From Trichocoleus sp. FACHB-46 (GTDB taxonomy: Bacteria > Cyanobacteriota > Cyanobacteriia > FACHB-46), in contig NZ_JACJOD010000031.1 in the NCBI RefSeq assembly GCF_014695385.1, forward strand, positions 62,001 through 126,000: a DNA stretch of 64,000 nt, given 5' to 3'. The notes beneath the pieces were generated by a model. The model ran no database searches. It was given only the letters and a program-made list of their open reading frames with translations, and was not told the origin of the DNA. The position numbers and the translations under genes were made by a program. This document shows positions 1 through 64,000 of the stretch, piece after piece; position 1 is the first letter of the stretch; each line of letters opens with the position of its first letter.

Positions 1-248
1 GCTAAGCACCGAATGCCATTGCCACACATTTCTGGCTCAGAACCATCCGAGTTGAAAATCCGCATTGTGTAGTCGTGGCCATCCTGATCAGGCAAAGCAA
101 AGATCACGCCATCTGCGCCAATTCCGAAGTGGCGATCGCACCATTTCACGGCTTGTTCTGGCGTGAGGCAAGGTTCTGTGGAGGTGCGGTTATCAATCAA
201 AATGAAATCGTTGCCTAATCCGTGGTACTTGGTAAACTCAATTCCCAT
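1..248 (-). CDS. dapF: Diaminopimelate epimerase, N-terminal part (cut by window edge)
   Basis: The reverse strand from an ATG at 246-248 encodes a protein starting [15 protein letters not shown] and continuing to MCGNGIRC, open to the window edge (about 82 codons). KxHGLGNDF and the CGNG segment with the first catalytic cysteine are signatures of DapF, which interconverts LL- and meso-diaminopimelate for lysine and peptidoglycan synthesis in the cytoplasm. The family is usually about 275-285 residues, so roughly the first third is visible. It is transcribed away from hfq, which starts 88 bp away on the other strand; dapF next to hfq is a common cyanobacterial arrangement. The identification is secure; the second half, with the other catalytic cysteine, cannot be checked here. 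Confidence 0.95.
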
Positions 249-336
249 AAACTTCTCCCTTAAGGTCGCAACCACTGTAAGCTGAACTGGGCAATTTAAT
301 GTTTAGCAATTTTCCCATAGCAAAGGATCGGAAGTT

Positions 337-552
337 ATGAGCAGCGAACTAGAAACAGGTTTGCCGAGCATTCGCCAACTCCAAAACTTTATTCGAGATG
401 GTAAAGAAGTAGAGCTAAAGCTCTTGACTGGAGATTTGCTCACAGGCAAAATTCGCTGGCAAGATCAACACTGCTTTTGTTTGAGCGATCAGTATGATCA
501 GCCCACTTTAATTTGGCGGCAAGCGATCGCTTTCATCAAACCCAAAATGTAG
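337..552 (+). CDS. hfq: Hfq-like Sm-fold protein, cyanobacterial type
   Basis: A 71-residue protein, the typical short length of cyanobacterial Hfq, which lacks the long C-terminal tail of the enterobacterial form. The Sm1 region (about residues 13-45, around VELKLLTGDLLTGKIRW) and the Sm2-like end (IWRQAIAFIKP) are visible; the enterobacterial KH motif is replaced by RQAIAF. The family forms ring-shaped hexamers. In Synechocystis this protein is known to work with the pilus extension motor PilB rather than as a general RNA chaperone, and is needed for phototaxis. A GGAAG ribosome-binding site precedes the ATG at the right spacing. It diverges from dapF. A motility role here is inferred from the family. 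Confidence 0.9.
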   Translation: MSSELETGLPSIRQLQNFIRDGKEVELKLLTGDLLTGKIRWQDQHCFCLSDQYDQPTLIWRQAIAFIKPKM

Positions 553-597
553 TCCGACTGCCCTCTATGGATAGGAGCCATCCTGCTACTTCTAGCT

Positions 598-2940
598 CTA
601 CAGTTCGCGGAGACTATCGGGTGGCAGGAACTCCTGTAAGGTTTCGCTAACGTTCGCCTTCACCACCGGAATTTGTAACATTGGCAGTTGCAAGGCGGGA
701 GCAATCCACTGGCGCACCTGCACCAAAGAATCTCGGTTGCCACATAGCAGCAGGCGATCGCTTACCAAAATATCGGTGTCTCCAGTAGGAAAGCGGATAA
801 ATCGACCTTCCCGGCGGATGGCTTGCACCTGTACGTCATATTGCCCTTGTAGGTCTAACTCAGCTAATGTTTGGCCTGCCACTGGACTCTCTGCGGGCAC
901 CATTAGCCATTGGCAAGAAGAACTTTCCTTGGGAACTGCCGCTTCTCCCCTAGCTAGCTCATCAAACGCTGCCACTTCTTCTGACTGCCCCACAATCAAG
1001 AGGCGATCGCCCGGTTCTAGAATAGTTCGCGCGTCTGGATAATCCACCTCATTACCACCCGCGCGACGAATCGCCATCAAACTGACACCTGTGAGGCGGC
1101 GTAAATCTGTTTCTTCCAAGGTCATTCCTAGCAATGGCGAATGCTCTGGCAAGCCATACCACTTGCTGTTCATATCCTGAGCTGCCACCCGCAGATCGCG
1201 CGAAATTTGGTTAGCGGTGCGCTCCGGTCGTAGCCCGTAGTAGTGGCTATTGCGAATTTGCTGCACTTCTAGCTGAATGCTGGAGAGAGGAGCGCCCATG
1301 CTAGTAAGTAAGTGAGTCGAGAGTTCTAGGCTCGCTTCAAATTCTGGCTGCACCACTTCACGCGCCCCCAGCTGGTAGAGCAATTCAATATCTTTGTCTT
1401 TATTGGCTCGCACTACCACATCTAAATCGGGCGCAATTTCTAAACAGCGTTTGAGGGATAAGCGAGTACTCATGGGGTCGGGTAGCGCGATCGCCATACC
1501 CTGCGCTTTATCCACGCCTGCTTTTTCCAACACATGCAAGCTGCCCGCATTGCCATAGACGTAGGGGATTTCGGCATCTCGGAGTTGTTGAATCCTTTGT
1601 TCCGATTGCTCAATCACCAGCACTGGATACTGGTGTTCCTGCAACAATTGCACGATGTTGCGTCCGACTCGGCCATAACCACAAACCACCACATGATTTT
1701 TTAGGGGCACCTCTTCGGAAGCTGCTAACGGTAAATCAGTTCGGTCAAGATATCGTTTCAGCCAAGGCCAAGATTCCGCCCAGACAAATAGTTGCGGCAC
1801 CAAGCGCAACAAGAAAGGGGTTACTACCAAGGTCACCGCTGTCGTGCCCAGAATCAGCAAGTAAACCCGCCGAGACACTAGCCCCAAGGCTTGTCCTTCA
1901 CTTGCCAGCACGAAAGAAAATTCACCAATTTGCGCTAACCCGAACCCAGCAATCAAAGCTGTCTTTAATGGGTAGCGAAACAGAGTGACCAGAGGTGTGA
2001 TGATGAGAAACTTGCCCACCAATACCAGCGCTACCAAGCCTAGAATCAGCTCCCAATTGTTCCAAAGAAACACTGGGTCAATCAGCATCCCGATCGCGGC
2101 AAAAAACAAGCTGGCAAAAATATCCCGCAACGGCTCCACGTAAGTTAGCGTCTGGTCGGCGTACTCCACCTCCGAAATCATCAGCCCCGCCACAAAGGCT
2201 CCCATTTCAATTGAAAGCCCCAAATGCTCTGTCAGCAGGGCAATCCCTAAGCAAAGTGCTACCACACCCAGCAAGAATAGCTCGCGGCTCTCGGTGCGGG
2301 CTAGCAACCGCAATAGGGGGGGAATAATCCAGATACCAACTGCCACTGCCCCCGCCGCAAACAAGCCAATGCGTAACAAGGCCCATCCCACCGCAATTCC
2401 GATCGCTTCGGCAGGCTGATCGAGGGCAGGCAATACGGCGAGCATTAAGCCCAACGCCAAGTCCTGTACCACCAAAATCCCCAGCATCACCTTGCCGTGG
2501 GGGGTTTCAGTTTCGTTGCGCTCCATCAAGCACTTGAGCACCACTGCCGTAGACGACAACGATAGGATGGCTCCCAAGAAAACTCCTTGAGCGGGAGAGG
2601 TGACCCAACCCATCGTGACTGAGGCGATCGCCGTCACCAAAATCGTTAGGGCAATTTGCAACCCGCCGCCGCCCAAACTGATCGCTTGGACTTTCTTCAG
2701 CTCGGCAAATGAGAACTCGACGCCTAACGCAAATAGTAAAAAGGCCACTCCAAATTGGGCCAACGTTTCTACTTGGACGAGTTCCTTAATTAGCCCTAAA
2801 CCAGCAGGTCCAATAATCACTCCACCCAGCAGGTAGCCCAACAGAGCCGGCTGGCGTAGTAAAGCCGCAATCAGTCCCCCTGCCGCAGCCGCAGCCAAAA
2901 CAGTCACCAGATCGACGATCAGCCTAAAGTCTTCTTGCAC
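598..2940 (-). CDS. CPA2-family cation:proton antiporter with TrkA-N/TrkA-C domains
   Basis: A 780-residue membrane protein. About residues 5-390 form a Na+/H+ exchanger domain of 12-13 hydrophobic segments. A cytoplasmic RCK/TrkA-N nucleotide-binding domain begins near residue 418 (VVVCGYGRVG, the GxGxxG dinucleotide fold). Two TrkA-C-like modules follow, each ending in a DRLL segment (EPGDRLLIVG and SDRLLLCG). This is the KefB/KefC-like architecture; such proteins exchange K+ or Na+ for protons at the plasma or thylakoid membrane and are gated by the RCK domain. Ion specificity cannot be read from sequence. It is transcribed divergently from the M23 peptidase and ends facing hfq, with 45 bp between. 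Confidence 0.9.
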   Translation of the reverse strand: MQEDFRLIVDLVTVLAAAAAGGLIAALLRQPALLGYLLGGVIIGPAGLGLIKELVQVETLAQFGVAFLLFALGVEFSFAELKKVQAISLGGGGLQIALTILVTAIASVTMGWVTSPAQGVFLGAILSLSSTAVVLKCLMERNETETPHGKVMLGILVVQDLALGLMLAVLPALDQPAEAIGIAVGWALLRIGLFAAGAVAVGIWIIPPLLRLLARTESRELFLLGVVALCLGIALLTEHLGLSIEMGAFVAGLMISEVEYADQTLTYVEPLRDIFASLFFAAIGMLIDPVFLWNNWELILGLVALVLVGKFLIITPLVTLFRYPLKTALIAGFGLAQIGEFSFVLASEGQALGLVSRRVYLLILGTTAVTLVVTPFLLRLVPQLFVWAESWPWLKRYLDRTDLPLAASEEVPLKNHVVVCGYGRVGRNIVQLLQEHQYPVLVIEQSEQRIQQLRDAEIPYVYGNAGSLHVLEKAGVDKAQGMAIALPDPMSTRLSLKRCLEIAPDLDVVVRANKDKDIELLYQLGAREVVQPEFEASLELSTHLLTSMGAPLSSIQLEVQQIRNSHYYGLRPERTANQISRDLRVAAQDMNSKWYGLPEHSPLLGMTLEETDLRRLTGVSLMAIRRAGGNEVDYPDARTILEPGDRLLIVGQSEEVAAFDELARGEAAVPKESSSCQWLMVPAESPVAGQTLAELDLQGQYDVQVQAIRREGRFIRFPTGDTDILVSDRLLLCGNRDSLVQVRQWIAPALQLPMLQIPVVKANVSETLQEFLPPDSLREL

Positions 2941-3158
2941 AGGTTCTTAAAAAAATGAGAGAAATATTAACGTCTACAAACTTCAGAATAAGAGGTTTTT
3001 ACGACTCTGGGGAGAGTACAGCGGAGGTTTAGCTAGGAAAACGCCGCGATCGCACCGTTATTCGCCGCTCATCTTAATAATTGGTTGACTCCTAGGAAGT
3101 TACTCCTCTAAAATTTGTCCCGAAATGACTGGACAGACTTGGAAACAGATACAGAAAT

Positions 3159-3189
3159 ACTTAGTCTAAGTCTGACAGTAGGTCTGACA
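3159..3189. promoter_or_regulatory. Palindrome plus direct repeat upstream of the M23 peptidase gene
   Basis: A 13-bp palindrome, ACTTAGTCTAAGT (3159-3171), runs into two GTCTGACA octamers (3170-3177 and 3182-3189) spaced 12 bp apart, about 27-57 nt before the proposed start at 3216. Symmetric and directly repeated words at this distance could be a regulator site in the divergent region between the antiporter and the peptidase. No regulator family is recognised; the site is a guess from symmetry alone. Confidence 0.3.
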
Positions 3190-3215
3190 ATAGTCGTGAA
3201 GGACATCTTGAGATT

Positions 3216-4112
3216 GTGATTGCTTCTCCTCCATCTCACCGCTTCAGGAATTGGTTGTTTCAGCTCGGACTCGCACCGTTAGGCGTGGTTACAGGAGCGA
3301 TCGCCTCAATGACTCCTGCTCAAGCCCTGCAAGTTCAGATTACGCCTACAGCCCCCCAGCTCGGAGACACCATTTCTGTAGTCGTGCGGCAAGATAACCT
3401 GGAGGTCAGCAGCAGCCCCAGAGTGACCTTAGGTCAGCAAACCTTTGATACTTATCTCATCGGCCCCAATCGCTTCCGAGCTTTGTTGCCAACCACCCCC
3501 CTCGATAAACCTGGCACGCTGAAGATTCAAGTCAGTGGGGAAGGGCAGGTGAAGAATTTGGCAGTGCAGCTCCGCAATCGCTCCTTTCCAACTCAGAGCA
3601 TCTGGCTCCCACCGGGCAAAGATGAGGACATTAGCGATGCCGAATTTAATCGCGTAGACGCCTTCAAGCGTTTAGTGACGCCCCAAAAATTCTGGCGCGG
3701 TCCTTTTGTGCGACCTAACCAAGGAGAAATCACCACAATTTATGGCATTCGCCGCTACTACAACGGCGTATTTGCCAAAGATTATTACCATTCAGGCGTG
3801 GATTATGCAGGAGCCACAGGTTCCCCTGTCGTTGCCGCCGCAGCGGGACGAGTCGCCCTCGTCGGTCGTGAATCCCAAGGGTTTAAGATTAATGGCAATG
3901 TCGTTGGGGTTGACCACGGCCAAGGTGTGCAGACGATTTATTTACACCTGAGTCGCATCAATGTAAAGGAAGGTGATATGGTCCGAGCGGGCCAAGTGAT
4001 TGGCGCAGTCGGTTCTAGTGGAGCTTCGACTGGGCCACATTTACACTGGGGCTTGTATGTGCAAGGAAAGGCTGTAGACCCAGTACCTTGGCGTTATCAA
4101 GGCATGGAATAA
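3216..4112 (+). CDS. Secreted M23-family metallopeptidase (LytM-like peptidoglycan endopeptidase)
   Basis: A 298-residue exported protein starting at a GTG. The first 30 or so residues are a hydrophobic export signal ending near TPAQALQVQ. The middle is a beta-rich domain of unclear role. The C-terminal M23 domain carries the zinc ligands in YHSGVDYAG (HxxxD) and GPHLHWG (HxH). M23 enzymes cut peptide crosslinks in peptidoglycan outside the cytoplasmic membrane, and all metal ligands are present, so an active enzyme rather than an EnvC-like activator is expected. It is monocistronic as far as can be seen, 118 bp ahead of the ComFB-like gene. The exact start is uncertain because no strong ribosome-binding site is visible. 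Confidence 0.88.
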   Translation: MIASPPSHRFRNWLFQLGLAPLGVVTGAIASMTPAQALQVQITPTAPQLGDTISVVVRQDNLEVSSSPRVTLGQQTFDTYLIGPNRFRALLPTTPLDKPGTLKIQVSGEGQVKNLAVQLRNRSFPTQSIWLPPGKDEDISDAEFNRVDAFKRLVTPQKFWRGPFVRPNQGEITTIYGIRRYYNGVFAKDYYHSGVDYAGATGSPVVAAAAGRVALVGRESQGFKINGNVVGVDHGQGVQTIYLHLSRINVKEGDMVRAGQVIGAVGSSGASTGPHLHWGLYVQGKAVDPVPWRYQGME

Positions 4113-4230
4113 TCTTGTGGGAAGTTTTGGTAAATTTCGTCCAACAGTACGATTCTGGGGCAAACTAAAGCAAGGTGCTTGCAGCAAGGTTGCCCATTTG
4201 TAAGATGGTGGCGGGGAGCGAAGAGGCGTT

Positions 4231-4779
4231 ATGAGTATTGAGAAAATTGTAGAGCAGGCCTTGCAGGACGGTTACCTCACACCAGCGATGGAAGCTGAGG
4301 TGGGTCGCATCTGTGACACGGCTTCCGAATTGTCGATTGAGGAATATATGGCCCTCGATCGCTTGATGGGAGCGTTACTAACGGGTGAAGTTGTGGCCGT
4401 ACCCAGAAAGCAGTTCATCAACGTGATGGAAGAATTGGTGCTAACTGAAGCGATCGCTCGGGTCGCCGAAATTGAAGCTACGAGTGATTGCACTTTAGAT
4501 TTAGGTGATATTGCTGCCTACGCCTTAAACCGTCTGCCACCCCTCTACGCCACCACTGAAGAAGGCGCTAACTACCAGCGCAACCGCGCCAAAGAAGAAC
4601 TGCATGGTTTGATTGCTCAGCAGGTGAGTGAAGCGATCGCCCGGAACCTAGACCGACCCGAATTCTTCCCTGAGCGGCAAGCGATCGGCAAAAACTCTGG
4701 CGATGAAGTGTTAACTCAAGTCAGTACGTTGCTCCAGGTTTACGCTCCTAAGTTTGAACCCCAGCCCTCCGATAGCTAA
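4231..4779 (+). CDS. ComFB-family protein (late competence protein ComFB-like)
   Basis: A soluble, mostly helical 182-residue protein. About residues 50-130 match the ComFB family: NVMEELVLTEAIARV followed by LGDIAAYALNRLPPLYAT. The NVMEELV start and the A-LNRLPPLY segment are what I recognise. Work in cyanobacteria has reported ComFB-type proteins as cyclic-dinucleotide receptors affecting motility, competence or cell size. That fits the neighbourhood, since a GGDEF-EAL protein lies 820 bp downstream on the other strand, but binding has to be shown. A GAGG ribosome-binding site precedes the ATG. The gene ends at a strong hairpin shared with the convergent L,D-transpeptidase gene. Confidence 0.8.
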   Translation: MSIEKIVEQALQDGYLTPAMEAEVGRICDTASELSIEEYMALDRLMGALLTGEVVAVPRKQFINVMEELVLTEAIARVAEIEATSDCTLDLGDIAAYALNRLPPLYATTEEGANYQRNRAKEELHGLIAQQVSEAIARNLDRPEFFPERQAIGKNSGDEVLTQVSTLLQVYAPKFEPQPSDS

Positions 4780-4791
4780 TTGCATTGGCAG

Positions 4792-4830
4792 ATTTTGGGT
4801 GGTGTAGGCTTCATCTACACCACCCAAAAT
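4792..4830. terminator. Bidirectional hairpin terminator between comFB-like and ldt genes
   Basis: A perfect 16-bp stem (ATTTTGGGTGGTGTAG at 4792-4807 with its complement at 4815-4830) and a 7-nt loop lie between two convergent genes, 13 bp after one stop codon and 20 bp before the other. The A/T ends of the arms supply a short T run in both directions, as expected for a shared intrinsic terminator. Confidence 0.8.
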
Positions 4831-4850
4831 CATTACCTATGTAAATCCTT

Positions 4851-5432
4851 TTAAGGCTGCACTATGACTGGCGTTCCTTCGGCAACTTGCTGATAGAGCG
4901 CCACAATATCTTGGTTTCGCATCCGCACACAGCCGTGGGAAACAGCCTGACCAATTAACTCTTCCTGATTCGTACCGTGGAAGCCAATTTGGTTGTGGCC
5001 ATCGGACCAAAAACCGATCCAGCGCAGTCCCAAAGGGCTATCAGGTCCAGCGGTGATGAGCTGCTCGGTAATGGGGTGCTGCCAAACTGGATTAGTTTGC
5101 ATCTGAGTGATGGCAAAAGTGCCTGTAGGCGTCTCCCAGCCTACTTGACCAATCGCAATTGGATAACTCGCTTGCAATTTTTGGCTGCGGTACAAAGAAA
5201 CCTTGCGATCGCTCAAATCTACCACAAGGCGAGTTTGAGCTTGAGCTAGCGTGACAGGCTTAGGCTTCAAGGACGCAGAAGCAGTCTTAACAGGTTGAAG
5301 CGGTAGGTTAATAGCGGGTTGCTGTGGCGTGAGGGAAGCAGCATTGGTCTGCGATCGCACCAGCAACGTTAAAAAAGCTGCGCCTAGGCACAGCAGCATA
5401 AAACTACGAGTGATCGATTCATCTCTAATCAT
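4851..5432 (-). CDS. L,D-transpeptidase (YkuD domain)
   Basis: A 193-residue protein with an N-terminal hydrophobic segment (about residues 10-28, FMLLCLGAAFLTLLV) that acts as signal or anchor, a Pro/Lys-rich linker, and a YkuD domain from about residue 65. The catalytic signature is complete: HGTNQEELIGQAVSHGCVRM, with the nucleophile cysteine in SHGCVRM. Such enzymes make 3-3 crosslinks in peptidoglycan or attach proteins to it, in the periplasm. It is the third wall enzyme type in the window, besides M23 and the PBPs. It is convergent with the ComFB-like gene and shares its terminator. Confidence 0.9.
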   Translation of the reverse strand: MIRDESITRSFMLLCLGAAFLTLLVRSQTNAASLTPQQPAINLPLQPVKTASASLKPKPVTLAQAQTRLVVDLSDRKVSLYRSQKLQASYPIAIGQVGWETPTGTFAITQMQTNPVWQHPITEQLITAGPDSPLGLRWIGFWSDGHNQIGFHGTNQEELIGQAVSHGCVRMRNQDIVALYQQVAEGTPVIVQP

Positions 5433-5598
5433 GACTTCGTCACTTCATTGTGCCACAAACAGCTCCAGCACTAGCCAAAATCTGGATTCAACTTCTATTG
5501 TCAATTTACTCTGTCAAATTCCAAAGGGGCTATCTGTCTCTCAGGTGGTTTTTGTAAACCCTTTTTTCAGCAACCACGCATTTTTGTCAGTAACGACT

Positions 5599-7461
5599 CT
5601 ACTTAACTGCGATCGTTCCCTGAAGCACTAAAGCTGTAGCTGCTTCGCAATTAAGTGGTCTAGCAAAGAAATAGCCTTGAGCATACTCACACTTCAAAGC
5701 TTTGAGTTGCGCCAACTGCTTAGCAGTTTCCACTCCTTCGGCAATTATGTCCATGCCTAAATTCCAAGCTAGGGTAACGATGGTGCGGACAATTTCTAAG
5801 TTCTCGCCATCAATATCGATGCGGTTAATAAAGGAGCGATCGATCTTTAGCGTGTCAATGGGGAAGCGGTGCAAATAACTGAGTGAAGAGTAGCCAGTGC
5901 CAAAGTCATCAATGGCTAGCTGAATCCCTAAGCTTTTGAGCTGTTGCAGCATCGTTGTAGCCACCTCAGCATTTTCCATCACCACACTTTCAGTAATCTC
6001 CAGCTTTAAGTAGCGAGGATTTAGATTCGTTTCTTGCAGAATTTGACTAATTTGGTTTACTAAATCAGGCTGGACAAACTGACGGCTGGAGAGGTTGACG
6101 CTGACGATGAGTGGACAAGGCGAGGAGATCAGTTGGTGCCAGACAGAGAGCTGATAGCAAGCCTGACGCAATACCCACTGACCAATCGGTACAATCAGCC
6201 CAGTTTCTTCGGCCAAGGGGATAAAGTCGGCAGGCGAGATCAAACCCCGCTCTGGGTGATTCCAACGAATTAAGGCTTCAAAACCCATGATGCGATTGGT
6301 TTTGAGAGACACAATCGGTTGGTACTGTAGCCAAAATTCTGGGGCTTCTGTTTCTCCAGAAATGGCTTGATCCTGAGTCTTGGCGATTGCTCGTCGGAGG
6401 TCATGCTCAAGTTGCATATGGGCCAGCGTCCCCCGATGCATGGAAGCATCAAAGATTTCGTAGCGCGTGCGGCCCATCGCTTTCGCTTGGTATAAAGCCA
6501 AATCTGCATCACGCAGAATTTCTTCAGGTTGGCTGTAATCGGTGCAACTGAGGGCAATGCCAATACTCGCTGTGGTAGAAATTTCGTGACCGCTGAGATA
6601 GAAGGGCAGTTGCAACTCTTGCTGTAGACGTTCTGCTACTCGAATGGCATCTTGAACGTCTTTAATATCTTCTAGCAGGATCGTAAACTCATCTCCACCA
6701 AATCGGGCAACGGTATCGCCAATTCTTAGGCAAGATTCTAAGCGCCGGGCGATCGCCACCAACAGTTGATCGCCCACCAAATGCCCTAGAGTGTCATTCA
6801 AGGTTTTGAAGTAATCCAGATCAACAAAGAGTAAAGCAAACACAGCACCAGAACGCCGCTTTACATGCTCGATCGCTCGGCCCAAACGGGCCATAAACAA
6901 GGCTCGGTTGGGTAGCCCTGTGAGGACATCATGAAACGCATCATGCCGCAGTCGTTCTTCAATGCGTTTGCGCTCAGTGATATCGAACTGAATAGCTAAG
7001 TATTGAAAGGGTTGTCCTTGCTCGTTGAGGTAAGGCACGATGGTTGTGTCTACCCAATAGTAAGAACCGTCTTTGGCTTTATTGCGAATTTCTCCTTGCC
7101 AAACTTTGCCTTGGTCAATAGTGGACCATAAACCTTGGAAAAATTCCTTGGGGTGACAGCTAGAATTAAGCATCCGATAATTTTGCTGCACCAGCTCTTC
7201 ACGGGCGTACTGGGATAGCCGACAGAACTTGTCGTTCACATACTGCATCACGCCAGTTGTGTCTGTCAAAGCCACAATGGCAGCTTCATCCAGCGCGAGC
7301 TTGATGTTGGACAACTCTTGCTGTACATTTTGGAGCTTTTCCTGCCATTGCTGACACTCAGGTTGCTGAGAGGCGATCGCTTCTGAATGCAGGCAGTCTG
7401 CTGAAATTGGCGGCTGCTCACTTGCATCCTGGCTCTGTATGTCCCGCTGCTTAGTGTCCAT
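5599..7461 (-). CDS. PAS-GGDEF-EAL protein, likely bifunctional c-di-GMP cyclase/phosphodiesterase
   Basis: A 620-residue cytoplasmic protein. A short coiled N-terminus is followed by a PAS/PAC sensor (about 55-170, ending ITERKRIEERLRHDA), GGDEF (about 180-340) and EAL (about 365-612). The cyclase signature is intact (RFGGDEF), with an RxxD inhibitory site at the usual distance (RIGDTVARF). The EAL domain keeps FEALIRW, SVNLSS, EITES, DDFGTGYSSL, LKID, AEGVET and the late YAQGYFF, the metal and catalytic positions of active phosphodiesterases. Both activities are therefore plausible, and which one dominates cannot be told. No transmembrane segment is present. It diverges from the DUF1350 gene, with 102 bp between. 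Confidence 0.92.
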   Translation of the reverse strand: MDTKQRDIQSQDASEQPPISADCLHSEAIASQQPECQQWQEKLQNVQQELSNIKLALDEAAIVALTDTTGVMQYVNDKFCRLSQYAREELVQQNYRMLNSSCHPKEFFQGLWSTIDQGKVWQGEIRNKAKDGSYYWVDTTIVPYLNEQGQPFQYLAIQFDITERKRIEERLRHDAFHDVLTGLPNRALFMARLGRAIEHVKRRSGAVFALLFVDLDYFKTLNDTLGHLVGDQLLVAIARRLESCLRIGDTVARFGGDEFTILLEDIKDVQDAIRVAERLQQELQLPFYLSGHEISTTASIGIALSCTDYSQPEEILRDADLALYQAKAMGRTRYEIFDASMHRGTLAHMQLEHDLRRAIAKTQDQAISGETEAPEFWLQYQPIVSLKTNRIMGFEALIRWNHPERGLISPADFIPLAEETGLIVPIGQWVLRQACYQLSVWHQLISSPCPLIVSVNLSSRQFVQPDLVNQISQILQETNLNPRYLKLEITESVVMENAEVATTMLQQLKSLGIQLAIDDFGTGYSSLSYLHRFPIDTLKIDRSFINRIDIDGENLEIVRTIVTLAWNLGMDIIAEGVETAKQLAQLKALKCEYAQGYFFARPLNCEAATALVLQGTIAVK

Positions 7462-7563
7462 ATCTTTTCTCGGATGGGTGTCCCGCTACATTCATAGTTC
7501 CCTCCTGTTAGGAGAAAACAGAGTTTAGGATGAAGGCAGGACGTAACGTATTGTTTACATGTT

Positions 7564-8337
7564 GTGGGCATGGATTGGCAGGAAGTTTCTGGTAACTGGG
7601 TTTTAATTCCGCCGCGACCCATCGCGATCATCCATTTCTTGGGAGGAGCTTTTGTTGCGACTGCACCTCACGTCACTTACCGTTGGTTGCTAGAACATCT
7701 CAGCCGCCAAGGCTATGTAATCATCGCCACTCCTTTTGTCAACACGATGGATCATGGTGCGATCGCCCATCAAGTGCTGCGGAACTTTGAGCGAGCCTTT
7801 GCGCAACTCCAAACCAGAGGATTGCTGCAAAAGCGCTACTTCCCCATTTATGGCTTGGGACATAGCATGGGCTGCAAGCTGCATTTACTGATTGGCAGTT
7901 CGTTTGCTGTGGAGCGAGCGGGGAATATCTTAATTTCCTTCAACAATTATGCCGCGCGCGATGCCATTCCCTTGATGGATCAGCTTTCGCCTAGCTTTGC
8001 CGTTGAATTCACACCATCTCCGCTAGAAACGATGGCTTTAGTCTCTGAGCGCTACCAAGTACGGCGAAATTTGCTGATTAAATTTACCAACGATACGCTG
8101 GACCAAACCATAACCATGAGTGAAGTGCTGAAGGAGCGTTTTCCTGATATGGTGACGCTGCAAAAGCTACCGGGCAGCCACACCACTCCTTTGGGTCAAG
8201 ATGTTGCTTGGAAAAGTGGCTCAGTTTTCACCCCGCTAGACGCGATCGCCCAGTGGATGAAGCAAGAGGTGTATCGGGAACTCAATCAACTCAAGCAATC
8301 GATTCTGCTTTGGCTCGATCCATTTATGAAGCTGTGA
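7564..8337 (+). CDS. DUF1350 family alpha/beta-hydrolase-like protein
   Basis: A 257-residue protein of the DUF1350 family, found in cyanobacteria and plastids. The N-terminus IHFLGGAFVATAPHVTYRWL resembles an oxyanion-hole region, and GHSMGCKLHLL is a nucleophile elbow (GxSxG), giving an alpha/beta-hydrolase fold. The substrate is unknown. The listed start is GTG at 7564; an in-frame ATG at 7570 is equally possible and changes only two residues. The phosphoesterase gene starts 12 bp after its stop, so the two are probably co-transcribed. Confidence 0.8.
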   Translation: MGMDWQEVSGNWVLIPPRPIAIIHFLGGAFVATAPHVTYRWLLEHLSRQGYVIIATPFVNTMDHGAIAHQVLRNFERAFAQLQTRGLLQKRYFPIYGLGHSMGCKLHLLIGSSFAVERAGNILISFNNYAARDAIPLMDQLSPSFAVEFTPSPLETMALVSERYQVRRNLLIKFTNDTLDQTITMSEVLKERFPDMVTLQKLPGSHTTPLGQDVAWKSGSVFTPLDAIAQWMKQEVYRELNQLKQSILLWLDPFMKL

Positions 8338-8349
8338 AATTATACGTTT

Positions 8350-10125
8350 ATGGCTGTGACTCCTCGGCTATTGACTGATCCGTTTTTGCAACTGCCCACT
8401 CCTACTTCCATCCGGGTCGTCTGGTTCACAGAATTTCCTGGTTCCCAACATTTTGTAACCTACGGGCCTGGCTTAACGACACCCGCCGAGAAAAGTCGCG
8501 ATCGCACTGTCATGGCAACCAGTAGCCAACTCAGTCGGACCCGTGAAGATCAAAAGTCACACTTGAATTCTCAAGTTGTTGATCTGATTAATGCTAGACC
8601 TGAGGAACGGCAGATTTGGCGGCATGAGGCGATCGTGAACAACCTCACGCCAGGAGTTCGGGTGCCTTATCAAGTAACGAGTGTGCAGGATGGGCAAGTA
8701 ATTACGAGTCGAGTTTTTAGCTTGATGCCTCAGCCCACCCCACAAACGGCCCTCAAGATTTTGCTTACGTCCGACCATCAACTCAAACCTTTGGTTTCGG
8801 CGAATTTGCAAAAGGTGGTGGAAACGGTTGGCGCAGTAGATGCGGTGTTTTTTGCGGGAGACTTGGTTAATATTCCCGATCGCGCCTCCGAATGGTTTGA
8901 TGACAATCGTAGCGGAGCCTTCTTCCCAGCTCTGCAAGGCCGAGCCGCCTACAAGTTGGAGAAACAAGGGCAGGAAACTATTTATCGGGGAGCCGAAATT
9001 ATTCAGCATGCGCCTTTGTTTACCACGATTGGTAATCATGAGGTGATGGGACGCTTCTCAATTGAGAACTCCTTAAGTAGCCAATTTGATGATGCCGTCC
9101 CTCGGGCAATCGCCTCAGCTCGCTATCCAGAGCAAGCACAGTCTAATCAGCCAGTAGACGACTCCACTGGTTCCACGGCGCGCGCAGCTTGGATCAAAGA
9201 TCATTCCTTCAACACAGATACCTACGAAGAGATCTTTACGCTGCCTACCAGTGAGACAGGCGGCAAAACTTACTACGCGGTTACTTTTGGTGACATTCGT
9301 TTAGTGGTCTTGTACGCGACCAGCATTTGGCGTGTCCCAGAAACTGGCCCTGAGATTCGCGGCAAGTACAGTGATCCGGTACCGCAGGGGAGTCAGCAGG
9401 CCAAAGAGCTATCTCAACTTAACCAAGAGCGTTGGGGCTATGGGCAACACATCTTCGAGCCGATCGCCCAGGGAAGCAAGCAGTACCAGTGGTTACAGCA
9501 GGAATTAAACAGCCCAGAATTTCAGCAAGCTAAGTACAAAGTGGTGATGTTACACCATCCCCCCCATTCCTTAGGCGGCAATGTTGTCCCACCTTACACT
9601 GACCCTGTAACTGTCAGCGATCGCACTGCGGATGGCACGATCCAAGCGGTTCGCTATGAGTACCCGCAAGAGAACAACTACTTGATCCGAGACGTGATGC
9701 CACTGCTAGAGGCAGCAGGCGTGCAGTTAGTGTTCTACGGTCACTGCCATTTGTGGAACCGCTTTGTGAGTCCCAGTGGCATGCACTTTCTCGAAACCTC
9801 TAATGTGGGTAACTCCTACGGTGCTTATCTAGAACAACCCAGGCCAGCAGTTCCCAGTTCTGACTCAGCGACTGGTACAGCGATCGGCAACCCTAACGGT
9901 TTAGCGCCTGTGGTCCCGACGATCGCACCACTCAAAGATGAAAATGGGCGATCGTTGCCGTATCTGTCGAGCAATGATCTCACCGCGTTCAGCATTTTCA
10001 ACACAGCCGATGGCACGGTTAGTAGCTATTACTTCGACACCTGTCAGCCTCAATCATCAGTGATCAAATTTGATGAGTTTCAGCTCTTGCAAACTCCACC
10101 GACTAAACCAGCAACGCAGAGTTAG
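8350..10125 (+). CDS. Metallophosphoesterase with N-terminal purple-acid-phosphatase-like beta domain
   Basis: A 591-residue protein. About residues 10-130 look like the fibronectin-type domain of purple acid phosphatases (TSIRVVWFTEFPG). The calcineurin-like domain follows with FFAGDLVN, TIGNHEVMG, VVMLHHPPH and YGHCHLWNR, which supply most of the metal ligands. The first motif reads TSDHQ, where the family usually has DxH, so that metal site may differ. No signal peptide is apparent, which is unusual for an extracellular phosphatase. It probably forms an operon with the DUF1350 gene. Its last 23 bp overlap the end of the convergent histidine kinase gene. The substrate is unknown. Confidence 0.85.
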   Translation: MAVTPRLLTDPFLQLPTPTSIRVVWFTEFPGSQHFVTYGPGLTTPAEKSRDRTVMATSSQLSRTREDQKSHLNSQVVDLINARPEERQIWRHEAIVNNLTPGVRVPYQVTSVQDGQVITSRVFSLMPQPTPQTALKILLTSDHQLKPLVSANLQKVVETVGAVDAVFFAGDLVNIPDRASEWFDDNRSGAFFPALQGRAAYKLEKQGQETIYRGAEIIQHAPLFTTIGNHEVMGRFSIENSLSSQFDDAVPRAIASARYPEQAQSNQPVDDSTGSTARAAWIKDHSFNTDTYEEIFTLPTSETGGKTYYAVTFGDIRLVVLYATSIWRVPETGPEIRGKYSDPVPQGSQQAKELSQLNQERWGYGQHIFEPIAQGSKQYQWLQQELNSPEFQQAKYKVVMLHHPPHSLGGNVVPPYTDPVTVSDRTADGTIQAVRYEYPQENNYLIRDVMPLLEAAGVQLVFYGHCHLWNRFVSPSGMHFLETSNVGNSYGAYLEQPRPAVPSSDSATGTAIGNPNGLAPVVPTIAPLKDENGRSLPYLSSNDLTAFSIFNTADGTVSSYYFDTCQPQSSVIKFDEFQLLQTPPTKPATQS

Positions 10126-11875
10126 TCGGCGAAGCTAGTTTTTGGGCTTTAACTGGAATTTCAATCCGAAACTCTGTGCCTTGTCCAGGGGCGGAGTGAC
10201 AAATTAGTTCACCGCCATGTTTGTCCGTCACAATTTGATAGCTGATTGACAATCCCAGCCCAGTCCCCTTTCCTACCGGCTTGGTGGTAAAGAACGGATC
10301 AAACAACTGTTTTTTGACAGCTTCCGTCATACCCATACCGTTGTCGGCAATTCGGATCACAACTCGATTGGAGTCCAGAACTGCGGTCTCGATGCGAATA
10401 AAGGTTGGCTGAGCTGATTGATCTGTAGTGGCTTGGTGCAACTCATCTACAGCATCGATCGCATTAGCGATCAGATTCATAAAGACTTGGTTGAGCTGTC
10501 CTGCATAGCACTCAACCATCGGCAATGGGCCATATTCCTTGATCACTTGAACGCCAAACCGCCCCACTTTTCCCTTAAAACGATGCTGTAGCAACAGTAA
10601 AGTGTTGTCTAAACCTTCATGAATATCCACAGGCTTCATCTCTGATTCTTCTAAGCGAGAGAAGTTGCGGAGAGACAGAACAATTTGCCGGATGCGCTCT
10701 GCTCCCACCTTCATGGAAGACAGCATTTTAGGTAAGTCTTCAGTTAAGAAATCAAGGTCAATTGCTTCAGCTTTGGCTTGAACTATTGCAGCAGGATGAG
10801 GATAGCTTTGCTGATAAATCTCCAGCAAATTCAGCAAGTCTTGAGCGTATTCGTTGGTATGGCTCAGATTGCCATAGATAAAATTAATGGGATTATTAAT
10901 TTCATGCGCAATGCCAGCGACCAATTGCCCTAAGCTGGACATTTTTTCAGTATGAATGAGTTGCGACTGAGTCTTTTGTAGCTCCTTGAGAGTTTGCTCT
11001 AGTTGTTGGGTGCGTTGACGCAGATGATCCTCGGATTCTCGTAGCGCTGCGTCTGCTATTTGACGCTCTGTAATATCTTCATAAATCCCTAAAATTCCTA
11101 CAACTTGACCTGCGGCATTATGCAACGGAATCTTACTGCTATCTAACCAAGCCTGCTTGCCGTCCGCTTGCAGTTGCGGCTCAATGATGTGATATTCTGG
11201 CTGATTTGTTTCGATGAACTGGCGATCGCAACTCTGAAAAAACTCGGCTTCTTCTGGTTTCCACGCTAACTCATAATCTGTGCGACCCACGATTGCTTCT
11301 GATGCTGCTAGGCCTGCATCCAGGGCAAAGCTACGATTGCAACCCAAATAAACTGACTCATGATCTTTCCAGAAGATCGCTTGTGGAATTGTGTCGATCA
11401 CCAGCTTCAACATTTGTTGAGAATCACGCAAAGCGATTTCCATGCGTTGGCGTTCTACAATCTCATCTTCCAGCTTTTGATTGGCGGCTTCGAGTTGCGC
11501 TGAACTGGGTAACGACAAAACTTGAGGAATCAAAGACCTTAACTCCAAGGCAGTGTAGAAAGAAACTGCCGCAGTAATAGCTTTGAGGAAACCCGATATC
11601 CAATAATGGGGGTGCCAGAGCGTCCAAATGTCCATCAAGTGGGTGGTACCACAAGCAACAATAAAGATACCAAATAAAATAAAAATTCCATTAAAAGGAA
11701 TGTCCCGCCGCTTGTGGACAAAGTATACCAACATCAGCGGAATCGAATAGTAAGCTAGGGCAATAATTGAGTTAGAAGCAATATGCAGCCAAACAAGTCC
11801 GGGTTGCCAAAGATAGCAATGTCCATGCGGAATAAACTGACTTGAATCTAAAAATATTTTCCAGAATTCCGGCAT
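10103..11875 (-). CDS. Histidine kinase with ethylene-receptor-like membrane domain and PAS
   Basis: A 590-residue kinase. Residues 1-110 hold three membrane helices closely resembling the ethylene-binding domain of plant ETR1 and cyanobacterial homologues: ALAYYSIPLMLVYF, FIVACGTTHLMDIW and KAITAAVSFYTALEL. The copper ligands match ETR1 with a constant offset of ten (Cys75 and His79, plus Tyr42, Ile45 and Pro46), but residue 35 is Asn where ETR1 has Asp25. A PAS/PAC domain (about 150-270), a coiled coil, a HisKA domain (AHEINNP) and HATPase_c (DNGMGM, GTGLGLSI) follow. No receiver domain or partner regulator is adjacent. Its kinase half closely resembles the kinase at 48165-50351. Ethylene binding is not assured. 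Confidence 0.88.
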   Translation of the reverse strand: MPEFWKIFLDSSQFIPHGHCYLWQPGLVWLHIASNSIIALAYYSIPLMLVYFVHKRRDIPFNGIFILFGIFIVACGTTHLMDIWTLWHPHYWISGFLKAITAAVSFYTALELRSLIPQVLSLPSSAQLEAANQKLEDEIVERQRMEIALRDSQQMLKLVIDTIPQAIFWKDHESVYLGCNRSFALDAGLAASEAIVGRTDYELAWKPEEAEFFQSCDRQFIETNQPEYHIIEPQLQADGKQAWLDSSKIPLHNAAGQVVGILGIYEDITERQIADAALRESEDHLRQRTQQLEQTLKELQKTQSQLIHTEKMSSLGQLVAGIAHEINNPINFIYGNLSHTNEYAQDLLNLLEIYQQSYPHPAAIVQAKAEAIDLDFLTEDLPKMLSSMKVGAERIRQIVLSLRNFSRLEESEMKPVDIHEGLDNTLLLLQHRFKGKVGRFGVQVIKEYGPLPMVECYAGQLNQVFMNLIANAIDAVDELHQATTDQSAQPTFIRIETAVLDSNRVVIRIADNGMGMTEAVKKQLFDPFFTTKPVGKGTGLGLSISYQIVTDKHGGELICHSAPGQGTEFRIEIPVKAQKLASPTNSALLV

Positions 11876-12522
11876 AAACCTACCTCAAAAAATTGCCACA
11901 GCAGGAGATACCGAAAGGCATCTCAAGTAAAGCTTAAAAAAAGTTCTGTTGCCCCTCGAAGCAAAAATTCAATAAAACAAAATTTGAGCCTTCCAGGATT
12001 CACATAAACTCTGTGTTTCAAGTTTCACTCGACTCAACTCGATTTATGATTCGCTACTACCCTAAGCAATCACTTCACAGTGTTCTTAAGCTTCTCTCTA
12101 GTGATACTCCATTCACTTGAAAACTAACCTGACAATTATTCGGTATTAGTGAGTTCAATTCTGAGAAGTCAGTCCGTGATGGCACTGAATCAATATCAAT
12201 GAATTCATTAGTCCGGATATTTTTTATTAGTAAATTATGCAGTTGTAGAGTTTTTATCAATTGACAGAGCAATCAAAATCAACTATTTACAGTCTTAGAA
12301 GCCCTCTTATCAATTCGATTGCACGGCTTTTGATGCCCCAACAGCGTAGCCCTGGCAGAGCACGAAAAATTAGAAGAGCGGAGTATATTAGTTGATGGCA
12401 GAGGCTCGTACAAGTGTCAGAAGGCATTGTCTCCAGGCGATCGCTGATGATCCTTAACTGGGCTGCTAACTACTTGGCAGCGTTGCCGCTTCACATCTGG
12501 TTCCACTCTATTCATCGTTGCT
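11876..12522. other. Gene-free region between the ethylene-receptor-like kinase and lepB
   Basis: About 650 bp of AT-rich sequence between divergent genes. The longest open frame (12075-12272, minus, 65 codons) has no recognisable motif or ribosome-binding site and was not accepted. I see no tRNA, repeat or convincing riboswitch. It should contain promoters for both neighbours, but no clear -35/-10 pair stands out. Confidence 0.5.
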
Positions 12523-13095
12523 ATGACATCTGAAAAACAAGATTTGGCAGATTCTTCCGGGCAGTCAGGGTTCTGGAAATCCCAACGAGAAAATTTTCAG
12601 ATTCTAGCGATCGCTTTAACTTTGGCCCTTTTCATTCGGGCCTTTGTTGCAGAACCTCGCTTTATTCCGTCTGACTCAATGGTGCCAACTTTATTAGTTG
12701 GCGATCGCTTGGTGGTGGAAAAGCTTTCTTACCGCTGGCACTCACCGGAAACAGGCGATATTGTCGTCTTCGATCCACCATTGCAATTGCAGACGCAAGG
12801 CTACAGCAAAGAGCAGGCTTTTATCAAGCGTATTATTGGCCTGCCCGGTCAGACTGTGCAAGTGCAGCAGGGCAAGGTTTATGTAGATAACCAGCCGCTG
12901 AAAGAACCGTATATTGCGGAGCCGCCCGCTTATGAGTGGGGGCCAAGGCAAGTCCCGGAGGGGCAGTTTTTCGTCATGGGCGACAACCGCAACAACAGCA
13001 ACGACTCCCACATTTGGGGCTTCTTGCCAAAGCAAAATATTATTGGTCGAGCTTGGTGGCGCTTTTGGCCGTTCTCCCGAATTGGGCAGTTCTAG
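12523..13095 (+). CDS. lepB: Signal peptidase I
   Basis: A 190-residue membrane-anchored protease that removes signal peptides from exported proteins. One membrane segment lies at about residues 25-43 (FQILAIALTLALFIRAFV). The catalytic serine is in IPSDSMVPTL and the lysine is in the downstream region (VVEKLSYRW), followed by the family boxes GDIVVFDPP, FIKRIIGLPG and MGDNRNNSNDSHIWGFLP. The length matches the common cyanobacterial form. The gene stands alone on the plus strand and converges with the helix-hairpin-helix gene 30 bp away. No strong ribosome-binding site is visible before the ATG. Confidence 0.95.
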   Translation: MTSEKQDLADSSGQSGFWKSQRENFQILAIALTLALFIRAFVAEPRFIPSDSMVPTLLVGDRLVVEKLSYRWHSPETGDIVVFDPPLQLQTQGYSKEQAFIKRIIGLPGQTVQVQQGKVYVDNQPLKEPYIAEPPAYEWGPRQVPEGQFFVMGDNRNNSNDSHIWGFLPKQNIIGRAWWRFWPFSRIGQF

Positions 13096-13125
13096 ATCAG
13101 CTTAGAAGCGCAGCTAGAAACACAG

Positions 13126-13698
13126 CTAAAAACGCAAATAGTGCATCAAATCAGTCGTTACGGTACTAGGCAGAGAAAGCCGTCGTTGCAGATCTGCCAG
13201 GTTGCGGTAAGGCCCTGTAGCTAAGCGGTTTTGCACGATCGCTCTAGCCAAGAACAAATCAATCGGTGGCACTTTGAGCAAAACTTCTACAGAGGCCGTG
13301 TTGGGATTAATGGGCTCAATTGTGACCAGACTCTCAGCATCGTAATAACAAAAATTGAGAATCGGTGCAAAGGGCCGTAGTCGCTGGACGGGCACTCCTA
13401 AAACAGCGGCCATATCTTCCAGGCAGCAAAACTGCACGCCTGCTTGAGTGAGTTCTGCTAGCGATCGCGCTTGATGGATAGAAATTCCGGGTAAACGTAA
13501 CCAATCGTCCACTGTGGCTTGATTGGCATCGATTTTAACTCCCAAGGAGACGGCTAACTGAACTTCTTCTAGCGATTGCAGACGGTAATAAGGATCATTG
13601 ATCAACCGCGATCGCAGTGTTGTAGAGGCAGCCGCGATCGGAGAACGAGTCCGAGCTACAGAGGTTAACCAATCTAAAAATGCCATCTCAGGTTTCAA
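13126..13698 (-). CDS. Helix-hairpin-helix (ComEA-like) protein
   Basis: A 190-residue soluble protein with two helix-hairpin-helix-like units: IDANQATVDDWLRLPGIS (about residues 55-75) and INPNTASVEVLLKVPPID (about 130-147). It resembles ComEA-family DNA-binding repeats but has no signal peptide or membrane anchor, so it is probably cytoplasmic. The longest frame starts with TTG overlapping the upstream gene's stop codon; an ATG at 13684-13686 (giving MAFLDWL) is the likelier start. It lies directly after the TM2 gene on the same strand, so the two are probably co-transcribed. The function is unknown; DNA binding is an inference from the fold. Confidence 0.78.
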   Translation of the reverse strand: MKPEMAFLDWLTSVARTRSPIAAASTTLRSRLINDPYYRLQSLEEVQLAVSLGVKIDANQATVDDWLRLPGISIHQARSLAELTQAGVQFCCLEDMAAVLGVPVQRLRPFAPILNFCYYDAESLVTIEPINPNTASVEVLLKVPPIDLFLARAIVQNRLATGPYRNLADLQRRLSLPSTVTTDLMHYLRF

Positions 13699-14093
13699 GT
13701 CACGCTATCTAATAACTGTCGGCGCTTTTGCTCAAACTCATATTCTGAAATCAAACCATCTTGGCGCAGTTGATCCAGTTGGCGTACTGCCGTTGTGATC
13801 GCGCTAACTTTTGCAGGATCAACAGTTGGCCCTGTAGGGTAACGGACGGTGGGGCTAGCTGCTATTCCATCGTTAAAGTTGCGATCGAACTGATCGGAGT
13901 CTTGACTTAGGTACCAAACTCCTTCAATTGCACTGGCAATTTTAGGAATGGGCGTTGCCAAAGACAACAGTAGGTACAGCATACCCCAGCGGTATTGACC
14001 GAGATAGAGCTTGTGCAACCCTGCGATCGGTACGATCACGCCAGCAAAGGCTAGGGCTGCTGCTAGTTGACGATTTTTTGGCTTGTTTAGCAT
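13695..14093 (-). CDS. TM2-domain membrane protein with C-terminal SHOCT-like motif
   Basis: The start is set at the ATG at 14091-14093 (MLNKPKNRQ) because AAGGAG sits 6 nt upstream; a longer frame begins at 14126 without such a site. The 132-residue product has a TM2 domain: AAALAFAGVIVPIAGLHKLY, then GQYRWGMLYLLLSL, two short hydrophobic stretches with the LGQ.RWG turn. After a polar linker the end (QLDQLRQDGLISEYEFEQKR) is a SHOCT-like short helical motif. TM2 proteins are small membrane proteins of mostly unknown role. Its stop overlaps the possible TTG start of the helix-hairpin-helix gene. Confidence 0.85.
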   Translation of the reverse strand: MLNKPKNRQLAAALAFAGVIVPIAGLHKLYLGQYRWGMLYLLLSLATPIPKIASAIEGVWYLSQDSDQFDRNFNDGIAASPTVRYPTGPTVDPAKVSAITTAVRQLDQLRQDGLISEYEFEQKRRQLLDSVT

Positions 14094-14126
14094 ACTCTGC
14101 TCCTTGGCGGCACCTAGATGCATCAC

Positions 14127-14647
14127 GGTCGATCCTATGGATTAAAGGTAACAGCAGCGCTTTTGTTAGCAGTAGATTTCAATTTGCAAAATAAGCCCGT
14201 AGACTTTGGACATCGTAGTTGTGATTTAAGTTACTGACACCTACCCAAGATCACCCAGGTGCCTGATGTCGAGTTCTAGCAAACACAGTACAGTAGTAAA
14301 AGAGTTTTATTTCAACGCAGGGTACTGAAACTAACCTGGAAACCGATATTAAAGTTGCTAGTAACCAAGCTCAGCAGCGTAAGTCGTCTCTAGCTTTGCT
14401 CGCAGCTTAGCCATCTCGTCACCTTAGATACAGACCAGGTGGGCACCCTAGTTAACATCTACCTATCCTTATTTTTTGCCATTGCTAAGGCTTCTGGGCA
14501 ATAACGCTTAGAACAGCTGAGCAGCTTGGCACTTAGCAGAAACCAGTTAGTAAATTGCCTGAAACGGGTGATTTATAGTTGTAACTGTTCCTTTAATCTG
14601 CTGGGATTCGTTGATTTTTTATTCAAAAATTTTAAGGCCGCTGATCA
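14127..14647. other. Gene-free region upstream of the J-domain/TPR gene
   Basis: About 520 bp between divergent genes. It contains a weak nested inverted repeat (GACATC at 14209-14214 with GATGTC at 14265-14270, enclosing CACCT/AGGTG arms at 14238-14242 and 14257-14261). I looked for tmRNA, 6S RNA and RNase P RNA signatures and recognised none. It probably serves as promoter and leader for the two flanking genes. Confidence 0.4.
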
Positions 14648-15553
14648 ATGCCACAGACTTCTTTTTCAGCAGACTGGCTTCAGAAATTTTCCGATCCCTA
14701 CGCCATTCTTGGTATTTCTGTAGCGGCTGATGATAGTCGAGTTCTGAAGCGCTATCGTAACATTGCTAAAGTTTTACATCCTGATAGCTTTGGAGCTACT
14801 GAAAGTGAGACTAAGCAGTTAGCCAGCCAAATTTTTGCCCGTTTGGTCAACCCTGCCTATCAGAAGCTGAAGCAAGAGAAAGACCGCACTGAATCTTTAG
14901 GATTGCTCCGGTTTCAAGTACGACGCTTGAAAAGAGAAGGAGCGATCGCCCCTAAAACCAAATTAGCTCAACAGCTTAGCCAGCTTAGCCTCAAAGATGC
15001 TGAGGTATTTTATGAGCAGGCGATCGCCGAACTTGGCGCGACCCAGTTTCAGCCCATCGAGCGCTTTGCCTCAGTCACTCAACAACTGTTAGAACTAAAT
15101 CTGGTCTATCTACAGTTGAAGCTAGATGACGTAATTCTGCGCGAAAAACGCACGGGGCTTGTCTCTAGCGCTCCCGCCCAAACCATTGAATTTGCGCCTG
15201 CTAGCCCGCAAGAAGCACTTGCAACGGACTATGCCTACCAACATGCTAAGCGAGCTAAGGAATACTTAAAGAAAGAAAACTTAGCTCAAGCAGTTCAGGA
15301 GTTGCGAGATGCCATTAAAATTGAGCCGACTCAAGGGGAGTACCACGCTTTACTAGGATTTGCCTACTTCAAGCAAAACCTTTCCGGGATGGCTACCGTT
15401 CATTTTCGCCAAGCTCTCAAACTCAATCCTAAAGAACCCTTAGCGCTGCACTATGCGGCTAAGCTCAACCTCAACCTAGAAGATAAAGTGCGGCCTACCC
15501 AAACCACTAAAAAAAGTGGTCTTTTTGGCTTGTTTGGAGCCAAAAAACCTTGA
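14648..15553 (+). CDS. J-domain and TPR protein
   Basis: A 301-residue soluble protein. About residues 15-80 form a DnaJ domain with the essential HPD tripeptide intact (VLHPDSFG), so it can be expected to stimulate an Hsp70 (DnaK). Residues about 195-270 form at least two tetratricopeptide repeats (LAQAVQELRDAIKIEPTQ and MATVHFRQALKLNPKEPLAL), which usually bind partner proteins. There is no zinc-finger region or Gly/Phe linker, so this is a specialised co-chaperone and not DnaJ itself. An AAGG lies about 14 nt before the ATG, rather far. A terminator-like hairpin follows before the DUF1825 gene. Confidence 0.85.
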   Translation: MPQTSFSADWLQKFSDPYAILGISVAADDSRVLKRYRNIAKVLHPDSFGATESETKQLASQIFARLVNPAYQKLKQEKDRTESLGLLRFQVRRLKREGAIAPKTKLAQQLSQLSLKDAEVFYEQAIAELGATQFQPIERFASVTQQLLELNLVYLQLKLDDVILREKRTGLVSSAPAQTIEFAPASPQEALATDYAYQHAKRAKEYLKKENLAQAVQELRDAIKIEPTQGEYHALLGFAYFKQNLSGMATVHFRQALKLNPKEPLALHYAAKLNLNLEDKVRPTQTTKKSGLFGLFGAKKP

Positions 15554-15623
15554 CCGAACCAGCTGAGGTACGGATTCGCGCAGCTATCCGCCGATCAAGC
15601 CCTGCATTAAAATTAAAGTAAGC

Positions 15624-15650
15624 CATGAGAAGGCGATCGTCGCTTCTCAT
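15624..15650. terminator. Hairpin between the J-domain gene and the DUF1825 gene
   Basis: An inverted repeat pairs ATGAGAAG with CTTCTCAT around a GCGATCG core, followed on the plus strand by ATTTTGCTT. It sits 70 bp after the J-domain stop codon and 30 bp before the DUF1825 start, so it may end the upstream transcript. The T run is short. Confidence 0.5.
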
Positions 15651-15680
15651 TTTGCTTGGTAGTTGACCCAAGAAATAGCA

Positions 15681-16004
15681 ATGGGATTTTTTGACTCTGA
15701 GATTGTGCAGCAAGAAGCAAAGCAGTTGTTTGAGGATTATCAATCCCTAGTGCAACTGGGCAGCAGCTACGGCAAATTTGACCGAGAAGGCAAAAAGCTT
15801 TTCATTGAGCGGATGGAAGGGCTGATGGAGCGCTACCGCATTTTTATGAAGCGCTTTGAGCTATCGGAAGATTTTATGGCGCAAATGACCGTGCAGCAGC
15901 TGCAAACACAGTTAGGTCAGTTTGGGATGACGCCCCAACAGATGTTTGAGCAGATGAACCTTACCCTAGAGCGGATGAAGGCTGAGGTAGAAAAAACCTC
16001 TTAG
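15681..16004 (+). CDS. DUF1825 family protein
   Basis: A 107-residue, largely helical, charged protein of the cyanobacterial DUF1825 family (MGFFDSEIVQQEAKQLFEDY, then LMERYRIFMKRFELSEDFMA). The ATG at 15681 is chosen because homologues as I know them start MGFFDSE; an in-frame TTG at 15663 would add six residues without merit. It contains no signal peptide, membrane segment or catalytic motif. Its function is not known. It converges with the class A PBP gene, whose stop is 23 bp away, with no obvious terminator between. Confidence 0.85.
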   Translation: MGFFDSEIVQQEAKQLFEDYQSLVQLGSSYGKFDREGKKLFIERMEGLMERYRIFMKRFELSEDFMAQMTVQQLQTQLGQFGMTPQQMFEQMNLTLERMKAEVEKTS

Positions 16005-16027
16005 AGGAGCAAGCTGGATAGACTAGG

Positions 16028-18283
16028 TCAACGCACGACCTGGCCCATATACTCGCCCCATAACTGAGCTGCTTGGCCGCTGCTGCCAGTAGTGGGATCG
16101 TTGTTGTCGTTGCCCAACCAGATCCCTGTAACTAGAGAGCGGCCAGGAATGTATCCAACGAACCACAAGTCAACGCTGTCGTTTGTAGTTCCTGTTTTTC
16201 CCGCTTCTCCCAGGCCTAGGGAGGCACTGCGTCCCGTTCCGCTCTGCACGACTCCCTGCAACAGCCCGGTCATCGTATCTGCGACTTCTGGCGGTAGCAC
16301 AGAAACGTTAGCTTCCGAATCTTGGTCGTAGGTATAGATCACTCGACAAGTTTGGAAGTTATTGCGGTCTTGACAATCACTGCTATCCAAAATGCGTTGA
16401 ATAGCATGGGGACGATGGCGGACTCCACGATCGGCTAGGACACTAAAAGCGCCTGTCATTTCCAGAGGGGTGACTTCACTTTGGCCTAAGACGAGACCTG
16501 GGACAGGATTAAGCTCAGACTGAATGCCCATTCGCCGAGCTGTTTGCACGACCTTATCTAAGCCCGCATCTTGAGCAATCCTGAGGGCGATCGGATTTTC
16601 GGAGAGGGATATGCCGCTATACATATCTAAGCTGCCACCTCCAGCGTTACAGCCACTAAACGATTGGCCACCCCAGTCTAGAGGAGCGCAGGAATAAGGC
16701 TTTCCCGGCGAAATTCCTTGCTCCAAGGCCGCGGTGTAGCTAAAAATTTTGAAGGTAGAACCAGGCTGGCGTAGAGCTTGGGTTGCTCGGTTAAATTGAC
16801 TTTGCTGGTAATCGACTCCACCGACTAAAGCCAGGATAGAGCCGTTGCTGGCATCTAGCGTGACGATCGCTCCTTGGGAAAAATTGTAGGTGGCTCCAAC
16901 ATTGGCGACTGAATTTCGCAAAGCAGTTTCTGCCAAGGTCTGCATTTGCAGGTCCAAGTTGGTTTCAACAATAAAGTTACCTTCTTCTGCGAGTTGCTTG
17001 CCGAGCAGAGTTTGCAACTCATCAAACACATAGCCATAGAAGTAAGGCGCACGAGTACTCTCTAAAATTTCCCTGGCTTTAGGATTAATTTCAATGCGCG
17101 ATCGCCGGGCTCGCTGGGCTTCTTCCAAGCTCACCATGCCCATCGCTGCCATTCGATTAATCACGCGATCGCGGTACTCTACTGCTGCCTGGTAATCACG
17201 AATGGGGTTGAAGCTATTCGGGGCGGGCAAAATCCCTGCCAGTGTCGCTGCTTCTGAGAGGGTTAGATCTTTAGCCGACTTGCCAAAGTAAAACTGAGCC
17301 GCATCCTCAAAGCCAAAGTTACCATTGCCCAAGTACACTCGGTTCAAATACATCTTGAGAACCGCGTCCTTGCTGTAAAGCATTTCTAGCTTCAGCGCTA
17401 CGATCGCTTCTCGGAGTTTGCGTCCGGCTGAATCTTGAGTGCCGACATAGTCACGGAACAAGCTGCGAGCCACTTGCTGGGTGATCGTGCTGGCACCCTC
17501 GCGAATGCCTCCACCCCGAATATTGGTTAGTAAGGCTCTTAAAATCCCAATCGGATCAACGCCTAAATGCCAGTAAAATCGGCTATCTTCCGAGGCCACT
17601 ACTGCCTTGGGTAAATAAGCTGAAAAATCCGAGAGTTTATTCAGTTCTAAGTGGGCGTTGTTGCGGGCAGGGCTTAGCGGTGTTTGGCGATCGCGAGCGT
17701 AGACCATGACTGGTCCTTGGATCGATTTGGGCAAGGGGCGCACCGAAAACTTAGTCCACTCAATACCCACCAATAAGGCTGTGATCGCTGTAAGGCCGCT
17801 CACCCCGTAGAGACTATAGCGAAACGCTTTGACGTACCACGGGGGAGGGTTGTGATACTGGATGCGAACCGCTGCGGCAAGCTCCGGTGGCCCCAGAGTC
17901 AGAATATCACCGTGATACAACGTGGATGTATTTACACGTCGCTTGCCCCGGTAGATGCCATTGGTCGAGTTTTCATCCTTAAGCACAAAGGGCGTTTGCT
18001 GCTGGCGATCGCGAGTCAGGGAAAGATGAATCTGACTGACAACGGGATTGCGCACCACAATGTCACAGGACTTGGAACTCCGCCCCAACAGGTAGCGATC
18101 GCCCAACAAAGGATAGACTTCTGCCTTTTCAGTCCCAGCATCTTGCACCCACAGTTCTGGCACCCTTGCATCCGGATTCAAGGCAAGTTTGGAAAAATCA
18201 ATCTTAGCCTGAATGGTCTGTACAGCTTGGGTCAAGTTACCCAACAGGGTTTTAGATTGACGAGGGGGCTGGGGAGGAGTCAT
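16028..18283 (-). CDS. Class A penicillin-binding protein with N-terminal FHA domain
   Basis: A 751-residue bifunctional wall synthase. Residues about 60-140 form an FHA domain (YLLGRSSKSCDIVVRN, NPVVSQIHLSL, STNGIYRGKR), a phosphothreonine reader placed on the cytoplasmic side of a single membrane helix at about 155-172. The GT51 glycosyltransferase follows (EDSRFYWHLGVDP, GASTITQQVARSLF), then the transpeptidase with STFK (RQPGSTFKIF), SEN (LSENPIAL) and KTGTT. All catalytic motifs are intact. The enzyme polymerises and crosslinks peptidoglycan in the periplasm. The FHA fusion suggests control by a Ser/Thr kinase, which is inference. It is monocistronic. Confidence 0.95.
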   Translation of the reverse strand: MTPPQPPRQSKTLLGNLTQAVQTIQAKIDFSKLALNPDARVPELWVQDAGTEKAEVYPLLGDRYLLGRSSKSCDIVVRNPVVSQIHLSLTRDRQQQTPFVLKDENSTNGIYRGKRRVNTSTLYHGDILTLGPPELAAAVRIQYHNPPPWYVKAFRYSLYGVSGLTAITALLVGIEWTKFSVRPLPKSIQGPVMVYARDRQTPLSPARNNAHLELNKLSDFSAYLPKAVVASEDSRFYWHLGVDPIGILRALLTNIRGGGIREGASTITQQVARSLFRDYVGTQDSAGRKLREAIVALKLEMLYSKDAVLKMYLNRVYLGNGNFGFEDAAQFYFGKSAKDLTLSEAATLAGILPAPNSFNPIRDYQAAVEYRDRVINRMAAMGMVSLEEAQRARRSRIEINPKAREILESTRAPYFYGYVFDELQTLLGKQLAEEGNFIVETNLDLQMQTLAETALRNSVANVGATYNFSQGAIVTLDASNGSILALVGGVDYQQSQFNRATQALRQPGSTFKIFSYTAALEQGISPGKPYSCAPLDWGGQSFSGCNAGGGSLDMYSGISLSENPIALRIAQDAGLDKVVQTARRMGIQSELNPVPGLVLGQSEVTPLEMTGAFSVLADRGVRHRPHAIQRILDSSDCQDRNNFQTCRVIYTYDQDSEANVSVLPPEVADTMTGLLQGVVQSGTGRSASLGLGEAGKTGTTNDSVDLWFVGYIPGRSLVTGIWLGNDNNDPTTGSSGQAAQLWGEYMGQVVR

Positions 18284-18520
18284 TCACTACCAACACAAAT
18301 TTAGCTAAAGCAATCGGAAGCAGTATAAACAACATTTGACTGAAGTTGAGTCAAGGATGTTGCGCTTGTTGCAGTTATTCAGCGGCAATTCAGAGTTTAG
18401 GTGGCAACCTCATGAGTTGATAATATTGATTGCCTAGCCAACTATCTTTACCCGCTTCATCCCCAATCATACAAGCTAGACTTAACTGCTGCTGTCAACA
18501 AACCGCTAAGTAGTCTGAGC

Positions 18521-19024
18521 TTAGCGCTGAGTAGAATCAGGATGCGAATCTCCCTTAGCAACATCCTCCCCTCTGAAAGTAGCAATTAACAAACAAACAA
18601 TCCCAACATTAATAAACACATCAGCAATGTTGAAGACCGGAAAATCAATCAGCCGAAAATCCAAAAAATCGACGACTCGACCCTCCAGAAAGCGATCGAT
18701 ACCGTTGCCTGCTGCACCACCTAAGATGCAGCCATAGCCAGCCTGCTCCCAGCGATTCATCCTCGGCCCGAACAAACCCAGCGCCACCAGAATTAAGCTA
18801 ACTCCCAAAGATAACCAGCGCAGCCAGTCACCACCTTGACTGAACAAGCTAAAAGCAGCACCCGTGTTAGTCACATAGGTAAAGTGAAAGACATTGGGCC
18901 AAAGTGCCCAAGATTCGGGAGGAATCGTCAAGTCAAACTGAGTTACAACCCAGTACTTAGTCACACGATCTAAAATCAAGCTAATGAGAGCTGCAAGCCA
19001 AAAAAAACGATTCTTCCAATTCAT
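18521..19024 (-). CDS. lspA: Lipoprotein signal peptidase (signal peptidase II)
   Basis: The start is set at the ATG at 19022-19024 (MNWKNRFFWL), giving 167 residues, the normal length. A longer frame to 19162 would add a poorly conserved N-terminus and run into the bioY gene. Four membrane helices are visible. The two catalytic aspartates lie in AAGNGIDRF and FNIADVFINVG. LspA cleaves diacylated prolipoproteins in the membrane; several substrates are encoded in this window (PotD, the substrate-binding protein at 40874-42205 and the small lipoprotein at 51068). It follows bioY with 86 bp between and may be co-transcribed. Confidence 0.95.
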   Translation of the reverse strand: MNWKNRFFWLAALISLILDRVTKYWVVTQFDLTIPPESWALWPNVFHFTYVTNTGAAFSLFSQGGDWLRWLSLGVSLILVALGLFGPRMNRWEQAGYGCILGGAAGNGIDRFLEGRVVDFLDFRLIDFPVFNIADVFINVGIVCLLIATFRGEDVAKGDSHPDSTQR

Positions 19025-19110
19025 AGCAACTGGGTTAGAGAATTTCAAACCAACTAGGCACCCACCAAGCACTACGAGGCAGCAGACAACGTTACTTGAT
19101 TTAGCCCACT

Positions 19111-19734
19111 TCAGTAAAACATTAAGTGTCGAATCGTAAAGGCTAAAACTGTGACTGCACAAGTAAGGGCCAATTGGCCTGGCAAAGCATAATAAGAGTA
19201 CTTCAATACTGCTTCTAGCAATGGACTCGTAGCATTCACCCAGCTAAAAAGATAGCCAACAATCAAATACACCAAACCAACTAAGTGAACGCTCAGCAAC
19301 CCGCAAAGACAACTAAAAGTCAAAGCCTCTAAGCGAGGTGGAGCCTTAAAAGCCAATGAACCACATACCCAGGCTCCTGGCACAAATCCTAGCAAGTAAC
19401 CAAACATTGGCTCTCGGATATAGCCAAAGCCCCCACCTTGAGTAAACACTGGAAAGCCAGCTAGACCCAGCGCTAGGTAAGCAATTTGGGAAAGTACCCC
19501 GGCATTTCTCCCACCCAAACAGCTAGCCAATAACACTGCCCCAATTTGACAAGTCACCCCTAGTGGATAAGCTTGGATGCCAGAGCTGTCCCAGCTCCAA
19601 GGCGGGCTAGTAATCGACGCCCCTAAAAAGGTGCCACCAATCGTTAAGATTAGGCCGATAAAGGCCCAGAGTAGTTCAATGGGAGCAGCCACTATGGGTT
19701 CAAGAATACAGAGCGATGGGGGCGGGAGTAACAA
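19111..19734 (-). CDS. bioY: BioY-family biotin transporter subunit
   Basis: A 207-residue integral membrane protein with about six helices. The BioY pattern is clear: GVTCQIGAVLLASCLGGRNA, then YLALGLAGFPVFTQGGGFGY and PMFGYLLGFVPGAW. BioY is the substrate-binding S component of biotin uptake, working alone or with an energy-coupling (ECF) module, which is not encoded here. The start is TTG at 19732-19734, supported by GGAGAGG about six nt upstream; a GTG at 19692 has no such site. Together with lspA it forms a small minus-strand unit. Confidence 0.9.
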   Translation of the reverse strand: MLLPPPSLCILEPIVAAPIELLWAFIGLILTIGGTFLGASITSPPWSWDSSGIQAYPLGVTCQIGAVLLASCLGGRNAGVLSQIAYLALGLAGFPVFTQGGGFGYIREPMFGYLLGFVPGAWVCGSLAFKAPPRLEALTFSCLCGLLSVHLVGLVYLIVGYLFSWVNATSPLLEAVLKYSYYALPGQLALTCAVTVLAFTIRHLMFY

Positions 19735-19980
19735 GATTATCCTCTCCTAAGCTAGAGGTTTAACGACCTCCAAGATCTAAAGCGCTGATCGCAATAAGTC
19801 TGTAAAAGCTTATTTATAACGCTTGAGAATCAACTAGCGTGAGAAGCAATATCAGTTGATTTGCCTTTAGTGTTGGCATTGTATCACTGGATTGGAAGCA
19901 CCTACGCTCCTGGCCTGGAAGTACAGCCTTCAGCACCAGAGTTGTTTAATTCAGGCAGTAAGCAGCAGATCAAAATTGCC

Positions 19981-21795
19981 TTAATCTGTCAAAACAGGCT
20001 CAATTGCAGCCGCCTGATTTACTGTTTTTTTGGGATTGAAGTAAGCTTCTAAAACCTGCCGCACCATGGGAGCTGCAAACGAGCCACCACCGCCACCAGA
20101 GTTTTCGCCAAACGCCACAACTAAGACTTGTGGCTTATCAAGGGGAGCATAAGCTCCAAACCAAGTATGAGATTCGCGGCCAAAGTCCTCAGCAGTACCA
20201 CTCTTACCAGCCGTTGGCGGAATTGTTGATACATTGAGAGCAGCGCCAGTGCCACCGTCCACAACCTCTCGTAAGCCTGCCCGCAAAACATCAACGGTTT
20301 CAGGTCTGAGCTGCAAAGATTCGCGCCAGTTTCGGGCAGCTTCATTGTCCTTGAACAGGTGAGGCTTAACTTTGTAACCACCATTAGCAGGCACAGCAAA
20401 CATCACTGCCACTTGCAAAGGTGTGGACTGAAGAAAGCCCTGGCCGATCGACATATTAACGGTGTCCCCCAGGTACCAGCCTTCCCCTAATTCCTTGCGC
20501 TTCCAGGCATCATCTGGCACTAAACCTGCTGCTTCTTCAGGTAGCTCAATACCCGTTTTTTGGCCAAATCCATATCGTCGAGTCCAGGGAATGAGGGTCT
20601 GGTCACCAATTCCCATAGCGATTTGGTAGAAGAATGTATCGCTGCTCCATTTCAAGGCTCCTGCAAACCCTAAAACGCCAAATCCAGCTCGGTTCCAGTC
20701 ACCAAACTCGATGCCTCCCACAGTGATAGAAGGGTAGGTATTCAGGACAGTATCCGGAGAATATTTATTGGATTCGATCGCGGCTGTAGTGGTGACAATT
20801 TTGAACGTACTTGCAGGTGGATACCCCTGCACGGCTCGGTTGACGAAGGGATGGTCTTCACTTTGCAAGCGCTGCCATTGAGCATCTGTAATTCGGGTCG
20901 AAAACAGGTTTGGATCGAAGGCAGGGCGGCTAACCATGGCCAGAACTGCACCATTGTTCGGGTCCATGGCTACGATCGCGCCTTTGCGATCGCCCAGCGC
21001 CGTTTCCGCTGCTTTTTGCAACTTCAAATCTAAGGTTAAGCGGACATCTCTACCTGCCTGAGTTTGCTTCTCACCCAGAATGCGGACAACTTGACCCATG
21101 CCATCCACTTCAACTTGCTGGCCGCCCCATTCACCCCGCAATTGTTTTTCATAGGCCGACTCTACGCCCATTTGGCCAATCACATCGCCGAGGCGGTATC
21201 CTTCATCCTTACGTTTTTCCAGCTCTTCATCGCTCATCTCACCTGTGTAGCCCAGCACATGAGCCGCCAAGTCTCCGTGAGGATAGTATCGAACGGCTTC
21301 CGCATCAACCTCCACCCCTTCCATCTCGCTGGAGTACTCGGCTAAAGCTGTAACTTGAGCTGGACTTACACCCCGCGCAATCCTGACTAAATAGGGAGAA
21401 GTATACCCTGCTTGTTCTAGCCGCTTTTGAATTTCTGCTTCGGGGATCTGCAAAATCTGAGAAAGTCGATTTAAAGTCGCAGGCCACTCAGATTGCTTCC
21501 GCGCCAATGGCCACAAAAACACTGAGTGCGACAGGCGACTACCAGCCAAGATGCTGCCGCCTCGATCTAAAATTTTGCCGCGCTCTGGTTGCTTGGGGAT
21601 CAAGCGAATGCGATTATTTTCTGCCAACTGGCGGTTCCGATTTCCTTCGACCAATTGTAAGTAAGCCAACCGACCGCCAATTCCACCCAACATTAATAAA
21701 CTGACAACCAACATGAAAGCTATAGACTGGTAGCTTCTGCCAACCGTACGCGCTGCGGGTTGTTGAATGATGGGAGGAGATTGTGTCAAAGTCAT
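19981..21795 (-). CDS. mrdA: Penicillin-binding protein 2 (class B, elongation transpeptidase)
   Basis: A 604-residue protein with a short cytoplasmic N-terminus, one membrane helix (about 25-45, SIAFMLVVSLLMLGGIGGRL), a PBP dimerisation domain (about 55-230) and the transpeptidase domain. The active-site motifs are SxxK (PPASTFKIVT), SSD in place of SxN (KWSSDTFFY) and KSGTAE. GxGQG-type (NMSIGQGFL) and the tail are typical of PBP2. It crosslinks peptidoglycan during cell elongation with RodA/RodZ-type partners; a RodZ-like protein is encoded at 37707. It is transcribed alone; the preceding 325 bp separate it from potA. Confidence 0.93.
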   Translation of the reverse strand: MTLTQSPPIIQQPAARTVGRSYQSIAFMLVVSLLMLGGIGGRLAYLQLVEGNRNRQLAENNRIRLIPKQPERGKILDRGGSILAGSRLSHSVFLWPLARKQSEWPATLNRLSQILQIPEAEIQKRLEQAGYTSPYLVRIARGVSPAQVTALAEYSSEMEGVEVDAEAVRYYPHGDLAAHVLGYTGEMSDEELEKRKDEGYRLGDVIGQMGVESAYEKQLRGEWGGQQVEVDGMGQVVRILGEKQTQAGRDVRLTLDLKLQKAAETALGDRKGAIVAMDPNNGAVLAMVSRPAFDPNLFSTRITDAQWQRLQSEDHPFVNRAVQGYPPASTFKIVTTTAAIESNKYSPDTVLNTYPSITVGGIEFGDWNRAGFGVLGFAGALKWSSDTFFYQIAMGIGDQTLIPWTRRYGFGQKTGIELPEEAAGLVPDDAWKRKELGEGWYLGDTVNMSIGQGFLQSTPLQVAVMFAVPANGGYKVKPHLFKDNEAARNWRESLQLRPETVDVLRAGLREVVDGGTGAALNVSTIPPTAGKSGTAEDFGRESHTWFGAYAPLDKPQVLVVAFGENSGGGGGSFAAPMVRQVLEAYFNPKKTVNQAAAIEPVLTD

Positions 21796-22120
21796 AAGGT
21801 CGGAAAAATTGTGTCCGGAGAAATTAGTGGCAGTGAGTTTTTACCTAGTCTACCGCTAGTCTCCCCGCCAAGCGCAAATCTTGATTTAGTGAAGAATTAT
21901 TGCATGCCGACTGGGTTGCGCTGTTAAAGTTATTTGCTTAACAGTGTTTAGCTTTTAATCTACAAAACCAGTTTGGGCAGGCTATAGATTAGAACAGTCC
22001 CATTCCTTAACCTTGGTTAGGTGGATAAAATAAACCAAAGCCGGTTCTTGCCTCTCTCAAAGGGTAGAAATTTAATTTGGCTTTGCGTTCGTGGGGAAAT
22101 CAGCGCAGGAAATCGCCACT
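21796..22120. promoter_or_regulatory. Divergent intergenic region between PBP2 and the pot operon, with inverted repeats
   Basis: About 325 bp. Two symmetric elements are visible: CTGTTAA at 21921-21927 pairing with TTAACAG at 21938-21944, and the palindrome TAACCTTGGTTA at 22008-22019, about 100 nt before potA. The second is a plausible operator for the polyamine operon, but no regulator family can be named. No gene or RNA is recognised. Confidence 0.35.
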
Positions 22121-23248
22121 ATGTCTCAGACTGCTACACAGCGTCAGGATGCGATCGGCATCGATACTGAGTTTGATGTTGAACTTCGTAAGGTTTTCAA
22201 GGTCTTTAATAGTGAAGCAGTCGTCCGAGGCATCGATCTTAGTATTCGCAGAGGTGAGTTCTTTAGCATTTTGGGTCCCTCTGGGTGTGGCAAAACGACA
22301 ACCCTTCGATTAATTGCTGGCTTTGAAACTGCTACTGCTGGGGAGGTGCTGATTCGACGCCAAACCATGAATCAGATTCCACCTTACCGTCGTCCTGTCA
22401 ACACAGTTTTTCAAAGTTACGCCCTATTCAATCACTTAACGGTTTGGGACAACATTGCTTTTGGCTTGAGAATTAAACGCCAAAGTCGAGGTGAAATCCG
22501 TGAACGAGTAGGCGAAGCATTACGGTTGGTCAAGATGGAGGCTTACGCCCATCGATTCCCAGCTCAACTCTCTGGAGGGCAGCAACAACGAGTTGCCTTG
22601 GCGCGGGCTTTGGTAAATCGTCCGGCTGTGGTGCTCTTAGATGAACCGCTAGGGGCTCTAGACCTGAAGCTACGAAAAGAAATGCAGGTCGAGCTGTCCA
22701 ACCTACATCAAGAACTGGGGGTCACCTTTATTATGGTGACTCACGACCAAGAGGAAGCTTTGAGCTTGTCAGACCGCATCGCTGTCATGCATGAAGGCAA
22801 GATTGAGCAAATCGGTTCGCCTACTGAAATTTACGAACGACCCCGCACGCCATTTGTGGCAGATTTCATTGGAGACACAAATCTTTTCCGAGGCAAGGTT
22901 GTAGAGGCAGATACCGCTTCCTTAAAGGTAGAAACAGAAACTGGACTCAAAGTTATAGCCAAACCTTGGGAATCTGGCAATTCACCCATCACGGCTCCAG
23001 TCGTGGTGAGCGTCCGACCGGAAAAGATTCAGGTGAGTTTGTATACACCTAGCGTGTCCCATAATTGTTTTGAGGGACGACTGAAGCATGTGATGTATTT
23101 AGGAACGCATGTTCATTATGTGGTGGAGCTGCTTTCCGGCGATCGCGTCACAGTCATGCAACCGAATACAGTCGGTGCCCTGCCCGATCCTGAAACTCCC
23201 ATTTACGTTTATTGGGCCGCCACAGACTGTCTGGCTTTAACTGCATAG
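22121..23248 (+). CDS. potA: Spermidine/putrescine ABC transporter ATP-binding subunit
   Basis: A 375-residue ATPase that energises polyamine import at the cytoplasmic membrane. Walker A (GPSGCGKTT), the signature (LSGGQQQRVALARAL), Walker B (VVLLDEPLGALD) and the switch histidine (MVTHDQEEAL) are intact, and a TOBE regulatory domain fills about the last 90 residues (VVSVRPEKIQV). The ATG at 22121 is chosen over an in-frame GTG at 22091 because AGGA precedes it at good spacing. It is the first gene of a compact plus-strand operon followed by potD, potB and potC. Which polyamine is transported cannot be told. Confidence 0.93.
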   Translation: MSQTATQRQDAIGIDTEFDVELRKVFKVFNSEAVVRGIDLSIRRGEFFSILGPSGCGKTTTLRLIAGFETATAGEVLIRRQTMNQIPPYRRPVNTVFQSYALFNHLTVWDNIAFGLRIKRQSRGEIRERVGEALRLVKMEAYAHRFPAQLSGGQQQRVALARALVNRPAVVLLDEPLGALDLKLRKEMQVELSNLHQELGVTFIMVTHDQEEALSLSDRIAVMHEGKIEQIGSPTEIYERPRTPFVADFIGDTNLFRGKVVEADTASLKVETETGLKVIAKPWESGNSPITAPVVVSVRPEKIQVSLYTPSVSHNCFEGRLKHVMYLGTHVHYVVELLSGDRVTVMQPNTVGALPDPETPIYVYWAATDCLALTA

Positions 23249-23276
23249 GTAGCACAACAACATTTTTCAAGACAGC

Positions 23277-24365
23277 ATGTCAACGCGACGGCAATTCTTA
23301 AACACTACAGCATCCGCGCTTTCGGGGCTGGCGCTTTCCAGTTGTGGTTGGACTCTGGCCCAAGTTAGGCAATCCGCAGCTCAGCCTGGCACCTCCAACA
23401 AGCTCTATATCTACACCTGGTCTAACTACACGGATGAAGATTTACTGAAGAGCTTTAGTGAGCAAACTGGCATTGAAGTCATTACCAATGTCTTTGACTC
23501 GAATGAGTCGATGTTGGCCAAAATTCGGGCAGGAGGTGGTTCGGAGTACAGCATTATTTCGCCATCCGACTATATGGTCCGCCAGATGAGCGAAATCGGA
23601 CTCTTGAGCGAGCTGGATCACAATCGTTTAAGCGGTCTCAACCAGCTTTTGCCACGCTTTCAAAATCCTGTTTATGACCCTGGCAATCGCTATAGCATCC
23701 CGATTAGTTGGGGCACCACCGGACTGATCTATAACGCGCAGAAGCTGAAAGAACCTCCTACAGATTGGAATTATCTCTGGGACAACCAAAAGCAATTAAC
23801 TCAACGCATTACCTTGATTAATGATGTGCGCGAGGTGATGGGCGCGACCCTACGGATGCTGGGCTATTCTTACAACTCCACGCAACCTGCCCAGTTAGAG
23901 CAAGCTTACGAGAAGTTAGCGGCTTTGAAACCCGCGATCGCTACGTTTACTTCCGATGCTTGGCGCGACCAAATGGTGGCAGGAGATTTATGGTTAGCGA
24001 TGGGGTACTCGGCTGATGCCATTAAAACAGCTCAAGACAATCCAAATCTCAAGTATGTGATTCCTCGCAGTGGCACATCTTTATGGACTGATACGATGGT
24101 GATTCCCAAGTCAGCTCCAAATCCTGAAGCCGCTTATGCTTGGCTCAATTTTATTTTGCAGCCATCGATCATGGCTCAGGTGTGTTATCGCCTGAAGTTT
24201 GCCACTCCTAATCGCGCGGCGATCGCTCAGTTACCCGCCGACATCCGCAACAACACCAACCTATTTCCGCCAGAATCACTGCTGACTAAGTGCGAACAAA
24301 TCGCTCCTATTGGGCAGTTCAGCGAAGTCTATGATCGCTACTGGACGCAGCTAACCAGCAGTTAA
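23277..24365 (+). CDS. potD: Polyamine-binding lipoprotein, probable Tat substrate
   Basis: A 362-residue periplasmic binding protein. The N-terminus has twin arginines (STRRQFLNTTA) followed by a hydrophobic stretch and a lipobox (LALSSCG), so it is probably exported folded by the Tat pathway and then lipidated. The mature part is PotD/PotF-like: LYIYTWSNYTDEDLL, then SDYMVRQMSEIGLL, SWGTTGLIYN and WLNFILQP. It hands polyamines to the PotB/PotC channel. It lies 28 bp after potA. The Tat plus lipobox reading is from the motif only. Confidence 0.92.
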   Translation: MSTRRQFLNTTASALSGLALSSCGWTLAQVRQSAAQPGTSNKLYIYTWSNYTDEDLLKSFSEQTGIEVITNVFDSNESMLAKIRAGGGSEYSIISPSDYMVRQMSEIGLLSELDHNRLSGLNQLLPRFQNPVYDPGNRYSIPISWGTTGLIYNAQKLKEPPTDWNYLWDNQKQLTQRITLINDVREVMGATLRMLGYSYNSTQPAQLEQAYEKLAALKPAIATFTSDAWRDQMVAGDLWLAMGYSADAIKTAQDNPNLKYVIPRSGTSLWTDTMVIPKSAPNPEAAYAWLNFILQPSIMAQVCYRLKFATPNRAAIAQLPADIRNNTNLFPPESLLTKCEQIAPIGQFSEVYDRYWTQLTSS

Positions 24366-24396
24366 ATAATAGTCGTCTCTCTTCTTAGGTCTACGC

Positions 24397-25293
24397 ATGA
24401 CGCCTCTTGCTTCCAGAAATACTCCCACTGCATCGGATATAGGTCGTCCGGAGTCAAAGTGGTTAGGGCCATTGGTCCTGTTAGGGCCATCTGGCATTTG
24501 GCTAGGTTTGTTGCTAGTGATGCCAGCCTTAGTAATTTTGGAGTTAAGCTTCGTCCCAGGCATTCGACCAGGAGATGTCGTTAACCCTTCAGGTTTAGAC
24601 AACTACACTCAGATCTTTCAGCCGATTTATCTACAAGTCATTGGGCGATCGCTATTTTTCGCCATTAACACCACCATTATTTGCCTGTTATTGGGCTTCC
24701 CGGTAGCTTATTGGATTGCCCTTCTGTCTCCGGCGCGTTGGCGCAATTTATTGTTACTGTGTTTCGTGCTACCGCTTTGGACTTCGTCGTTGCTGCGCTC
24801 TTACGCCTGGATCACCATCTTGAGGCCGACAGGTGTCCTTAATACTTTGCTCGCGAGTATCGGCTTGCCGCCTTTGACTTTACTGAACAGCAGCTCGGCT
24901 GTATTAATTGGCATGAGCTACAGCTTATTGCCTTACATGGTTCTAATTCTTTACGCATCTTTAGAAAAACTCGACCGCAGGCTATTAGAAGCGGCGGCTG
25001 ATTTAGGAGCTCATCCCAGCGAAGCGTTTTGGAAGGTGACAGTACCGCAGACCTTACCAGGAATTGCGGCTGGCTCCTTACTCGTGTTTATTACCGGGTT
25101 AGGCGATTTCGTGGACCCCGAACTGTTAGGCGGTGCTTCTAGCATGACTGCGGCCCGCCTCATTTACAACCAGTTTCTCGGGGCTACGCAAAACTGGGGA
25201 TTTGGGTCCGCTTTGAGTATGCTGCTAATTTTGGCGGTTAGTCTGGCGATCGCTTTGCTAATTAAGTATGGCGATTCCACGTCGAAACGCTAA
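24397..25293 (+). CDS. potB: Spermidine/putrescine ABC transporter permease PotB
   Basis: A 298-residue membrane protein with six helices and the ABC permease EAA loop (EAAADLGAHPSEAFWKVTVPQT) that docks on PotA. The first helix (about residues 25-47) is followed by a periplasmic loop with the family pattern LDNYTQIF. It forms the transmembrane channel together with PotC. It starts 31 bp after potD, and its last 26 bp overlap the listed potC frame. The identification follows from sequence and operon position. Confidence 0.92.
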   Translation: MTPLASRNTPTASDIGRPESKWLGPLVLLGPSGIWLGLLLVMPALVILELSFVPGIRPGDVVNPSGLDNYTQIFQPIYLQVIGRSLFFAINTTIICLLLGFPVAYWIALLSPARWRNLLLLCFVLPLWTSSLLRSYAWITILRPTGVLNTLLASIGLPPLTLLNSSSAVLIGMSYSLLPYMVLILYASLEKLDRRLLEAAADLGAHPSEAFWKVTVPQTLPGIAAGSLLVFITGLGDFVDPELLGGASSMTAARLIYNQFLGATQNWGFGSALSMLLILAVSLAIALLIKYGDSTSKR

Positions 25294-26188
25294 ATTGGGC
25301 GAGCGCCGGGTCATACTAAGTCATCAGGGTGCCAACATTCAGGATTCAGACACTATCGCTCGAAGGATTCATGTTTCTGTGATTGGACCGCAAGCCAAAA
25401 CGAACCCCCGTGCTTCCTGGCAGGCCCTGTTCTCCCTGCTCATGTTTGGGTTCATGTATTTGCCCATTGTCGTCCTGACGTTCTATAGCTTTAATCAGTC
25501 AGCCTATAGTGCTAGTTGGACAGGGTTTACTTTGGCCTGGTATCGCAAGTTTTTCGCTGACGAGCGCATTTTAGCCGCTCTACAAACGAGTTTAATCGTG
25601 GCCTTAGTAGCAGTGGCGATCGCAGCCGTGCTAGGAACGCTGATGACAGTTGGTTTAACCCGCTATCACTTTCCAGGAAAAGGGCTGTACCGAGGGATGT
25701 CGTATTTGCCCTTGATTATTCCCGACATCGCGATCGCCGTTGCCACCTTAGTTTTCTTGGCCGTGGTGGCAATGCCCCTCAGTTTATGGACGATCGTAGC
25801 TGCCCATGTGGTGTTTTGCTTATCGTATGTGGCGATCGTCGTCTCCACTCGTTTAACTGGGCTAGATTCTCACTTAGAGGAAGCAGCGCTAGACTTAGGA
25901 GCCACGCCCACTCAAGCTTTCATGCAGGTGTTGCTACCTGAACTCATGCCAGCGATCGTCTCTGGTTGTCTGTTGGCCTTTGTGCTGAGCATGGATGACT
26001 TTCTCATTGCCAGTTTCACGGCTGGAGGGGGAGCAACTACGCTACCAATGGAAATTTTCAGCCGCATCCGCACTGGAGTGAAACCAGATATCAACGCGCT
26101 CAGCGTCGTCTTGATCTTGGCGTCCGGTTTCGTTGCCTTTGTGGCTGAATCCATTCGCTATCAAGGTTCGCAAAAGCGGTTCAAGTAG
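25268..26188 (+). CDS. potC: Spermidine/putrescine ABC transporter permease PotC
   Basis: A 306-residue membrane protein with six helices; the EAA loop is EAALDLGATPTQAFMQVLLPEL. The first helix (LLMFGFMYLPIVVLTFYSFNQ) begins only near residue 55, so the first 40 residues, part of which overlap potB, are a likely over-extension; no alternative ATG with a good ribosome-binding site is visible, so the full frame is kept. It is the last gene of the potADBC operon and converges with a small membrane protein gene 24 bp downstream. Confidence 0.88.
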   Translation: MAIPRRNAKLGERRVILSHQGANIQDSDTIARRIHVSVIGPQAKTNPRASWQALFSLLMFGFMYLPIVVLTFYSFNQSAYSASWTGFTLAWYRKFFADERILAALQTSLIVALVAVAIAAVLGTLMTVGLTRYHFPGKGLYRGMSYLPLIIPDIAIAVATLVFLAVVAMPLSLWTIVAAHVVFCLSYVAIVVSTRLTGLDSHLEEAALDLGATPTQAFMQVLLPELMPAIVSGCLLAFVLSMDDFLIASFTAGGGATTLPMEIFSRIRTGVKPDINALSVVLILASGFVAFVAESIRYQGSQKRFK

Positions 26189-26212
26189 CTAAAGTCATTT
26201 GCTTACAAAAAT

Positions 26213-26632
26213 CTACTTACCTGGAGTAGTGCGATCGCCATAAACCCAGCGCCAGAGCGGATGGCTCGGTCCTTGCTGCTGAATTCGCTGTACTTGTCGC
26301 TCTAAGCGTTGTTTTTCTGGTACAGGCAGCCCTAGGAGAATGTTGCGGCTTTGCCAAACCAAAGTTGCTACAGTTAAACCAATACATAAACCCAGGCCAA
26401 ATGTGGGCACTGGATTGTAAGCAAACCCATAGCGAACGGCTGACCAAGTAAAATACTGCACCCACAAAGCAAATTCTCCTCGCAATCCCCAAAGACTGAG
26501 GATGCCAATCGTTAGCCAGAGGCAGAGAACAAAACACCATCGCCCCCAAACTGTTAACTCATGCAGCCTTACCAGCTCTGGCGAAAGCTTGGGGGTGTGG
26601 GTCAATTCTGGGGTGTGGTCAGACTGCTCCAT
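26213..26632 (-). CDS. Two-helix membrane protein of unknown function
   Basis: I do not recognise a named family. The 139-residue protein has a charged N-terminus (about 1-28), two membrane helices (about 30-50, WCFVLCLWLTIGILSLWGL; about 75-95, FGLGLCIGLTVATLVW), then a basic, glutamine-rich helix (EKQRLERQVQRIQQQG) and a tail GDRTTP. It looks like a cyanobacterial conserved protein. It lies 42 bp after the secF stop codon on the same strand, so it may be the last gene of a pdhB-secD-secF unit. Confidence 0.7.
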   Translation of the reverse strand: MEQSDHTPELTHTPKLSPELVRLHELTVWGRWCFVLCLWLTIGILSLWGLRGEFALWVQYFTWSAVRYGFAYNPVPTFGLGLCIGLTVATLVWQSRNILLGLPVPEKQRLERQVQRIQQQGPSHPLWRWVYGDRTTPGK

Positions 26633-26674
26633 AAGTTCTAGCTAGCTCGAAGCAGCAATTGCCCTGAGGCAAAG

Positions 26675-27664
26675 TTAGGCATCCTCAGAGCTAACAGAAG
26701 CATCGATCGCCGGAGCACTGGTGGCTAACGCTGGGATTGCTTGACCATTACGCCTGCGCCACCAAGCCAGCAGAGTACTGGCAATGAAGATGCTAGAGTA
26801 GGCTCCCATCGTGAAACCAACAATTAAAGCGAGGGCAAAGTTCTTTAGCGTTTCTCCACCAAAGAAGAAAATTGACGACAGGGTTAACAGGACGGTGAGA
26901 GTGGTGTTGATGGAGCGAGTCAAGGTTTGGTTGACTGCATCCTCAACAATATCGTCAATATGGCGTTCAGGATTGAGGATAATAGTCTCCCGGATGCGAT
27001 CGTAAATCACGACGGTATCGTTAACCGAGAAGCCCACAATCGTGAGCAACGCCACAATAAACAAACTATCCACTTCGGTCCCAAACAGTAGGCCAAAAAT
27101 TGAAAACATGCCAACTGTGACTAAAACATCGTGAAACAAAGCCACGATCGCCATAAAAGCGTAGTCGAACTGAAACCGGAAGCTCATGTAGACGATAATT
27201 CCGGCAAAAGAAACAATCAGAGCCAGCATTCCAGAAGTGAACAATTGGCGACCAATCGTGGGACCAACCGTGTCAATTTGAGTGGTTTTGGCATCAAATT
27301 TGCCTACGGCTTCACTTAAAGCCGTCTGGAGCTGCGTCCGTTCATCTACATTCAGGGTTCTGGTGCGGATGGAAACGGCTTGCTGATTTTGCCCTACTAC
27401 CTGAATACTGCTCCCACCCAGACCTTGTTTGTCCAGCACTTCACGGACTGTACCTACATTCACTGGTTGGTCACAGTTGTTTGCCACTGCACAATCCAGT
27501 TCAAATTGAATCCGAGTGCCTCCCACAAAGTCCAAGCTAGGACGTAGAGGCGCTTTAATGTCAGGGCGTGTCCAAGAGATTGCCATTGCTATCAAGCCAC
27601 TGAGGATGATGAGCAATGAAATGCTCCACCACAGCGATTGCTGCTTCATAACCTTGAGTTTCAT
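26675..27664 (-). CDS. secF: Protein translocase subunit SecF
   Basis: A 329-residue membrane protein with six helices and a large periplasmic loop. Family marks are [13 protein letters not shown] near the start, [10 protein letters not shown], and the helix-4 to helix-5 region [14 protein letters not shown] with [14 protein letters not shown]. With SecD it uses the proton gradient to complete protein export through SecYEG. Its ATG overlaps the secD TGA by 4 bp (ATGA), indicating translational coupling. The membrane protein gene at 26213 follows. Confidence 0.95.
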
Positions 27665-29085
27665 GGAGTCACCCCTGCTTGAGGCTGATTAGACGCGGGT
27701 ACTTTAGGGCAATAGAGTTCGGTTTTGCGTAGGGCGGGAAAGCTAATTGCGAGCAGCATTAGAGTGCGGCTACAAGTAACAGCGGTAAACATACTGATCA
27801 TGACTCCTAGAGCCAGCGTCAGGGCAAACCCTCGCACTAAACCTGCTCCTAGCCAGAACAAAGCCCCACAAGCAATCACTGTTGTGACATTACTATCTAG
27901 AATGCTAGAGAAAGCTCGATAGAAGCCAGATTCTACAGAACGATACAGAGTTTTACCTGCGCGTAATTCTTCACGGGTCCGTTCAAAAATTAAGACATTG
28001 GCATCTACGGCCATCCCAATACTGAGGATAAATCCTGCAATCCCAGGCAGGGTAAGCGTCACATTCAGCAGGGTAAAGCTGGCAAAGGTTAGTAGCGAAT
28101 AGATTACTAAGGCTAGATCGGCGATCGCACCGGGTAGGCGGTAGTAAACCACCATAAAGATCAACACTAGAAACAAACCACCCAATCCAGCATAAATACT
28201 GCGCTGGATGCTATCTCTTCCTAGAGTCGCTCCCACTGTGCGGTTTTCCACGATCTCCACAGGGACAGGTAAAGCGCCACCCCGCAATTGCACTGCCAAA
28301 TCGTTCGCTTCTTCAGCCGAAAAGCGGCCTTCGATCACAGCGCCGCCACCTGTAATGCCAGTTTGAGCAAACTGAACGCCGACGGTGGGGGCACTAATCA
28401 AGCGATCATCCAAGAGAATGCCAATGCTTCGTCCCGTTCCTGCCAAACTCTTGGTTAAATCTGCAAATAGCGTTGCTCCCTTAGAATCAAACTTGAGGGA
28501 GACATTCCAGTTATTCCCACTGGCTGCGGCAGGCTCAGCCGATGCATCTTGGAGGTTTTCTCCCGTTAAGCCACTCCGCTCAAATAACTCTGCGATCGCC
28601 GCATTACTGCGCTTGATCGCCGCTTGGTTTTCGGCCAGTGCTGCCTCATTACCAGCGCCTTGTTTTTGCAACTCTGCCTGCTTAGCTTGCAGTTCTTGCC
28701 GCACCTGAAACTCCACGCCTAGCTGAGCTTCTGTTCCTGGTTTCTGCTTACGGAAGTCTAACTGGGCGGTACCACCCAGCACCCGCTCTGCCTGCTCCGG
28801 ATCGCTAACTCCGGGAAGTTGCACCAACAGTTGGTCTTCTCCGACCGTCTGAACCACCGATTCAGACACACCTAATCCGTTGATCCGTCCTTCTACCACC
28901 CGCTGCACAGCTTCCATCACGCGAGGAGTGATTTCCTTCACATTTTCGGATGGTTTTACTTGCAGGGTAAGTTGAGATCCCCCTTGTAAGTCCAACCCTA
29001 GCCGCACCGGAACTTTCGCAATCGTCACAATCGAGGCGATGACGAGGACGATAATTAAAGCCAATAATGAACGCTGTCTTTGCAT
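27661..29085 (-). CDS. secD: Protein translocase subunit SecD
   Basis: A 474-residue membrane protein. It begins with a helix ([17 protein letters not shown]) and [15 protein letters not shown], has a large periplasmic P1 domain to about residue 280, and then five helices including [19 protein letters not shown], the conserved proton-path region. Cyanobacterial SecD is shorter than the enterobacterial form, as here. It works with SecF in post-translocational pulling and release. It precedes secF with a 4-bp overlap and follows pdhB, from which a strong hairpin separates it. Confidence 0.95.
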
Positions 29086-29103
29086 AAGTCCTGAGTTTGG
29101 AAT

Positions 29104-29154
29104 TTTGAGTGTTGAGCTTGAAGGTTAATTCAGAGTTCAACCTCAACACTCAAA
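29104..29154. terminator. Hairpin between pdhB and secD
   Basis: The 13-bp arm TTTGAGTGTTGAG (29104-29116) pairs perfectly with 29142-29154, and a further 5 bp (TTGAA/TTCAA) pair inside after a single mismatch, leaving a 13-nt loop. It lies 10 bp beyond the pdhB stop codon and 18 bp ahead of secD, both on the minus strand. It probably ends or attenuates pdhB transcripts; a good T run is lacking. Confidence 0.6.
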
Positions 29155-29164
29155 CCTATCTTAG

Positions 29165-30148
29165 CTACACCCGTAGGGCCACCATTTTTTGCACAGCTTC
29201 AACAATTTGTTGTGGCTGCACAATCGTGAGATTTTCTAGGGTGCCGTTGTAAGGAGTGGGAATGTCCTGGGAGGAAAGACGCAACACGGGAGCATCAAGT
29301 TCATCAAACAAGCGATCGTTGATCGAAGCAATCAGCTCTGCCGCGATCCCACCTGTTCTCATACACTCTTCAACAATGATCACCCGGTGAGTTTTGCGAA
29401 TCGAAGCCCCGATCGTGTCAAAGTCCAATGGCTTGAGGGAGATTAGATCAATCACCTCTGGGTCATAGCCATCTTTTTCCAAGGTTTTTACGGCTTGTAA
29501 GACATGATGACGCATCCGAGAGTAGGTCAAAATCGTCACATCTTTGCCTTGCCGCACCACTTCCGCCTTGTCTAGAGGCAGCGTGTATTCTGCTTCGGGC
29601 AGATTCTCCTTCAAGTTGTACAGCAGCACATGCTCGAAGAACAAAACTGGATTGTTGTCTCGGATGGCAGACTTCAATAAACCCTTAGCGTTGTAAGGAG
29701 TTGAGCAAGCCACAATCTTCAACCCAGGTACTGCCTGGAAGTAAGCTTCTAGACGCTGGGAGTGTTCTGCTCCTAGCTGTCGGCCAACTCCACCCGGACC
29801 TCGGATCACCATCGGGATCTTGTAGTTACCACCAGATGTATAGCGCAGCATCCCAGCATTATTGGCAATCTGGTTAAAGGCCAGCAGCAAGAAGCCCATG
29901 TTCATGCCTTCAATGATCGGGCGCAGCCCTGTCATTGCCGCTCCTACTGCCATGCCTGTAAAGCTGTTCTCGGCAATGGGCGTGTCTAAAATCCGCAGCT
30001 CACCGTATTTTTTGTACAGATCTTTCGTGACTTTGTAGGAGCCGCCATAGTGGCCTACATCTTCCCCCATGACGAGCACGGAGGGGTCGCGGGCCATTTC
30101 TTCGTCAATGGCTTCACGTAGGGCGTTAAACAAGAAAGTCTCTGCCAT
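29165..30148 (-). CDS. pdhB: Pyruvate dehydrogenase E1 component, beta subunit
   Basis: A 327-residue thiamine-diphosphate enzyme subunit. Recognisable segments are [54 protein letters not shown], and the C-terminal [13 protein letters not shown] and DIPTPYNG. With the alpha subunit it decarboxylates pyruvate and passes the acetyl group to the E2 lipoyl domain, making acetyl-CoA in the cytoplasm. The length is normal for cyanobacteria and plastids. It lies 226 bp after pdhA on the same strand, a gap large enough for its own promoter. Confidence 0.95.
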
Positions 30149-30374
30149 CGATACCTCTGAGTTGCGGCAACAGTCTACTGGTCAAAATCTAATGGTCGAA
30201 ATTGCTTTGAACTTGCTTTGGTGATCCAAATTAATAATCATAGCTGCTGAAGTGAATCATCCGTATATTCAGATTCTGGCTATGCAGCAGGGCGATCGCC
30301 CACTCTAGGAAAACAGCAGACAAAAACCGGACAAGCTACTCACCTGCCCGATTCCAGCCGCAAGAGTAACTAGA

Positions 30375-31409
30375 TTATTCGTCCTCGGCAAACACAAATC
30401 GATACAGTTCGCTAGCGTCAGGTTCAGGGCTTTGCAGCGCAAACTCCACGCCCTCATCGACCGTCGATTGAATTTTGCGCTCGATTGCCTTGAGTTCCTC
30501 TTGATTTACCAAGTTTTGCTCAATTAAATAAGCCGCAAACTTCTTGATGGGGTCACGAGCCAGCCAAGCTTCTTTTTCATCCTTAGTACGAAGTTCGTCC
30601 GGATCAGCCAAAGAGTGGCCTCGGAAGCGATAGGTCAGGGCTTCAATGAGGGTCGGGCCTTCGCCAGCCCGTGCCCGTGCCACAGCTTCTTGAGCAACAG
30701 CCCGTACTGCCATCACATCCATGCCATCCACTTCTACACCAGGCATGCCAAAGACGCTGGCTTTCTTGTAGATTTCTGGTTGAGAAGTGGCTCGCTCATG
30801 GGCCATCCCAATTGCCCACTTGTTGTTCTCTACCACAAACAAGATGGGTAACTTCCACAAAGCTGCCATGTTGAGGCACTCGAAGAATTGGCCATTGTTA
30901 GTGGTGCCGTCTCCAAAGAAGCAAGCGGCAACTTGGTCTGCCGTCTCATCTCCTAAGACTTCCCGACGGTACTTGCTCTGAAAAGCAGCTCCTAAAGCAA
31001 TCGGAATTCCTTCACCAATAAAGGCAAACCCACCCAGCAGATTGTGCTCAGCTGAGAAGAGGTGCATCGAACCACCCCGCCCTTTGCTGCAACCTGTAGC
31101 TTTACCAAATAGCTCTGCCATCACTTCTCGGGCTGGAACCCCAGCGCTGAGGGCATGCACGTGATCACGGTAAGTGCTGCAAACATAGTCTTCGCCGGGT
31201 CGCATCGATTGAATCACCCCTGTCGATACAGCCTCTTGGCCGTTGTAGAGGTGAACAAATCCGAACATTTTGCCCCGATAGTACATCTCCGCACACTTAT
31301 CTTCGAAAAAGCGGCCCAAGATCATGTCTTCGTAGAGCCTTAAACCTTCTTCTTTGGTAATTTGTGCCGAAGCAGCTTGAAATACTGGTAAAGTCCGTTC
31401 CTGAACCAT
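30375..31409 (-). CDS. pdhA: Pyruvate dehydrogenase E1 component, alpha subunit
   Basis: A 344-residue protein with the thiamine-diphosphate motif [15 protein letters not shown]...VVENN and the E1-alpha marks [15 protein letters not shown] and [13 protein letters not shown]. The start is set at the ATG at 31407-31409 (MVQERTLP); a TTG at 31433 would add eight unlikely residues. It forms the alpha2beta2 E1 enzyme with PdhB. The intergenic region upstream (to 31901) is shared with the divergent ftn2 gene. The two E1 genes are adjacent here; no E2 or E3 gene is in the window. Confidence 0.95.
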
Positions 31410-31901
31410 TGATTTGTAGTACCCTCGCAGCAATACCCAAGCTAAATTTTATCGAGATAGTTTGACTTTCCTGCGGAAAGCCAGCTTCTTGTACCTGCCA
31501 GATTTTCCCAGTCTACTTAAAACGAAGGCATAGCGCTCTCAGTGTTTTGGCAATACCGGGTGAAGCTGCACACTAAATATCTGATGTGCTGAAGTGCTGA
31601 CGTTTTGCCACTAGCACCTGAATCAAAATAGCGTCCTCATGACCCAAAAATCAAATTTTGTCACCTTGACCTTAGCTAGCTGCATAACAACGAAGTTTGC
31701 TAGTCAAGGTTTTACTGCTTAGAGTTTCAACGTTTAACTTGTTAAAACTTATATAAAAGTTATATTCCTTGGTACAAATTTTTCCTTATCTTGGTACACT
31801 CGCCCAGTAAGGGTCACGGGTTATGATTGTGGCACTATCTTGACAACCTCTTGGGTTTTCACAGATTAATATTTAGTTGCTTGCCGCTGGGGAAGTGAAC
31901 C
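31410..31901. promoter_or_regulatory. Divergent promoter region pdhA/ftn2 with paired CTTGGTACA words
   Basis: About 490 bp. The 9-mer CTTGGTACA occurs twice (31768-31776 and 31790-31798), exactly 22 bp apart, about two helical turns, so a dimeric regulator could bind one face of the DNA. A TTGACA at 31840-31845, about 60 nt before ftn2, could be a -35 box, but no good -10 follows at 17 bp. No gene or RNA is recognised. Confidence 0.4.
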
Positions 31902-34238
31902 GTGCGAATTCCGCTCGATTACTACCGAATTTTGGGCCTACCTATCCAGGCCACTGCTGAACAGTTGCAACAGGCTCATCGCGATCGCGCCTTGCAACTT
32001 CCTCGGCGTGAATATTCTGAGGCAGCGATCGCTGCCCGAAAGCAGCTGCTTGACGAAGCATATGCTGTTCTATCCGACCCTGATCAGCGTCAGGCCTATG
32101 ACGCTAATTTTCTCGCTAAAACCTACGAGCTTGAGCCCGATCGCCCTGGCACCTCGTCAACTACAACACCTGCAGAATCCACAGATACCAGTAGCGACCC
32201 CTACACACCTAGTGTTGACATCCACGATGACCAACTTGTGGGTGCCTTGCTCATCTTGCTAGAGCTTGGTGAGTACGAATTGGTGCTGAAATTGGGACGT
32301 ACCTATCTGGGTAACAACAGCAGTCTTAAGAATGGACGCTTTGGCGAGCCAGATATTGTTTTTGCCGACATTATCCTCACCGTCGCTTTAGCCTGCTTAG
32401 AGCTAGGACGAGAGCAATGGCAACAGGGACAATACGAAAACGCCGCAGAGTCCTTAGAAGCAGGGCAGGAATTGTTATTACGCGAAGGATTATTTGCTAC
32501 CGTTCGGGGTGAAGTTCAGACGGACTTATACAAGTTGCGACCTTACCGAGTGTTAGAGCTGCTAGCGCTACCTGAGGAAAGCACGACCGAACGACGGCAA
32601 GGACTGCGTTTGCTGCGGGAAATGCTGCAAGAGCGGGGTGGGATTGACGGCACTAGCACCGATCAATCTGGTCTTAACGTTGACGACTTTCTCCGCTTTA
32701 TTCAGCAGCTACGGAGCTACTTAAGCGCCGCAGAGCAGCAAACCTTATTTGAGGAGGAAGCACGTCGTCCTTCGGCTGTGGCTACCTATTTAGCGGTCTA
32801 CGCTTTACTCGCCCAAGGATTTGCTCAATGCGAGCCTGCCCTAATCCGACGAGCCAAGCTGATGCTAGTGCGACTGGGTAGCCGTCAAGATGTGCATCTA
32901 GAGCAAGCGGTTTGTGCGCTCCTTCTAGGTCAAACTGAAGAAGCGAGTCGAGCTTTAGAGCTAAGCCACGACTACGAGCCTTTAGCCTTTATTCGAGAGA
33001 ATTCGCAGGGATCACCAGATCTGTTGCCAGGTCTCTGTCTCTATAGCGAGCGCTGGCTGCAAGAGGAAGTCTTTCCTCACTTCCGTGACCTAGCTCAGCA
33101 GCAAGTTTCTTTGAAAGATTACTTTGCTAACGAACAAGTTCAGGCTTATTTAGAAGAGTTACCCAACGAATCTCCTAACAGCAATGGTTGGGCAGGCTCC
33201 TCCAAAGTGGAGACCAACGGACAATCTAGCTCGACGCGAAACGCGGGTCAGTTTAGCAATGGGCGCGAAGTCGGCAGCTACTCACAACCACCTGCCACCG
33301 CTACCCGCCTACAGCAAAGCGTGGAGTCAGAACCTAGAGTTGCCCCTGCGACTCGGGCAGTCACCACAGTTTCTCAATTAGGGCAAGTGGGTGCAGAGCA
33401 CACAACCCCAGTGCCCTCGAATTCAGTTCCAGTAACTCCGCCCTCTAGCCAGCGTCCTGCCTCTGGGATTGTTGCTAGAGACGGCAATGCTCATAATTCA
33501 TTGCGCCCTGCAGCACTGGATCATTCAGGGCCACCACCTAGAGAGCGATCGCGGAGTCAGGTTGCCAATGGCCTCCGAGTTCCCGAGCCGGAAGACTTAC
33601 CGCCTCGGCGGGGAGGAGAGGCCACCTCAACATCTGCAAAAAAATCTAAGCCGATTTTGCTGTTTGTACTTGGCTTACTAGGACTCGCAGCTCTAGGGTA
33701 TCTAACGACCAAAGCCTTTGGCTGGGCCACAAGTGCTCTCCAAGACTCACGGGGACCCAAGTTAGAAGCAAATCAACCCATGATCTCGCTCGATCGCCCA
33801 CTGATTGCCGTACCTGATCCTGAAGATACGGCCCAGGCTGCCGCAGGTCCCTTAACTAAAGAAGCAGCTCAGACGGTGGTGCAAACTTGGTTGTCTGCTA
33901 AGGCGGCTGCTCTCGGTCCCAATCACGCTACTACTCAGTTAAATCAAATTTTGACTGATGGTGCTTTGGCGCAATGGCAACAACAAGCTGAAGACGACAA
34001 GGGTAGCAATTCCCACCGAGAGTATCGGCACTCGATTGGATCAATTGATGCCGTCGAAATGAGCGATGTTGACCCCAATCAAGCCAGGATTGATGCGGAA
34101 GTAAGTGAAGCTGCTGCCTTCTACGTCAATGGGCAACTCGATCCCAGCTTGTCCTACACCAGTGAAAGCATTCGAGTGCGCTATACCCTGGTGCGTCGCG
34201 ATGGTAGGTGGCTGATCCGAGAAATGGATGTGCAGTAG
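31902..34238 (+). CDS. ftn2: Cell division protein Ftn2/ZipN (ARC6 homologue)
   Basis: A 778-residue bitopic membrane protein starting with GTG. The first 65 residues form a J-like domain (IPLDYYRILGLPIQATAEQL) in which no HPD tripeptide is seen, so Hsp70 stimulation is unlikely. A helical cytoplasmic region (about 100-420) and a Ser/Pro/Thr-rich linker (about 425-580) follow, then one membrane helix (about 582-605, ILLFVLGLLGLAALGYL) and an extracytoplasmic IMS/ARC6 domain (DUF4101) to the end (RYTLVRRDGRWLIREMDV). In cyanobacteria the protein tethers FtsZ to the membrane and recruits later division proteins. A 14-bp stem hairpin starts at the base after the stop codon. Confidence 0.93.
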   Translation: MRIPLDYYRILGLPIQATAEQLQQAHRDRALQLPRREYSEAAIAARKQLLDEAYAVLSDPDQRQAYDANFLAKTYELEPDRPGTSSTTTPAESTDTSSDPYTPSVDIHDDQLVGALLILLELGEYELVLKLGRTYLGNNSSLKNGRFGEPDIVFADIILTVALACLELGREQWQQGQYENAAESLEAGQELLLREGLFATVRGEVQTDLYKLRPYRVLELLALPEESTTERRQGLRLLREMLQERGGIDGTSTDQSGLNVDDFLRFIQQLRSYLSAAEQQTLFEEEARRPSAVATYLAVYALLAQGFAQCEPALIRRAKLMLVRLGSRQDVHLEQAVCALLLGQTEEASRALELSHDYEPLAFIRENSQGSPDLLPGLCLYSERWLQEEVFPHFRDLAQQQVSLKDYFANEQVQAYLEELPNESPNSNGWAGSSKVETNGQSSSTRNAGQFSNGREVGSYSQPPATATRLQQSVESEPRVAPATRAVTTVSQLGQVGAEHTTPVPSNSVPVTPPSSQRPASGIVARDGNAHNSLRPAALDHSGPPPRERSRSQVANGLRVPEPEDLPPRRGGEATSTSAKKSKPILLFVLGLLGLAALGYLTTKAFGWATSALQDSRGPKLEANQPMISLDRPLIAVPDPEDTAQAAAGPLTKEAAQTVVQTWLSAKAAALGPNHATTQLNQILTDGALAQWQQQAEDDKGSNSHREYRHSIGSIDAVEMSDVDPNQARIDAEVSEAAAFYVNGQLDPSLSYTSESIRVRYTLVRRDGRWLIREMDVQ

Positions 34239-34275
34239 CAGCATTAGATCTAATCCACAGCTAGATCTAATGCTG
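34239..34275 (+). terminator. Hairpin directly after the ftn2 stop codon
   Basis: CAGCATTAGATCTA (34239-34252) and its exact complement (34262-34275) form a 14-bp stem with a 9-nt loop. The left arm starts at the very next base after the ftn2 TAG. No T run follows (CGGTTCC), so it could equally protect the mRNA 3' end or stall transcription. Confidence 0.6.
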
Positions 34276-34442
34276 CGGTTCCATTCAGACCAAGATGGCA
34301 ATGAGAATTTGGTTCTAAAAACTTTCACTGCCATTTTGCCCGCTGACCAGTAAGTAGATATACCTTACTTGAGGTTATCGCTAACCGCTTGGGGGACCAA
34401 TGATAAGATCAGCCTAGGTTCCCAAAAAACAACTGCAACAAA

Positions 34443-35204
34443 ATGGCAACTATGTTATCGCTAGAAGCGGCTAGGGCACAACCTAAATTGAAACTGGGAC
34501 GAGTCTTAATTGTCGAAGATGAAGAGCTGATTCGCGAAACGATTGCTCTAGCGCTAACAGAAGAAGGATATGAAGTTTTAGTCGCTGAAGATGGACGCAG
34601 TGTGGCAGAGCTGACCCTAAAATCTGAAGCAGGCAGTGAAAAGGAAGCGGCCCAACTCGATCTGGTCATCCTTGACCTCATGCTGCCCTACATCAACGGG
34701 CTGGATCTGTGCCGATTGATTCGCCATGAGGGCAATAGTGTTCCAATTTTAATGCTGAGTGCGAAAGGCAGCGAAACCGATCGCGTAGTGGGACTAGAAG
34801 TGGGTGCAGACGATTATTTGACTAAACCTTTTGGCATGCGAGAACTCATTGCTCGCTGTCGTGCCCTACTCCGTCGGCATCGGCATACACAACCAACCAT
34901 TCCAGAACCGATTCTAAAGTTTCAAGAGATCACCCTTTATCCCCAAGAATGTCGGGTTATGGTGAGGGGTGAAGAGATTAATCTTTCGCCCAAAGAGTTT
35001 CGGATTTTAGAGTTATTCATGAGTCATCCTCGGCGAGTTTGGTCCCGTGAGCAGCTAATTGAGCGGGTTTGGGGACCAGATTTTATGGGAGACAGTAAGA
35101 CGGTTGATGTACATATTCGTTGGTTACGGGAAAAGCTAGAGCTTGATCCGAGCCACCCCGAGTATTTACTAACGGTACGCGGATTCGGTTATCGATTTGG
35201 CTAA
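34443..35204 (+). CDS. OmpR/PhoB-family response regulator (candidate SphR)
   Basis: A 253-residue two-component regulator. The receiver domain (about 20-150) has the acidic pocket in IVEDEELIRE, the phosphoacceptor aspartate in LVILDLMLP and the conserved lysine in LTKPFGM. It holds about a dozen extra residues before the phosphorylation strand (LKSEAGSEKEAAQ). The C-terminal winged helix (about 160-253) ends DSKTVDVHIRWLREKL and VRGFGYRFG, typical PhoB-type DNA binding. It is followed after 74 bp by a PhoR-like kinase, so the pair could be SphR/SphS, the cyanobacterial phosphate-starvation system. I cannot confirm that from sequence alone. Confidence 0.85.
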   Translation: MATMLSLEAARAQPKLKLGRVLIVEDEELIRETIALALTEEGYEVLVAEDGRSVAELTLKSEAGSEKEAAQLDLVILDLMLPYINGLDLCRLIRHEGNSVPILMLSAKGSETDRVVGLEVGADDYLTKPFGMRELIARCRALLRRHRHTQPTIPEPILKFQEITLYPQECRVMVRGEEINLSPKEFRILELFMSHPRRVWSREQLIERVWGPDFMGDSKTVDVHIRWLREKLELDPSHPEYLLTVRGFGYRFG

Positions 35205-35278
35205 AACAGGTTCGTTTGCAAACTTCGATGGCCCCTAGTTATGCCAATTTTTGGTAGAAACGCTACGCAAAGACATGA

Positions 35279-36805
35279 TTGCCCTCTGCGATCGCCATTG
35301 CCGTTACTGTGGAATTCCTAGGGTTTTTCCTCGGACTCGCACTTGGTCTAGCTCTGCTGGGGTGGTATCGGCTGCGGCTGAATCAGCGATTGGCGATATT
35401 AGCGCGAGATTTACAGTCAGAAATTTGGGGTTCGCCTGCTTCTCTGACTTCGCGGCTTACGCTCGCGATCGCCTACCAAAAACAACTCAGCCAGCAGCTA
35501 GAACAAGAAGTTGAAACCTGGAAACAGGTACTTTTTAGTGCCCCTGTGGGTTACTTACAAGTAGACGAAGACAACCAATTAACTTGGTGTAACGCCCAAG
35601 CACGCCAGATTTTAGGGATTCAGCAATGGGAATCTAGCAAACCCCGTCTGTTGCTGGAACTGGTGCGCTCCTATGAACTCGATCAACTGATCGAGCAAAC
35701 TCGTGATGCCCAGCAACCTTGTGATAGCGAGTGGGTATTTCACCTGAGTAGCCCTGATCCCGTTAGCATTTCCCGCCAATCCACCTGCCCGCTGCGAGGC
35801 TATGGCTTGCCCTTGTTAGGAGGTCAGGTAGGCGTTTTTCTAGAGAATCGCCAAGAAGCCGCAACCCTCGCTCAGCAGCGCGATCGCTGGATTTCGGATG
35901 TGGCACATGAACTCAAAACTCCTTTAACCTCAATTCGTTTGGTAGCCGAAACCTTACAAACTCGCCTAGAGCCACCGTTACGCAACTGGATCGATCGGCT
36001 GCTAAACGAAGCAATTCGGCTCAGCAATTTGGTCCAAGACCTTCTGGACCTGAAACAAATTGAGCGCGGGGCTCCTTACTGCCTGAACTTAGGCCAGCTC
36101 AACCTGGCAGAGCTAATTCAGTCAGCTTGGCTTAGCCTCGAACCCCTAGCTCGTAAAAAACACGTGCAACTTTCGTACCACGGACCTGAAGTAGTCCTCA
36201 TTCAGGCGGATGGTCCCCGGCTTTTCCGGGTATTGCTCAATTTGTTGGATAACAGTATCAGATATAGCCCTTCCCAAGAGGCAATTAGAGTTCAGATCAG
36301 GGTTCAGGAGGTAGCTCTCAAGGCTACAGAATCAGTTGAATCACAGGTTTGCTTGGAGGTGATTGATTCGGGACCTGGTTTTCCAGAAAGTGCCCTACCC
36401 TACGTATTTGACAGGTTTTATCAAGTTGATCCCTCGCGATCGCGCCAGTCTGGAACTAGCCCGTCTTTAGAAGTGCAAACCCCCGTCACCCGCATCAAGG
36501 TGCCAATGCCCGAAAAATCTAATGGGCTTGGTTCTCCCACACCAACGATGCATCCGGGAGCTCCAATAGAGGTAACAATTAGTCAGGCTACAACTGCCTC
36601 CCCGCGAAGAGAGCTACACAATTTTGGCCCTCCAGAGGCAGAGGTCCAACGGAGTGGTAGCAGTGGACTAGGACTCGCTATTGTCCGGCAGATTGTGGAA
36701 GCGCATCAAGGCTCTGTAAGTGCTAACAATCATCCAGAAACGGGAGGTGCATGGTTACAGGTTTTTCTGCCTTGTCAGCAATCTCACCCATTTATAAAAA
36801 GCTGA
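35279..36805 (+). CDS. PhoR-like PAS histidine kinase (candidate SphS) with enlarged ATP lid
   Basis: A 508-residue kinase. It has one N-terminal hydrophobic segment (about 10-30, VEFLGFFLGLALGLALLGW) without a periplasmic domain, a PAS domain (about 80-190), HisKA with the phosphorylated histidine in DVAHELKTPLTS, and HATPase_c (LLDNSIRYSP, DSGPGFP, SGLGLAIVRQIVEAH). Between FDRFYQVDPSRSRQSG and the SGLGLA box lies a Pro/Ser/Thr-rich insertion of about 65 residues, far longer than a normal ATP lid. The layout matches SphS-type phosphate sensors. The start is TTG, directly after an in-frame stop; a GTG at 35309 is an alternative. Confidence 0.85.
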   Translation: MPSAIAIAVTVEFLGFFLGLALGLALLGWYRLRLNQRLAILARDLQSEIWGSPASLTSRLTLAIAYQKQLSQQLEQEVETWKQVLFSAPVGYLQVDEDNQLTWCNAQARQILGIQQWESSKPRLLLELVRSYELDQLIEQTRDAQQPCDSEWVFHLSSPDPVSISRQSTCPLRGYGLPLLGGQVGVFLENRQEAATLAQQRDRWISDVAHELKTPLTSIRLVAETLQTRLEPPLRNWIDRLLNEAIRLSNLVQDLLDLKQIERGAPYCLNLGQLNLAELIQSAWLSLEPLARKKHVQLSYHGPEVVLIQADGPRLFRVLLNLLDNSIRYSPSQEAIRVQIRVQEVALKATESVESQVCLEVIDSGPGFPESALPYVFDRFYQVDPSRSRQSGTSPSLEVQTPVTRIKVPMPEKSNGLGSPTPTMHPGAPIEVTISQATTASPRRELHNFGPPEAEVQRSGSSGLGLAIVRQIVEAHQGSVSANNHPETGGAWLQVFLPCQQSHPFIKS

Positions 36806-36881
36806 GACTCGTTTCTCTAGCCCATCTTCCTGTAATATTTGTACATATCTGATGACCGCGTAGTCTACAGAGCAGTCCCCT

Positions 36882-37637
36882 ATGGAAGAACGGCTGCATA
36901 AAATCTTGGCCCAATGGGGCATCGCTTCTCGCCGCCATGCGGAGAAGATGATTCTTGATGGGCGAGTTCGCTTAAATGGTACTGTAGCGCAACTAGGCCA
37001 GAAAGCGGATACACAACGCGATCGCATTGAGGTGGATGGAGTCATCATCCAACCCACCCAGCGACCTCAGCATCTGTACCTCCTGCTCAACAAACCCGTA
37101 GGGGTCGTTTCTACCTGTGATGATCCGTGGCAGCGGTCTACAGTTCTGGATTTACTGCCTGAAGCCCTGCAACAAGGTCAAGGTTTGCATCCTGTCGGTC
37201 GTCTAGATTTTGACTCCACTGGAGCTTTATTGTTAACTAATGACGGTGAATTAACGTTTTTGTTAACGCACCCTCGTCATCAAATTCCTAAAACTTATAA
37301 TGTTTGGGTGCAAGGTCGTCCTTCGGAGGCAGTTTTGCAGCAATGGCGTCAGGGGGTCATGCTATCGAACCGAAAAACTTCACCGGCACAAGTCCGTGTA
37401 CTAGATCGGCAAATGGGGAAAACTCTCTTGGAGATTGTGCTGCATGAAGGTAGAAATCGCCAAATTCGACGAGTTGCAGAACAGCTAGGGCATCCAGTTT
37501 TAGAGTTGCACCGGGTCGCGATCGGCCCCATTCAACTCGAACAACTTCCTCCTGGCAAATACCGAACCCTGACAGATTATGAGATTAACTTTTTACAGAC
37601 GGAAACTATTAGCCCCAAACAAGGCATTGGTCCTTAA
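36882..37637 (+). CDS. RsuA/RluB-family pseudouridine synthase
   Basis: A 251-residue RNA-modifying enzyme. An S4 RNA-binding domain (about 1-60: ERLHKILAQWGIASRRHAEK, then LDGRVRLNG) precedes the synthase domain, with the catalytic aspartate in GRLDFDSTGALLLTND and the family end HEGRNRQIRRVAEQLGHPV. It probably isomerises a uridine in 23S or 16S rRNA; RluB, RluE and RsuA cannot be separated with confidence here, though the S4 domain speaks against RluE. It starts 76 bp after the kinase gene, with no clear terminator between. Confidence 0.9.
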   Translation: MEERLHKILAQWGIASRRHAEKMILDGRVRLNGTVAQLGQKADTQRDRIEVDGVIIQPTQRPQHLYLLLNKPVGVVSTCDDPWQRSTVLDLLPEALQQGQGLHPVGRLDFDSTGALLLTNDGELTFLLTHPRHQIPKTYNVWVQGRPSEAVLQQWRQGVMLSNRKTSPAQVRVLDRQMGKTLLEIVLHEGRNRQIRRVAEQLGHPVLELHRVAIGPIQLEQLPPGKYRTLTDYEINFLQTETISPKQGIGP

Positions 37638-37706
37638 GACCAGTGAGTATACAAAACTACTAGACAAATTTATAAATAGTGCGGCAGACGTCAAGGAGCA
37701 TAGCGT

Positions 37707-38648
37707 ATGAAGAAGTCAACCCTACAACTAGAGCAAGAACGAGTCAACAAACTTCAGGAAATGGGTTCCTACTTACGCCAGCTTCGCCAAGACCAAGGAA
37801 TGTCGTTAGAAGAAGTTGCAGCGAAGACCAAAATCCAAATGCGCCTTCTAAATGCTATTGAGGCAGGTGATCTAGAGCAGTTGCCTGAGCCAGTTTATAT
37901 TCAAGGTTTTATTAAACAGTTTGCCGATGCGTTAGGGATTAACGGGGCAGCATTTGCCAGTTCATTTCCCACGGCTCCCATCTTGCGACCGATTCAACAG
38001 CCTTGGCGCAACTTACCTGCCGCTCAATTACGGCCCGTCCACTTGTATGTGGTCTATGTCTGCTTGATTGTGTTTGCAGTCAATAGCTTGTCCTATTTGA
38101 TGAACCGTTCTGGTACATCAACAATTTCCAACATAGAGGCATATCAACCACCTGGCACTCAAACAGGCCAGGTTCCTAACTCAGTGGTAGCCAACCAAGC
38201 CTTTGGGCCTTTTAGCCCCGTTAAAGCGCCTGCTCAGGGCAAGATAAAACCTGCGACTTCAGGTTTGGCGGGGCTCCTGGCCATGCCTCAAAACGCCAAT
38301 GATTCTGGTAAGCCAGTCCGAGTCAGCGTCACTTTCAAGGCTCAATCTTGGATTCGAGTGGTCACTGATGGTAAGACCGAATTTGAGGGAGTTTTACCAG
38401 AAGGAACTCAACGCACTTGGATGGCTGATGAACAGTTGACTCTAAGGGCTGGTAACGCCGGGGGTGTGCTTGTAGGACTTAACGATCAGCAGGCAAAGCA
38501 GCTGGGCGACCCAGGCTCGGTAGAGGAGGTCACTTTTGAAGCGAATACGAATGCGGCCCAACTCTCACCCGGAGCACCGGGAGCGGAGCCAAACAACTTG
38601 ACTCCCACAGTCCTCCCGGTACCATCCGATCGCGTGGCAATCCGTTAA
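37707..38648 (+). CDS. RodZ-like protein: HTH domain, membrane helix, DUF4115
   Basis: A 313-residue protein with the RodZ plan: a cytoplasmic helix-turn-helix domain (about 15-80: LRQDQGMSLEEVAAKTKIQM, LEQLPEPVYIQGFIKQFA), one membrane helix (about 112-132, HLYVVYVCLIVFAVNSL), and a periplasmic DUF4115 domain (about 205-270: VSVTFKAQSWIRVVTDGKTE, FEGVLPEGTQRTW). RodZ proteins link MreB to the wall-elongation machinery; some cyanobacterial versions may instead act as regulators. An AAGGAG site sits 8 nt before the ATG. It converges with malQ. The PBP2 encoded at 19981 is a potential partner. Confidence 0.85.
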   Translation: MKKSTLQLEQERVNKLQEMGSYLRQLRQDQGMSLEEVAAKTKIQMRLLNAIEAGDLEQLPEPVYIQGFIKQFADALGINGAAFASSFPTAPILRPIQQPWRNLPAAQLRPVHLYVVYVCLIVFAVNSLSYLMNRSGTSTISNIEAYQPPGTQTGQVPNSVVANQAFGPFSPVKAPAQGKIKPATSGLAGLLAMPQNANDSGKPVRVSVTFKAQSWIRVVTDGKTEFEGVLPEGTQRTWMADEQLTLRAGNAGGVLVGLNDQQAKQLGDPGSVEEVTFEANTNAAQLSPGAPGAEPNNLTPTVLPVPSDRVAIR

Positions 38649-38705
38649 TCGATCTATCCCTAGGCCCAGTTATCCAAGCTTGAACCCAAAGCCGTTCAGC
38701 CTGGA

Positions 38706-40220
38706 TTAGGTTTGAGTTTGGGGAGCGCGACCGAATAACTCCGTCATCGTTCTGAGGCGATCGCGGACTTCTGGAGTCAAGGCATCTGCCTGGTATCGCC
38801 AGGTCCAGTTGCCTGCGTTATTGCTGGGGTCATTCATGCGCCCTTGATTATCTAAGCCCAACACGTCTTGGAGTTGGATGATCGCCTGATTGGAAACCGA
38901 GGCAAGAGCCAGATGGATAAAGTCCCAGTTGATCCCCGCTTCGCTTAAACAACCCAAATATTGAGTGACAGCATCGCGATCGCTAGAGGAAAGGCGATTA
39001 AACCAGCCCACAATCGTTTCATTGTCGTGGGTGCCCGGATAAACCACGCTGTTAGCTAAGTACTTGAAGGGTAAAAAGTTTTTGTCCCCCATGTCGCCAA
39101 AGGCGAATTGCAAAATCTTCATGCTGGGGAAACCAAAGCGATCGCGCAAGGCATCCACTTCTGGCGTGATCACACCCAAATCTTCCGCGAGTACAGGCAG
39201 TTGCCCAAATTGCTGCTTCAGCGCTTCAAATAAAGCTTCACCTGGAGCTTCAATCCACTCCCCATTCATGGCAGTAGTTTCACCTTGCTTGACCGCCCAA
39301 TAAGCCTGGAAGCCTCGGAAGTGGTCAACCCGAACCATATCCACGTAGTCGAACAGGGCTTGGAACCGCTGCACCCACCACTTGAAGCCAGTTTTTTGCA
39401 GTTGCTCCCAGTTGTAAACGGGATTGCCCCAGAGTTGCCCCGTTTCACTGAAGTAATCGGGTGGAACCCCCGCCATCAACGCAGGCTCTCCCGTTTCAGG
39501 GTCAAGGCAAAAGTTTTCCGGATTGGCCCAGACATCGGCGCTGTCCTGAGACACGTAAATAGAAATATCGCCAATCACTTTGATCCCGCGTAAGTTGGCG
39601 TATTTTCGCAGCGCTGACCATTGCTGAAAAAACTCAAATTGCAGGAATTTGTGCAACCAAATCTCTGCTTGGAGCTTGTCTTGCCACTGAGCGATCGCGT
39701 CTGGTTGGCGTTTGGCGATCGCGGGTTCCCAAGTGGGCCAACTGGTATCTTGGAACGCATCTTTCAGCGCCATGAATAAGGCGTAATCGTCCAGCCAGTA
39801 TGCGGTCCCTTTGCAAAATCCTTCAAATTCTTTTTGCTGTACGGCTGAAGCCTTGGCTTGAAAGTTCTGCCAAGCTTTTTGCAGCAAGGGTATTTTGATT
39901 TGCCGCACTTTGGCAAAGTCAACTGCCATTGGCAACTCTGGCAAATCGGCTAAATCTGTTTCTGCTAGTAACCCTTTGTCGCGTAACACTTCAAGGCTAA
40001 TTATCAGATGATTGCCCGCCATCGAAGAGTAGGACGACAGATAAGGTGAATTCCAGGGCTCACCCGTCGGCCCTAGGGGTAGAATCTGCCAAAGTTGTTG
40101 GGCACTGTCGGCTAAGAAATCAATGAAGCGGTAGGCTTCTAAGCCTAAGTCACCAATACCAAATCGGCTAGGAAATGAGGTGGGATGCAGTAAGATGCCG
40201 CTAGCTCTGGGAAAGGGCAT
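38706..40220 (-). CDS. malQ: 4-alpha-glucanotransferase, copy 1
   Basis: A 504-residue GH77 amylomaltase (disproportionating enzyme) that moves maltodextrin segments between glucans in glycogen turnover. The nucleophile aspartate lies in MVRVDHFRGFQAYW, the acid/base glutamate in LAEDLGV and the third carboxylate in PGTHDNE. Start MPFPRASGILLHPTS is the family norm. One conserved segment reads GDISIYVSQDSADVWANPE where GDIPIYV is usual, so this copy has drifted at that point. A second copy lies at 42284-43792 on the same strand. It converges with the RodZ-like gene. Confidence 0.95.
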   Translation of the reverse strand: MPFPRASGILLHPTSFPSRFGIGDLGLEAYRFIDFLADSAQQLWQILPLGPTGEPWNSPYLSSYSSMAGNHLIISLEVLRDKGLLAETDLADLPELPMAVDFAKVRQIKIPLLQKAWQNFQAKASAVQQKEFEGFCKGTAYWLDDYALFMALKDAFQDTSWPTWEPAIAKRQPDAIAQWQDKLQAEIWLHKFLQFEFFQQWSALRKYANLRGIKVIGDISIYVSQDSADVWANPENFCLDPETGEPALMAGVPPDYFSETGQLWGNPVYNWEQLQKTGFKWWVQRFQALFDYVDMVRVDHFRGFQAYWAVKQGETTAMNGEWIEAPGEALFEALKQQFGQLPVLAEDLGVITPEVDALRDRFGFPSMKILQFAFGDMGDKNFLPFKYLANSVVYPGTHDNETIVGWFNRLSSSDRDAVTQYLGCLSEAGINWDFIHLALASVSNQAIIQLQDVLGLDNQGRMNDPSNNAGNWTWRYQADALTPEVRDRLRTMTELFGRAPQTQT

Positions 40221-40341
40221 AGATAACCTGAAAAATAAACAGCAAGCGTCCTGAATTTAGCAACTGTTTACTGTTACAACATCAGTCTCGAGTTTCGATT
40301 TACTGCTGCAAATAGCTATCTCTTTGGTTAGATGATAGCGC

Positions 40342-40776
40342 TTAGAATTTAAGGGCAGGGGAGCATTGCATAATATAGTGTGTCTTCGTCTCCTCAACGC
40401 TAATAAAGCCTAGCCGCTCGTAAAGACGCTTAGCTGGATTCTGTTTAAGCACCTGTAACTGCACAGGCAAATTTAATGCTTGCCCTTGTTCAAGGATGCT
40501 TTGCAGGATTAGGGTGCCAATGCCACGGTTTTGAAATTTAGGCAGAATCAAGAGATTGCCAAGATATAGTTCCCCTACACACTGCAATAGCTGTAACATT
40601 CCTACCTCGATCTGATCAACCAGAACTACTCGGATCAGATGAGGATTAAAGGTTTCGCCAAATAAGTCAGGATTCCAAGGATAAATGCGCTCTACATGTT
40701 CTTTGAGACAAGCTGCGTGCATTTTGTTCAGGAAATCAAAATCTGCTTCGGTTGCCTGCCGAAATTGTACTTTCAT
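40342..40776 (-). CDS. GNAT-family N-acetyltransferase
   Basis: A 144-residue single-domain protein. The acetyl-CoA-binding region reads LGNLLILPKFQNRGIGTLILQ, with the Q-x-x-G-x-G loop (QNRGIG), and the end LYERLGFISVEETKTHYIM is typical. These enzymes acetylate small molecules, peptides or protein N-termini in the cytoplasm; the substrate here is unknown. It lies between malQ copy 1 and the substrate-binding lipoprotein on the same strand, 121 bp ahead of malQ copy 1. Confidence 0.85.
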   Translation of the reverse strand: MKVQFRQATEADFDFLNKMHAACLKEHVERIYPWNPDLFGETFNPHLIRVVLVDQIEVGMLQLLQCVGELYLGNLLILPKFQNRGIGTLILQSILEQGQALNLPVQLQVLKQNPAKRLYERLGFISVEETKTHYIMQCSPALKF

Positions 40777-40873
40777 GCTTTCTCGCGCCAGAAAAGGTCG
40801 AGGGTGCTGAAAGCCAGGGTTCTCGGGTGATTAAGAGTAAGCGATCGCCCCTAGCTATGAAACTAATCTAAAT

Positions 40874-42205
40874 CTACTGGGCAGGATTCACCTTACCAAT
40901 GGTCTGTAGCGTGCCGTCATCTTTTACCGTCCAGACATCGTAGCTGCTAACCACATCGCCATTCTCGTCAATATCTACATTGCCGCTAGCGCCTTGATAG
41001 TCAATCTTCTCGCCCTTTTGTAGGCGGGCTAGACCGTCACACACATCAGTCACAGGAGTTCCAGTTGGGCCAGCTACTTCTCGGAGTTGGCTCTTGATGC
41101 CTTCACCTGTGTTGTTGTCCGCCGCTTCTGCTGCTAGCACTAAGAGCGCTGCCGCATCCCAAGCATGGGGAACAAAAGCACTCAAGGGTTTAGCTTGTTT
41201 CTGCTGCCAGAGCTCTCTGAAAGCAGCCAAAGCCTTACCATCTGCACTTGGAATCGTCCCGACCGCCCCTGCCAGAATAAACTTGCCATCCTTGGTTTTG
41301 CCCACTTGCTCGGCAAAGTCTTCTGAATAACCGCCATCGGTCAGCATAATCTGTACCCCTTGGCTCAGACCTTGTTGATAAGCGGCTTTGAGAAACAAGC
41401 TGCCTGTCTCACCATAGATGAAGGCAGCAACGGCATCGGGTTTATTGGCAAAGGCAAGCGCGGCCTCTGATTCAAAGGTCGTTGCTTTGGGATCATAGCG
41501 GGCAGGCTTTCCCTCACCTGCTACCGTGCCTCCACGCTGCTTAAAGGCTTGAGTAAACTCCCTCTCCAACCCCACACCGTAATCATCATTGATCACAATC
41601 GTTGAAACTTGCTGATAGTTCCGCTGCTGAGCTAATTTAGCTAAAGCTTGGGCCTGGTAAGTGTCCGGCGGGGCAGTCCGCGCCCAAAATCCCTGAAAGT
41701 CACCTTTTTTGGCGCGTTCCGTAAACGTAGGACTCGTGCTAGCCGGAGAAATCAGCATCACCTTGTTACGTACCGCCACATCTACCGCTGCGCTCGAAAC
41801 GCTACTGGGAAAGGAACCCACTACACCCGCAACTCGATCCACCTCAACCAGCTTCGCCATCGCTTCAGCCCCAGCCGCAGGTTCAGTCTGGTCATCTTCC
41901 GACACCAAACTCACAGGTGCCTGATTCACCCCACCGCATTGGTTAACGGTCTCCACTAACAAAGAAACAGCATCCAAAAGCGGTGGCCCCACCGCCGACA
42001 AATCACCTGTGGCAGGCAGTAAGGCACCCAACTTCAGCCCTTTGGCATTATCAGTAGTGGTTGTAGCAGGAGACTGATTTGCTCCGCCGGAATTGCTGGT
42101 GCGTTGGCAAGACGCGATCGCCAAACCAACGACACCAGCAGTGATAACCACAGCCGTTGCCGAGCTACACCTCAACTGTTTCAGCAGAGCAAATCTGTTC
42201 ATCAC
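40874..42205 (-). CDS. Branched-chain amino-acid-type substrate-binding lipoprotein (orphan)
   Basis: A 443-residue Leu/Ile/Val-binding-family (Peripla_BP_6) protein. A hydrophobic signal ends in a lipobox (VGLAIASCQRTS, Cys33), then a Ser/Gly/Thr linker leads to the binding domain (GLKLGALLPATGDLSAVGPP, VVGSFPSSVSSAAVDVAVR, INDDYGVGLEREF, VPHAWDAAALLVLA). Such proteins capture amino acids or other small ligands in the periplasm for an ABC importer, but no permease or ATPase gene is adjacent. It sits between the GNAT gene and malQ copy 2 on the same strand. The ligand is unknown. Confidence 0.9.
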   Translation of the reverse strand: MMNRFALLKQLRCSSATAVVITAGVVGLAIASCQRTSNSGGANQSPATTTTDNAKGLKLGALLPATGDLSAVGPPLLDAVSLLVETVNQCGGVNQAPVSLVSEDDQTEPAAGAEAMAKLVEVDRVAGVVGSFPSSVSSAAVDVAVRNKVMLISPASTSPTFTERAKKGDFQGFWARTAPPDTYQAQALAKLAQQRNYQQVSTIVINDDYGVGLEREFTQAFKQRGGTVAGEGKPARYDPKATTFESEAALAFANKPDAVAAFIYGETGSLFLKAAYQQGLSQGVQIMLTDGGYSEDFAEQVGKTKDGKFILAGAVGTIPSADGKALAAFRELWQQKQAKPLSAFVPHAWDAAALLVLAAEAADNNTGEGIKSQLREVAGPTGTPVTDVCDGLARLQKGEKIDYQGASGNVDIDENGDVVSSYDVWTVKDDGTLQTIGKVNPAQ

Positions 42206-42283
42206 GGTGCTGTACCAGATAGATCAAGAAAAGCTGGCAAGATAAAAATGGGTGTTCATGCCAGAGAGCGATCGCGCCTAACT

Positions 42284-43792
42284 CTACACCTTATCCCCTT
42301 GGCGACCGTAGATGTAAACCATCTCTTTGAGGCGGTTGCTGTAGTCTTGGGTCATTGCCTCGGCTCGGAATCGCCAAGCCCAGTTATTTTCTGATGTACC
42401 GGGAGCATTCATTCGGGCATCAGAACCCAAGCTAAACACGTCCTGAATTGGAATAATGGCTTGATTGGCGACAGAACTCATAGCCAGACGGATCAGATCC
42501 CAAACAATTCCATAAGGCCCAGTGCAGGCAAGGTATTGGTGCAGGCGATCGCGCTCATAATCTGGCGCTTGCTGATACCAGCCCAACGTCGTGTTGTTGT
42601 CGTGGGTGCCCGTGTAGATCACACTGTTCGCGTCCACATTAAAAGGTAGATAAGAATTTTTGGCATCACTACCAAAGGCAAAATGTAGAATTTTCATGCC
42701 AGGGAAGCCAAAATGATCGCGTAGATCGAGCACAGCTTGATCAATATCCCCTAAATCCTCAGCAATGATTGGCAGACTACCAAGTTGTTGGCGAATCACT
42801 TCAAACAACTTATAGCCAGGAGCCTTAACCCATTGACCATTGATTGCCGTCTCTTCACCCGCAGGCACCGACCAGTAAGCTTCTAATCCTCGGAAGTGAT
42901 CGATGCGAATCATATCTACATGGGCCAGGATTTCCCGGACTCGCTCCACCCACCAAGTAAAGTTGGTTGACTCCAGGTAACCCCAGTTGTAGAGCGGATT
43001 ACCCCAAAGCTGCCCTGTCTCAGAGAAATAATCGGGTGGCACACCCGCAACTTCTAGAGGCTGACCTGTTTCAGAATTGAGTTGAAACACTTCTGGATTA
43101 GCCCAAACATCGGAACTGTTGTGGGCGACATAAATGGGAATATCACCAATAATGCGGATGTTTTGAGCATTACTGTAAGTCTTTAGTTCTCTCCACTGCC
43201 GAAAGAACTCGAACTGCAAGAATTTTTGAAAGAAGATCTGATCCGCTAGCTTATCCCGCCACAAATCCAGCGCTTCTGGCTTACGTAGCCGCAGTTCATC
43301 TGGCCATTCCACCCAGCTACCACCTTCCTGATCCTCTAGCAGCGCCATGAATAAGCTGTAGTCTTCTAGCCAAGTCGCTTTGCCCCGACAGAAACCTTCA
43401 AATTCTGTCCGTTGGATCGGGCTAGCTTTCTGCTTGAAATTCTCACAGGCTTGCCGTAGCAAAGGCATTTTCCAAGCAATTACCTGCTCGAAATCAATCT
43501 TGTCGATCGCAAAGCCAGGAGCATCGCGGAGGTCATCTTCACTCAGGAAGCCATTGTCTCTCAGAATGTCAGGGCTAATCAGCAGCGGATTCCCTGCCAT
43601 CGTCGAAAAACTCATGTACGGAGAGTTGCCGTAGCCTGTGGGGCCTAGAGGCAATATCTGCCACAGGCGCTGTTCGCTGCGAGCCAGAAAATCAATAAAC
43701 TGGTACGCTTCCAGCCCTAGATCACCAATGCCATAACGACCGGGTAGACTCGTTGGATGTAGCAGGATACCACTGGCACGGGGAAAGGGCAT
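42284..43792 (-). CDS. malQ: 4-alpha-glucanotransferase, copy 2
   Basis: A 502-residue GH77 enzyme closely related to copy 1; both begin MPFPRASGILLHPTS. The catalytic residues are present (MIRIDHFRGLEAYW, IIAEDLGDI, TGTHDNNT), and it keeps the usual GDIPIYVAHNSSDVWANPE. It is 2 residues shorter than copy 1 and clearly divergent, so the duplication is not recent. It diverges from the Nudix gene, with 64 bp between. The two enzymes may differ in chain-length preference. Confidence 0.95.
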   Translation of the reverse strand: MPFPRASGILLHPTSLPGRYGIGDLGLEAYQFIDFLARSEQRLWQILPLGPTGYGNSPYMSFSTMAGNPLLISPDILRDNGFLSEDDLRDAPGFAIDKIDFEQVIAWKMPLLRQACENFKQKASPIQRTEFEGFCRGKATWLEDYSLFMALLEDQEGGSWVEWPDELRLRKPEALDLWRDKLADQIFFQKFLQFEFFRQWRELKTYSNAQNIRIIGDIPIYVAHNSSDVWANPEVFQLNSETGQPLEVAGVPPDYFSETGQLWGNPLYNWGYLESTNFTWWVERVREILAHVDMIRIDHFRGLEAYWSVPAGEETAINGQWVKAPGYKLFEVIRQQLGSLPIIAEDLGDIDQAVLDLRDHFGFPGMKILHFAFGSDAKNSYLPFNVDANSVIYTGTHDNNTTLGWYQQAPDYERDRLHQYLACTGPYGIVWDLIRLAMSSVANQAIIPIQDVFSLGSDARMNAPGTSENNWAWRFRAEAMTQDYSNRLKEMVYIYGRQGDKV

Positions 43793-43856
43793 AGAAATTT
43801 GCCTCCAAAAAATACTCTGTCAGTGTAGCCACCCCTCATCTTAGTGGAATCTTCCC

Positions 43857-44330
43857 TTGGTAGAATTACTTCTGCCTCCCTTTCAGGAGTTGAAACCTTT
43901 GACCTACCGTAATCCAATCCCCACTGTTGACATCATTATTGAGCTAAGCGATCGCCCTCATCGCCCGATTGTGTTGATTGAGCGGCTGAATGAGCCTTAT
44001 GGTTGGGCGATCCCAGGTGGGTTTGTGGACTATGGAGAGCCTGTGGAGGCGGCAGCTCGCCGGGAAGCACGGGAGGAAACAGGTTTAGAGGTTGAACTAA
44101 TTGAGCAATTTCAGGTTTATTCCGACCCAAGTCGTGACCCGCGTAAACATACGATGAGTGTGGTGTTTATCGCGGAGGCGAAGGGAGAACCGCAGGCGGG
44201 AGATGACGCGAAGGGAATTGCGCTATTTGAGCCTTGGCGGGTGCCTGAGAATCTTTGTTTCGATCACGATCGAATTTTGCGGGATTATTGGCGGTATCGG
44301 CATTATGGGCTGCGACCTCGCTTGGTCTAG
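43857..44330 (+). CDS. Nudix hydrolase
   Basis: A 157-residue enzyme with a complete Nudix box, [20 protein letters not shown] followed by TGLEV, which binds the metal and hydrolyses a nucleoside diphosphate linked to another group. The upstream YGWAIPGG and downstream [19 protein letters not shown] resemble ADP-ribose-type members, but the substrate is not certain. The start is TTG at 43857; no better ATG is in frame near the first strand. A repeat element (44344-44431) begins 14 bp after its stop codon. Confidence 0.87.
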
Positions 44331-44343
44331 GTTTTTGTGAGGC

Positions 44344-44431
44344 GTTTGGGTTTTGACTAAAATCCGAACCCTTGAGGGCACCTGCCCTCAAACTCCCGCT
44401 GAGGGACGGCTGCGTCCCCCAGACCCCCTCC
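44344..44431 (+). repeat. Two-hairpin repeat element, copy 1
   Basis: An 88-bp sequence that recurs in inverted orientation at 45057-45141. Within the best 67 bp the copies differ at 9 positions without gaps. It contains two adjacent hairpins: TGAGGGC/GCCCTCA around ACCT (44373-44390) and GGGACG/CGTCCC around GCTG (44403-44418). It starts 14 bp after the Nudix stop codon in that gene's direction. It resembles REP-type palindromic elements of bacterial 3' regions; no transposase gene is present. Confidence 0.75.
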
Positions 44432-44489
44432 AGACGAAGTTGAGTGTGGGTATTTCGAGATTGAGGTGAGTTTTATGTGCTTTTCTTTT

Positions 44490-44566
44490 CTGGCTTCTGA
44501 CTCCCGACTCCTGACCTTTGACTCCTGGCTCCTTCCTCCTTTCCCCTCACTCCTCTCTCCTCACTT
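44490..44566 (+). repeat. Heptad short tandem repeat, 11 degenerate units
   Basis: Eleven consecutive 7-bp units in one register: CTGGCTT, CTGACTC, CCGACTC, CTGACCT, TTGACTC, CTGGCTC, CTTCCTC, CTTTCCC, CTCACTC, CTCTCTC and CTCACTT, giving a pyrimidine-rich CTNACTC-like consensus. Short tandemly repeated heptamers (STRR sequences) are known in filamentous cyanobacteria. The array ends 42 bp before the ridA start, so it lies in its promoter or leader. Confidence 0.75.
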
Positions 44567-44608
44567 CATGAGAAAATGCCTTGGTTTCATAGTGATGGTT
44601 GAAGGGAT

Positions 44609-44998
44609 ATGACGCGCAAGGTAATTCGGACAGAGCAGGCTCCCGCTCCGGTAGGGCCATACAATCAGGCGATCGCGGCGAGTGGCCAATTGGTGTTTGT
44701 AGCAGGCCAGATCGCACTTGATCCCCAAACCGGGGCGATCGTGGGTGAGGGTGATGTCGTGCGCCAGACGGAGCAAGTAATGGCAAATCTAGAAGCGATC
44801 CTCAAGGAAGCAGGAGCCACTTTTTCAGATGTGGTCAGAACCACGGTATTTCTAGCTGACATGAACGACTTTGCAGCAGTCAACGGCATCTACGCCCGCC
44901 ACTTCGACGAAGCCACCGCTCCAGCCCGCGCCTGCGTCCAAGTTGCCCGCCTCCCCAAAGATGTCCAAGTTGAGATCGACTGCATCGCCGTAATCTAA
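44609..44998 (+). CDS. ridA: RidA-family enamine/imine deaminase
   Basis: A 129-residue protein, the full family length. RidA (YjgF/YER057c) forms trimers and hydrolyses reactive 2-aminoacrylate-type enamines made by PLP enzymes. Visible marks are PVGPYNQAIAASGQLVFVAG, GDVVRQTEQVMANLEAIL, and the end ARACVQVARLPKDVQVEID, with the catalytic arginine in VQVARLP and the glutamate in VEID. AAGGG precedes the ATG. It is bracketed by the two inverted repeat copies and preceded by the heptad array. Confidence 0.95.
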   Translation: MTRKVIRTEQAPAPVGPYNQAIAASGQLVFVAGQIALDPQTGAIVGEGDVVRQTEQVMANLEAILKEAGATFSDVVRTTVFLADMNDFAAVNGIYARHFDEATAPARACVQVARLPKDVQVEIDCIAVI

Positions 44999-45056
44999 CC
45001 ACACCTAAACAAAACCCTCCTCAGGAGAGCCACACTTGGCCAACCGAAGCACTTTT

Positions 45057-45141
45057 GGAGGGGGCCTGGGGGACGCAACCGTCCCTCAGCGGGGGTTTGG
45101 GGGCAAGCGCCCTCAGGGTTTGGATTTAGTAGAAGCCAAAC
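45057..45141 (-). repeat. Two-hairpin repeat element, copy 2 (inverted)
   Basis: The inverted partner of 44344-44431, about 85 bp. Both hairpins are kept: GGGACG/CGTCCC (45070-45085) with the loop changed to CAAC, and GGGGGC/GCCCTC (45096-45111), which now needs one G-T pair. Read on the minus strand it lies 30 bp after the stop codon of the HAD gene, so each copy follows a gene in that gene's own direction. Confidence 0.75.
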
Positions 45142-45171
45142 TAAGACAACTCACCCAGCAGGAGCAATCGC

Positions 45172-45933
45172 CTAGCGACCGTGCAAATGCTGCACCAACT
45201 CCATATCCACAAAAGTCGTCCAACCCACCTCACCAGAAAGCACCGTAAACGGCATACCCGGATCACCCAGATGATCCAAAACCACTACAGCTCCTGGAAA
45301 ATCTTGGTCTTTGGTGTAATCATTAATCGTCACAATCGTCTTGAGATTCGCTTTGTCCGCTGAAATCAAGCCATTATGTGAATCCTCAAACGCGATGCAA
45401 TCCTGAGGTGCAATCTGCATTTGCTCCAAAGCATAGAAATAAATGTCAGGAGCAGGTTTCTTCGCTGGCACAATATCACCCGCCGCAATCACATCAAACC
45501 AGGCAATGCTTTCATGCCCCAAAGTACTTTCCAAAAGAGCTGTGACATTGGCAGGAGTGGTCGTAGTTGCGATCGCCAAGCGAAACCCTTGGGCACGCGC
45601 TTCATCCAACAACCGCTTCACCCCAGGTCGTAGGGGAATACTACCTTCGCTGAGTAGTTGCGTATAGTGCTTGGTTTTTGCCTTGTGTAACCCTGCGATA
45701 AACTCGTCCAAATTATTAGGACGCTGAAAGTCTGAGCGATATTTGTCGAGGTAGAACTTCATTCGCTCTTTGCCGCCTGTAACGGCTAACAGTTCTCCGT
45801 ATAGCTCGACAGTCCAATCCCAATCCAACCCAGCTTCCGCAAAAGCGCGATTAAAAGCGACTCGATGACCATCCCGCTCGGTATCGGCCAAGGTCCCATC
45901 GACATCAAAAATTAGTGCTTGCAGTTTGGTCAT
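45172..45933 (-). CDS. HAD-family phosphatase, CbbY-like
   Basis: A 253-residue haloacid-dehalogenase hydrolase. The motifs are in order: FDVDGTLADTERDGHRVAFN (nucleophile Asp and cap start), IATTTTPAN (motif II), KKPAPDIYFYAL (motif III lysine) and FEDSHNGLISADKA (motif IV). This pattern matches CbbY, which removes the Rubisco inhibitor xylulose 1,5-bisphosphate. A beta-phosphoglucomutase or other sugar phosphatase cannot be excluded. It is on the same strand as the aldo/keto reductase and rpiA, the latter a Calvin-cycle gene, which supports a carbon-metabolism role. Confidence 0.87.
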   Translation of the reverse strand: MTKLQALIFDVDGTLADTERDGHRVAFNRAFAEAGLDWDWTVELYGELLAVTGGKERMKFYLDKYRSDFQRPNNLDEFIAGLHKAKTKHYTQLLSEGSIPLRPGVKRLLDEARAQGFRLAIATTTTPANVTALLESTLGHESIAWFDVIAAGDIVPAKKPAPDIYFYALEQMQIAPQDCIAFEDSHNGLISADKANLKTIVTINDYTKDQDFPGAVVVLDHLGDPGMPFTVLSGEVGWTTFVDMELVQHLHGR

Positions 45934-45964
45934 AATCAGCCGTCAACCAACGATGAGAGAATTT

Positions 45965-45988
45965 CCAAAGGCGAGTTCAACCCTTTGG
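45965..45988. terminator. Hairpin between the aldo/keto reductase and HAD genes
   Basis: CCAAAGG (45965-45971) pairs with CCTTTGG (45982-45988) around a 10-nt loop, between the end of the aldo/keto reductase gene and the start of the HAD gene, both minus strand. It may end the rpiA-reductase transcript. No long T run is present. Confidence 0.4.
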
Positions 45989-46032
45989 CACTTTATCTCA
46001 ATTAGGGTCAAAGGTTAAGCAGGCAAAATCTC

Positions 46033-47217
46033 TCAGCTTTGCGATAACCGCTGTACCGTTGCACCACCCAAAATTTGATGGGCTTCAGCTAAGAGTGCTG
46101 GAATTTTGTCAGCATGAGGGCTGTTCGCCAAGCATTGTTGTAAATCTAGTTCTGCCACTTTCTCAGCTCTGGCACCGGGAAACCAATGATCCGCTTGACC
46201 CAGCAAGTTGTAGCGCATCTTGCCGTAATCCACCATGTCATAGGCGATCGCGAGATTCCGCAACCAGAGAATGGTATGAATGTTCATGCCTCCTGGGGTT
46301 TCCTCAGGTTTAGGCAAGCCAACATGCCAAGTTCTCCACCACTCCTCACCCAGAGCCGCGATCGCTGCTTGTTCCAAGCGAGCCAAAATTGGGGGCAAAA
46401 TTTCATCAGCGCGATCGAGTAGGTCTAGGGTTCTCAGATGTTCGTCAAAGTCGGTGGGACGAGATGCACCAATACTCAGCGTGTGTACCTGAGGATGGCT
46501 AAGACAGAACAGATCGTTGAAGACCATCGGGCTGAGTGGCGCACACAAATCCACCAATTTTTGAGGAGGTTTGTAAAGGTCACCACCTTTATTGGTAGGG
46601 CTAATGATAAACACACCCATATCGTGCTTCCCAGCAGCCTCGATCGCGGGCCAATTATTTTGGTTGATGTAGTACCAATGCAAGTTCACATAGTCGAACT
46701 GGTCCGTGGCGATCGCTCGCAAAATCACTTCTAATGGTGCGTGGGTGGAAAAGCCAATAAAGCGTACTCGACCTTGCGATCGCAACTTTTGCGCAACTTC
46801 TAAACAACCACCTGGACGCAGACAATCCTCCAGCAGTTCGGCATTATTCACCCCATGCAACGACAACAGCTCCACATGATCGAGTTGCAGGTAAGCCATT
46901 GATTGCTCAAAGGTTTGCAAAAACCCTTGCGGATCTGCAGTCGGAATGATTTTGGTTTGCACAATTAGCTGGTCGCGTGGCAGTTTCGGTAATACCGCTC
47001 CCAACTGCATTTCGGAGCTACCATATCCCCGCGCCGTTTCAATGTGGTTGATCCCGAGTTCTACAGCCCGTCGAACCGTTGCCTCTAAATTCTGTTGGTT
47101 ATCAGCAGGAACTGTATCTTTGGGGACATCTTGCCACTTGTATTGGTAGCGCATGCCACCGCAAGAAAAAACGGGCATTGCCAACTCTGTCCGCCCAAAG
47201 CGTCGATACTGCATCAT
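46033..47217 (-). CDS. Aldo/keto reductase with degenerate Fe-S-type C-terminus
   Basis: The start is set at the ATG at 47215-47217 ([15 protein letters not shown]); a GTG frame back to 47292 would translate a palindromic repeat. The 394-residue product has the aldo/keto reductase barrel: [15 protein letters not shown], where Glu stands at the usual catalytic Asp, VQTKIIP (Lys) and [10 protein letters not shown] (His). The last 100 residues follow the pattern of ferredoxin-type aldo/keto reductases ([17 protein letters not shown]) but lack the cluster cysteines. NADPH-dependent carbonyl reduction is likely; the substrate is unknown. It follows rpiA, 77 bp downstream, on the same strand. Confidence 0.87.
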
Positions 47218-47251
47218 TGGTGTCTCAACCCCTGCATCTCCAACCATGTAG

Positions 47252-47271
47252 GGGCGAACGACCGTTCGCCC
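47252..47271. repeat. GGGCGAACG/CGTTCGCCC palindromic element
   Basis: A 9-bp perfect stem around two bases: GGGCGAACG at 47252-47260, then AC, then CGTTCGCCC at 47263-47271. The left side continues as GTAGGGGCGAACG, whereas the right flank is CACACT, so symmetry ends there. GC-rich palindromes of this GTAGGGGCG-type are widely dispersed in cyanobacterial genomes. It lies between rpiA and the aldo/keto reductase start. Confidence 0.6.
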
Positions 47272-47294
47272 ACACTGCCAGGTTAATTCCACAA

Positions 47295-48005
47295 TTATGC
47301 TTCGCGCACGATCGGTTGCCCGTCTTTCACTTCACCGACCAACACGAGATCGGTTAGGCCGACAAACAAGCCATTTTCCAAAACACCGGGAATGTTGTTG
47401 ATCGTCTTTTCCATCTCAGCGGGGTTGTCGATGCTGTCAAACTTCACGTCCAGCACCATGTTGCCTTGATCGGTGATCACGGGGCCAGCTTTCTTGACAC
47501 CCATCCGCAGTTCTGGCTTGCCCCCCAACTTCTCGATCGCCCGTGCCACTGGTGTAATTGCCATCGGGATCACCTCAACAGGCAGCTTAAAAGTAGTCCC
47601 TAAGCGATCGACCAGCTTAGAACTATCCACCACCACAATGAATTCTTTGGCTAAGGCATCCACAATTTTTTCGCGAGTATGAGCCGCACCACCGCCCTTG
47701 ATCAAATTGTGCTGCGGGTCAACTTCATCGGCTCCGTCGATCGCGATGTCGATATACTCAATTTCATCTAGCGTCACCAAGGGGATGCCATACTGCTTCG
47801 CCAGTACCGAGGATTGGAAGGAAGTCGGCACGCCTTTGATGTCCTTGAGTTCTCCAGATTGCAGGCGATCGCCCAAATACTGAATCATCAATGCTGCAGT
47901 TGACCCGGAGCCTAACCCCACAATAGAACCGGAGTGCACACGAGCGGCTGCGGCCTTGGCAACTTCTTGCTTCATCAACTGAATGGGGTCTACTGACGCG
48001 GTCAT
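47295..48005 (-). CDS. rpiA: Ribose-5-phosphate isomerase A
   Basis: A 236-residue enzyme of the Calvin cycle and pentose-phosphate pathway that interconverts ribose 5-phosphate and ribulose 5-phosphate. Family marks are [29 protein letters not shown] and [16 protein letters not shown], which carry the active-site Asp, Lys and Glu. The ATG at 48003-48005 (MTASVDPIQ) is chosen because AAGGAG lies 8 nt upstream; an ATG at 48023 would add six residues and place that site inside the gene. It is the first gene of the rpiA-aldo/keto reductase unit. Confidence 0.95.
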
Positions 48006-48164
48006 TCCCAAAGCTCCTTGCATATCAATGGATTAATCTGCACGGTCTATAGCATGACCTAAAGTGAACTCCGTGCCTAGTCTGCTGAGTCAATTCACGT
48101 TTTTTGATCCCTGGCAAAAGTCAGGGCAGGACTCAAGCGAGACATGAGTAAAAGTTGCCCTGGA

Positions 48165-50351
48165 TTAAGCTTCTGGAGCAACAACTGTCGGCACCGATGC
48201 GATCGCTTCCGTCACCCGAGCAAATTCAGAAGCCAATGTGGAAGCTTGCTCCAAGGCTTGCGGATCTGAGAGTAGGTGAAAATATTTCACAGGTAGCTCA
48301 ATCGCAAACTCGGTTCCTTGCCCTGGCTCAGAGTGGCACCAGAGTTGGCCCTGATGCTGATTGACCACAACTTGATAGCTGACAGTCAAGCCGAGTCCTG
48401 TTCCTTGACCAATTTTTTTGGTAGTGAAGAAGGGATCAAAAATTTTTGATCGAAGTGCGGCAGGAATTCCAGGGCCGTTATCCGCGATCGCAATCCGGGC
48501 AAAGTTTTCCTTTCCTGACGCACCCAAGACCAGTTCTGTCCGAATCGTAATGGTTTTGGGCTGCGTAATAGTTTTGGTCTGGGTGTCCCCACTACTGAGC
48601 GCTTCAATCGCATTGGTGATCAAATTTAGAAAAACCTGATTGAGTTGTCGCGGATAGCACTCTAGCGGCGGCAGAGCGCCATAATCGCGAATCACTTGGA
48701 TTTCATTTAACTGATTTTGCAAGATCGCTAAAGTACTCTCTAAGCCATCGTGCAAATTCACAGTTTTGCGACTCGACTCATCCAGGCGGGCGAAGTTTCG
48801 TAGCGACAGCACAATTTCCCGAATCCGCGAGGAACCCACCTTCATCGACTTCAGGATGCGGACCAAATCTTTGAGCAGAAAGCCGAGTTCTACTTCGTCA
48901 ATCAAAGCTTGTACTTCTGCCACTGGCTGCGGATAGTGGACTTGATAGGCAACCAAAAGGCGGTTGAGTTCCTCGATATAGCGCTCAATATAAGGAATAT
49001 TGCCGTAGATAAAACTAACGGGGTTGTTAATTTCATGCGCGACCCCTGCCACCATCTGTCCCAAGCTGGACATTTTCTCACTCTGAATCAACTGGGCTTG
49101 AGTGAGTTGCAGTTCTTGTAACGTTTTTGCTAAATGTTGGGCCTGAGCTGCACTTTCTAAGGCTTGTTGCTGAGTTTGAGCATACAAATTTGCCTGTTGA
49201 ATGGAGATTGCTAATTGGTCAGCAACTGCTTGAGCGAGTTGTTGGTCGTTGTCTGACCAATAGCGTGTATGAGAACACTGGTTTAAGTACAAAATGGCGT
49301 GCAGAATCCCATTGGTTTGCACTGGCACCACTAAGGATGATTGAATCTGGGCTTGTTTATATTCCTCGTTGTAGGGACCGACTCGCTCATCTTGAGCCAC
49401 ATCCATCATCACCACAGGTTGGCGATGCTGAATCACCCATTGAGTAATGGGGCCATGCGTGTCAAAGTCGTTAATGGAAGGGGAGAAGGCTTCTCGGCAA
49501 ATTTCGTATAAGTGTTTGCGCCGAAAAGCAGTGCCAGGGATGGATTCTTGGACAAGTTGTGGCAGTACATTCAGTGGCTCTACTTCACCATGTTCCACTA
49601 AATGTACTAAACAGCGATCGGCCTCTAGCGCTTTTAGTAACTGCGCGATCGCCTGCGTCAAAATGGTTTCCAAGTCAAAGCTTTGCCGAGTTTGGCTGGT
49701 AATCTGATTTACCAGTTGCTCGCGTTGGGCCTGCCGTTGCGTCTGCTCATAAAGCCGAGCTTGGCGAATCGCAATTTCCAATTGTTGCGCCAAGGACGCC
49801 ATAAACTCTACTTCAGCTGTTTTCCAGCGGCGAGGTTGGTCTGACAAACAAACTAAATAACCGATGGAATCAGCTCGGTCCAGAACCGGAACTAACAAGT
49901 TGGCTCGTGCTTCCAGCACCTGAAAATTGAGCCCACTTTTAGAGCGTTGCCATTTCGCAAGCCACTGCCTTAGCCATCGAGTAGTAGCAGAAGCATGAGC
50001 ATCGCCACAACTCACAATCAACTGACCTTGGGCGATCGCCTCAGCCGCATCTCCAAAAGCGGCCAATGGTGTATAGCCTACCTGGGAGCCGCGATCGCTC
50101 CCTAGGCGTTCACAGACAACCTGCACTCGGCAAGTGTCACTGAAATACCAAAAAAAAGCACAGTAATCCAGATTCAGTAACGTGCCAACCTCATCCACCG
50201 CTGTTTGAAGTACAACGTTCAACTCCAAAGAATTACGGATGCGGTCAACAATCTTGCGCAATAGAGCGCTTTGCTGATGATACTGGTTCAGAGCTAGCCG
50301 ACCAGAAAAGTTGGTAAAGGGAAACACACGGTGTAACAGGGGAAAGAGCAT
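48165..50351 (-). CDS. Histidine kinase with two GAF domains
   Basis: A 728-residue soluble kinase. Two GAF-type sensor domains (about 45-195 and 225-390) are followed by a coiled coil, HisKA (VAGVAHEINNPVSF) and HATPase_c (NAIEAL, DNGPGIP, GTGLGLTVSY). No bilin-binding CH motif is evident, so it is probably not a phytochrome or cyanobacteriochrome. From about residue 420 on it closely resembles the ethylene-receptor-like kinase at 10103-11875 (SMKVGSSRIREIVLSLRNFA here, SMKVGAERIRQIVLSLRNFS there), so both belong to one paralogous group. No regulator gene is adjacent. Confidence 0.9.
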   Translation of the reverse strand: MLFPLLHRVFPFTNFSGRLALNQYHQQSALLRKIVDRIRNSLELNVVLQTAVDEVGTLLNLDYCAFFWYFSDTCRVQVVCERLGSDRGSQVGYTPLAAFGDAAEAIAQGQLIVSCGDAHASATTRWLRQWLAKWQRSKSGLNFQVLEARANLLVPVLDRADSIGYLVCLSDQPRRWKTAEVEFMASLAQQLEIAIRQARLYEQTQRQAQREQLVNQITSQTRQSFDLETILTQAIAQLLKALEADRCLVHLVEHGEVEPLNVLPQLVQESIPGTAFRRKHLYEICREAFSPSINDFDTHGPITQWVIQHRQPVVMMDVAQDERVGPYNEEYKQAQIQSSLVVPVQTNGILHAILYLNQCSHTRYWSDNDQQLAQAVADQLAISIQQANLYAQTQQQALESAAQAQHLAKTLQELQLTQAQLIQSEKMSSLGQMVAGVAHEINNPVSFIYGNIPYIERYIEELNRLLVAYQVHYPQPVAEVQALIDEVELGFLLKDLVRILKSMKVGSSRIREIVLSLRNFARLDESSRKTVNLHDGLESTLAILQNQLNEIQVIRDYGALPPLECYPRQLNQVFLNLITNAIEALSSGDTQTKTITQPKTITIRTELVLGASGKENFARIAIADNGPGIPAALRSKIFDPFFTTKKIGQGTGLGLTVSYQVVVNQHQGQLWCHSEPGQGTEFAIELPVKYFHLLSDPQALEQASTLASEFARVTEAIASVPTVVAPEA

Positions 50352-51067
50352 AAGGCACTAGAGAGTCTACCATTGGACCGATAGATGCTTCTAGATTCAA
50401 ACTGCAAATACTGACACTGAAATCCCTATGAAGATGACGCTTTTGAGCGAAAACTTCAGTAGTTTATTTGACATTTATCGAGCCATCAATCAGCTAGTGC
50501 CAAAGCTTACGTTCTACTGAAACACACGGACGAGGAAACAACTCAGCAACAAACGATACTTTTCAACCTTATTTTCTGTTTAGTAAGTTCTCTGCCGCCA
50601 GCCAAGACTGACACATCCCTAAACAGTATCGTTGCTTCCTTTGGTAGTTGATTTGTATCTACTTAATCTCACACCACCATACTTTTCGTGAGATGTAGAG
50701 CAGATCACTCGCAATGTCTACATCAGCTAAAGGTTTTTCCAGTTCGCTCAGAAACAGGCTTTTTGCCCTCTTGGGTTGGAAGCCATTAATTATGCTACAA
50801 ATAACTCAGTACCTAAAGAAACTGGGAAACTACTAGCTTTATGGTTGGTAGGTGCTTAGGTCATCCCGGCAATCTCGGTAGACGAATTGCTCAGGTTAGG
50901 TACTACAGCCTGAACTGAACTACTTTATGTAGAGCTTTGAGGAGCAATCCTCAGGCAATCAGCAACCTAGAAATCCTGTTGTTTTACGGCAGGAAGGTCC
51001 AGCGAGCCCAGTGCTGTATTCAACTAGCAACTTGTTATCCTTGCCATAGATAGTGAAAGAGGAGTGT
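50352..51067. other. Gene-free region with nested inverted repeats
   Basis: About 715 bp between the GAF kinase and a small lipoprotein gene. Strong pairs include AACGATACT (50552-50560) with AGTATCGTT (50625-50633), enclosing GTTTAG (50578-50583) with CTAAAC (50619-50624), and ATCTCAC (50666-50672) with GTGAGAT (50688-50694), extended by TCTAC/GTAGA (50658-50662 and 50695-50699). A small hairpin TGAGGA/TCCTCA is at 50938-50953. An antisense frame at 50959-51192 shows no protein signal. A structured RNA is possible but none is recognised. Confidence 0.45.
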
Positions 51068-51214
51068 ATGAATAAGAAAGTAATTAGCCTCGCCTTAGTA
51101 CTCAGCTTGGCCGCTGCTTTGGGAGCTTGCGGTGGTGGTGATACCACTACTAGCCCTTCCCCTGGTGAATCCCCTGCGGGTTCCCCAACCACCTCTCCTA
51201 CTACATCTCCCTAG
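51068..51214 (+). CDS. Small Ser/Pro/Thr-rich lipoprotein (48 residues)
   Basis: An ATG at 51068, with GGAG four nt upstream, opens a 48-codon frame ending in TAG at 51212-51214. The product has a lysine-containing N-terminus (MNKKVISLALVLSLAAALG), a hydrophobic core and a perfect lipobox LGAC, so it should be lipidated and cut by LspA. The mature part is only about 25 residues: three glycines, then TTTSPSPGESPAGSPTTSP, an unstructured Thr/Ser/Pro repeat that may be glycosylated or act as a spacer. It is too short for most gene finders. No homologue family is known to me. Confidence 0.75.
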   Translation: MNKKVISLALVLSLAAALGACGGGDTTTSPSPGESPAGSPTTSPTTSP

Positions 51215-51675
51215 GCTTTTTTCCCATACTTGACAAGCCCTATCCCTCAGTCAGTGTACAAAACTGCCTGAATAGTGGATTTAGCCTCAAAGTATGAAAC
51301 AGCCAAGAGATTGCTCCTCACAACCTATTGCAGTCCAAGTCAAGCTTTTAGCGTCGTACTGCTCTAAGACCGATCGCTATATGAACTGGATCTAGGTTGA
51401 AGGTGGCCGTCCTCTAACAACCCTGTAATTAATTTGGTGGCTTACAAGAGCCCAGTAGTCGAGTTTGGTAATCATTCCAAGCTTTAGCAAACTGGCTCTT
51501 GTGAGCTTATTGTTATTTGACGGTGGCTAAAATTTGTGGTGGGCACTAAGTAACTTGAACCAAGGCCTCAGCGATCGCCAAGTTGACTCCTAACCCAACC
51601 TTATTAATTTTTTAATAGATTTTATTCCTTGAAAAATGCTTTATCTAGTTAGGAATCGCTGCTTTGTAGCTTAGG
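51215..51675. other. Gene-free region with a long hairpin element (51440-51506)
   Basis: About 460 bp. Its main feature is a 13-bp stem, GCTTACAAGAGCC at 51440-51452 with 51494-51506 (one G-U pair in RNA), extended inward by three pairs after one bulged C. Inside, TTGG/CCAA and AGTTT/AAACT can also pair. The plus strand continues TTATTGTTATTT, T-rich like an intrinsic terminator, but the nearest upstream gene ends 226 nt earlier. It could be the 3' end of an unannotated transcript. Confidence 0.45.
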
Positions 51676-52038
51676 ATGACAGAAAAAGCTGTCTGCATGA
51701 ACCATAAAAGACAAATATTCCTTATGGGCTTGAGGCTCAGCGCTACTTCTATCTTAGGTTCGATCGTCTGCTTGTTTGCTTTAGCTACTGAATTTGCTTA
51801 TGCATTACCCCCTGCGGAGGATACCCCTGAAGAAATTCTAAGGACGGAAATTATTACTGAAGCGCGATCGCCCGTAGATGGAAAGTCCTTGACTCCAGCA
51901 CAGTACGCTGAGTTACAAGCCCAACTAGAAGCAGGACCGCCTATTGATCCCAAGTTGTCTCCTCAGGTCAGACGAACCATCACCTTACTACGCTTACGCC
52001 AGTTTATTCGAACCTTTTTTCCCTTCTTATTGCGCTGA
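51676..52038 (+). CDS. Small exported protein of unknown function
   Basis: A 120-residue protein with an N-terminal signal or anchor (about 15-40, MGLRLSATSILGSIVCLFAL, then ATEFAYALP), followed by LPPAEDTPEEILRTEIITEA, RSPVDGKSLTPAQYAELQ and a basic hydrophobic tail (LLRLRQFIRTFFPF). This pattern is familiar from other cyanobacteria as a conserved unnamed protein, but no domain or activity is known to me. An internal ATG at residue 8 could be the true start. It is alone on the plus strand, 480 bp ahead of glgB. Confidence 0.7.
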   Translation: MTEKAVCMNHKRQIFLMGLRLSATSILGSIVCLFALATEFAYALPPAEDTPEEILRTEIITEARSPVDGKSLTPAQYAELQAQLEAGPPIDPKLSPQVRRTITLLRLRQFIRTFFPFLLR

Positions 52039-52520
52039 CTAGCTAGATCTTTTCCCTCTGAGAGCGCCAATTGAGCTCGCGATCGCACACCCACCTTCGT
52101 AGTTTTCAGCTCTACCAGCGAGCCCAGTTTTTCCTAATATCTCTGACAAAATTTGCCTGCCTAACCCGAGAAATAGCCAGAACTCATCCAGTAAACCCTA
52201 CCTGACCACCGCAAACATGTCTGGATTTAGGCAGATGATTTGAGACTTTAGCTATGATTTGCTACGGTTTACTACAGTTCATTACCTGATTTTTACATTT
52301 GGGTTTTATACACCTTGCCAGCTATCAGTTACACACCCCCATCCCATTCAACTTTCGAAGTGGGCGTACGCTGTTGATGCTAATTCTTTCAAAGGTTTTC
52401 AGTGCCTTCAGTTTCTCTCAACTAAAACAAGAGCCTCTGGATTTCAGAGCACACGCGTATTACAAAACCTTTTTCCCGATTTGGAACGCATTCAATAATC
52501 TCGTTTAGGTAGGTAGTTTC
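52039..52520. other. Gene-free region upstream of glgB
   Basis: About 480 bp. Two open frames here (52259-52498 and 52299-52508) show no protein signal. No hairpin, repeat or riboswitch stands out. It presumably contains the glgB promoter and a leader. Confidence 0.4.
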
Positions 52521-54824
52521 ATGTCAATGACCGTCGCCCCTGAGCAAATTGAGCGGATTGTTTGGAATCAGCACCATGACCCCTTTGAAGTTTTAGGCCC
52601 TCATGCTGTACAAAGGGATGGCCAAACTGTTTGGGTCGTGCGAGCTTATCTGCCCAATGCAGATGCAGCCTGGGTGATTTTGCCAGAAGAACGGGCAGAG
52701 CATGCGATGCAACCCATTCATCATCCTCATTTCTTTGAATGCACCATTGATACTCCAGAGTTAGCTAATTATCAATTACGCATTCAAGAGGGGGATCATG
52801 AGCGTGTCATCTACGACCCCTATGCCTTTCGTTCTCCTTACCTCACAGACTTCGATCTACATTTGTTTGCTGAAGGTAACCACCATCGCCTTTACGAGAA
52901 ATTAGGGGCACATCTGACAGAAGTCGAAGGGGTCAAAGGCGTTTATTTTGCAGTTTGGGCACCCAACGCTCGTAACGTTTCTGTTCTAGGTGACTTTAAC
53001 CACTGGGATGGCCGTAAGCATCAAATGCGTAAAGGTCCTTCCGGGATTTGGGAACTATTCATTCCAGCCTTGGCAGAGAGCGATCGCTATAAATACGAAA
53101 TTAAAAACCAAGCGGGACATATCTACGAAAAATCTGATCCCTTTGGTTTTCAACAAGAAATTCGGCCTAAAACAGCCTCCATTGTTACTAACTTAGATAA
53201 TTACACCTGGAACGATCAGGATTGGATGGAGCAGCGTCGTCATACAGAACCGCTCACCCAACCTATTTCAGTTTATGAAGTTCATCTAGGTTCCTGGTTA
53301 CATGGCTCCTCTGCTGAACCCGCTCGCTTACCCAATGGGGAAGCGGAGCCTGTCGTTCTCGTTTCCGACCTCAAGCCTGGAGCCCGTTTTCTCACCTACC
53401 GAGAGTTGGCCGATCGCCTCATTCCTTACGTCAAAGAGCTAGGCTTTACCCACATCGAGCTTCTACCGATCGCCGAGCACCCCTTCGATGGGTCTTGGGG
53501 ATATCAAGTCATTGGCTACTACGCCTGTACTTCTCGCTACGGCACCCCTCAAGACTTAATGTATTTCATCGACCAGTGCCACCAAAATGGCATCGGGGTC
53601 ATTGTGGATTGGGTACCTGGTCACTTTCCCAAAGATGGTCATGGTCTAGCCAACTTTGATGGCACTTATCTCTATGAGCATGCTGACCCCCGAAAAGGTG
53701 AGCACAAAGAATGGGGCACCTTAGTTTTCAACTACGGTCGGCATGAAGTCCGGAATTATCTAGTAGCCAATGCCCTATTTTGGTTCGACAAATATCACAT
53801 TGACGGTATTCGAGTAGACGCAGTCGCCTCCATGCTTTACCTCGACTACTGTCGTAATCCAGGAGAATGGCTACCCAACCAATATGGTGGCCGAGAAAAC
53901 ATTGAAGCCGCTGATTTCTTACGGCAAACTAATCACACCATTTTTAGTTATTTTCCTGGTGTGCTCTCCATTGCTGAAGAGTCTACCTCTTGGCCAATGG
54001 TGTCATGGCCTACTTATGTCGGTGGTTTAGGCTTCAACCTCAAGTGGAACATGGGGTGGATGCATGATATGTTGGACTACTTCAACATGGACCCTTGGTT
54101 TCGCCAGTTCCACCAGAACAATCTCACATTCAGCATCATGTATGCCTTCAGCGAGAACTTTATGCTAGCGCTATCTCACGATGAGATCGTGCATGGCAAG
54201 AGTAGCATGATTGGCAAGATGCCAGGAGACGAGTGGCAAAAATTTGCGAATCTGCGATGTCTCTATGCGTACATGTTCACGCATCCCGGCAAGAAGACTC
54301 TATTTATGAGTATGGAGTTTGGCCAATGGAGTGAGTGGAATGTTTGGGCTGATTTGGACTGGCACCTTTTACAACACGACTCGCACCAAAAACTCAAGCA
54401 ATTCCTAGGTGACCTCAATCACCTATATCGAGCTGAACCTGCACTTTATACTCAAGACTTCTCGAATGATGGGTTTGAGTGGATTGATTGTAGCGACAAT
54501 CGTCACAGTGTAGTTTCCTTCATTCGTAAAGGCAAAGACTCTGATGATTTCGTAGTTACTATCTGCAACTTTACACCGCAGCCGCATGCCCACTACCGCA
54601 TTGGGGTTCCTGAAGCAGGATTCTATACAGAGTTATTTAATAGTGATGCCCGCAAGTACGGCGGCAGCAACATGGGTAATCTAGGCGGAAAATGGACAGA
54701 AGAATGGTCTTATCACAATCGCCCCTACTCAATGGATCTATGCCTGCCACCTTTAGGCGTCGTTATTTTGAAGCTCGATCGCCAGAAAACAGAAGCAGCT
54801 ATTCGATCTAGAGAACAATTTTAA
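52521..54824 (+). CDS. glgB: 1,4-alpha-glucan branching enzyme
   Basis: A 767-residue GH13 enzyme that adds alpha-1,6 branches during glycogen synthesis. An N1 domain (about 1-110, IVWNQHHDPFEVLGPH) and a CBM48 domain (about 120-215, GDFNHWDGRKHQM) precede the catalytic barrel. The nucleophile aspartate is in GIRVDAVASMLYLDY, the acid/base glutamate in LSIAEEST and the third residue in LSHDEIVHGK. The length and N-terminal extension match the usual bacterial enzyme. It is alone on the plus strand and converges on the pseudopilin operon across a hairpin. It joins two malQ genes in glucan metabolism. Confidence 0.97.
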   Translation: MSMTVAPEQIERIVWNQHHDPFEVLGPHAVQRDGQTVWVVRAYLPNADAAWVILPEERAEHAMQPIHHPHFFECTIDTPELANYQLRIQEGDHERVIYDPYAFRSPYLTDFDLHLFAEGNHHRLYEKLGAHLTEVEGVKGVYFAVWAPNARNVSVLGDFNHWDGRKHQMRKGPSGIWELFIPALAESDRYKYEIKNQAGHIYEKSDPFGFQQEIRPKTASIVTNLDNYTWNDQDWMEQRRHTEPLTQPISVYEVHLGSWLHGSSAEPARLPNGEAEPVVLVSDLKPGARFLTYRELADRLIPYVKELGFTHIELLPIAEHPFDGSWGYQVIGYYACTSRYGTPQDLMYFIDQCHQNGIGVIVDWVPGHFPKDGHGLANFDGTYLYEHADPRKGEHKEWGTLVFNYGRHEVRNYLVANALFWFDKYHIDGIRVDAVASMLYLDYCRNPGEWLPNQYGGRENIEAADFLRQTNHTIFSYFPGVLSIAEESTSWPMVSWPTYVGGLGFNLKWNMGWMHDMLDYFNMDPWFRQFHQNNLTFSIMYAFSENFMLALSHDEIVHGKSSMIGKMPGDEWQKFANLRCLYAYMFTHPGKKTLFMSMEFGQWSEWNVWADLDWHLLQHDSHQKLKQFLGDLNHLYRAEPALYTQDFSNDGFEWIDCSDNRHSVVSFIRKGKDSDDFVVTICNFTPQPHAHYRIGVPEAGFYTELFNSDARKYGGSNMGNLGGKWTEEWSYHNRPYSMDLCLPPLGVVILKLDRQKTEAAIRSREQF

Positions 54825-54854
54825 CTAATCTCTAACTGTGCAAAACTAAATTCA

Positions 54855-54898
54855 TAACGCTTGTAGGATAGCTGCTTTTGCTACTCTTACGAGCGTTA
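54855..54898. terminator. Bidirectional hairpin between glgB and the pseudopilin operon
   Basis: TAACGCTTGTA (54855-54865) pairs with TACGAGCGTTA (54888-54898) along 11 bp with one G-U pair; TAGC/GCTA (54869-54872, 54880-54883) can pair inside the loop. It lies 30 bp after glgB and 12 bp beyond the last pseudopilin stop, between convergent genes. Confidence 0.6.
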
Positions 54899-54909
54899 GA
54901 GCCCCAACC

Positions 54910-55491
54910 TCAGTAGCAAAATTTTCCATCCTGCTGAGTTGGACGCTCTTTAGCAGTCCGTATTGCTCCAATTAACGTAGAAGTAATAACGCAGCGCTTT
55001 GCTTTACCACCTTGGCGTAAAACGAGAGTCAGCCGTCCTAGCTGTCCGTTCACATGCCCTCTGTAGTTAAACTGGATCCGCCAAACTCCACCAGATTCAA
55101 GAAAAGTAGTTTCATTCGCGTCGATGCTCACCCTAGAATCGAAGTTGCGCCAAGATAAGGTGTTGGTATTGACATTTCTAGGGTGAACAACCCATTGACC
55201 AGTACCATTGTGTTCACGAAAACTCACTTGCCAAGTGGCTTTGTTTTGTTTAGCACTGCGCTTGGCATCGTGAAGTGAGCGTTGAACTTGGTCTTGAGTA
55301 GCAATAAGACTTTGATTATTAATGAAAGCTAACCAACTGGGTGCAGCGATCGCGCTCACAATGCCGATCATTGCTACAGTAACTAAAAGTTCTAAAACCG
55401 TGAAACCTTTGGTAGAGGGCTTTTGAGGCTTGGAGTAAAGCTGACGATAAAAGCCTTTGATCTTCACAAAAAAGCACCCTGATAATGTCAT
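54910..55491 (-). CDS. GspH/FimT-like pseudopilin, second copy
   Basis: A 193-residue prepilin-like protein. The cleavage motif is GFTVLELLVTVAMIG (about residues 28-42) with Glu at position +5, followed by a hydrophobic helix and SAIAAPSWLAFINNQ. The C-terminal globular part (SWRNFDSRV, GGVWRIQFNYRGHVNG, RCVITSTLIGAIRTA) is the GspH/FimT type. It is paralogous to the gene just upstream. The ATG at 55491 has no ribosome-binding site and abuts a hairpin; a GTG at 55465-55467, preceded by AGGGTG, may be the real start. It is the last gene of the hps-like operon. Confidence 0.82.
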   Translation of the reverse strand: MTLSGCFFVKIKGFYRQLYSKPQKPSTKGFTVLELLVTVAMIGIVSAIAAPSWLAFINNQSLIATQDQVQRSLHDAKRSAKQNKATWQVSFREHNGTGQWVVHPRNVNTNTLSWRNFDSRVSIDANETTFLESGGVWRIQFNYRGHVNGQLGRLTLVLRQGGKAKRCVITSTLIGAIRTAKERPTQQDGKFCY

Positions 55492-55492
55492 T

Positions 55493-55510
55493 CAGGTTAT
55501 TTGTAACCTG
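55493..55510 (-). promoter_or_regulatory. Hairpin directly upstream of the last pseudopilin gene
   Basis: CAGGTTA (55493-55499) and TAACCTG (55504-55510) form a perfect 7-bp stem with a 4-nt loop, one base upstream of the ATG at 55491 on the minus strand. In the mRNA it would cover the usual ribosome-binding position, so it may lower translation or mark a processing site; alternatively, the true start lies downstream at the GTG. Confidence 0.45.
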
Positions 55511-55613
55511 TTTTCAGGATGCCCAAAAGTATATGAGATCTACAAAAATAGAACAACTTAAATGCTAACGTCTTAAGCTCAAAATCTAATAAATTAAAAC
55601 CTAGAAAAACCTT

Positions 55614-56300
55614 TTAAGAACCAGGATAACAACCCTTTTCAGTAGAAGAATTATAATTATCTTTTTCGGCTTGTATTGTCCCTAAAATCGTTTTTATAGT
55701 AACGCAACGCTTCGTACCACTGACAGGTTGTGTCAAATCATCACGTCGAGGAATAGCAACAGCAATTTGCAAGCCTGTTTCAGCATCACGAGGAAGGACA
55801 CCTCGGTAATCAAACGTGATAACACCAGTAGGGTTTATAGTAGCAGCAGAAGCAACTTTTTTATTTTCAGATTGAAGATTAGTGTAGACAAGAAGTTGGC
55901 CTGGTTTAATGTTGTCAGAGCTGAGAAGGTTTTGCCAACCTTTACTAATGTCGGGTGTAGCTGCAGGAGCAACAGCGTATTGCGGCACTCGGTTTTGATT
56001 GCGAAAGCTGACGCTGTAGCTTCTCTTTTGGCGTTTAGCTTCGCGCTGAGCTTCTTGTAAAGCACCTATCACTCGATCTTGAGCAGCAGTTACGCGCTGA
56101 CGATTTACAAACGTCAGCCAACCAGGAGCAGCGATCGCGGCCAACGCCCCAATCATGATCACTACTACCAGCATTTCTATGAGAGTGAATCCAGAAATTT
56201 TTGAAGTTTTTGCGCACGATAAATATTTCAAAGCAAGCTTTTCAAAGCTAACCTTCCTAGGAGATACTTGCTGGTCTGGCTGCGATAATAAACTCTTCAT
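55614..56300 (-). CDS. GspH/FimT-like pseudopilin, first copy
   Basis: A 228-residue prepilin-like protein with a long leader (about 36 residues) before the cleavage site GFTLIEMLVVVIMIG. AAIAAPGWLTFVNRQRV and RVIGALQEAQREAKRQKRSY follow, the GspH/FimT pattern, and the tail has RCVTIKTILGTIQAEK with a terminal cysteine region (GCYPG). Minor pilins of this type prime type IV pilus or type II-like pseudopilus assembly. It shares the AP-WL-F-N motif and the RCV segment with the next gene, so the two are duplicates. It lies 48 bp after the HpsC-like gene. Confidence 0.82.
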   Translation of the reverse strand: MKSLLSQPDQQVSPRKVSFEKLALKYLSCAKTSKISGFTLIEMLVVVIMIGALAAIAAPGWLTFVNRQRVTAAQDRVIGALQEAQREAKRQKRSYSVSFRNQNRVPQYAVAPAATPDISKGWQNLLSSDNIKPGQLLVYTNLQSENKKVASAATINPTGVITFDYRGVLPRDAETGLQIAVAIPRRDDLTQPVSGTKRCVTIKTILGTIQAEKDNYNSSTEKGCYPGS

Positions 56301-56348
56301 AATAATGTCTATACAGAGTGGTGACTAGCAGAAGGAGGAGAGCAAAGC

Positions 56349-57488
56349 TTACTGGTCAGTGTTACCAAAGAAGCCGCGTCCAAAGATCCGTACTTCACTA
56401 GATGGTAAGTAGATTAGATTATTCTGGTTAGCCACACGTCTGCTGGGGTCTTGAATCAGACGCGCCAACGCATTGCCCCGCAAATACAGCAATACTGACG
56501 AGGTTGTAGAATTGACGCAAGCGTAGAAACTGCTCGTTTTGGCAGAGGTAGCAGTCTCAAAGTTAGCAGGAATTCTCTGCGCACCGGGTTGTGTAGCAAC
56601 AGTCAAATCACCACCCAAAGCCCCTCTATTTGGCGCTCTACAATCTAGAATCCCTTGAGTAGGATCAGTACTGATCGAGTGAAGTGGAGCTATAGCAGTA
56701 CTGTCGTATCGGGTGTCATCAATATAGTCCACCAAGGTTTGCAAGTTGTTTCTGTCGTAAGACTGAGTTGCAACTGATGTATAGCGAGTGGGAGCAGTTC
56801 CTGATTTCCACTTGTTCATAGCTGCGGGTATCGTATCCGCAGAGGCTAAATCGAAGGGAACAAATCCTGAATCTGGATTAATTGCAAAACCTGTATTACC
56901 ATTTGTCGGAATTCCGTCTCGAATTTCAAATCTGGCAATACGTGAGGCATTGGACCAAATACTATCAGCAGGGTTTTTAACTAAGTAGTAGGCAACAAGG
57001 GAATAAACGTAAGCATCATTGTCACCTGTTACGGAACCTACTCTCACCCTACCGGTCCCAACCTCATTCACCTCATCCGTTCTATTAAAAAATGTTCGTT
57101 TCCAAAATACTAAGACAGGCTCACAAGTTGCAGCGCTATTGCAACCCGTCACTGGTTTAACTGGGGGAATTTGATTACGAATCGGCGTTTGAGTTGTAAC
57201 GTTAGGATCGCCATTCAAGCCATAAGCGTCGTAAACATATACAGCTTCTTGTAGATCTTGCACCATGTACTCTAAAGCTGCCTGAACCTCTTGCTCAGAA
57301 TTGGATTTAGCTCGCTCTTTCCGCTCAGAAGTCATGATGTTGACCAGGAAAGCTAGTAATGAGCTAATGACAATTCCAGAAATAATTACGGCAACTAAAA
57401 GCTCAATCAGAGTAAAGCCAGTGGTTTTAGATTTTGGCTTTAAACTCTGCTGTTGACTGCTGGCTAGAAATTTGAAGATGTTAAACAA
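56349..57488 (-). CDS. hpsC: HpsC-like pseudopilin
   Basis: A 379-residue prepilin-like protein. The cleavage motif is GFTLIELLVAVIISGIVISS (about residues 24-43), then a long helix (EQEVQAALEYMVQDLQEAVY) and a large globular domain. This PilW/GspJ-like layout and its place between the HpsB-like and GspH-like genes match the hps locus of Nostoc, in which HpsC is needed for hormogonium polysaccharide secretion. The start is TTG at 57486-57488, supported by AGAGGA seven nt upstream; no ATG is available before the cleavage motif. The symbol is inferred from order and family. Confidence 0.82.
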   Translation of the reverse strand: MFNIFKFLASSQQQSLKPKSKTTGFTLIELLVAVIISGIVISSLLAFLVNIMTSERKERAKSNSEQEVQAALEYMVQDLQEAVYVYDAYGLNGDPNVTTQTPIRNQIPPVKPVTGCNSAATCEPVLVFWKRTFFNRTDEVNEVGTGRVRVGSVTGDNDAYVYSLVAYYLVKNPADSIWSNASRIARFEIRDGIPTNGNTGFAINPDSGFVPFDLASADTIPAAMNKWKSGTAPTRYTSVATQSYDRNNLQTLVDYIDDTRYDSTAIAPLHSISTDPTQGILDCRAPNRGALGGDLTVATQPGAQRIPANFETATSAKTSSFYACVNSTTSSVLLYLRGNALARLIQDPSRRVANQNNLIYLPSSEVRIFGRGFFGNTDQ

Positions 57489-57575
57489 AATGCAGTCCTC
57501 TGTCTCTTTTAGGTTTCGTGAGGTTCGTACAGGTGAGTTTGGTGCTAAGAATCGTGAATCTAAACCCAGAAGTGC

Positions 57576-58268
57576 TTAGTAAAGGTTGGTAGGAACCCTT
57601 TGTTGAATATTGCTGCTAGTGCTCCGAGTACCAATGTCAGTTTTTAGTACGATAAGAGGTCGATTACGGAACCCTCCCCCTTTAGCGGTTGCACCTGTAA
57701 ATAGGTTTGCTACAGGAGTAGTGTTCGGGGTGCCAGAACCACCTCTAAAAACATCCGCATCTCCTCGGTAAACCCTGATTAATAGACCATAGCCTTCTCG
57801 TCTAGCTGCTTCCCCTCTAGCAACTGCATCAGTATTGGTGTCTGCGCTGGTGCGAGTGCGGATTGCCTGGATCACAAAGTCTTGAGGATCTGTGAAACTA
57901 ATATTACCGTTGGCATTAATTAATGTTCCCTGATCAGAATCAGTAAGAAGCGCTGCTGTAGGCGGCGCGAGGCAAGGATCGCCACTGTCAGGCAAGGTAT
58001 CAGTTGCACAGCGAGCTTTATCGGGTGGGCTAATGGCACCGGAGCGCAAGCTGTCGATATATCCTTGTCCTGCTTGAGTGGCTAGCTCAACTTGCCTAGC
58101 TCTGACCCTGGAAGCCACAGAGATGGCCATTGGTGGGGCGATCGCGATCAACAGCACTGTTAATACAACGATCGCCATTAAGGACTCAATGATCGTAAAA
58201 CCTGAATCGGGTTTAGAGGATGGAGATTTTAGCCGTCCTGAAAGATAGGTTTGAACGTGTTTCATCAT
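57576..58268 (-). CDS. hpsB: HpsB-like pseudopilin
   Basis: A 230-residue prepilin-like protein. The cleavage motif is GFTIIESLMAIVVLTVLLIA (about residues 23-42), with Glu +5, followed by IAPPMAISVASRVRARQVEL, then a globular part with paired cysteines (ARCATDTLPDSGDPC). It resembles the PilV/GspI-like pseudopilins of hps loci. It starts 36 bp after the hpsA-like stop with GGTGG ahead of a double ATG, so co-transcription is very likely. The symbol rests on the neighbouring HpsA-like gene. Confidence 0.82.
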   Translation of the reverse strand: MMKHVQTYLSGRLKSPSSKPDSGFTIIESLMAIVVLTVLLIAIAPPMAISVASRVRARQVELATQAGQGYIDSLRSGAISPPDKARCATDTLPDSGDPCLAPPTAALLTDSDQGTLINANGNISFTDPQDFVIQAIRTRTSADTNTDAVARGEAARREGYGLLIRVYRGDADVFRGGSGTPNTTPVANLFTGATAKGGGFRNRPLIVLKTDIGTRSTSSNIQQRVPTNLY

Positions 58269-58304
58269 AGTCCACCACCAGAGCTAGGGTTGTTGAGTTA
58301 AAGA

Positions 58305-61300
58305 TTAACGGTTGTAATCTGCGTTGGTAGCAGTACAAGCAGGCCGATAGGGGTTATTGGTCTGCAAGGCAGGAACAAATTGTGTACCAGTAGGAGCCAC
58401 CCCAGATTGGCGGGCTTGAGCATTGCTGAGATCTTGAGGTTGGGCTGCACACAACAGCGTTTGTACCCAAGCGTCACTGCGATCGACCTGCCTAAAGAAC
58501 TCGTCTCGAGTACCTGTAGGTGCAGTGAATCGCTGAGCAAACAAGTCGGGCAACTGAGTCAGCAAGGCTACATCGAAACCCCATTCTCGAGTTGGTGGCT
58601 CGTAGTAAGGATGTTTGCCCCAGCTGGTGCTCCCAATCTCCCCGTTATCGGTTCTGTAGGCCTGCCGATAATCAGCCCCGAACAGACTAACGCCTGTCGC
58701 AGTTTGGGGATCACTAGACTCAACAAACCCAGCGGCTGTAGATACTACCACAGGTTGGAACGGTGCAGTTGCGTAAGCGCTTCGCTTAATCTGAATAAAA
58801 GAACCAGCGATTCTAGCTTTGACCCTAGTCCAATTTTCTAGGAAGCGTGGGAAGTTATGTAAACCCCCGCCACCTTCAATCCAAGAGTTAGTTGTATCAG
58901 CAATATTGGCTACCCGTGCTGGAGAGTCACCCGCTGCAATTACCAAATTGAAGTTATTGGTTGTAGCTCTTTGCTGCCAGCGAGTGTTGTTGCTAACAAC
59001 GTTGTTATTAGTGATGGAGCTTAGATCATTGGTGTCTGTAGGGCCACCAGTGGTAACTTGAGTCTGAAGAACAGGCGTGACTAAGGGCTGTCCATCAGCA
59101 GTAACCGCTGTAATCGAAGCGCTAGCCGGAATACTTTGACTGTTATTGACGAAGCCCAGCAAACGACCGCCGAAGATTTTCGTATTAGCACCTACCTTCA
59201 CGTCTGTTTTACCAAGAAAATTGCCTGCTAGCGTATGCGGGGTTCCTACCGCATCCGCAAACGTCACAGAACCGTTAGAAATCCAGAAGACATTGTTAGG
59301 ACTGACTCCATTTAGAATCAAGGTTACGCCAGGATCACCATCCCTACCAAAGTTAACAGCAGCACCACCTTGAAAAACGAATATGGAATCAGAATTACCT
59401 TCTAAAGTAATGGTTTGTCCACCATTAATCGTTGGGTTGCCATTAGGCAAAGTATAAACGTTGACATCACGGGATGCAGTCAAGGTTTGAGTGTTGCCGG
59501 TCAAAGTTCCAAGGGATGGCGTTAACCCTGCTAGTGCATCCCTAGCCGCTTCGATTTTGGTAAGGTCTGGAGTAGCACAGGTGCCACTTAAGCCAGTAAC
59601 TTGATACTTGTTCGACTCACCTGAATTTTTAACGCAGACAGTAAAGTCAGAAGGATCTGTGGTACCTGGCCCATTGAGACTAGGCACAGTTGGAATCTCA
59701 GGAGTATCTGGCAGAATCAGCTTTTCGCCGCCTTTGTCGGGGGGTAGGTAGTACAGGGGCTGATTTGTAGCGTAAGTCCGGTTGGGGGCATAGCCAGGTT
59801 GGCCATAGCCTACGTTAGCTGCGGTGTTGACGTTTTTAACACCTGCAAACCACAATGTGTTTTCTTGTGTGCGGGGAGGAGCACTAGCGTAAGTAGTGTA
59901 AGGAAATCTAGCGATCGCGCCAGCAGTGCTAATTCCAATAGGAATTGCAGTTGCCTCACTCTTTGGGCCCGATATCATTGGCGTAAATTCAAGCGCCCCA
60001 TAGATATTGCGGGCAAAAGCAATACGACGAGCATACTGACGAAATTCGGGTATGGCGGGTTGAGAGGTTGTACCTGCTGCGTGCACTGTATCTAGCACAT
60101 TTGTACCAATACTCAGGGGAGCTCCAGTTGCAGCAGCAGGAGTAGCTTTTAAGCCAAGATCAGCAGGAGTATTGGTTTTGGGAGGTCTTACCCACCAATC
60201 CGTCGGTCCACAAGACGAGACAGGCACCTTAACGCACATCTCCATGAGGTACTCATGCGTATTGACCCGACGCTGAATTGGAGTGACGAAGTTGTTGAAG
60301 TAAGAGCTAGGACGATAAGTTGTTGGTGGGGTGTCAGGATTACCTCTGTAGTCTGCATCCGTAAAGGCGCGACTGGTGACAAAGTTGTTATCGAAGAAAC
60401 CATTTTGTCTGCGCTTCTTCACTGTGGCCCAGTTATCTTGATTATTATTGCGGAGATCGTAGTCACCATCAGCCCGGTAGCCCAACGCAAAACTATCAGA
60501 CAACAGAGAAACAGCATCAGAAATTACAGAAGCAGGCCGCCAGAAATCTCCTGTGCCACAATTGAGGCCCGGAGTGCCAGGACGGCAAGCGAACTCACGA
60601 TCGAGTGTTGCGCGGGTGTTATAGAAATAGTCTGCGGTCCAGTTAGCTCGAGTAGCTAGCTGTTGGGTAAACTCCTCGCGGTCGTGTAGATTAAACCCTT
60701 TAAGGGCAGCTGTGGTTCCTCTTAGGGTATCTGCCTGAACATAAACAGGTAGATTAGTTGCTAAGATGAGACCTTTCTCTTCAGCCCGATAGGTATTGTC
60801 GTCTGTCCGATTTAGCCTGCTGCCATTGACCAGCATGATGCCACTGGGACGACGAGCTGGATCGAGCCTATAATCCACTGGGCTGAGAAGCTGCTGTGTG
60901 GCTTGCCGCTGTTCATCTGTCAGCCCTGCTGTTGTGGGCAGAGGCTCACTCAAGTCTGGGGTAGCATCATCGCGAGTGGCATAGATAATACCGCTATTGG
61001 GTAGCACGTATTCTCCCTGCATCCCTAACGCCGCTGAGAATAGCCCCCCCGCGATCGGTTGCCTGCGAATTCTATTTAGATCGATGACAGTAGTACGGAC
61101 TTCCAGGGGCTGCCGATCTTCTATCGCTAGGTCAGAGCGAGTTGTCAGCAGTTCCGTAATTCCTGCCTTACTTGAAGTAGTAGCACTAACAGTAGCAGGC
61201 GCAAGAGCCGTAACTTGAATTGTTCCACCAGGATTGCCAACGTTAGGAGTAACTGCAGTTACAGTACCCTTAACGACGTTGAGCAATGTCTCATTGGCAC

Positions 61301-64000
61301 CGCCTGCAAAGCCTTGAACGGTAACAACATCACCAACTCTAATGCGGGCCGTCAATACGGCAGTGTCACTAACGTCTGAGAGATTTGAGACAGTGTAAGT
61401 GCGTACATTTCCGGCAGAAGAGCCTGTAGTGACCGCAAATGAGCGTCCTTCAATGGCTTTAACCTGTCTCGCATCCAAGAAGGCCGCTTCTTTAATAGCT
61501 CCATGTGGGATTCTTGCTTCACTGGGAGTCAGGCTATTGCTAGCAATGTCTAAGCCGCAAAGACTAGAGTCAATTGCGGACTGGTCAGCTAAGCTCAGCG
61601 GTTTCCCACCAGGTGCATCTAAATTCTTTAAAGCATTACGGAGTGGCTCATTTACAAAACGTCCATTGGGGAACACCAAATTAGCTTGGTAATTGAGCTT
61701 CTGTCGCCAGTTACCTGCTACTGCCACATTGCTGTCTTCTGGTAAAAATAGACCCGCTGCATTAGCACCTGAACCAACAGCAATATTAGCAGATGTAGTA
61801 ATAGGAATATAGCTAACACCGTTGTTCGACCTAGCTCCGGTTAGAGTAGTGAGCGGTGCCCCTGGAGCGTCACCATTATAAAGTCTGTCAATCACTCCAT
61901 CAGCCACCACGGTGGTGTCAATACCACCACTGACGTCTGGCAAACCTAAATCTGTTCGATTTCTTGCTGTTATAGCGTTAGTTGGGTCGTAATAGCTACT
62001 AACACAAGCAACAGGAGTTTGGTAATTTGTAGGTGCATCAGGGTTATACGGGCTAATGTCATAGTGATACACCGCAGTAGCTCGCATCTTGAGGTGCCCT
62101 GACAGGATGCTCTCATCAATAGGCGTGATTGGATCATCAGCACGGGACATGGGCATGCTGTCTGGCCAAACAACCCGATAGCTCTCCTGGGTCAGTGGTG
62201 TGTTTGGGTCATTATAAGTTGCGATGGGAGGAGCAGGTGCTGCCGGATCATCTGTAAGGTTGCTGTCGGGTGGAGCAGGTAAGAAGGTGGTAGCAGGGGT
62301 TGGGGCATAAATACCTGCACCAGTGACAACCCGTAAACCACCTACCGCTTGCAGCTTATCTTCTGGCCTTTGAGCCGCCGATTGTTCCCAGAAGCCGTTA
62401 CGACCTGTATCACCTAAGTCACTCAGTTCATCCACCCGTGTACTGCGGGTGCGATCGATAGTGTTCCGAGCAGTCCACTTTTCTGGAGTGCCGCCAGCTT
62501 TACGGACAAGTTGCTCAACACCCTCACCAACGAATTTCAAACCGTTGAACCAAGTAGCAGGCAACCCATTCCCAATAAGCATGCGATCGCCAAGTCGAGC
62601 CTCCTCGAGATCTGTTCTGCTCGCTTCTGGGTCAGTCGCTTCCGGCTTCGCAGTCGCAAGAGTTAAATTATTAAAACTTGCTCCTGTGGTTAGGTTGGCA
62701 GGTAAAGCCCACTCATCAGGTGGACGTAACGGATTATCCCGTCCTGTAAAAACACTAGCAGTAGTATAAGTAGTACCAACAGCTAAAGTTGCCTCTTGCC
62801 CAAACGGTACTTCACTGTACGGGATCCGGCGTGTACGGTTTCTAAAATACCGCTCTAACGACCTACGCCGAGCCTCTACACCTAGACCTGGGTCTTCTCT
62901 TAGACGTCTCGCAGTGTCGGCTATTACTTCTTGGGGGTCAGTGGTTGCTGCTCGTAGCTGAGCTGCACGTACTAGAAAGTCAATCCGCAGCGTATAAGCT
63001 CTGCTATTGTAAGCAACTTCTCTAGGGTTATTCGTGGTTGATTGGTCAGTATTCTGAAATACATCCTCCCGAGGCCGCACTCCAGGTTTGTTAAATAAGT
63101 GAATGCCTACATTGTCACCAGTTACGGTGTTACCTGTTAACGGACCCTTACCAACGTTACCGCCAACTTCAATCCTGCTGTTATCTTCTGTGTAATAGCA
63201 GGAGTTCTGGCTACTCACCTGAAAAAGAGTAACGTTAGCTCCAGTTGTAAAGAGGTTGCTATTGGTAAAAACACGTCCGTTTAGTTTGAATTCAGGACCA
63301 GGGGTAATATCTAGATCATCTTCATAAAGAACAGCGTTATTATTTAGCGGAACTCGACTCCGATCTTGCTGAACTTCTAGAACCGAAATCCCTTTGTTCT
63401 TGTTGTTAGCTTCATAGCGGTTATTTGTCAGAACTGGGTCGCCACTAGCAATCGGGACCGTAGCAGCATATACAGAAAAGCTCTTAACAATTTTGCCATT
63501 GCTAGCATACCAACCGGAGTTGCCAACCAAGGAAGCACTGGTACCGGCCGCAGTCGCACATTGTCCACCAATGTTATTGACTGACATGGGCGGAGTCCGA
63601 GCTTCTAAGGGAGAGCGACCTCTGGTAAAGGTGCCATCTGGTCTTCTAGGTGGTAGTCGCCAAGCAATGGAATAAAAAGTATAAGCATCGTAGCGGCCAT
63701 TGCTATCTGTATCAACTGGAAACTTCCAACCTTGTCGGCTGGTTTCATCATTTTCTAAGGTGTAACCACCTGCCGTCCGATTAGCGTTTTCTCCAATTGT
63801 GTTGTTGTTATTAGCATCAGCAACCAACTTAAGACGCACTTCATCAGGAAAGGTGTATTTCGAATCGTCCATCACGTCGCGCAATCGACGGTCCGCTGGA
63901 GTTGCCCTTGGTAAGTTGGGGTCTTCAAATAGAGCATCCAATTTTGCTCTAGCACGGTCAAGCGCAGGAGCAGCAGCATTTAATGCAGCTTGGTTAACTC
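58305..64000 (-). CDS. hpsA: HpsA-like giant exoprotein, N-terminus beyond window
   Basis: The frame is open to the window edge; 1,878 residues follow a TTG at 63941, and 19 more codons continue upstream, so the true start is outside. It resembles HpsA of filamentous cyanobacteria, a large exported protein required for hormogonium polysaccharide and gliding. Repeated Asn/Thr/Asp-rich beta-like segments fill it. About residues 1456-1616 (59095-59575) are a DUF3494 ice-binding-type domain (SDSIFVFQGG, NNVFWISNGSVTF, GNFLGKTDV, GGRLLGF). About 831-924 is a separate beta-rich insertion. Paired cysteines are spread through the chain. It leads the hpsABC-pseudopilin operon. No signal is visible because the N-terminus is missing. 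Confidence 0.85.
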   Translation of the reverse strand, partial: VNQAALNAAAPALDRARAKLDALFEDPNLPRATPADRRLRDVMDDSKYTFPDEVRLKLVADANNNNTIGENANRTAGGYTLENDETSRQGWKFPVDTDSNGRYDAYTFYSIAWRLPPRRPDGTFTRGRSPLEARTPPMSVNNIGGQCATAAGTSASLVGNSGWYASNGKIVKSFSVYAATVPIASGDPVLTNNRYEANNKNKGISVLEVQQDRSRVPLNNNAVLYEDDLDITPGPEFKLNGRVFTNSNLFTTGANVTLFQVSSQNSCYYTEDNSRIEVGGNVGKGPLTGNTVTGDNVGIHLFNKPGVRPREDVFQNTDQSTTNNPREVAYNSRAYTLRIDFLVRAAQLRAATTDPQEVIADTARRLREDPGLGVEARRRSLERYFRNRTRRIPYSEVPFGQEATLAVGTTYTTASVFTGRDNPLRPPDEWALPANLTTGASFNNLTLATAKPEATDPEASRTDLEEARLGDRMLIGNGLPATWFNGLKFVGEGVEQLVRKAGGTPEKWTARNTIDRTRSTRVDELSDLGDTGRNGFWEQSAAQRPEDKLQAVGGLRVVTGAGIYAPTPATTFLPAPPDSNLTDDPAAPAPPIATYNDPNTPLTQESYRVVWPDSMPMSRADDPITPIDESILSGHLKMRATAVYHYDISPYNPDAPTNYQTPVACVSSYYDPTNAITARNRTDLGLPDVSGGIDTTVVADGVIDRLYNGDAPGAPLTTLTGARSNNGVSYIPITTSANIAVGSGANAAGLFLPEDSNVAVAGNWRQKLNYQANLVFPNGRFVNEPLRNALKNLDAPGGKPLSLADQSAIDSSLCGLDIASNSLTPSEARIPHGAIKEAAFLDARQVKAIEGRSFAVTTGSSAGNVRTYTVSNLSDVSDTAVLTARIRVGDVVTVQGFAGGANETLLNVVKGTVTAVTPNVGNPGGTIQVTALAPATVSATTSSKAGITELLTTRSDLAIEDRQPLEVRTTVIDLNRIRRQPIAGGLFSAALGMQGEYVLPNSGIIYATRDDATPDLSEPLPTTAGLTDEQRQATQQLLSPVDYRLDPARRPSGIMLVNGSRLNRTDDNTYRAEEKGLILATNLPVYVQADTLRGTTAALKGFNLHDREEFTQQLATRANWTADYFYNTRATLDREFACRPGTPGLNCGTGDFWRPASVISDAVSLLSDSFALGYRADGDYDLRNNNQDNWATVKKRRQNGFFDNNFVTSRAFTDADYRGNPDTPPTTYRPSSYFNNFVTPIQRRVNTHEYLMEMCVKVPVSSCGPTDWWVRPPKTNTPADLGLKATPAAATGAPLSIGTNVLDTVHAAGTTSQPAIPEFRQYARRIAFARNIYGALEFTPMISGPKSEATAIPIGISTAGAIARFPYTTYASAPPRTQENTLWFAGVKNVNTAANVGYGQPGYAPNRTYATNQPLYYLPPDKGGEKLILPDTPEIPTVPSLNGPGTTDPSDFTVCVKNSGESNKYQVTGLSGTCATPDLTKIEAARDALAGLTPSLGTLTGNTQTLTASRDVNVYTLPNGNPTINGGQTITLEGNSDSIFVFQGGAAVNFGRDGDPGVTLILNGVSPNNVFWISNGSVTFADAVGTPHTLAGNFLGKTDVKVGANTKIFGGRLLGFVNNSQSIPASASITAVTADGQPLVTPVLQTQVTTGGPTDTNDLSSITNNNVVSNNTRWQQRATTNNFNLVIAAGDSPARVANIADTTNSWIEGGGGLHNFPRFLENWTRVKARIAGSFIQIKRSAYATAPFQPVVVSTAAGFVESSDPQTATGVSLFGADYRQAYRTDNGEIGSTSWGKHPYYEPPTREWGFDVALLTQLPDLFAQRFTAPTGTRDEFFRQVDRSDAWVQTLLCAAQPQDLSNAQARQSGVAPTGTQFVPALQTNNPYRPACTATNADYNR

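Follow-up and report, generated by a model that had tools for sequence, protein, structure and literature searches.

A DUF3494-type beta-solenoid as an optional insertion in the polysaccharide-locus protein HpsA of Trichocoleus sp. FACHB-46

Described DUF3494 solenoids, ComZ and the hps locus

Type-1 ice-binding proteins (IBPs; FfIBP 4nu2, AnpIBP 7bwx, SfIBP 6bg8, 5uyt) are stand-alone secreted proteins that match PF11999, the former DUF3494, and fold as a beta-solenoid with an alpha-helix alongside; face B of FfIBP is its ice-binding site (PMC6561018). The family is also described in a cyanobacterium, the Antarctic Nostoc sp. HG1, whose nIBP, a secreted PEP-CTERM protein that stands alone, was measured to bind ice (PMC7783341). 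A related solenoid occurs in Thermus thermophilus, where the GspK-like pseudopilin ComZ contains an inserted beta-solenoid that most closely resembles FfIBP in fold; ComZ was shown to bind DNA, and a location at the pilus tip has been argued for it (PMC6561018), and PilB of Streptococcus sanguinis represents the general principle of modules grafted onto a pilus tip (PMC8179133). Published accounts describe HpsA as a hypothetical membrane protein or give it no known function (PMC6495340, PMC4284469), and its locus is required for gliding of filamentous cyanobacteria (PMC4284469). Our literature search did not find HpsA and ice binding together, and only a single paper mentioned both DUF3494 and pilin, one time each.

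The window analysed here (64,000 nucleotides of a Trichocoleus sp. FACHB-46 contig) contains on its minus strand a coding frame (58305–63998) for the C-terminal 1897 residues of HpsA (NF038301 EPS_HpsA, 1493 bits, cut-off 400). The full frame of 1977 residues (G000:C31:120431-126184) extends past the right end of the window, with about 80 residues, including the N-terminus, lying beyond it. The score far above cut-off and the adjoining hpsB and hpsC identify the protein as HpsA. Directly after hpsA, all on the minus strand, are genes for an HpsB-like pseudopilin (57576–58268; NF038303, 1.6e-39, 136 bits, just below the cut-off of 150; PF07963 N_methyl), the pseudopilin HpsC (56349–57488; NF038304, 7.2e-90, 301.8 bits, cut-off 200) and two further prepilin-type pseudopilins, one GspH-like (55614–56300; PF07963, 4.4e-05, and weak GspH models) and one at 54910–55491 (PF07963, 2e-05). 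No Hps family model scored above cut-off for these last two genes (54910–56300), to which the names HpsD and HpsH are not given here; a glgB-like gene lies beyond them on the opposite strand. Upstream of hpsA, just right of the window (L143 1376-8547), are htpG, two GT2 glycosyltransferase genes and clpB. The hps cluster of Phormidium sp. KS also has clpB, htpG and a GT2 gene (PMC4284469), which suggests that the proximity of the chaperone genes to hps genes is conserved. In its score against NF038301 and in its flanking genes on both sides, this HpsA resembles those of hormogonium polysaccharide loci, but it carries a DUF3494 insertion that is absent from most of them.

Identity and predicted fold of the inserted domain

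The initial annotation had recognised DUF3494 from five ordered motifs in this frame, all of which are present on the minus strand in the order given: DLTKIEAARDALAGL (59523–59567), NGGQTITLEGNSDSIFVFQ (59370–59426), VTLILNGVSPNNVFW (59283–59327), GNFLGKTDVKVGANT (59181–59225) and IFGGRLLGF (59151–59177). Scanning the segment at 59079–59681 of the window against Pfam confirmed the assignment, with a PF11999 Ice_binding match (5.7e-14) whose score of 52.7 bits against a cut-off of 28.7 means that it is not due to chance. The matched part (profile positions 67–195 of 208) lies at 59154–59564 on the minus strand, and the genome has no further PF11999 match. The whole 1897-residue HpsA frame gave no match in a Pfam scan, so routine whole-protein annotation can miss the inserted domain. 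A phmmer search with the segment found the Shewanella ice-binding protein 6bg8 (2.6e-5), 13 of 23 relatives match PF11999 on their own, and a profile of 23 inserts matches ice-binding proteins in the PDB with values down to 2.6e-18.

Alignment with HpsA proteins lacking the domain sets the limits of the inserted beta-solenoid at about 59094–59654 on the minus strand (PSDFTVC ... ITAVTAD), while the confidently folded part of the model spans about 59094–59723. An N-terminal lead of the folded domain (59565–59723, minus strand; model pLDDT about 80–90) contains two cysteines that are near-invariant in the alignment (FTVC ... GTC). Type-1 IBPs differ in this respect, as their canonical N-terminal third, which forms the first DUF3494 coils, appears to be replaced in HpsA by this Cys-paired lead; PF11999 positions 1–66 have no profile match there, though in structure the alignment with the IBP N-terminus begins at model residue 27.

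The AlphaFold2 model, built from an alignment of 23 genuine homologues, reached a mean pLDDT of 79 (about 90 in the core and low only at the two ends) and a pTM of 0.78. Its strands form the discontinuous beta-solenoid that the initial annotation had named, here right-handed and with a helix (residues 73–84) alongside, and its nearest PDB structures are DUF3494 IBPs: the first 31 Foldseek matches are ice-binding or antifreeze proteins of this family, and in VIA-align PDB IBPs occupy ranks 1–25 with Z scores of 17.2–19.0 and rmsd values mostly of 2.3–2.6 over 168–179 residues. The best match other than an IBP is ComZ (6qvi), with a Z score of 8.1 over 161 residues that is only moderately above those of unrelated beta-helices (6.8 and 6.7). 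A search of BFVD gave DUF3494 proteins of a giant virus as its sole matches above noise. The inserted domain stays confident when modelled within an 896-residue C-terminal HpsA context, in which only the insert and some of the preceding flank are reliable and most of the remainder has low confidence. Profile, alignment and predicted fold together show that this is a true discontinuous beta-solenoid of the DUF3494 type, and one that, in distinction to the stand-alone IBPs, is an optional module in a single fixed loop of HpsA.

Distribution and evolutionary history

The initial annotation had left it as a question whether other HpsA proteins carry the domain; only a minority do, in scattered lineages. 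In a MAFFT alignment of 15 HpsA proteins, 4 have the domain, inserted between two conserved anchors, and the others lack it, so that what was said to be embedded in HpsA is an accessory domain added at one fixed site. Measured from LWF to QPLxxPVLQ across loci having both anchors, the distance is bimodal (24–61 residues without the domain, 235–615 with it). One locus (L016, genome G006) has a TP/KP-rich repeat linker at this site instead of a solenoid, as if the insertion loop were a hot spot for additions.

HpsA was found in 159 of 195 genomes, whereas PF11999 alone exceeded its cut-off in 2 of the 195. Both of these matches are inside HpsA, so a PF11999 match in cyanobacteria need not mean cold adaptation. 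PF11999 under-counts carriers because divergent inserts, even in the same genus, score below threshold, and carriers were counted with our own insert profile instead. Built from four inserts, this profile places the domain in 32 of 388 Cyanobacteriia genomes and matches 3/3 genomes of the window's family. Carriers include Trichocoleus sp. FACHB-40, Aliterella atlantica, Chroococcus sp. CMT-3BRIN-NPC107, Gloeocapsopsis crepidinum, two Okeania, two Spirulina, Phormidium tenue FACHB-1050 and Pseudanabaena, in a genome scan that favours carriers and whose proportions are not frequencies. The domain is absent from all HpsA loci examined in Nostocales, Microcoleus, Moorena, Roseofilum and Planktothrix. 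Insert-bearing HpsA in Gloeocapsopsis crepidinum, Aliterella and Chroococcus indicates that HpsA is not confined to filamentous forms. The coccoid, non-filamentous G. crepidinum (G036:C93) has a closely spaced pair of hpsA genes, each containing the DUF3494 insert. Pseudanabaenaceae HpsA proteins are mostly 2500–3200 residues long, and the DUF3494-like domain in them is broken by long extra insertions.

On a tree of 84 HpsA cores (fast alignment and FastTree), presence and absence of the domain require 9 changes, 8 of them forced by well-supported branches. The inserts nevertheless have a common site, the Cys pair and a GVxPNNVFW signature, also across distant carriers, and insert distances follow core distances (Mantel r 0.82, 0/5000 permutations; r 0.60 among distant pairs only). 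Because domain and HpsA diverge together despite the 9 changes, one old insertion followed by repeated loss is the simplest reading and the one that fits best, with the transfer of entire hpsA genes as a possible, though less simple, route of gain. We also considered, and do not favour, a recent horizontal capture by the organism of the window, as the difference in GC content is small (0.46 in the insert, 0.51 in the rest) and insert and core distances agree. A comparison of the window gene with that of a congener gives a dN/dS of 0.28 for the insert, against 0.13 for the remainder of the HpsA part compared; on these estimates the insert is under selection, but freer than the rest of HpsA.

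Candidate roles of the solenoid

The HpsA N-terminus consists of a basic leader followed by an uncharged hydrophobic stretch, GFVLPTVVMVSLVVVLLTTALIV. A G-F-x-L-P motif is present in 28/28 sequences, the putative mature residues 1–22 lack charge, and residue 5 is Thr in 26/28 and Glu in 0/28. The tip subunits GspK and PilX likewise lack a glutamate at position 5. Given this prepilin-like N-terminus without glutamate 5, its size and the place of its gene directly before pseudopilin genes, HpsA is probably a large tip-located, pseudopilin-like subunit of an HpsB/C/D pseudopilus, comparable to GspK or ComZ. We keep to "probably" because the N-terminus has no significant pilin match (PilX_N at 0.01 in 3/28 sequences and GspG at 0.069 for the protein itself are weak, and an N-terminal HpsA profile returned only noise, and no pilin, from the PDB) and most of the modelled 896-residue C-terminal part outside the insert has low confidence.

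Our main reading, to which we assign a probability of roughly 0.55, is that the domain serves a tip-like HpsA as an optional extracellular module, a receptor or adhesin most likely gripping slime glycan or the substratum, with a function other than ice binding. The solenoid would be exposed outside the cell on its HpsA carrier and, while slime is exported and in gliding, would hold an extended extracellular ligand, with the hormogonium polysaccharide (HPS) itself or the substratum as the likeliest candidates. In gliding, pili are believed to attach to HPS as their surface (PMC12288463). Against this reading, most HpsA proteins, including all Nostocales examined, do without the domain. A rival reading is that the solenoid is a structural decoration, a rigid spacer or stabilising lobe inserted once, tolerated without a ligand of its own and hence often lost. 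Three things speak for it: the nine changes on the HpsA tree, the widely varying length of the domain with its internal insertions (most of all in Pseudanabaenaceae), and a rate of evolution about twice that of the rest of HpsA by dN/dS. A dN/dS of 0.28 is, however, that of purifying selection, and the Cys pair and GVxPNNVFW signature are conserved across distant carriers, so that we regard mere decoration as rather unlikely, if still the most serious competitor of a receptor or adhesin role.

Ice binding or ice adhesion, serving freeze tolerance or attachment to ice, is the role that family and fold first call to mind, and the active DUF3494 IBP of Nostoc sp. HG1 (PMC7783341) sets an example within the cyanobacteria, albeit as a stand-alone protein where the HpsA domain is an insertion. 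Coil spacings in the window's domain are 32, 20 and 20, and in its relatives 27–43, 16–29 and 19–42, compared with nearly fixed values of 29–30, 16 and 19–20 in IBP crystals, all read from sequence rather than coordinates and with the third spacing of the 5uyt second domain (8, misparsed) and the first of 5b5h (truncated) excluded. The extra residues follow the B-face strands, giving longer and charged loops beside this face than in type-1 IBPs; they contain His and are Cys-bracketed in several relatives, and the T/S/A content of this part is 0.21, against 0.21–0.38 in IBPs. Several carriers (Okeania, Spirulina, Aliterella and Pseudanabaena) belong to taxa that live mainly in temperate or tropical settings, and the carriers are not known as cold specialists. 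With the loops beside the ice-binding face lengthened and charged and several carriers temperate or tropical, ice would be the least likely of the three kinds of ligand that the initial annotation had offered (ice, glycan or another repeating surface), and a true ice-binding function of the HpsA domain seems very improbable.

ComZ is, by structural analogy, the closest precedent for the HpsA domain, and the HpsA case would be a variant of an already known arrangement. Both have an ice-protein-like beta-solenoid inserted in a pseudopilin-related protein with adjoining pilin genes, and for both a role as tip receptor is proposed. HpsA differs in being three to four times larger and in belonging to a polysaccharide and motility locus, and the ComZ solenoid is longer (about 380 amino acids), with loops where FfIBP has its packing helix; searches detected no sequence similarity between HpsA and ComZ. 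ComZ is the only pilin found with the same type of solenoid, is the best non-IBP structural match and binds DNA (PMC6561018), which would favour a DNA receptor, with HpsA serving natural transformation. That HpsA lies in a polysaccharide and motility locus instead of a competence locus makes this improbable, as does the position of the DNA-contacting lysines of ComZ, which lie between its two domains (PMC6561018).

The receptor or adhesin reading can be extended, more tentatively, to a general one: HpsA would be a tip protein of a slime and gliding pseudopilus and its solenoid an interchangeable receptor for slime polysaccharide or substratum, and, taken together with ComZ, DUF3494-type solenoids would then be receptor modules that recur at the tips of type IV filaments and have nothing to do with ice. 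The structural precedent of ComZ gives a testable prediction on the place and role of the HpsA domain, and a defined, optional and well-folded module at a known HpsA site offers a clean experimental handle, with natural presence/absence pairs and a domain that can be purified. Among the control genomes, NF038301 also gave a match below cut-off in Deinobacterium chartae (Deinococcota), a member of the phylum of ComZ, and a distant link of HpsA to Deinococcus-Thermus pilins is possible.
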